24,105 nt of DNA from a virus: the IMG/VR virus record IMGVR_UViG_3300007539_000220, positions 1 through 24,105 of that record; one strand, given 5' to 3'. Positions 1-24,105 of the stretch are shown here, piece after piece; positions within the stretch are counted from its first letter, which is position 1; every line of letters starts with the position of its first letter. The notes under the pieces are model-generated. The model made no database searches, was not told the origin of the DNA, and saw only the letters and a program-made list of their open reading frames with translations. A program made the position numbers and the translations under genes.

Positions 1-131
1 AAGGTTATATCTACTATGTGTCTAATGCGCGTAAAGCAGCAGAGGGCGCGGGTGCAGGTACAGGCAACCTAGTATTTTCTGACGGTTCAAACTGGATTCG
101 TGTGGATACTGGCGCAGCAGCAGCAGCATAA
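1..131 (+). CDS. C-terminal end of a phage structural protein (partial)
   Basis: The third frame is open from the window edge to a TAA at 129-131, giving about 42 residues. The pattern 'NARKAAEGAGAGTGNLVF' followed by 'DGSNWIRVDTG' resembles the tail of small phage capsid-decoration or head-fibre proteins, which often carry a Gly/Ala-rich 'GRK.GEGAGAGTG' segment followed by an 'S.W' strand. The protein ends in five consecutive alanines encoded by five GCA codons. It lies directly before two further small virion genes in the same direction, and the next ribosome binding site overlaps its stop codon, so it belongs to the same operon. The start and most of the protein lie outside the window, so the assignment is by context and short similarity only. 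Confidence 0.6.
   Translation, partial: GYIYYVSNARKAAEGAGAGTGNLVFSDGSNWIRVDTGAAAAA
114..128 (+). repeat. (GCA)5 trinucleotide run before a stop codon
   Basis: Five GCA codons encode the last five residues (all Ala) of the first, partial gene. This is a microsatellite-like run that could change length by slippage without a frame change. Confidence 0.8.
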
Positions 132-142
132 GGAGCTAACTT

Positions 143-424
143 ATGGCTGGTCCAGTAAAAGCGTACAATTGGGCGCAAGGCACATCAGCAGGAGTTGTTG
201 GTGGTGATCGTTCACGTATTCGTCAGATCGTAATTTATGCGGCAGCGGCTGGTGCGTTTACCATCAAGAATGGCGGAGCTTCAGGAGAAACTTTGATTAC
301 TCAAAAGTTTCCAATTGGAATTCACCATTTGAACATACCTGATGATGGAATTCTCGCTACAAGTGGTGCATATATTAGTGCGTTTACAGGCGCTAGTAAT
401 GAACTGACAATCTTCTTATCGTAA
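143..424 (+). CDS. Small virion structural protein (93 aa)
   Basis: A clean AAGGAG at 130-135 precedes the ATG by 7 nt. The protein starts 'GPVKAYNWAQGTSAGVV', and the rest alternates hydrophobic residues with Gly, Ala and Thr in a beta-rich pattern ('RIRQIVIYAAAAGAFTIKNG', 'YISAFTG'). I recognise this as a short conserved protein found beside capsid genes in marine phages. Likely roles are decoration of the head surface or an interface in the head. There is no signal peptide, no membrane segment and no catalytic motif. The stop codon is part of the next gene's ribosome binding site (AAGGAG at 423-428), so translation of the two is linked. The virion role is inferred from family and position; no specific function can be assigned. 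Confidence 0.75.
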   Translation: MAGPVKAYNWAQGTSAGVVGGDRSRIRQIVIYAAAAGAFTIKNGGASGETLITQKFPIGIHHLNIPDDGILATSGAYISAFTGASNELTIFLS

Positions 425-433
425 GGAGATAAA

Positions 434-1171
434 ATGGCTGACATACGTTCCATAACTCAGGTAGGAACATCTGAGCCATTTGAGCTACAAGTGGCTAGGG
501 GTCAAATCCCTGGTCACTCCATTAGGAATTTGTTTGGAGCAAATCCTGCAATTGGTACAACATTCCGTACACCTTGGGAAAACAACACGGCATTGCCGTT
601 TTTGTCGTCTGAACAAAAGCTTGATATAATAAGCACTAGCGACGATGACGTGGAAGGACCGCAAGTTTTAATCGTGGGTGTTGACGGCAACTACAACGAA
701 ATACGTGAAGTAGTTGCTTTGAACGGAACGTCGGGTAATCAAACACAACAAAGCTTTTTCCGTATAAATGACTTAATTATGTCAACGGGTAACGCTGATG
801 GAGACATCACTGCGTCTTACAACTCTGTTGTGTATGCAAAAATAATCGCAGGTCGCGGTAGGAATCAGGCTGCGGTGTTTACAGTACCTGCAGGTTATTC
901 GTTCTACCTTGGACGGATTGATGCATTTACAGCAACAGCGAACAACGACACTAAAATTATGACATTTAGAAATCAGGTTACGTTTTCTGACGGGCGGGTT
1001 TTTGATGTGGCACAAACTAGCTTTGTGACTCGAATGGATATTGCACGGACGCTTCCATTTAAGGTTCCAGAAAAAGCGACCATTGAATTCCAAGCCAAGA
1101 TGTCCAGTCAAACTGCTGACATTGGTATTTTTGGTGATGGCTTTTTAATTAAAGAACAGGGGACGTTATAA
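434..1171 (+). CDS. Conserved virion structural protein (245 aa)
   Basis: Starts at an ATG 5 nt after AAGGAG (423-428). The N-terminus 'SITQVGTSEPFELQVARGQI' and the later 'AVFTVPAGYSFYLGRIDAF' are hallmarks of a phage protein family I know from marine phage genomes, where it follows the capsid genes. The sequence is beta-rich throughout, with 'PEKATIEFQAK' near the C-terminus, as expected for a jelly-roll or Ig-like surface protein. Length is typical for the family. It may bind the capsid surface or the neck; the precise role is not known to me. The TAA overlaps the ATG of the next gene by 1 nt (TAATG). A minus-strand reading frame inside it is a shadow. Confidence 0.75.
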   Translation: MADIRSITQVGTSEPFELQVARGQIPGHSIRNLFGANPAIGTTFRTPWENNTALPFLSSEQKLDIISTSDDDVEGPQVLIVGVDGNYNEIREVVALNGTSGNQTQQSFFRINDLIMSTGNADGDITASYNSVVYAKIIAGRGRNQAAVFTVPAGYSFYLGRIDAFTATANNDTKIMTFRNQVTFSDGRVFDVAQTSFVTRMDIARTLPFKVPEKATIEFQAKMSSQTADIGIFGDGFLIKEQGTL

Positions 1172-1425
1172 TGCCTGCGAAGAGAAAGAAGAAGAATGTT
1201 AGCTTATCTGTGGGTCGTGGCGAAAAGCGCTCAGTCAAACAAGGAGCAGGACTTACCGCCAAGGGGAGAGCGAAATACAACCGTAAAACAGGATCAAATC
1301 TTAAAGCTCCAGCGCCAAGTCCTAAAACAAAAAAAGATAAAGCTCGTAAAAAGTCTTTCTGCGCACGTAGCCGTGGATGGACTGGTGAACGCGGTAAGGC
1401 AGCGCGTAGACGGTGGAAGTGTTAA
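1171..1425 (+). CDS. Lys/Arg-rich conserved phage protein, DUF6321-like (84 aa)
   Basis: The start overlaps the previous stop (TAATG), with AGGGGA at 1158-1163 as ribosome binding site. About 36 per cent of the residues are Lys or Arg. The core 'VKQGAGLTAKGRAKYNRKTG' and the C-terminal 'KKSFCARSRGW…RRRWKC' identify a small family common in marine phages, which I believe is listed as DUF6321 (from memory, not searched). One Cys lies in 'SFCAR' and one at the very C-terminus. The basic character suggests nucleic-acid binding, possibly during packaging or inside the head, but this is inference. The following membrane-protein gene starts 1 nt after the stop. An alternative reading frame starting at 1196 runs through this gene and is only an upstream extension of that next gene. 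Confidence 0.8.
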   Translation: MPAKRKKKNVSLSVGRGEKRSVKQGAGLTAKGRAKYNRKTGSNLKAPAPSPKTKKDKARKKSFCARSRGWTGERGKAARRRWKC

Positions 1426-1426
1426 A

Positions 1427-1720
1427 ATGGAACAGAAAAACATCATTTTAACTCTCGCAACAATGCTCGTAGTGGGTATTTTTGCTAGTTATGGGATGGT
1501 GATAAAGCAGTGGGTTGACTGGACCACAACAACATTAGTGGATTTAGACAAAAGAACTGCTATAATGGAAGTCGAAGCGAAACACACTAACGAGATGGTA
1601 GCGGAAAACCATCAGATGTTAAAAAGCCTGATGAAAGTAGTTACAGAGGTTAGTTATGGCAATGGGAAGAGCGCAGATGGCACGACAGACATCAACTGGC
1701 AAAAAGCGCAAAACGACTAA
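1427..1720 (+). CDS. Small membrane protein with one N-terminal helix, possible holin (97 aa)
   Basis: I place the start at the ATG at 1427, with GGAAG at 1415-1419, rather than at an in-frame ATG at 1196 that would run through the whole preceding gene and give a charged leader without family logic. The protein begins 'MEQKN', followed by a hydrophobic segment at about residues 6-27 ('IILTLATMLVVGIFASYGMV'), then a Trp/Thr linker and a probable coiled coil ('DKRTAIMEVEAKHTNEMVAE') at about 41-70. One helix at the N-terminus plus a cytoplasmic or periplasmic coiled coil fits small holin-like or spanin-like proteins, but no specific family motif is seen. Its last 22 codons overlap the next gene in another frame for 65 nt. 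Holin is a guess; membrane location is well supported. Confidence 0.65.
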   Translation: MEQKNIILTLATMLVVGIFASYGMVIKQWVDWTTTTLVDLDKRTAIMEVEAKHTNEMVAENHQMLKSLMKVVTEVSYGNGKSADGTTDINWQKAQND

Positions 1721-1829
1721 AAAAAAGGGCGTGGACGGCAAAGCATGCTGGAAGGGTTATCGCTATGCGGGCACCAAAAATGGCAAAGACCGCTGCGTTC
1801 CAATGAAGAAAAAAAGGACTAAAAAGTGA
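1656..1829 (+). CDS. Lys-rich micro-protein with 'ACWKGYRYAG' motif (57 aa)
   Basis: This short gene is easy to miss. It starts at an ATG at 1656 preceded by AGAGG (1645-1649), inside the 3' end of the membrane-protein gene but in a different frame, and ends with TGA at 1827-1829. The product has a Lys/Arg-rich N-terminus, the core 'KKKGVDGKACWKGYRYAGTK' followed by 'NGKDRCVPM', and a Lys-rich tail; about 37 per cent of residues are basic. I know this core as a recurring micro-protein in marine phages, usually in this same neighbourhood, which together with the ribosome binding site supports it as real. Two Cys residues flank the aromatic core. Role unknown; DNA binding or a small structured Cys-containing fold are the obvious options. 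Confidence 0.8.
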   Translation: MAMGRAQMARQTSTGKKRKTTKKKGVDGKACWKGYRYAGTKNGKDRCVPMKKKRTKK

Positions 1830-1833
1830 TGTA

Positions 1834-2028
1834 ATGTTTACGGCTGTTGTTCTTATTTGTATGCAAAGTAAATGCTTTGCAATTGGTGGCCCAGGTTTCC
1901 AAACAGAAGAACAATGTGTCGCAGACTTGATGAATAACGGTTTCCCCTCGATACAAATTAAGTACAGAGGCTATGAAATAATTTCAGCGCAGTGCCTCAA
2001 GTGGGAAGAAAGGAAAGTAAAATCGTGA
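1834..2028 (+). CDS. Small Cys-containing protein with hydrophobic N-terminus (64 aa)
   Basis: The frame starts with 'MFTAVVLICMQSKCFAIGGPGFQT' (two parts: a short hydrophobic stretch and a Gly/Pro region) and contains four Cys in all, including 'EEQCVADL' and 'ISAQCLKWEE'. Similar marine phage micro-proteins keep a hydrophobic start, a 'GG/GP' turn, an 'E.C' and a late 'AQC..W', so I regard it as genuine. The hydrophobic stretch could act as a signal or membrane anchor, although it is short. No strong ribosome binding site lies at ideal distance (AGGA at 1815-1818 is 15 nt away), so translation may be coupled to the previous gene, whose stop is 4 nt upstream. Its TGA overlaps the GTG start of the next gene by 4 nt. 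Function unknown. Confidence 0.65.
   Translation: MFTAVVLICMQSKCFAIGGPGFQTEEQCVADLMNNGFPSIQIKYRGYEIISAQCLKWEERKVKS
2011..2016 (+). promoter_or_regulatory. Ribosome binding site selecting a GTG start
   Basis: The AGGAAAG run lies 8-9 nt before the GTG at 2025. An ATG at 1992 in the same frame has no such site and would overlap the upstream gene by 37 nt. This supports the GTG start. Confidence 0.6.
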
Positions 2029-2693
2029 CCGTTTCGAACTCTACAGATTTTGAATTAGATGTAGCGGAGTACATCGAAGAGGCCTTTGAACGGTGCGGTT
2101 TGGAGGTCCGTACAGGATATGATTTAAAGACTGCCCGCCGTTCCATGAATCTCTTGTTTGCTGATTGGGCGAACCGTGGCTTAAATCAGTGGACGATTAA
2201 GCAACGAACTTTGAACCTCGTGGAGAACGATGGCGAGTACGATTTAGGTACAGATGTGATTGACATTGTAACCGCAGCGATTCGTCGTGACGATGTAGAT
2301 TATACACTTGATCGAATTGGTCGTGATGAGTTCCTTGCGATCCCCACCAAGGGCACAAAGGGTCGCCCCACACAATATTTCTTAGATCGTCAGATCACGC
2401 CAAACCTTAAAATCTGGCCCAAGCCCGAAAACAATACAGATGTAATTGTTTACAACTGTCTTACGCGCATTGATGACGCTGACACAGCACAAAACACTGT
2501 AGACCTTCCGTTTCGCTTCTATCCCTGCCTTGCAGCGGGTCTAGCTTACTATTTGTCGATGAAACGTGCGCCAGATCGTGTCCAATTATTAAAAGCTTCA
2601 TATGAGGAAGAGTTGCGTAGAGCAATGGATGAAGATCGTGACCGTGCATCATTCCAGATCACGCCAAGTCTAAGGAATTATCGCATTGTCTAG
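2025..2693 (+). CDS. Head-tail connector/adaptor protein, P22 gp4-type (222 aa)
   Basis: I choose the GTG at 2025, which overlaps the previous stop as GTGA and has an AGGAAAG upstream; it gives 'TVSNSTDFELDVAEYIEEA', where family members normally begin. The segment 'FERCGLEVRTGYDLKTARR' followed by 'LFADWANRGLNQW' is a hallmark of marine phage head-to-tail adaptor proteins, related in role to the packaged-DNA stabilisation protein gp4 of P22. Such proteins bind below the portal ring and receive the tail. Expected features are present: a helical N-terminal half, a beta-rich middle ('LRIWPKP'-like strand seen here as 'LKIWPKPENN'), and a helical C-terminal arm. Length is normal. The end overlaps the next gene by 8 nt. 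Family assignment is confident; the exact ring position is inferred. Confidence 0.8.
   Translation: MTVSNSTDFELDVAEYIEEAFERCGLEVRTGYDLKTARRSMNLLFADWANRGLNQWTIKQRTLNLVENDGEYDLGTDVIDIVTAAIRRDDVDYTLDRIGRDEFLAIPTKGTKGRPTQYFLDRQITPNLKIWPKPENNTDVIVYNCLTRIDDADTAQNTVDLPFRFYPCLAAGLAYYLSMKRAPDRVQLLKASYEEELRRAMDEDRDRASFQITPSLRNYRIV
2672..2676 (+). promoter_or_regulatory. Ribosome binding site selecting a TTG start
   Basis: AAGGA lies 9 nt before a TTG at 2686, inside the end of the adaptor gene. No ATG or GTG in this frame would yield the conserved 'SRFASGKDAWG' N-terminus, so the rare TTG start is favoured. Confidence 0.65.
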
Positions 2694-3183
2694 GTTCGCT
2701 TCAGGAAAAGATGCATGGGGTATATCTGACCGCTCTGGTTTCCGCTATCGTTTGCGGGACATGAAGAAAGAGTGGAATGGTCTTCTTGTTGGTAAGGATG
2801 AGTTTGAAGAAAAACATCCGCAGCTTGAACCCATACATGTTCCTGCAGACCCACAAGCGATCAAAGACCCAAGGCCTGATCGCTCAGAACCCAAAGTTGA
2901 GGTTCTGCTCAAGTTGCACCCGTTTTCTTCAGCCGTAGGAACAAATGTTATAACAGTGACCGAACCTGGTCATAATCGTGCTACAGGTGATGTGGTTAGG
3001 TTTAGAAAAGCAGTTGGTTTTGCAGGAATAACGTCTGCAAACATTAACAAAGCTGCAGGATATTCAATTACAAAGGTTAATGCAGACACATATACGTTTA
3101 ACGTAGATGGTAGCGCAGCTACAGTAACGTTGCGTGGCGGCGGCAAGGTGGCTTCTGCAGGACCAGTTACGGTGGAGGCATAA
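2686..3183 (+). CDS. Conserved neck-region structural protein with C-terminal beta module (165 aa)
   Basis: Start is TTG at 2686, preceded by AAGGA. Residues 1-50 ('SRFASGKDAWGISDRSGFRY', 'KKEWNGLLV', 'EEKHPQLEP') are diagnostic of a family that sits between two adaptor genes in marine phages. Residues from about 75 to the end form a separate beta-rich module: 'NVITVTEPGHNRATGDVVRF' then a Gly-rich loop and 'YSITKVNADTYTFNV'. This module has the same plan as repeats in the 1,896-residue protein and in the hub protein downstream. The N-terminal part probably docks on the connector or capsid, with the beta module exposed; this is inference. The stop is followed immediately by the ATG of the next gene. 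Confidence 0.75.
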   Translation: MSRFASGKDAWGISDRSGFRYRLRDMKKEWNGLLVGKDEFEEKHPQLEPIHVPADPQAIKDPRPDRSEPKVEVLLKLHPFSSAVGTNVITVTEPGHNRATGDVVRFRKAVGFAGITSANINKAAGYSITKVNADTYTFNVDGSAATVTLRGGGKVASAGPVTVEA

Positions 3184-4164
3184 ATGGCGTTTACATATGC
3201 ACAATTAAAACAGGCGATACAAGATTTTACTGAAAACAGTGAAACTACATTTGTTAATAATTTACCTACATTTATTCGGCTTGCTGAAGAAAAGATTCTG
3301 CAGAACGTGCAGTTAGAGTTGTTTCGTAAAACACAAACCGCAAATCTTGTGTCTAGCAACAAATATTTAAATGTGCCAAGTGACTTCCTTGCGCCATTTT
3401 CTTTAAGTTACACTGCTAATCCTTTTCCGTATGGCAGCCACCAAAGTTCATCTCAATATAATATACCTAATTCTATTTCACGCGCTAATTTAGGTTTTTC
3501 TGCAGATATAGCGTTATTTCAAACGCCAGAAGCTACATCTGGAAGATCTTTAGGGGATATACAGGGTCAAAATGATGGAAATGTAGAACAGCAAGACGCA
3601 TTGCTTATGACACAATATATTGTGTACAAATATGGTGGTGGCTCTATTGCCGATTTAACAACAGACAATATAAGCTACATAGAAAATACAATGCTTCCAT
3701 ACATGGCAGCGAGACAGTCCACTTATTCTAATTTCTACAATCCAAGCTTAATGGTGGGCACTACCTTTATGGATTTTAAAGACCCTAGTTTTCTCCGCGA
3801 ATATCAAAACGATGACGCTGTTACGGGTCAACCTAGATACTACGCTTTGTTCGATAATAGCAACTTTGTGATATCTCCTACACCAGACCAAGATTATTCT
3901 ATTCAGTTGAGTTACTTCTACAGACCTCAAAGTATTACTGCAGGGGCAGATAATGAAACAACTTGGTTAAGTACAAATGCCGAAACTACGCTTTTATACG
4001 CTTCTTTGATTGAAGCGAATATCTTTATGAAGGGTGAGCAAGACGTAACGCAATCCTATATGATGAGAGTTTCAGAGGGCATTAAGCAAATTAAAATGCT
4101 TGGGGAGTCTAAGCAAACTACTGATCTTTACCGCACAGGGCAGATTGTAAGAGCTAAAGAGTGA
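3184..4164 (+). CDS. Phage adaptor/neck protein with a large internal insertion (326 aa)
   Basis: ATG directly follows the preceding stop, with GGAGG at 3174-3178. The ends match a well known marine phage adaptor family: N-terminal 'AFTYAQLKQAIQDFTENSET' with 'NLPTFIRLAEEKIL' and 'VPSDFLAPFSLS' to about residue 76, and C-terminal 'GQPRYYALFDNSNFVISPTP', 'LSYFYRPQSITAG' and 'LIEANIFMKGEQD' from about residue 192. As I recall the family, these parts are nearly contiguous and the protein is about 215-230 residues. Here some 113 residues (about 78-190) are inserted, Ser/Asn/Tyr-rich at first and then helical. The protein most likely forms a ring in the neck between portal and tail, and the insertion may project outward or contact the unusual fibres. 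Family confident; function of the insertion unknown. Confidence 0.8.
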   Translation: MAFTYAQLKQAIQDFTENSETTFVNNLPTFIRLAEEKILQNVQLELFRKTQTANLVSSNKYLNVPSDFLAPFSLSYTANPFPYGSHQSSSQYNIPNSISRANLGFSADIALFQTPEATSGRSLGDIQGQNDGNVEQQDALLMTQYIVYKYGGGSIADLTTDNISYIENTMLPYMAARQSTYSNFYNPSLMVGTTFMDFKDPSFLREYQNDDAVTGQPRYYALFDNSNFVISPTPDQDYSIQLSYFYRPQSITAGADNETTWLSTNAETTLLYASLIEANIFMKGEQDVTQSYMMRVSEGIKQIKMLGESKQTTDLYRTGQIVRAKE

Positions 4165-4427
4165 TGTTTGATGTAAAGGTTCACACTACACAAAACAGAG
4201 GCCACAATCCTGAAGAGTTGGCTCAAATGTGTGTTGAGAAAATTGTTCACGTTTCAGACTGTGCGCCCCCTGCCATCCGCGATCAAGCAAAGGCATTTCA
4301 AAATGAAATACGTTCTGTTATAACTGAGTATATAAAACAAGGTGTTCTCAGTGACCGCACAACTGTGTATAATGCATTAAATGATGCAGGGCACCCAGAA
4401 CTTGCGGAACTGATAAGGAGAATGTAA
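4164..4427 (+). CDS. Conserved small phage protein of unknown function (87 aa)
   Basis: I start at the ATG at 4164, which overlaps the previous stop as TGATG; a GTG at 4161 with a 4-nt overlap is the alternative and adds one residue. The protein reads 'FDVKVHTTQNRGHNPEELAQ', then a helical region 'PPAIRDQAKAFQNEIRSVI' and ends 'HPELAELIRRM'. I recognise the 'V.TT..RG..PEE.A' start and the 'AGHPELAELIR' end from marine phage structural clusters. It looks like a small helical protein with a short beta start. It carries no membrane segment or catalytic motif. Its place in the connector cluster suggests an assembly or packaging accessory. The next gene overlaps its stop (TAATG) and has AAGGAG at 4415-4420. 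Confidence 0.7.
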   Translation: MFDVKVHTTQNRGHNPEELAQMCVEKIVHVSDCAPPAIRDQAKAFQNEIRSVITEYIKQGVLSDRTTVYNALNDAGHPELAELIRRM

Positions 4428-4912
4428 TGGCTATTACGCAAGGAATGACAACTACCTTTAAAGAAGAGCTACTTCTTGGTGGGCATGACTTTAGCACATC
4501 TGGCGCATCTGCAGGAACGTTTACTATTGCTTTGTACAACGTGTCTTCAAACACATTTGGCCCTGCTATTTCAGCATATACAAGTCTAGATGAAATTACA
4601 GATTCGACAGGTAATTATGTAAGTGGCGGGTATAACGCAGCGAATGAGCTTACTGTAAACACAGCTCCAACAAACGGAGGCAGTGGTACAACAGTCTACA
4701 CAAGCTTTGCAGACAAAACTTTTACTGGTTCTACATTTACTGCAAATTGCGCTTTAATCTATAACAACTCACCTGCGGGCAATGCTAGTAGTCGCACAAA
4801 CCCTTCAGTTGCAGTTTTAGATTTTGGCGGAAGTAAGGTTGTAGCGGCAGGAGATTTTACGTTACGGTTTCCTACAGCGGCAGCATCTACGGCGATTATT
4901 AGGATTGTGTGA
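4427..4912 (+). CDS. Conserved beta-rich virion protein (161 aa)
   Basis: A strong AAGGAG (4415-4420) lies 6 nt before the ATG. The start 'MAITQGMTTTFKEELLLGGH' and the motifs 'GTFTIALYNVSS', 'ANCALIYN' and the C-terminal 'AGDFTLRFPTA…AIIRIV' match a family found beside connector genes in many phages. It is Thr/Ser/Gly/Ala-rich with regular strands, consistent with a beta-barrel or jelly-roll virion protein. Whether it is part of the tail tube, a decoration protein or a fibre base cannot be told from the sequence. The stop overlaps the start of the next gene, so the two products are probably made in matched amounts. Confidence 0.7.
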   Translation: MAITQGMTTTFKEELLLGGHDFSTSGASAGTFTIALYNVSSNTFGPAISAYTSLDEITDSTGNYVSGGYNAANELTVNTAPTNGGSGTTVYTSFADKTFTGSTFTANCALIYNNSPAGNASSRTNPSVAVLDFGGSKVVAAGDFTLRFPTAAASTAIIRIV

Positions 4913-5256
4913 TGGCTAGAGTTTTCGACAGGGTAAAAGAGACCAGCACCACAACAGGAACTGGTGATTTTACTTTGACAGGCGCATATCAAAGTTTTCA
5001 GAGATTTTCTGATGTTCTTCAGATTGGAGATGGGACTTACTACACAATTGTCCTTCCAATTACTGGCGCTTGGGAAACTGGAATAGGTACATACTCTGCG
5101 GTAAATACATTAACCCGAACAACTATTTTAGAAAGCTCAAACAACGGAAACATAGTAAACTTTGGCGCGGGCACAAAATCTGTTTTTATGACATACCCCG
5201 CATCTCAGTCGATCACAGCAGGGAACGCAGTAGCGTTATCAATAGCGTTAGGATAA
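4912..5256 (+). CDS. Small conserved tail-associated protein (114 aa)
   Basis: Start taken at ATG 4912 (TGATG overlap) with AGGAT at 4901-4905; GTG 4909 would add one residue. The sequence 'ARVFDRVKETSTTTGTGDFT', 'GTYYTIVLPITGAWETGIG', 'TLTRTTILESSNNG' and 'FGAGTKSVFMTYPA' is a very recognisable phage unit. It occurs either as a free small protein or as the N-terminal part of tail-fibre proteins. It is beta-rich, without membrane segments. Its position directly before the 1,896-residue fibre-like protein fits an attachment or adaptor role for that protein, which is inference. The spacer of 4 nt to the next start contains part of that gene's ribosome binding site. Confidence 0.75.
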   Translation: MARVFDRVKETSTTTGTGDFTLTGAYQSFQRFSDVLQIGDGTYYTIVLPITGAWETGIGTYSAVNTLTRTTILESSNNGNIVNFGAGTKSVFMTYPASQSITAGNAVALSIALG

Positions 5257-5260
5257 AAAA

Positions 5261-8200
5261 ATGGGCAAAAGACTTATATTTGGTTACGAGTTTGACGCTT
5301 CGGCAAAAACAGTAAAACTTCACGATATATATGCCAAAAAACGTTTTTTACTTATAACAAACGTTACTGATGGCGCAATTATTTATCAGTTCAACGATGT
5401 AAATCTTGGGATGTCTGATATCTCATTTAATTATGAAACTTCTGAGACAACCATTACCTTAAATTACGACACATCGTCTATGTCCGATGACGATGATCTT
5501 CAAATCCTAGTTGAAGAAGAAAGTACAGATGTCACAGTAAATGACAGGTACGTTGATCCAGTTTCTAAAATTCGAGTTTCTAATCCAGAAAACTTAATCG
5601 ACACTGACTTTGAGTATGGTTTGCAATCTACAAAGTGGGAGACTTTGGAGCTTACAAAAAATATTCCAACTTTCTTTAGCCGAAGTGGAGATATAAGCCT
5701 TCCTATAACGTCAATGGATGTTAGGACAAAAAGTGATGTTGTTACTGTTGTAACGTCAGTGAACCACGGATTGCAGCGCGGTTCTCCGATTATTATTAAG
5801 TCATCTGGTAGTGTCTCTTCAGATGGTGGGTTTGTTGTAGCAGCCGTAATTAATGATACTACATTTAATTTTAAGGCTAAAACGACATTCCTACAGTCTC
5901 GCTCAGTTTTAGAAACTTTTACTGAGCTTTTTGCGGCATCAATTTATGCAGGTACAGAATTTAAACTTACTAACGTTGGTGGCATTACTACCAATGAGGC
6001 AAGCCCAAGTGAGTTGACTGTTTCTACAATTTACCCAACAGACTTTTTGCCAGGCACAAGTATGTCTCTTTCCAATAGTTTTGCAAAATCAACTATTGAT
6101 TTTGATACATCTAATGTTGTTGTGGAAAACACAAGTGATATAGACATAAGCTACACTTCCTCCACAGCTACTGGTGAAGATGATTTTTTCAAGTTGGGCG
6201 GCGTTTCTGCAATTGAATGGACTCCACGAGAACTTCGATCCACTTATAGAAATCTAAGACTTACTAACTTCTTTTTTGAAGAAGGCACAACAACTGTTGA
6301 TACACTTAGTGACTACATAACTTTTACGGAGCCGCATGGTTTCCAAACTTATACTCCTGTTGTTTATGTTTGTGATGAAAGCACTAATACAAGAATTGGT
6401 GGTTTAAACAACATGACTGTTTACCACGTTTATAGAGTCAATGATTTTACTATTCGTCTTCAACAATATGGAACAACATCTTCCTCTAGGAGAATACAAC
6501 TTTCATCAAATGGTGTTTCTGGTGGTGTCACAAAATCTGCATTTTTAGAGTGTCACTTTCATATTTATTACTCCAGTCAAGATTATGGTGAAATGTATCT
6601 TACTTATAGAAATGGTGCATTTTACTCTGACAGACTCACCCTTTACTACGAGTTAGGTTACAGTCAATCACAGAATCCTGTAACTTACTTCAATCACAAT
6701 TATTATGGTAGTTTTAGCCTTGTGAGCAGGCCAACAACCCCGTTCCAGATGAACCAATGGGCATATACTTCATATAATTACTACATACGATCTTATAGTA
6801 GTGGTTGGGATCGGAGATATTATTTATATTACGATGCATTCTCGCGTGTGTTTACTAACAACAATTACAGCACTGACACAGGTATGCTTCCAACCAACTT
6901 TAACGTTGAAAGATCATCTTTGTGGGTGCCAAACCACGGTATTGCCGTTGGTTTAAAGCAGCCTGTTCAAATTAGCTCTATTTTAAACCCAGCAACAAGC
7001 ACAACAGGTTCGTTGCCGTCGCCCTTGGTGAGTGGTGGCACTTATATAGCGGAAAGATTAAACGATAATAGAATAGTTCTTAGCACAACAACTGGCAGTC
7101 AAATTTCTTTTTTTAATGCTGGTACTGACGACTTAAGGTACAGAGTTCAAGCCACGATTCCAAGAGAAGATGCGAATACAATTACAATTTCAGGCAACAC
7201 GCTAAACGAAGGTGACGCGATTACTTACAATGCAGACAGTGGAACAGTCATTGGTGGTTTATCAGACGGTCAAACTTATTATGCAGCCCTAAAGGTTGGA
7301 GACAGGTTTAATCTTTCTAATTCAGCAAATGTTTACGGAGAGAGTGGCGCTTGTTTGGCGCAAAGTTCATTTACTTGGGTAAACTTGTCTTCAAATTTGA
7401 TGCTAATTGATGGAACAATGCCTTTTTCTACAGGAGATGCTGTTTACTATACAAGTTTATCTCCAGTGGTGGGGTTGAAGAACGGTAATATTTATTGGGT
7501 GCGCGTTGTAAATACTAATTATATAGCTTTTTATAATAGTGCGGCAGACGCTACTGCAGACACAAATAGAATTGATATTTTATACTACGGCAGTGGGCGT
7601 GGAACCTTTACTAAAGTAGACATCGTAGACATAACAAGTGTTCCCGCTACATCAGAGGTTCAAAAATTTGGAGCTGATTTTGTCGGCGCTGCAGACGGCA
7701 TCTATTCTGTTTCTTCAACGGCGGCAGATCAACAGTCATTTACCTTTGCTGCGGGGTCAAAAATTGAAGCACGTAATAAAGAGGTAGTCGCCCAGACTGC
7801 ATTTGTTGCTAGTTTTGATGCTCTCTATATAGAAAATCACGGCTTTATAACTGGAGATACTGTAACCTACACCGAAAGCGGAACAACAAACTTAAACGGT
7901 CTTACAAGTGGGAATGATTATTATATTATTCGTTCTAATAAAGACTTTGTAAAATTTGCCACTACAGAGGAAAACGCAATTTCTGGAGTAGCCATTTCTC
8001 TAACAGAGGCAGGCAGTTCGGCTACCGAAGTAACTGGAACAATCTCCCTTCAGCCAAATACTATTGTTGGATCATTTAATGGCGCAGGTGTTGTTGATTT
8101 TATTGGAGGAGATAATATTATTACAGGGGATGGAACTAAGTTTACATCTTATTTCAATAAAGGTGATTCCATTTTTGTAAACATTCCTTCTGATACACTT

Positions 8201-10951
8201 ACTACCAGAATTACTGGCGTAAATTCAACATCAGATGTGTTTACCGCTGCGGGGCATAATATTACAACAGGTGATATGATAAAGTTTGATGGTGATGGTG
8301 CGCCAGGTAATATAAACTTTGGTAACATTTATTTTGGAAGGTCTGTAACCGCTGACACATTCTCTGTTCATTACACAAAAACAGATGCTGATGCGAATAC
8401 AAATTTAATTCAATTAACTACAATTGGAACTAATGCTGATGTTATCGTGTACGATAATGTTGGGGACTTGCATGAGGCTGAAGTTTCATATGTTAATTCT
8501 GACTCAAGAATAACTACATCTGGAGCGCTTCCAGCTACAGGACAAGCTGATGTAAACTATCTTCAGAATACGACACTCTTACTGCGCCCAGATGGTTTTG
8601 CGCTTCACCGACCTTATGATGGCGGTGTGGAGTTAATTCCTCCGACGAACCCTAACAGTCAGATGATTCGTCAAACTCGCAAGTACTTCCGTTACCAGTC
8701 TGGTAAAGGTATCCAGGTTTCGTTCGCGGTGAACTTTAGTCCTACATCTCAAATTGATTCATTCACTAGATCAGGTGATGTTGGAACAATTGTTACTCGT
8801 TTTCCTCATAGGTTAAGCGCGGGAATATTTGTTACAGTAAGCGGTTCTACCAATGTATCAACAGATACTATTGGAACAATTACTAAAAACATTTCCGTAG
8901 CTGCCAATTCTATAAGTGGAGATGATGAATTCTATGTGGATGGAAGCCGCTCTGATTCTTATCCTTTATATGAGGGTCGTACATATAGGTTTGATCAATC
9001 CGATTCATCAAATGCAACTCATCCTTTAAGGTTCTCAGAAACTGAAGATGGCACACACGGTGGCGGGACAGAGCTTACCGCCGCTGACACTGATGTATTT
9101 GATAGTTACACAGTTGTTGGAACGCCAGGAAGTTCGGGTGCATATATTGAATTTGTATTGGCTGATGGATCGCCAAATATCTATTCATATTGTTCAACCC
9201 ACCCAGGTTTGGGTTTCGCGGTTCCCACTCTTGTTGACCCAGATAATAATCAGGCAAATTTATGGAATGGGTCTCACGAAGTTCTAACTGTTCCTGACGC
9301 TTTTACATATACAGTTCAGCTTGACGGGACGCCTTCACAAAATGAAGCACAAGGTGTTGTCGAGTACTATGTCAACAATTGGCAAAACAGTTCATTAAGG
9401 TGTGGCTTATATGATGACCAAAATGGAATTTTCTTTGAGTATGACGGGCGTGAATTATTTTGCTGTCGTAGAAGTTCTATAAGACAGATTAGTGGATACT
9501 CTAACTTAGAGTTCAAATCTGGAAAAGTAATAGGCAACGGAACAAAGTTTGCATCTCAACTTTCAGCAGGCGATTCTGTAGTAATTAAAGGTCAAAGCCA
9601 TAGAGTTGTTAGAATTGATGGCGATGAGCTTATGTATATTGCTCCTAGCTATCGTGGCGTAAATGCAGAAAAGGTAATTATAACGAAAACAGAAACAACT
9701 AAAGTTCCACAATCCTCTTGGTCTTTAGATGTTTGTGATGGAACGGGTTATACTGGTTTCAATCTCGACATTCACAGAATTCAAATGGCTTACATTGACT
9801 ATTCTTGGTATGGGGCTGGTAAAGTTCGTTTTGGATTTAAAGATCAAAACGGTAATGTTCGTTACGTCCATAGTTTTGTTCACGGTAACTTCTTTACTGA
9901 AGCTTATATGCGGTCTGGTAACGTTCCTGCCAGATATGAAATTGAAAACACAGGAGACCCAACTTATGTTCCTGCGTTGGCTCACTGGGGTACGTCAGTT
10001 ATTATGGATGGTCGCTTTGACCCAGATAAAGCATACATTTTTAACGCAAACTCAAGTAATATAACCATTACAAACGCGTCCAGTTTGACCGTTAGTGGGC
10101 GTATTGAGTACGAGAAGGTTTATTACACCAGATCAGGCGGTGCCAATTATCCATTGGGTTATGCGATTATCTTACAATCTCCTGATACAAACTTAAACTC
10201 AGTTGGCGCAGGAATTGGTATTACTGGGGCTAATTTGGCTTCAGATACAAAGACAGCACTTCCATTAACTAACTTTGGGTATCTTTATCAACCTTACCTT
10301 CCTGGCTGGAGGTCAAGAGAGGGTGACATTAGAGGAAATAATGTTGCAAGCTATAAAAACCACCTATTGATTAACAAAGCACCTACAGGAACTTCTGGTA
10401 GTTACACGAGCTACACAGTTGGTACTGCGGCTGACCTTGTTCAGCCCACTAAGGACTTCCCTTTGATTAGTGTACGTTTGGCTCCGTCTGTTGACACATC
10501 TGCACCTGGATTTTTGGGTGAAAGAGAAATTATTAACAGAATGCAGTTGATTCTTAACTCAGTAGGCGTTCTTACAACACACGCAGCAACAATCCAATTG
10601 GTTTTAAATGCTCAACTGTCTTCAAATGAATGGCAGAGAGTTACAAACCCGAGCTTGAGTCAAGTTATTGAACACGTTTCGACTGATGAAGTTAATGGCG
10701 GATTGTCTGTATTTGACTTTGAAGTTCAGGGCGGAACAGGTACTTCAGGTCGTACACAGGTTTTGACAGAGCAAACATTGGGCGATATTGCGACACTTGG
10801 CAATGCTATTCTTGGCGGCGACAATGTATTCCCAGATGGTCCAGACGTTCTAACTCTTGTTGCAAGACTTTCTGAAGACCCTTCAACTGTTAGCTCAAGC
10901 AACCCGTTCCAAATTTCAGGTCGTATTAGTTGGTCTGAATCTCAAGCATAG
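5261..10951 (+). CDS. Giant modular tail-fibre/adhesin-type structural protein (1,896 aa)
   Basis: TAGGAT (5249-5254) precedes the ATG. Residues 108-129 ('NPENLIDTDFEYGLQSTKW'), 1513 onward ('DYSWYGAGKVRFGFKDQNG'), 1547 onward ('EAYMRSGNVPARYE') and the C-terminal 'NAILGGDNVFPDGPDVLT' (from 1848) mark a large structural protein family known from marine phages, including cyanomyoviruses and pelagiphages, usually annotated as baseplate- or fibre-associated. Between them lie at least eight beta modules with a '.H/G….GD.V…' loop, centred near residues 169, 359, 559, 651, 725, 860, 999 and 1183. A Tyr-rich insertion sits at about 430-545 and a cupredoxin-like domain at about 1216-1330. It is probably a virion-surface protein with a role in adsorption. 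There is no transmembrane segment. Family confident, exact position on the tail uncertain. Confidence 0.8.
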   Translation: MGKRLIFGYEFDASAKTVKLHDIYAKKRFLLITNVTDGAIIYQFNDVNLGMSDISFNYETSETTITLNYDTSSMSDDDDLQILVEEESTDVTVNDRYVDPVSKIRVSNPENLIDTDFEYGLQSTKWETLELTKNIPTFFSRSGDISLPITSMDVRTKSDVVTVVTSVNHGLQRGSPIIIKSSGSVSSDGGFVVAAVINDTTFNFKAKTTFLQSRSVLETFTELFAASIYAGTEFKLTNVGGITTNEASPSELTVSTIYPTDFLPGTSMSLSNSFAKSTIDFDTSNVVVENTSDIDISYTSSTATGEDDFFKLGGVSAIEWTPRELRSTYRNLRLTNFFFEEGTTTVDTLSDYITFTEPHGFQTYTPVVYVCDESTNTRIGGLNNMTVYHVYRVNDFTIRLQQYGTTSSSRRIQLSSNGVSGGVTKSAFLECHFHIYYSSQDYGEMYLTYRNGAFYSDRLTLYYELGYSQSQNPVTYFNHNYYGSFSLVSRPTTPFQMNQWAYTSYNYYIRSYSSGWDRRYYLYYDAFSRVFTNNNYSTDTGMLPTNFNVERSSLWVPNHGIAVGLKQPVQISSILNPATSTTGSLPSPLVSGGTYIAERLNDNRIVLSTTTGSQISFFNAGTDDLRYRVQATIPREDANTITISGNTLNEGDAITYNADSGTVIGGLSDGQTYYAALKVGDRFNLSNSANVYGESGACLAQSSFTWVNLSSNLMLIDGTMPFSTGDAVYYTSLSPVVGLKNGNIYWVRVVNTNYIAFYNSAADATADTNRIDILYYGSGRGTFTKVDIVDITSVPATSEVQKFGADFVGAADGIYSVSSTAADQQSFTFAAGSKIEARNKEVVAQTAFVASFDALYIENHGFITGDTVTYTESGTTNLNGLTSGNDYYIIRSNKDFVKFATTEENAISGVAISLTEAGSSATEVTGTISLQPNTIVGSFNGAGVVDFIGGDNIITGDGTKFTSYFNKGDSIFVNIPSDTLTTRITGVNSTSDVFTAAGHNITTGDMIKFDGDGAPGNINFGNIYFGRSVTADTFSVHYTKTDADANTNLIQLTTIGTNADVIVYDNVGDLHEAEVSYVNSDSRITTSGALPATGQADVNYLQNTTLLLRPDGFALHRPYDGGVELIPPTNPNSQMIRQTRKYFRYQSGKGIQVSFAVNFSPTSQIDSFTRSGDVGTIVTRFPHRLSAGIFVTVSGSTNVSTDTIGTITKNISVAANSISGDDEFYVDGSRSDSYPLYEGRTYRFDQSDSSNATHPLRFSETEDGTHGGGTELTAADTDVFDSYTVVGTPGSSGAYIEFVLADGSPNIYSYCSTHPGLGFAVPTLVDPDNNQANLWNGSHEVLTVPDAFTYTVQLDGTPSQNEAQGVVEYYVNNWQNSSLRCGLYDDQNGIFFEYDGRELFCCRRSSIRQISGYSNLEFKSGKVIGNGTKFASQLSAGDSVVIKGQSHRVVRIDGDELMYIAPSYRGVNAEKVIITKTETTKVPQSSWSLDVCDGTGYTGFNLDIHRIQMAYIDYSWYGAGKVRFGFKDQNGNVRYVHSFVHGNFFTEAYMRSGNVPARYEIENTGDPTYVPALAHWGTSVIMDGRFDPDKAYIFNANSSNITITNASSLTVSGRIEYEKVYYTRSGGANYPLGYAIILQSPDTNLNSVGAGIGITGANLASDTKTALPLTNFGYLYQPYLPGWRSREGDIRGNNVASYKNHLLINKAPTGTSGSYTSYTVGTAADLVQPTKDFPLISVRLAPSVDTSAPGFLGEREIINRMQLILNSVGVLTTHAATIQLVLNAQLSSNEWQRVTNPSLSQVIEHVSTDEVNGGLSVFDFEVQGGTGTSGRTQVLTEQTLGDIATLGNAILGGDNVFPDGPDVLTLVARLSEDPSTVSSSNPFQISGRISWSESQA
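5741..9330 (+). repeat. Tandem-like series of degenerate beta modules within the giant protein
   Basis: At protein level at least eight units share the plan 'hxhxxxxHGhxxGDxVxh … GGLxxGxxYxVxxxxxxxFxh'. Clear examples are 'SVNHGLQRGSPIII', 'TEPHGFQTYTPVVY', 'VPNHGIAVGLKQPV', 'ENHGFITGDTVTYTESG', 'AAGHNITTGDMIKFDGD' and 'RFPHRLSAGIFVTVSG'. Spacing is 75-200 residues because of insertions. They resemble units that domain databases sometimes label as the E1 FCCH fold, which here would mean a small beta barrel and not ubiquitin chemistry. DNA identity between copies is low, so these are old repeats. Confidence 0.65.
8906..9250 (+). other. Cupredoxin-like domain inside the giant protein
   Basis: Residues about 1216-1330 read as a separate domain: 'YEGRTYRFDQSDSSNATHPL' with His1254, 'DGTHGGG' with His1266, 'GTPGSSGAYIEFVL', and 'YSYCSTHPGLGF' with Cys1311 and His1314. 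The order His … Cys-x2-His is that of type 1 copper proteins such as plastocyanin. Marine phages often carry this domain with a Met two or five residues after the last His; here the positions are Leu1317 and Phe1319. Copper binding is therefore possible but not assured. Confidence 0.65.
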
Positions 10952-10960
10952 GTTTTAGGC

Positions 10961-11329
10961 ATGTTCGGAGTTTATGCATTTTCTGAGGAAGCACTTAGCT
11001 CCGACTCCTTAAACCCATTTGTTGAGTTAAGCGGTGTTTCCGCGACAGCAGAAGTCGGAAACATTAGTATTGGGTTTGGTGCTACTGTTGCACTTGACGA
11101 GGCACTAGCAACTGCGACAATGCAGGTTGGTAATGTTTCTATATCCATTAGCGCTCGGTTTGACGTTTCTGGTGTGTTTGCAAGGGGTGAGGTTGGGGAT
11201 GTTTTGGTTTACGGACTAGAACGAAATGACGATGATTCAAATTATTATCCAATAATACCAAGTCCTGATTCTAACTATGGGAATCTTGTCCCAAGTCCAG
11301 GCTCTACGTGGAATGATCTGGTCACATAA
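10961..11329 (+). CDS. Short 'VGNV' repeat structural protein (122 aa)
   Basis: The ATG lies 10 nt after the giant gene's stop with only a weak TTAGG as ribosome binding site. Three units of about 22-24 residues carry a 'A.…VG[N/D][V/I]' core: residues 29-38 ('TAEVGNISIG'), 53-62 ('TMQVGNVSIS') and 75-84 ('RGEVGDVLVY'). This is the pattern of the 'SATGEVGSVTV' repeats of marine phage structural proteins. The C-terminus has two short Pro-Ser-Pro turns ('IPSPDSNYGNLVPSPGSTW'). The same repeat core ends the 121-residue protein at 21642-22007. It is probably a small beta-solenoid or beta-hairpin accessory of the tail; no enzymatic motif. Function unknown. Confidence 0.65.
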   Translation: MFGVYAFSEEALSSDSLNPFVELSGVSATAEVGNISIGFGATVALDEALATATMQVGNVSISISARFDVSGVFARGEVGDVLVYGLERNDDDSNYYPIIPSPDSNYGNLVPSPGSTWNDLVT

Positions 11330-11332
11330 CGA

Positions 11333-11347
11333 AATATAAGTTATATT
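11333..11347. promoter_or_regulatory. Perfect AT-rich palindrome in the longest intergenic gap
   Basis: AATATAA-G-TTATATT is a perfect 7-bp inverted repeat around one base, 20 nt upstream of the tail-fibre gene's start region. TATAAGTT within it differs at two positions from the TATAAATA -10 element of T4-type late promoters. It could be a late promoter, an operator, or chance in AT-rich DNA. It lacks a G/C stem or T-run and so is not a terminator. Confidence 0.3.
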
Positions 11348-11353
11348 GACCTC

Positions 11354-11360
11354 AAAGGAG
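11354..11360 (+). promoter_or_regulatory. Strong ribosome binding site of the tail-fibre gene
   Basis: AAAGGAG with 7 nt to the ATG at 11368 is one of the best Shine-Dalgarno matches in the window and suggests high expression of the fibre protein. Confidence 0.75.
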
Positions 11361-11367
11361 TTTTAGT

Positions 11368-12789
11368 ATGCCCAGTTCGTATAGTGACAATATAGGTTTA
11401 GAACTTATTGCAACAGGTGAGAAATCTGGTGAATGGGGTAGTATTACCAACGGAAACCTAGAAATTCTTGATGCTGCAATTCATGGAAGTCTTGCTGTTG
11501 ACCTAACAGGTCAAGGCTCTTCTTATGACCTAGAAACAAATGAGTGGTTAGAGAGTGACGTAAACATATACAACGGCACGTATAAGCTTATTGTCTTTAG
11601 CGGTGGAGATGATCCCGCCCCTGCAGCGAATATTAGCATCAACATTTTACCCGCAACCTCTAAAAAAATTTATTTTGTAAAGGCGGATGGGCTTTCGTAT
11701 CAAATAAAATTTACTCAAGGAACTGGCGCAACTACCGTTACTTTAAATGATGGTGAAACCAAAATAATTTATTGTGACGGTTCCAATGACGTTTCTGACT
11801 TCTCTCAAAGCTTTGTGCTTTCGTCTGCAAATATTACTGGTGGTTCTATTAATAATACCACAATAGGTAGCACAACTCCTAGCACTGGGGCGTTTACCAC
11901 AGTAGATGTAGGTGGTGGTGCAGGGAGTGAAATTGATAACACAGATGTTGGGTTGAACACACCAAAAGGTGGCGCATTTACAACGTTTACTGTTAGTGCA
12001 TCTGGTTCTACTTTTACTGTCAATCCCGCTACGGCAGGAACTCTTGATAATGTAGCTATTGGGGCGACAGCCGCTGCCGCAGGTACTTTTACATCTGTAA
12101 ATGCCACTAGCAATGTAGATATCACAGGAACACTGACTGTTGATGGCAACATGACTATGGGTGATGATGTTGCGGTTGATACAATGGCAGTAAATGCGGC
12201 AATTACAACAAACCTTATTCCGTCTGCAGGGACTGAGAACTTAGGATCATCTGACAATCAGTGGAATGATTTGTACATTGACGGCACTGCGAATATTGAC
12301 AGCTTGGTTGCAGATACTGCTGACATAGACGGTGGTACAATTGACAATGCGGTTATTGGAGGGGCAGTAGCGGCAGCAGGAACTTTTACTACAGTTACCG
12401 CCACTACGTTAAACGCAACATCTATTAACGCATCTAACTTTTATGAATCAGCAGACATAGCTCCTTCATACGATCCCTCAACAGGTATATTTAGCTTAGA
12501 TGCAGATGACGGTTCTCTTTTTGTTTGTCAGCATACAAGGGCGCAAGGAGTTACGTTCAATGTGGCTAATGTTCCTGCATCTGGTAACGTATTTACGTTG
12601 ACCATTATACATGATTACCAAGGTACAGGAGCTATGTCTGGAACTTCAACATTTCCTGGCACAACTTATTGGCCTAATGGAACGCAGCCTTCAGAGCCTG
12701 GCCCTGGGGAAGTAGACATATACACTTTGTTTACATATGATGGTGGTACTACCTGGTGGGCAGGTCTTTCTGGCGCAAACATGAGTTGA
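11368..12789 (+). CDS. Tail fibre protein with 'IG..TP..GAFT' repeats (473 aa)
   Basis: AAAGGAG sits 7 nt before the ATG. The N-terminus 'PSSYSDNIGLELIATGEKSG' with 'EWGSITNGNLEILDAAI' is the usual virion-anchoring start of marine phage tail fibres. Residues about 160-345 carry four repeats of the form '[I/V]G……GxFT' starting at Ile166, Val194, Ile231 and Ile330, interleaved with 'LTVDGNMTMGDDV' and 'NLGSSDNQWNDLYIDG' strands, typical of trimeric shafts. The C-terminal part ('VTFNVANVPASGNVFTLTII', 'YTLFTYDGGTTWWAGLSG') is the globular tip. It probably recognises the host surface or holds the larger protein downstream. The minus-strand frame within the repeats is a compositional shadow. No chaperone gene follows, since the next ORF starts 7 nt later. 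Confidence 0.85.
   Translation: MPSSYSDNIGLELIATGEKSGEWGSITNGNLEILDAAIHGSLAVDLTGQGSSYDLETNEWLESDVNIYNGTYKLIVFSGGDDPAPAANISINILPATSKKIYFVKADGLSYQIKFTQGTGATTVTLNDGETKIIYCDGSNDVSDFSQSFVLSSANITGGSINNTTIGSTTPSTGAFTTVDVGGGAGSEIDNTDVGLNTPKGGAFTTFTVSASGSTFTVNPATAGTLDNVAIGATAAAAGTFTSVNATSNVDITGTLTVDGNMTMGDDVAVDTMAVNAAITTNLIPSAGTENLGSSDNQWNDLYIDGTANIDSLVADTADIDGGTIDNAVIGGAVAAAGTFTTVTATTLNATSINASNFYESADIAPSYDPSTGIFSLDADDGSLFVCQHTRAQGVTFNVANVPASGNVFTLTIIHDYQGTGAMSGTSTFPGTTYWPNGTQPSEPGPGEVDIYTLFTYDGGTTWWAGLSGANMS
11851..12396 (+). repeat. Four degenerate tail-fibre shaft repeats
   Basis: Protein-level repeats 'NNTTIGSTTPSTGAFTTVDV', 'NTDVGLNTPKGGAFTTFTV', 'DNVAIGATAAAAGTFTSVNA' and 'DNAVIGGAVAAAGTFTTVTA'. 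Units start 28, 37 and 99 residues apart, the last gap filled by another strand-rich unit. Confidence 0.75.
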
Positions 12790-12796
12790 TAAAAAT

Positions 12797-15700
12797 ATGG
12801 CGAATTTTGGTCGCAAAATGTGGGGCTGGAAGCACAGCCTAAAAGGTGCATCAAACACCGAAATGAAGCCTGATGTTATAAGTTTCCCACCTTATAAACA
12901 GGGGCTTAATTTAGACCCCCTAACATATCAAAGTAATAGAAATATACCCGACTATGGCAACGCTAGTGGGTCTTTTGCAGACTATGTGTATTGGAATACT
13001 GGGGGTAAGTTTGCAACTGAAAGCGACAAGGCATTTTTGTTTGCAATACAACTCCGTGAAAGCACAAGTATTTTTAAATACCCTATGTATAGGCAATATC
13101 TTGATATAAATGTTGCTCAAAAATTATCTTATGCAGATTCGACTCTTGCTAACCAGTATAAGTGTTACGTTTCATATGATATCCAAAATGGGTATTCTGA
13201 CCCATATCCTGATGATGATAGCAATCATTATTCTTCACTGGCTCTTTCTGGAATTGCTCCTCACACTCCTCTAAATTTAGATTATGCAAACCAAAAAAAT
13301 TACGATAGTGTATATCCAACACTTTTTGCACGAAACCTGCCATTTGGGCCACAAAACGGACAGCTTGCAGGTTTTAATGCTTTTTTTGGGTATGACTCTA
13401 CTTCCGCCGTTAGCGACAATACTCTTTTAGAATATTTTCAATTTCACAAAACAGTGGCGGGCACAAGAACGCTTGCAGCAAGTTACGAACTTTCTCAAAT
13501 AAAGACAGATGTCCCATTTAACTGGAATCAAGTGGATGGCGGGAATCCAGAATTTGAGCTTATGGGAAATATGTTTGACACGTCTTTTAGCAAAAAATGG
13601 AAAACATATTCAAATACTAAAATATCTTATCCCGATAGTGACTATTTGACTCCTGATTGGGATCCGATTGGTTATAATTCACTTGGTGACTGGAATATTC
13701 TTTTAGACAACAGGTATGCAGGGAAAACAGTAAAGTCTACAATTAATTATACACCTGGCAGGACTTATCCAAATATGCCAGGTCCAGATCAGTCTATGAT
13801 CGTAGATATTGCTTTTGAAATTGAATTGGCACTGCAAAGATATGGTTGTGATTACACAACGCATGATTTCACAAGCGCTAGTTCTGCAGACTACACAGGT
13901 TTGCCGCTTGACGAAGTTCCAGACGCAGTTCCTCAGTTAAGCTATGTCGCTGGTAATTTTTGTTTCTACAAAGGGGGCAGCGGTCAATACAATGAGGGAA
14001 CTCATCTTTTAATTCCTGTGTACCTTAGAGCAATTAGATTGAGCGATCAATATGCCACAGGTGATTATCCTATTCAAAACAATGGGCATGTTAATAAATA
14101 TGTTATGGTCGCTATTCGTTTGGAAAAAAGATATAACGTTGGAAGTTTTATCCCAAACAGTGGCGTTGTCCTTGATCTTGAAAAATCTGCGGGCACATTG
14201 ATGGAGGCCTATCATAAGGTCTTGGGGGTAGATACTGGAATTCAAACTAGAACAGCAGCAGGTCTTGCCATTAATGTAATACCTGATGAACAAAAGCACG
14301 ATAAATCATTTCAGCTTGCTCGTGTGCGAAAGGGCCAAAAATTTGTAAGTGGTACATCGGGATATTCTGGGGAAGTAAATCCACCAACCTGTTTAAGGAT
14401 TTCAGAATCTGGAAAATATGGTTTTTACTCTGGTGGAACAATATACAATGGTTCATATACGGGTCCAAGAACCTTTACTTATCCAGATGATTTAGAAGCT
14501 CCAACCAGTTTTACTTTTAATGACAACGGAACTAAAATGTTTATTGGGGACAGCAGCCCCAACAGTGGAGCCGTCTATAAAAGCAAAATACTTATTTATG
14601 ATCTGTCTTCTGCGTATGATCCGTCAACAGCTTCTAACCTTAGAACGGTAGACCTTCATACTGACTTGGGAATTCCCACTACAGCCAACAGCAACACTAA
14701 TAATCTTTTGTGCTTTTGTTTTAGCAATTACTCAACAAACTCTGGAGAAAAGTTTTGGGTAGTTACAGGTGGTTGGAAAATATATGAATATACTATGCCA
14801 GCGGCATGGGATTTAGAAAATGCAGATGTAAACGATCAAGACGTTGTCTACGATCATTTTTCCTCTGACGGTATAAATCAAGTGCAAGGCATAACTTATG
14901 CTATGCTGCCTAAAGTTATTTACAACAACAACAGAGTCGAAACTCTTCAAGAAAAATTATACATTTCTTGTGGCCCATCTGATATAACTTATACTAATGA
15001 AATTGTTCAATACGATGTCGGCGTTAACCCTGGCGTTAGCTTGCCTTCTCTCTCAAGTGTTACTTCTGTTGAAAAATCAAGTGGTACTATTTCTAGCTTA
15101 ACAAATTCTTATCTTACTGAAGTCGCTAATATATTTTTTGCAGATGGTCTTCCCAGTCCAGGTACACCTAAGTACTGGGAAACCACTCAACCAGTTTTTG
15201 TCTGCGGTCAAGACTCCAATGGAGATGGCAGAATAGTACAATTATATATGCAAGAAAAAGGCGAAATTGATACATTAATATACCACAACCAAGCAAAATG
15301 GGAAAGCACAGCCAGTGTTTATGCTAGTCGTTTTGGCGATATTGGCGACATGAACGATGATATTATCGTTATGGGCGCGCGCAGCACAGACACGCCAGAT
15401 GGCGGCAGCGGTACCTACGGGGGGAGTTCAGGAAGCGCATTTGTTTTTGACAGGCAAACTGGAGAAGAATTAGCACGACTTGGGTTGCAATCTAGGCCTC
15501 GCGGGGGATTTTTAGAATTTGGAAGTAGTGTTGCTGTTAGCAATGATTACATAGCAGTTTCTTGGGAGGGAAACGCAACTGGCACTGCTTATAATTCTAC
15601 TAGATGGGGAGCAGTCGATATTTTTGATGCGACTACGAGAGCTTACCTTCGCACTATATATAATCCAGATGAACTGGATACCACTATGACAAGTAGACGT

Positions 15701-18700
15701 GACTTTGGAGTTGGAGGTGAGCTTGTATTTACTCCAGACGGGTCAAAGCTTATTGTTTCTAATGGTACATATTGGATTTGGATAATAGACCCATCAAATG
15801 GTTCTGTAATAAGAAGAATTCAAAGCCCAATTACCCAAAGTAATGCTCTATTTGCGGCTAGAAATGGTTTGGCAGCTAGTAATTCTTACATTGTTGCGGG
15901 GTCGCCAAATTACATTAATAGCGGGGTAAAGGGTCGAGCATACATTTTTAATATAAGTAATGGTTCAACACGAGCTACTATAGAAAACCCTAGAACAGTA
16001 AGCGCTGACGGCTCATCTGTATATCCGTTTGGACAGTCTGTTGGAATTAGCTTAAATGGCACATATGTTACTGTAAGTCACCACATGTCAGATGATGGTG
16101 TCTTTGATAAAAAAGGCGCAGGTAGACTTTATGTCTACAATAACTCTGGCACATTCCAGAGATATTTTTCATCCCCTGAACCAAATAATGGAGATGGTCT
16201 CACAAACTCTACAGGCGAATCTTATAGCTATTTTTCACTTTGGCATGCTCATGGTAAAGATGTTCAGTCTCAGAATCGTGTCCTTGTTTGGTCTACTGAA
16301 GGTGTTTGGCAATATGACATTACAGGAAACCAATCAGCAACCACACTAAAGTCATTAGACTGGAAGCCAACTTGGCCTTTTGATATCAGCGCTTCGTCAA
16401 ACGCAAATCGTGCATATTCGTATAATATGGGATATCCCTTTTATACATATAATACATGGGACTTTGGTGGCGGTACTTTGCTTTTTGATTCAAATCAAAT
16501 TTATATGAGTTCTACTTCTGCCATACAATATAGTACAAATAGTAATAATAATTCAGGTAGTCTTCATGCTTATGATAATGATCCAATCGCAACTGACCTA
16601 ACTAAAGTGAAAGCAGGCGGCACGACTCAAAATGTAAGAAACTTTTTCTACCGCAACGATACACAAACATTTTACTTAATGGTTAACCAAAACGGATATA
16701 TTTCTTCTGGGGCAGATAAGACCTTATATGTTGCGACTTTTGATGGGCATCCCTTTAACCTCAGAAATCCAAATGATGATGGGGACGCATCAAGAGGTAG
16801 ACCTCTTCTTAGCAACATTTCTGGAATAACGGCTTCTGAAAGTTCGCATAAAATCACTAGATTTAAAGCATATGATAGTTTTTTCAGAGGTGGTGAATAT
16901 TTTTGGCACACTACTGAACTACCAAACGGTGGAACATATACTGCAAAAAATACACCAATAAACGAAAGAAAAACTTTAAGAGACCCATTTGATACACCCA
17001 ATCCATCTATTCAAACTATTGATTTTAGCATGGAAAATTATGTTGATCCTGATAACACAGGTGGTCAGAGTTATGACTCTGATGAAATGGTTGCAGAAAA
17101 TGTAAGAACTGCATGCCCTGGTTATGGCCCAGGCGGCACTTATGGAAGTTATACATACTACCAGTATGGAAATTGGAGACATGATGTAACAAATGCTTTT
17201 ATTAGATCATTTAGATTTTCTAATGATGGAAAATGGCTTTATATTTTATGGGTAACAAACACAAGAATTGCAAATGCGTCTGACGCATCTATAGAGCAGT
17301 GGGTTGAAAGATGGTGGTTTGGAGACCCTGAAGGTTATGAGTGTTCTGACGAAAACTTTGTAAACGCAAAAGATCACAATGTGTATTATGATGGCATTGC
17401 AGATGCAGATATCGTTATTGATCCTGTTGTTTATTTCGCAGGCACTACTCATAAATATGTAATTCAAGGAGATAATAGTGGTGGTTATTTAAATAGTGCA
17501 ACATCTATAGATGTAACGCCTGATGGAAAATTCCTTCAAGTAATGCAGCCATATTCAAGGATTGCGGGCCAGGAAAACAATAAGCCTATGATTGTTGAGC
17601 ATTATTTGGGCGGCAATGATATGGGATTAGCCCCTACATTCAGAAAGCCTAGGTCAAGCGCCACAAATCCTCAAAAATTAAAATGGAGAGGTTTGCAGGG
17701 TAAGCCAACAAACCCATGGATGTACTTTCACCAAGCGAGAAACTATGGCGGTTCTTTGCTCTTTGGTAATACTTCATACTGGTGGCCTATGATTCCTTGC
17801 CAGCCAGGAAACACTAGCAATACAACAATAACATATGACACAAGCACTGGAAATTTTAGTGGCGGTGGTTCAACTGTTTGGGCTGTTTGGGACAGAACAT
17901 ATAAAAACGGAAGATATGACTGGCACTCTGATAGAAGCAACTGGGCAGGAAGCGGTGCAACTGTGTTTGAAAGCGACAGTCGTTGGGTGGCTGACACAGA
18001 TTATGACATTATGCCTAGCGACTTTTCATGGAATAGAGAAGGTACTGTTCTCTATATGTACGGCGCGTTTCCTGAAGATAATAATTATTTAAACGCAGGT
18101 GGCTTTAGGCGAAGAGGCATGCCTTACATGTTAAAGGCTCCTTTGTATGCTACAAACAATTATCCAGGTTGTGTCAGAATATCTGACTCAGGGAATAGAA
18201 CTGGTGGAAATCCCAGAAGCAGGTACGACTATCTTTATGAGCACCTATATACAAATAGGATTCAAGGGTTTTTAGAAGAAAAGAGCCTAATGTCTCCAGA
18301 TCAAGATAACACTAGCAGTTACGATTACCATGCCTGTTATTTTCTTCCCAATGATGAGGATATTACAGGTGGGGGTTATGTTGCTATCCTGGCGGCAGAG
18401 GTCCAAGATTATTCTGGAAATTATTGCTGGGAGTTTGACGGTTTAAATGTGTCAGACACAGCCGTAATAAATGAAAATTCTGAAGCAAATCCTGTAGAAA
18501 ATCTTATATTTAAGAAATCCATGGTGGATATACCGTCCGCTGTCAATCCTCCGATAGACTTAGATGGCGTAATAACTTACCAAATTAGTTTTTGGAATCA
18601 AACCATTGATTACCCTCCAGAAATACAAGATACAGCAGGTAATCCGCTAGGTACAAGTGATGGTGTATTTATAGAGCAAGCGAGTGCTTCTGACTTTGCA

Positions 18701-21640
18701 AACGGAGATGGATACATAGTTATCCGTGTTTCGAAAGATGCAGATTGGACAAATGGTGGCGGCAATTCAAATAATAGTGTTTTATTGCATTTTGCAAGCA
18801 CTCGACCATCTAACGGTTTAGACGCAAAATTATATTTTACTGAAACAGACTTCCTTGAAGTTTGCTCTCAGCCCTTAAGTTGGGAAAGCAAGCATGGCAT
18901 CTCTACGGATGCAGATTATAAAAACTTTAGCAAGCCACGACAGTCATTTGCTATAAACTATCCTACAGTTTGGGATGATGTGCCTACAGCAAGAAGAGAT
19001 AGTGTAGATATAAACTCTAATAATTGGCAAACCACTTCAGGTGGGTATCCAACATATGGCAATGGAGCTATGTCTACTGATGAAGCTGATGCAGCTCTAC
19101 AGTACAGTGCGTTTGGGTGGACAAATTGGAGTGCAGCTTTTTGCGAAAATCCAAGTCTGCAAGGTAAAACTTTTCCAATGGCTAGTGTCTTTGCCCACCA
19201 TAAGGGAGGAAGGTATCTATATACCATTGTGGAAGACACCAACGCAGAAAGACAACCTGATCCTGTTTCTTCGGTTAATAACTTTAGACCACTGTATTTA
19301 GCGATTCTCCCTATTGAAACAAATATAGAAGAGAATCTATTAGGTGATGGACCTCTCTATGCTTATTATTGGGGACAAGATACTGACACTGGGTCAGGAT
19401 ACACTGACTATAATTATTTAGGGTGGGGCGTTACTGAAAACTCAGTTGATGGTCCGCGCATGCCCGCATCATCCACTAGCTCACTTTCAAGTTCAGTTTA
19501 CCCAATTAGACAATGGGGCGGAATGTATGCGTCAAGCCACAATAGCTATGTGGTTTTAAGCTATTCTAGCTCTACTTCTTTTGATTCAAATACGCGCCTA
19601 AATGTTCCTGCGATGCAGAGACCTTATCCAGATGGATCGTCTGAGGATAAATACGCCATGGGTGTTGATTCAATGAGCTTAGATCAATATTCTTTAGATA
19701 CGCAGCCAGTTAACAACTCTGACAAAAAGTTTTTAAATTACAGGAATGATCAGCTCCCCTTAAATTTAAGTTCTCCAAATCTAACTGAAAGAGGGGCAAA
19801 TGTAGCATCTGCTCCAATTATAGAATATAAGGGCGACCAATCATACTTTATCTTTAGAGATATGAAAGGCGGGAAATTTGGCGCATTATGGGGGCGGGCA
19901 GACACAGGTACTTCGCCATCGTTTATAGATAACGCTGGTTGGGGAATAAATAATTCAAACACCCTTAGTGGAAACGCAAATCCTTTTTTGGAAGCTCAAT
20001 TTATATCGTGCAACTGGGGCCACTATGACGATATGTTTGACCTACCCAAGTTTACAGTAAGCACTCCTCGTAACTTTACTCTGAATACAAGTGGTTACGC
20101 GGACTATCCAACTTACTTTAATATGTTGCAGCGAAAAGAAGCTGAGAGTGAGGACGGTTCTGTAAGTGATTCATATTACTACATAACACAGCAAAAGTAT
20201 AATAATGCATTTGCAATTAATAAGTCTGCTATCGCATACAATGATTATAAAAATGTTTACAATTCTGGTTCTAATGCAGTTTTAAATATTTTAGAAAGTT
20301 CTGGTTTAGTTTCAGGAGATTCTTATGTTACCGCAGCAACTGGTAGCTCTACATTAAGTGGTGAGATTGATTTCTATTACCACAACCCAAGATCAACAGA
20401 CTCTTACGGGAATAAAAATGTAGCCTCAGTTCGCTCTTTTAGATTTATGGACAATGGCTACAAGTTATTTGTTTTAATTTCTGGAGGCAGTCGTGAAATC
20501 AATTCTCAAATTACTGGAAATGCAGCGTTTACCCTAACAAAGTATGAGCTAACAAGCCCGTATAATATTACTGCTATAAATACAAGCGCGACTCAATCAT
20601 ATACCTTCCACCAAGACAGTAATTATAGCGGTAATTGGTATGATTACTGGTGGGGTGCAATGCAAGCACCAACGGCATACTTTGGCGCAGATTTCGCCAT
20701 GCATCCAGACGGTGATAAGTTTTGGGTTATTGGACTTGAGTCGCAAAGAACAAATCCCCCAGGTCAGCCAGCCCGTCCAACTGAAGGCCGAACAATATTA
20801 AGAGAGTTTACGTTAAGCACGGATTGGGACTTAAGCACTGTTTCGGAAAATGGCTTTGCCAATTATGATAATTCTGCAGGTGCTAATATAACTGCACCCC
20901 TTGAAGTTCCTGTGTCTTTAGAGGTTTCTCCAGACGGTAATTATGCTTACTGGACACAGCAATATGGCTCTCAAAATAGGTTTGACCCCACATCTGATTG
21001 GGGCGGAAATAATACAACAGGTGATTTTGCAGGTTCAAATTTTGGCGAAAGCAAAATGCGCCACTTTAAAGTAGAACTTACAAATCCATATGACCTAAAA
21101 AACCCAGTAGACTCTTCAGATAACAAAATTGTTGAAACAATACAGGGGCCAAGCGGGCCTATAACCCGAACAACTCGTGGCGCTTACTGGACTGCAGATG
21201 AAGGAGCTGCTCAAAGGATTAGGTTTGTAAGTGAAGATAGGTGGTATCGTACAAACTATGCATCTGAATTAGTAAGAAATGATCAAAATCCTTCTCTTCA
21301 CTATGATTCAGAGGGTGATCCTGGGTACGATATGACTGCATCTCAAGAAACTCAAAAGGCTGTGGCAGTTAACTGGCCTATTGGCGGCGTATCTTCATAT
21401 AGCGCGGTTGGTCAAAAGACTCAGAAAGTTGATGGAAGCTTTTCTATTGGCAATATGGGTATGTTTAAAAACGTAGAGCCATCTGGTGGATACACTGGAA
21501 GTTATCCATTCCGCGAAGCTTGGGCACCTTATCAAATGTTTATATTTGAGATAAATCCTGAAGAAAGTGTTATACTCGTAAGCGATACACAATGTAGAAT
21601 TGTGCCTTTGTTATTAAACAACAGCACGAAAGGAATCTAG
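12797..21640 (+). CDS. Giant beta-propeller tail protein, likely adhesin (2,947 aa)
   Basis: The ATG is 7 nt after the fibre gene's stop, with no clear ribosome binding site. Residues 1-530 (start 'ANFGRKMWGWKHSLKGAS') match nothing I know. Around 534-800 and again from about 1470 to 2760 run propeller-type strands of the form 'FxFxxDGxKhahh': 'SFTFNDNGTKMFIG' (571), 'SFRFSNDGKWLYILW' (1471), 'SIDVTPDGKFLQVM' (1570), 'DFSWNREGTVLYMYG' (1742), 'SFRFMDNGYKLFVL' (2547), 'DFAMHPDGDKFWVIG' (2632) and 'SLEVSPDGNYAYW' (2707), some followed by 'YxLSxxxDLSTxx'. Residues about 840-1270 form an FG-GAP-like seven-blade series. Aromatic, Asn and Ser content is high. The protein most likely lies on the virion surface and binds the host; this is inference from repeats, size and place after the fibre gene. 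Confidence 0.75.
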   Translation: MANFGRKMWGWKHSLKGASNTEMKPDVISFPPYKQGLNLDPLTYQSNRNIPDYGNASGSFADYVYWNTGGKFATESDKAFLFAIQLRESTSIFKYPMYRQYLDINVAQKLSYADSTLANQYKCYVSYDIQNGYSDPYPDDDSNHYSSLALSGIAPHTPLNLDYANQKNYDSVYPTLFARNLPFGPQNGQLAGFNAFFGYDSTSAVSDNTLLEYFQFHKTVAGTRTLAASYELSQIKTDVPFNWNQVDGGNPEFELMGNMFDTSFSKKWKTYSNTKISYPDSDYLTPDWDPIGYNSLGDWNILLDNRYAGKTVKSTINYTPGRTYPNMPGPDQSMIVDIAFEIELALQRYGCDYTTHDFTSASSADYTGLPLDEVPDAVPQLSYVAGNFCFYKGGSGQYNEGTHLLIPVYLRAIRLSDQYATGDYPIQNNGHVNKYVMVAIRLEKRYNVGSFIPNSGVVLDLEKSAGTLMEAYHKVLGVDTGIQTRTAAGLAINVIPDEQKHDKSFQLARVRKGQKFVSGTSGYSGEVNPPTCLRISESGKYGFYSGGTIYNGSYTGPRTFTYPDDLEAPTSFTFNDNGTKMFIGDSSPNSGAVYKSKILIYDLSSAYDPSTASNLRTVDLHTDLGIPTTANSNTNNLLCFCFSNYSTNSGEKFWVVTGGWKIYEYTMPAAWDLENADVNDQDVVYDHFSSDGINQVQGITYAMLPKVIYNNNRVETLQEKLYISCGPSDITYTNEIVQYDVGVNPGVSLPSLSSVTSVEKSSGTISSLTNSYLTEVANIFFADGLPSPGTPKYWETTQPVFVCGQDSNGDGRIVQLYMQEKGEIDTLIYHNQAKWESTASVYASRFGDIGDMNDDIIVMGARSTDTPDGGSGTYGGSSGSAFVFDRQTGEELARLGLQSRPRGGFLEFGSSVAVSNDYIAVSWEGNATGTAYNSTRWGAVDIFDATTRAYLRTIYNPDELDTTMTSRRDFGVGGELVFTPDGSKLIVSNGTYWIWIIDPSNGSVIRRIQSPITQSNALFAARNGLAASNSYIVAGSPNYINSGVKGRAYIFNISNGSTRATIENPRTVSADGSSVYPFGQSVGISLNGTYVTVSHHMSDDGVFDKKGAGRLYVYNNSGTFQRYFSSPEPNNGDGLTNSTGESYSYFSLWHAHGKDVQSQNRVLVWSTEGVWQYDITGNQSATTLKSLDWKPTWPFDISASSNANRAYSYNMGYPFYTYNTWDFGGGTLLFDSNQIYMSSTSAIQYSTNSNNNSGSLHAYDNDPIATDLTKVKAGGTTQNVRNFFYRNDTQTFYLMVNQNGYISSGADKTLYVATFDGHPFNLRNPNDDGDASRGRPLLSNISGITASESSHKITRFKAYDSFFRGGEYFWHTTELPNGGTYTAKNTPINERKTLRDPFDTPNPSIQTIDFSMENYVDPDNTGGQSYDSDEMVAENVRTACPGYGPGGTYGSYTYYQYGNWRHDVTNAFIRSFRFSNDGKWLYILWVTNTRIANASDASIEQWVERWWFGDPEGYECSDENFVNAKDHNVYYDGIADADIVIDPVVYFAGTTHKYVIQGDNSGGYLNSATSIDVTPDGKFLQVMQPYSRIAGQENNKPMIVEHYLGGNDMGLAPTFRKPRSSATNPQKLKWRGLQGKPTNPWMYFHQARNYGGSLLFGNTSYWWPMIPCQPGNTSNTTITYDTSTGNFSGGGSTVWAVWDRTYKNGRYDWHSDRSNWAGSGATVFESDSRWVADTDYDIMPSDFSWNREGTVLYMYGAFPEDNNYLNAGGFRRRGMPYMLKAPLYATNNYPGCVRISDSGNRTGGNPRSRYDYLYEHLYTNRIQGFLEEKSLMSPDQDNTSSYDYHACYFLPNDEDITGGGYVAILAAEVQDYSGNYCWEFDGLNVSDTAVINENSEANPVENLIFKKSMVDIPSAVNPPIDLDGVITYQISFWNQTIDYPPEIQDTAGNPLGTSDGVFIEQASASDFANGDGYIVIRVSKDADWTNGGGNSNNSVLLHFASTRPSNGLDAKLYFTETDFLEVCSQPLSWESKHGISTDADYKNFSKPRQSFAINYPTVWDDVPTARRDSVDINSNNWQTTSGGYPTYGNGAMSTDEADAALQYSAFGWTNWSAAFCENPSLQGKTFPMASVFAHHKGGRYLYTIVEDTNAERQPDPVSSVNNFRPLYLAILPIETNIEENLLGDGPLYAYYWGQDTDTGSGYTDYNYLGWGVTENSVDGPRMPASSTSSLSSSVYPIRQWGGMYASSHNSYVVLSYSSSTSFDSNTRLNVPAMQRPYPDGSSEDKYAMGVDSMSLDQYSLDTQPVNNSDKKFLNYRNDQLPLNLSSPNLTERGANVASAPIIEYKGDQSYFIFRDMKGGKFGALWGRADTGTSPSFIDNAGWGINNSNTLSGNANPFLEAQFISCNWGHYDDMFDLPKFTVSTPRNFTLNTSGYADYPTYFNMLQRKEAESEDGSVSDSYYYITQQKYNNAFAINKSAIAYNDYKNVYNSGSNAVLNILESSGLVSGDSYVTAATGSSTLSGEIDFYYHNPRSTDSYGNKNVASVRSFRFMDNGYKLFVLISGGSREINSQITGNAAFTLTKYELTSPYNITAINTSATQSYTFHQDSNYSGNWYDYWWGAMQAPTAYFGADFAMHPDGDKFWVIGLESQRTNPPGQPARPTEGRTILREFTLSTDWDLSTVSENGFANYDNSAGANITAPLEVPVSLEVSPDGNYAYWTQQYGSQNRFDPTSDWGGNNTTGDFAGSNFGESKMRHFKVELTNPYDLKNPVDSSDNKIVETIQGPSGPITRTTRGAYWTADEGAAQRIRFVSEDRWYRTNYASELVRNDQNPSLHYDSEGDPGYDMTASQETQKAVAVNWPIGGVSSYSAVGQKTQKVDGSFSIGNMGMFKNVEPSGGYTGSYPFREAWAPYQMFIFEINPEESVILVSDTQCRIVPLLLNNSTKGI
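15314..16606 (+). repeat. Seven FG-GAP-like propeller blades within the giant protein
   Basis: Blade starts are Phe846 ('FGDIGDMNDDIIVMGA'), Phe908 ('FGSSVAVSNDYIAVSW'), Phe970 ('FGVGGELVFTPDGSKLIV'), Phe1019 ('FAARNGLAASNSYIVAG'), Phe1078 ('FGQSVGISLNGTYVTVS'), Phe1146 ('FSLWHAHGKDVQSQNRV') and Phe1223 ('FGGGTLLFDSNQIYMS'). Spacings are 62, 62, 49, 59, 68 and 77 residues. Several blades end in a strand such as 'GSAFVFDRQTGE', 'GAVDIFDATTR', 'GRAYIFNISNGS' or 'GRLYVYNNSGT', as in FG-GAP repeats of integrin-type propellers. Seven blades is the usual number for a closed ring. Confidence 0.65.
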
Positions 21641-21641
21641 C

Positions 21642-22007
21642 ATGCCACTGCAGAAGTTACAATTTAGGCCAGGAATTAACAAAGAGGGAACCAGTTATTC
21701 TAATGAGGGTGGTTGGTTTGACGGAGATAAAATTAGATTTCGAAGTGGTTATGTAGAAAAAATCGGCGGCTGGAAGAAAGTTACAGGCGAACAATTGTCT
21801 GGGAAAGCCCGCAAGTTATTTGACTTTGTGACGCTGGATGATCTGAGCTACCTTTTTATTGGAACAAATGCTAAAGTGTACTTAGAAGAAAGTTCTGTTC
21901 TTTTTGATATAACTCCCATCGGTAGAACTGTATTGTTACCGTTTGAGATACCAGAGGGAGTAGAAGCAACAGGCTCAGTCGGTGATGTCACCATAGAAAT
22001 AACGTAG
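21642..22007 (+). CDS. N-terminal part of a split tail-hub/stabilisation protein (121 aa)
   Basis: AAAGGA at 21629-21634 precedes the ATG by 7 nt. Residues 6-44 ('LQFRPGINKEGTSYSNEGGW', 'DKIRFRSGYVEKIGGW') and 'FDITPIGRT' near residue 88-96 are the well known start of a large marine phage protein, usually one ORF of 500-800 residues, thought to act in tail stabilisation or as a hub (P22 gp10-like by position). Here the ORF ends shortly after 'DITPI' with a foreign-looking tail 'VEATGSVGDVTIEIT', which matches the repeat core of the 122-residue protein at 10961. The remainder of the usual protein continues in the next ORF in another frame, 7 nt later. Either a true split gene or a lesion. Confidence 0.75.
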   Translation: MPLQKLQFRPGINKEGTSYSNEGGWFDGDKIRFRSGYVEKIGGWKKVTGEQLSGKARKLFDFVTLDDLSYLFIGTNAKVYLEESSVLFDITPIGRTVLLPFEIPEGVEATGSVGDVTIEIT

Positions 22008-22014
22008 GTTTGTA

Positions 22015-23586
22015 ATGGCAATTTCGTTTTCATCAACTACTGGCTCCCCAACGGTAACGGTCACTGATCCGTTTCACACCTCTTCTGTTGGAGATTACGT
22101 TTACTTTGAAGATGTAAGCGGATTGACTGGCACAGGCATGGACACTCTGCTGCAAGCAAAAGTCTTCTATATATCTTCGCTAGTTGGCTCCACTTCTTAT
22201 ACAGTTGAATTGAGTGGTGGCGCAACAGGCGATAATACTGCTGCAGGTCAAGCTTCTGCGTATTATTACTTAGAGTCTGGTGTGGAGGCCGCTGTTCTTG
22301 GCCCAGGTTGGGGCGCAGGTACGTGGAGTCGTCTTGATTGGGGTAGCCAAATTTCTCAAACTGCAGGTCAAAATATTCGGCTTTGGTCTGTTGATAACTT
22401 TGGTCAAGACCTTATCGCATGTGTGTATGATGGAACTATTTATTATTGGCGTTATTATGGTGATGGCAATTTTCCAAGATTGTTCCCGCTAAATACAATA
22501 TTTGGAGAGCTAACAAATGAAGTACCTTCAATTGCTCGGTTTGTTGTCACTTCAGATGTGGATAGACATTGCTTGGCTTTTGCCACAAACCCTATTGGAT
22601 CAACGATTCAAGACAAGCTTTTAATACGCTGGTCTGACCAAGAGAATCCTACCGATTGGGAGCCTAGATTAGATAATACAGCGGGTGACTTTAGACTTTC
22701 GCAAGGAACTGAGATTACTGGTGTAAAACAAACCCGTAAAGAAATTCTAGTCTGGACTGACAGAAGCCTGCATACAATTCAGTTCCAAGGTAGCCCATAT
22801 ACATTTGGGCAAGCCCTTATCGCTGACAACATCAGACTAGCAAGCCCTAACTCAATTGTAGCGGTTAATGATCTTGTCTATTGGATGGGGGCAGAAAATT
22901 TCTACAGATATGATGGTCGTGTTCAAGTTTTGCCATGTAGCGTTAGAAATGCCGTATTTGATTCTGTAAATAGAACGCAGTTTAAGAAGGTATATGGTGG
23001 CACCGTCACTCAAGAAAATGAAGTTTGGTGGTTCTACCCTTCTGAAGGTAGCAGCGAAAATGACAAATATGTTGTCTACAACTATGCGGAAAACGTCTGG
23101 TACACAGGTACAATGGCACGTACAGCGATCCACGATGCATCTTCATCCAACAGAATTTACCCGCAAGCTGCTGGTGTGGACGGATATATGTATGACCATG
23201 AGAGAGGTTTAGATGATGGTAGCACAGACCCTATTTCTGGTGTTAACGCGTACATAGAATCTTCTGACTTTGATCTAGGCGAGGGTGACAGGTTCATGCT
23301 CACACAAAGAATCATACCTGACTTAACCTTCTTGGGTTCTGAGGCTGAAGAACCATCAGTTGATTTTAGCATAAAGGTTAGAAATTACCCTGGACAGTCA
23401 TACTCAGAAGATGTGAGTGGGGTCACAACCCGAACAAGTACGACACCTGTAGAGCAGTTTACAGACCAAATATACCTTAGAGCTAGAGGCCGATCAGCAG
23501 CGGTTAGAGTCGAAAGTAATGGGCTGGGAGTAAAGTGGCGTTTAGGTGCGCCACGTTTAGATATGAGACAGGACGGTAGAAAATGA
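22015..23586 (+). CDS. C-terminal part of tail-hub/stabilisation protein (523 aa)
   Basis: ATG at 22015, with only TAGG at 22005-22008 upstream. Residues 4-31 ('GSPTVTVTDPFHTSSVGDYV') begin with the beta module that in relatives directly follows 'DITPI' in one uninterrupted protein. Then come 'YLESGVEAAVLGPGWGAGTW', 'SRLDWGSQIS' and 'LWSVDNFGQDLIACVYDG', followed by 'LAFATNPIG', 'IRWSDQENPTDWEP', 'TEITGVKQTRKEILVWTDRS' and 'LYWMG'-type strands, all typical of this family, and a C-terminal 'RGRSAAVRVESNGLGVKWRL'. The repeated Trp/Asp strands suggest a propeller-like core. Its stop overlaps the next start as ATGA. It is likely an essential tail component that works with the 121-residue fragment. 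Confidence 0.8.
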   Translation: MAISFSSTTGSPTVTVTDPFHTSSVGDYVYFEDVSGLTGTGMDTLLQAKVFYISSLVGSTSYTVELSGGATGDNTAAGQASAYYYLESGVEAAVLGPGWGAGTWSRLDWGSQISQTAGQNIRLWSVDNFGQDLIACVYDGTIYYWRYYGDGNFPRLFPLNTIFGELTNEVPSIARFVVTSDVDRHCLAFATNPIGSTIQDKLLIRWSDQENPTDWEPRLDNTAGDFRLSQGTEITGVKQTRKEILVWTDRSLHTIQFQGSPYTFGQALIADNIRLASPNSIVAVNDLVYWMGAENFYRYDGRVQVLPCSVRNAVFDSVNRTQFKKVYGGTVTQENEVWWFYPSEGSSENDKYVVYNYAENVWYTGTMARTAIHDASSSNRIYPQAAGVDGYMYDHERGLDDGSTDPISGVNAYIESSDFDLGEGDRFMLTQRIIPDLTFLGSEAEEPSVDFSIKVRNYPGQSYSEDVSGVTTRTSTTPVEQFTDQIYLRARGRSAAVRVESNGLGVKWRLGAPRLDMRQDGRK

Positions 23587-23801
23587 GCCGAAAAATTGTT
23601 CGTCCTATATTGCCGATGGCACCTGACATGTACGACCCTCAGTACATGGCCCAACTTGTGCGAACACTTTCCGAGCTTGTGGAGAAGACAGACCTACCCA
23701 CAAGAAACATTCCAGATATTGCAGATGTAACAGAGTTATCATCTTTAGAGGTGGGAGACCTTTATAAAGATGCATCAGGTTTTGTTAAGATAAAGACATG
23801 A
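23583..23801 (+). CDS. Small conserved phage protein (72 aa)
   Basis: The ATG overlaps the hub gene's TGA by 4 nt (ATGA), so it is probably translationally coupled to it; AGGA lies at 23570-23573. The sequence begins 'SRKIVRPILPMAPDMYDPQY', continues with a helix 'MAQLVRTLSELVEK' and ends 'LEVGDLYKDASGFVKI'. I know this plan ('P..P..YD..Y..QL…L', then 'L..GD.Y.D….LK.') from small proteins next to tail genes in marine phages. The N-terminal helix could pack on the hub and the C-terminal strands form a small beta unit. No enzymatic motif or membrane segment is present. Function unknown. Confidence 0.75.
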   Translation: MSRKIVRPILPMAPDMYDPQYMAQLVRTLSELVEKTDLPTRNIPDIADVTELSSLEVGDLYKDASGFVKIKT

Positions 23802-23810
23802 TGTGTAGTT

Positions 23811-24105
23811 ATGCCCATACTCGAAACCATAGCCGCCGCTAACGCGGCCTACTCCGTAATTCGCACCTGTGTCCAGAATGGAAAAGAGGGGGCGAACCTA
23901 ATGTCGTCTGTGGGGAAATTTCTTACAGCAGAAGAAGACCTCAAGGAGGCTGTTCAGAAAAAGAAGAACAGCCCCTTAACAGCTATAACTGGCGGGGAAG
24001 AGGGAGACTGGGAAGAGTTTCAAGCCCTTGAAAACATTAGAGAAAAACGCAAGGAACTCGAATCTTATATCCGTTTGTATGGAAGACCTGGCCAATGGGA
24101 TAGGT
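23811..24105 (+). CDS. Conserved phage protein, 5' part only (98+ aa)
   Basis: ATG at 23811, 9 nt after the previous stop, with a weak ribosome binding site; the frame is open to the window end. The product starts 'PILETIAAANAAYSVIRTCV', followed by 'GKEGANLMSSVGKFLTAEED' and a Lys-rich helix, then 'EEFQALENIREKRKELESYI' and 'YGRPGQWDR'. The family, which I know from marine phages, has an 'AANAAF..IK…G.…….GKF' start, a variable charged middle, 'EA……KK..E.E.ELR' and a 'Y.YG...W' motif. It is largely helical and probably coiled. It lies among structural genes; a role in the virion or in internal assembly is possible. The C-terminus is missing. Confidence 0.75.
   Translation, partial: MPILETIAAANAAYSVIRTCVQNGKEGANLMSSVGKFLTAEEDLKEAVQKKKNSPLTAITGGEEGDWEEFQALENIREKRKELESYIRLYGRPGQWDR
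23948..23973 (+). other. Perfect 8-bp inverted repeat inside a coding region
   Basis: GGCTGTTC, a 10-nt A-rich loop, then GAACAGCC. The stem is G/C-rich but not followed by a T-run, so it is a weak terminator candidate at most. It lies within codons for 'EAVQKKKNSP'. Confidence 0.4.

Follow-up and report, generated by a model that had tools for sequence, protein, structure and literature searches.

The 24,105-base virus record analysed here (the window) encodes a giant virion structural protein, one beta module of which is interrupted by a domain that, taken alone, is very probably cupredoxin-like and equipped with the ligand set of a type 1 copper site. As judged from sequence, this domain belongs to a large family whose members sit mostly in the virion proteins of marine phages, a small number also occurring in surface-type proteins of marine bacteria. 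The explanation that we favour for the domain as a whole, at somewhat better than even, is a copper-binding attachment module. The features discussed below are collected in Table 1.

Table 1. Features of the carrier protein and its inserted domain in the window.
Feature	Position	Strand	Remark
Carrier ORF, 1896 aa	5261..10951	+	Virion structural protein, phrog_5838 / phrog_1645 type
Left half of interrupted beta module, residues 1178-1198, VTRFPHRLSAGIFVTVSGSTN	8792..8854	+	Conserved with and without insert
Inserted cupredoxin-like domain and linkers, about residues 1199-1332	8855..9256	+	Missing from empty-site homologues
His1254, first predicted copper ligand	9020..9022	+	Conservation rank 4/131 columns
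AADTDVFDS, residues 1274-1282	9080..9106	+	Stretch ~7 residues longer in window copy than in nearly all relatives
Cys1311, predicted copper ligand	9191..9193	+	Rank 1/131 columns; invariant in A2
His1314, predicted copper ligand	9200..9202	+	Rank 3/131 columns; invariant in A2
Leu1317 (TTG), axial position	9209..9211	+	Relatives have Met (ATG); alignment
Right half of interrupted beta module, from residue 1333, NLWNGSHEVLTVPDAFTYTVQL...	9257..9330	+	Homologue comparison

The carrier protein matches the phrog_5838 profile of PHROGs with an E-value of 4.4e-165, which places it in that family, a virion structural protein in the PHROGs category 'head and packaging'. The first-pass annotation had called it a tail adhesin. 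That label finds no support in this category; the cupredoxin-like fold, the nested placement and the conserved ligands that it had also put forward all stood. The best full-length homologue is encoded in the record Podoviridae sp. ctQRb9 (MW202722.1). The window itself has the appearance of a structural region from a short-tailed phage, because the genes ahead of the carrier ORF include two separate ORFs (1992-2693 and 3184-4164) matching the SU10 adaptor family. Further along, positions 12797-21640 hold a 2947-aa ORF without a PHROGs match, for which Pfam gave only a sub-threshold PD40 beta-propeller hit. A weak match to the domain in the window's next giant ORF (E 1.7) was judged not credible.

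Comparison with homologues identifies residues ~1199-1332 of the carrier as an inserted domain. In MW202722.1 the site is empty: window residues 1-1199 correspond to residues 1-1171 and window residues 1327-1896 to residues 1169-1736, with nothing between. The same empty site occurs in about 20 other homologues from viral contigs, where both flanks align cleanly. The earlier proposal of a cupredoxin-like domain nested inside a beta module is thus borne out, as is the point at which the module was said to resume (NGSHEV at residue 1336). The module starts at residue 1178 (VTRFPHRL), not near 1168 as first given, and the insert, previously placed at 8906-9250, reaches slightly further on its left side, the homologues giving about 8855-9256. 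The GC content of the insert is 0.417 vs 0.395 (sd 0.024) across windows of the carrier ORF, a difference that is not telling as to a foreign base composition.

Homologues of the carrier also show where else the domain has been placed. About 17 loci in viral contigs have it at the place seen in the window (site A), and seven homologue loci have it elsewhere, near homologue residues 640-820 (site B); one of the latter is incomplete, and its domain is numbered from residue 153. When a tree was built from host-protein sequences stripped of the domain, all site-A carriers formed one fully supported clade (100/99) and all five site-B carriers tested formed another (100/99). Since the carriers of each site fall into one fully supported clade, the tree indicates a single gain at site A, in the window's clade, and a single gain at site B. 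At a third loop (site C), just ahead of the same beta module, three loci (L152:5482-6537, L154:7314-8372 and L166:7323-8372) encode a divergent cupredoxin-like domain (GHPLWIKT...YYNCQNHATM) that is closer to plastocyanin. On these comparisons, cupredoxin-like domains were acquired at least three times by one structural-protein family.

The AlphaFold2 model of 8858-9250, based on a 97-sequence alignment, has a mean pLDDT of 94.9 and a pTM of 0.88. Its leading PDB matches in Foldseek are copper nitrite reductase, laccases, AcoP, pseudoazurin with an amicyanin loop, rusticyanin and amicyanin; a small number of the matches listed are other beta proteins, and the probabilities are mostly 0.9-1.0. 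None of the PDB matches has an E-value below 1e-3, and the TM-scores are about 0.40-0.53. We read the model as that of a distant cupredoxin. Structure prediction had been suggested as a check on the original proposal, and the predicted fold, in resembling cupredoxins, leaves that proposal standing. Cyanophage virion proteins are among the best matches in predicted viral structures, with E-values down to 1e-15. A second model, covering residues 1096-1460, gives the domain and its flanking strands at high confidence; rusticyanin, CueO and AcoP are once more among its PDB matches. The domain model also matches 'Beta-sandwich proteins' of Pithovirus and Marseillevirus relatives (BFVD A0A481Z6J5 and A0A481YVH3; TM 0.68-0.69), which may be cupredoxin-like too.

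At the level of sequence, the window domain has no significant match in Pfam, NCBIfam or PDB sequences. No Pfam family covers it; PF00127 is not matched by the window domain, and is matched weakly by 5 of 100 relatives. The best PDB sequence match of the family profile is pseudoazurin (YQCAPHVGMG), at a non-significant E-value of 0.42. Compared directly with cyanophage plastocyanin, the family profile reaches a probability of 3%. It matches the site-C subfamily at 96.6%, and the site-C subfamily, whose profile consists of three sequences only, matches cyanophage plastocyanins at 92.2%, the Cys-x2-His loop being aligned. In controls for the profile pairs (60 column shuffles each, reversed profiles and host-module blocks), the probability never exceeded 1.8%. 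The claim of homology to cupredoxins therefore rests on the intermediate site-C subfamily, since the direct comparison with plastocyanin fails; through these profile matches, that subfamily links the window family to plastocyanin.

The ligand positions are the most conserved part of the family. Of the 131 columns in the 97-sequence alignment, the four with the highest relative entropy are, in descending order, Cys1311, the axial position 1317, His1314 and His1254. The motifs lie where they had been reported, THPLRF at 1253-1258 (His1254), GTHGGG at 1264-1269 (His1266) and YCSTHPGLGF at 1310-1319. Free variation at His1254 and Cys1311 would have spoken against the original proposal, and both are among these four columns. 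The type 1 equatorial set, His...Cys-x2-His, is present in the window and near-invariant across the family. For an unbiased sample of the axial residue, viral contigs were scanned with a DNA pattern in which the Cys and the second His were fixed and the axial codon was left free: Met was found in 109 of the 109 copies having that column, and the first His, also free in the pattern, was kept in 105 of 106. The family spacing, C-x2-H-x2-M, is that of amicyanin. Some natural sites have Leu, Phe or Gln in place of the axial Met; the family has Met and the window Leu. Leu1317 and Phe1319 had both been offered as the axial residue. The Met of the relatives sits at 1317, which settles on Leu1317; Phe1319 was rejected, its column being usually Gly (Gly/Phe) and ranking 74 of 131.

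Leu at the axial position is rare, with 11 copies found in two Leu pattern scans, and the TTG codon of the window is one base away from ATG. On the domain tree, seven changes between Met and Leu are needed, and well-supported branches make three of these unavoidable, which indicates at least three separate origins of Leu. Descent of Leu from one change inside the site-A clade was rejected, the window and L098, another Leu copy, not being sisters on the host-protein tree. Some Leu copies may be decaying, because two of them (L008 and L337) have also lost the first His, replaced by Asp. A 1938-aa ORF at locus L322 has two copies of the domain (83-206 and 1360-1494), which differ in their axial residue: Leu in one, and in the other Gln (CHFHTGQG), as in stellacyanin.

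These variants raise the question of whether the domain, at least in the window, now serves only as a structural or binding beta-sandwich and has given up its metal. The window copy has no axial Met, carries the extension of about seven residues and scores below most of its clade mates against the family. In the next giant ORF of locus L100 (frame 0 after codon 3893, ~1007-1072), a homologous stretch (E 5.6e-9) is without copper ligands. Because this stretch lacks the ligands and L008 and L337 have Asp for the first His, it appears that loss of the metal site need not mean loss of the fold. We nevertheless hold a metal-free window copy to be improbable: the window retains the other three ligands, His1254, Cys1311 and His1314, it is precisely the ligands that are conserved across the family, and in natural type 1 sites Leu can take the axial position. 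There it raises the redox potential, and natural fungal laccases and ceruloplasmin bind copper with Leu in place of Met.

Relatives of the domain are numerous. Candidate stretches coding for them number at least 593 in viral contigs, so the domain is far beyond chance. In isolated phages the genes that contain it go by the names tail fibre, baseplate wedge or virion structural protein, the carriers being phages of Synechococcus, Prochlorococcus, Pelagibacter and Methylophilales. Genome contigs contributed 25 loci, nearly all marine, some of which may be viral. Two large proteins from these contigs were examined; they have Ig-like Big and FG-GAP domains. One of them, on a 1-Mb Bacteroidetes contig (locus L174, Bacteroidetes SCGC AAA795-G10), is a 3858-aa ORF that combines the domain (1747-1867) with DUF285, FG-GAP and Ig-like domains. 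In being put into loops of unlike surface proteins, phage and bacterial, the family behaves as an attachment or display module would.

In the preferred explanation, the family would bind one copper ion in the predicted type 1 site, and the window copy, by analogy with the laccases and ceruloplasmin, would still bind copper with Leu in place of Met. The copper-loaded domain, inserted in a surface loop of the carrier, would sit on the outer face of the particle and help it to hold a partner on the host surface. Because the metal site is conserved, the copper would matter for the stability of the module or for its contact.

The same ligand set matches type 1 electron-transfer sites, and the axial changes seen, Met to Leu and one Gln, are of kinds found in natural copper proteins. 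Both facts would fit a redox role, in which the site passes or takes an electron at the host surface, or senses redox, and so brings about a step of infection, the Leu copies being high-potential versions. We regard this as quite unlikely: no electron partner was seen, a Pfam search found no known redox family in the carrier protein, the domain is inserted in various loops of various proteins, and nothing shows a switch. The metal or redox sensing with conformational change that had been suggested for the domain is unsupported. An add-on binding module fits better than an electron-transfer enzyme, because the domain was gained repeatedly at different loops and occurs in giant bacterial proteins with Ig-like domains.

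Strict conservation of the ligands over a wide family of marine phages would also agree with a 'Trojan horse', in which the virion carries copper as cargo and docks, through the loaded domain, on a metal-uptake receptor of the host. We consider this unlikely, given that copper is tightly held in type 1 sites, whose usual function is redox, and that no receptor or host link was found. It has a published parallel in iron, where HxH motifs in the tail fibres of marine phages are proposed to bind the metal, although the iron case is itself a hypothesis (PMC11705849).

More broadly, we suggest tentatively, at rather less than even confidence, that an unnamed copper-binding cupredoxin family is widespread on marine phage virions and has on repeated occasions entered different structural proteins and different loops, such that the particles form a pool that binds copper and the metal has a part in host attachment or entry. 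If this were true, copper would be part of virion function, and phage particles, which may carry bound copper, would be tied to marine trace-metal chemistry. The carriers are abundant marine phages, and the domain is small and well predicted. The open-licence papers searched yielded no description of a cupredoxin domain within a phage virion protein, and the discussion of metal in phage adhesion that we did find concerns iron.

Among known systems, amicyanin, pseudoazurin and plastocyanin (PF00127) share with the domain its predicted fold and the ligand order His...Cys-x2-His-x2-Met. They are free periplasmic or thylakoid carriers, whereas the domain described here is embedded in giant virion proteins, and the window copy differs from them further in having Leu for Met. 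Five PHROGs families (phrog_27200, 693, 30742, 708 and 6005) contain the same domain; they are labelled tail fibre, baseplate, structural or unknown, and none is described as a copper protein. The plastocyanin of cyanophages (petE) is a cupredoxin too, and S-TIM5 encodes petE alongside the virion domain; petE, however, stands apart as a metabolic gene that serves the infected cell, and its direct profile match to the domain is not significant. The iron-binding HxH motifs of tail fibres resemble the present case in being metal sites in phage adhesion proteins, and differ from it in metal, fold and ligands (PMC11705849).
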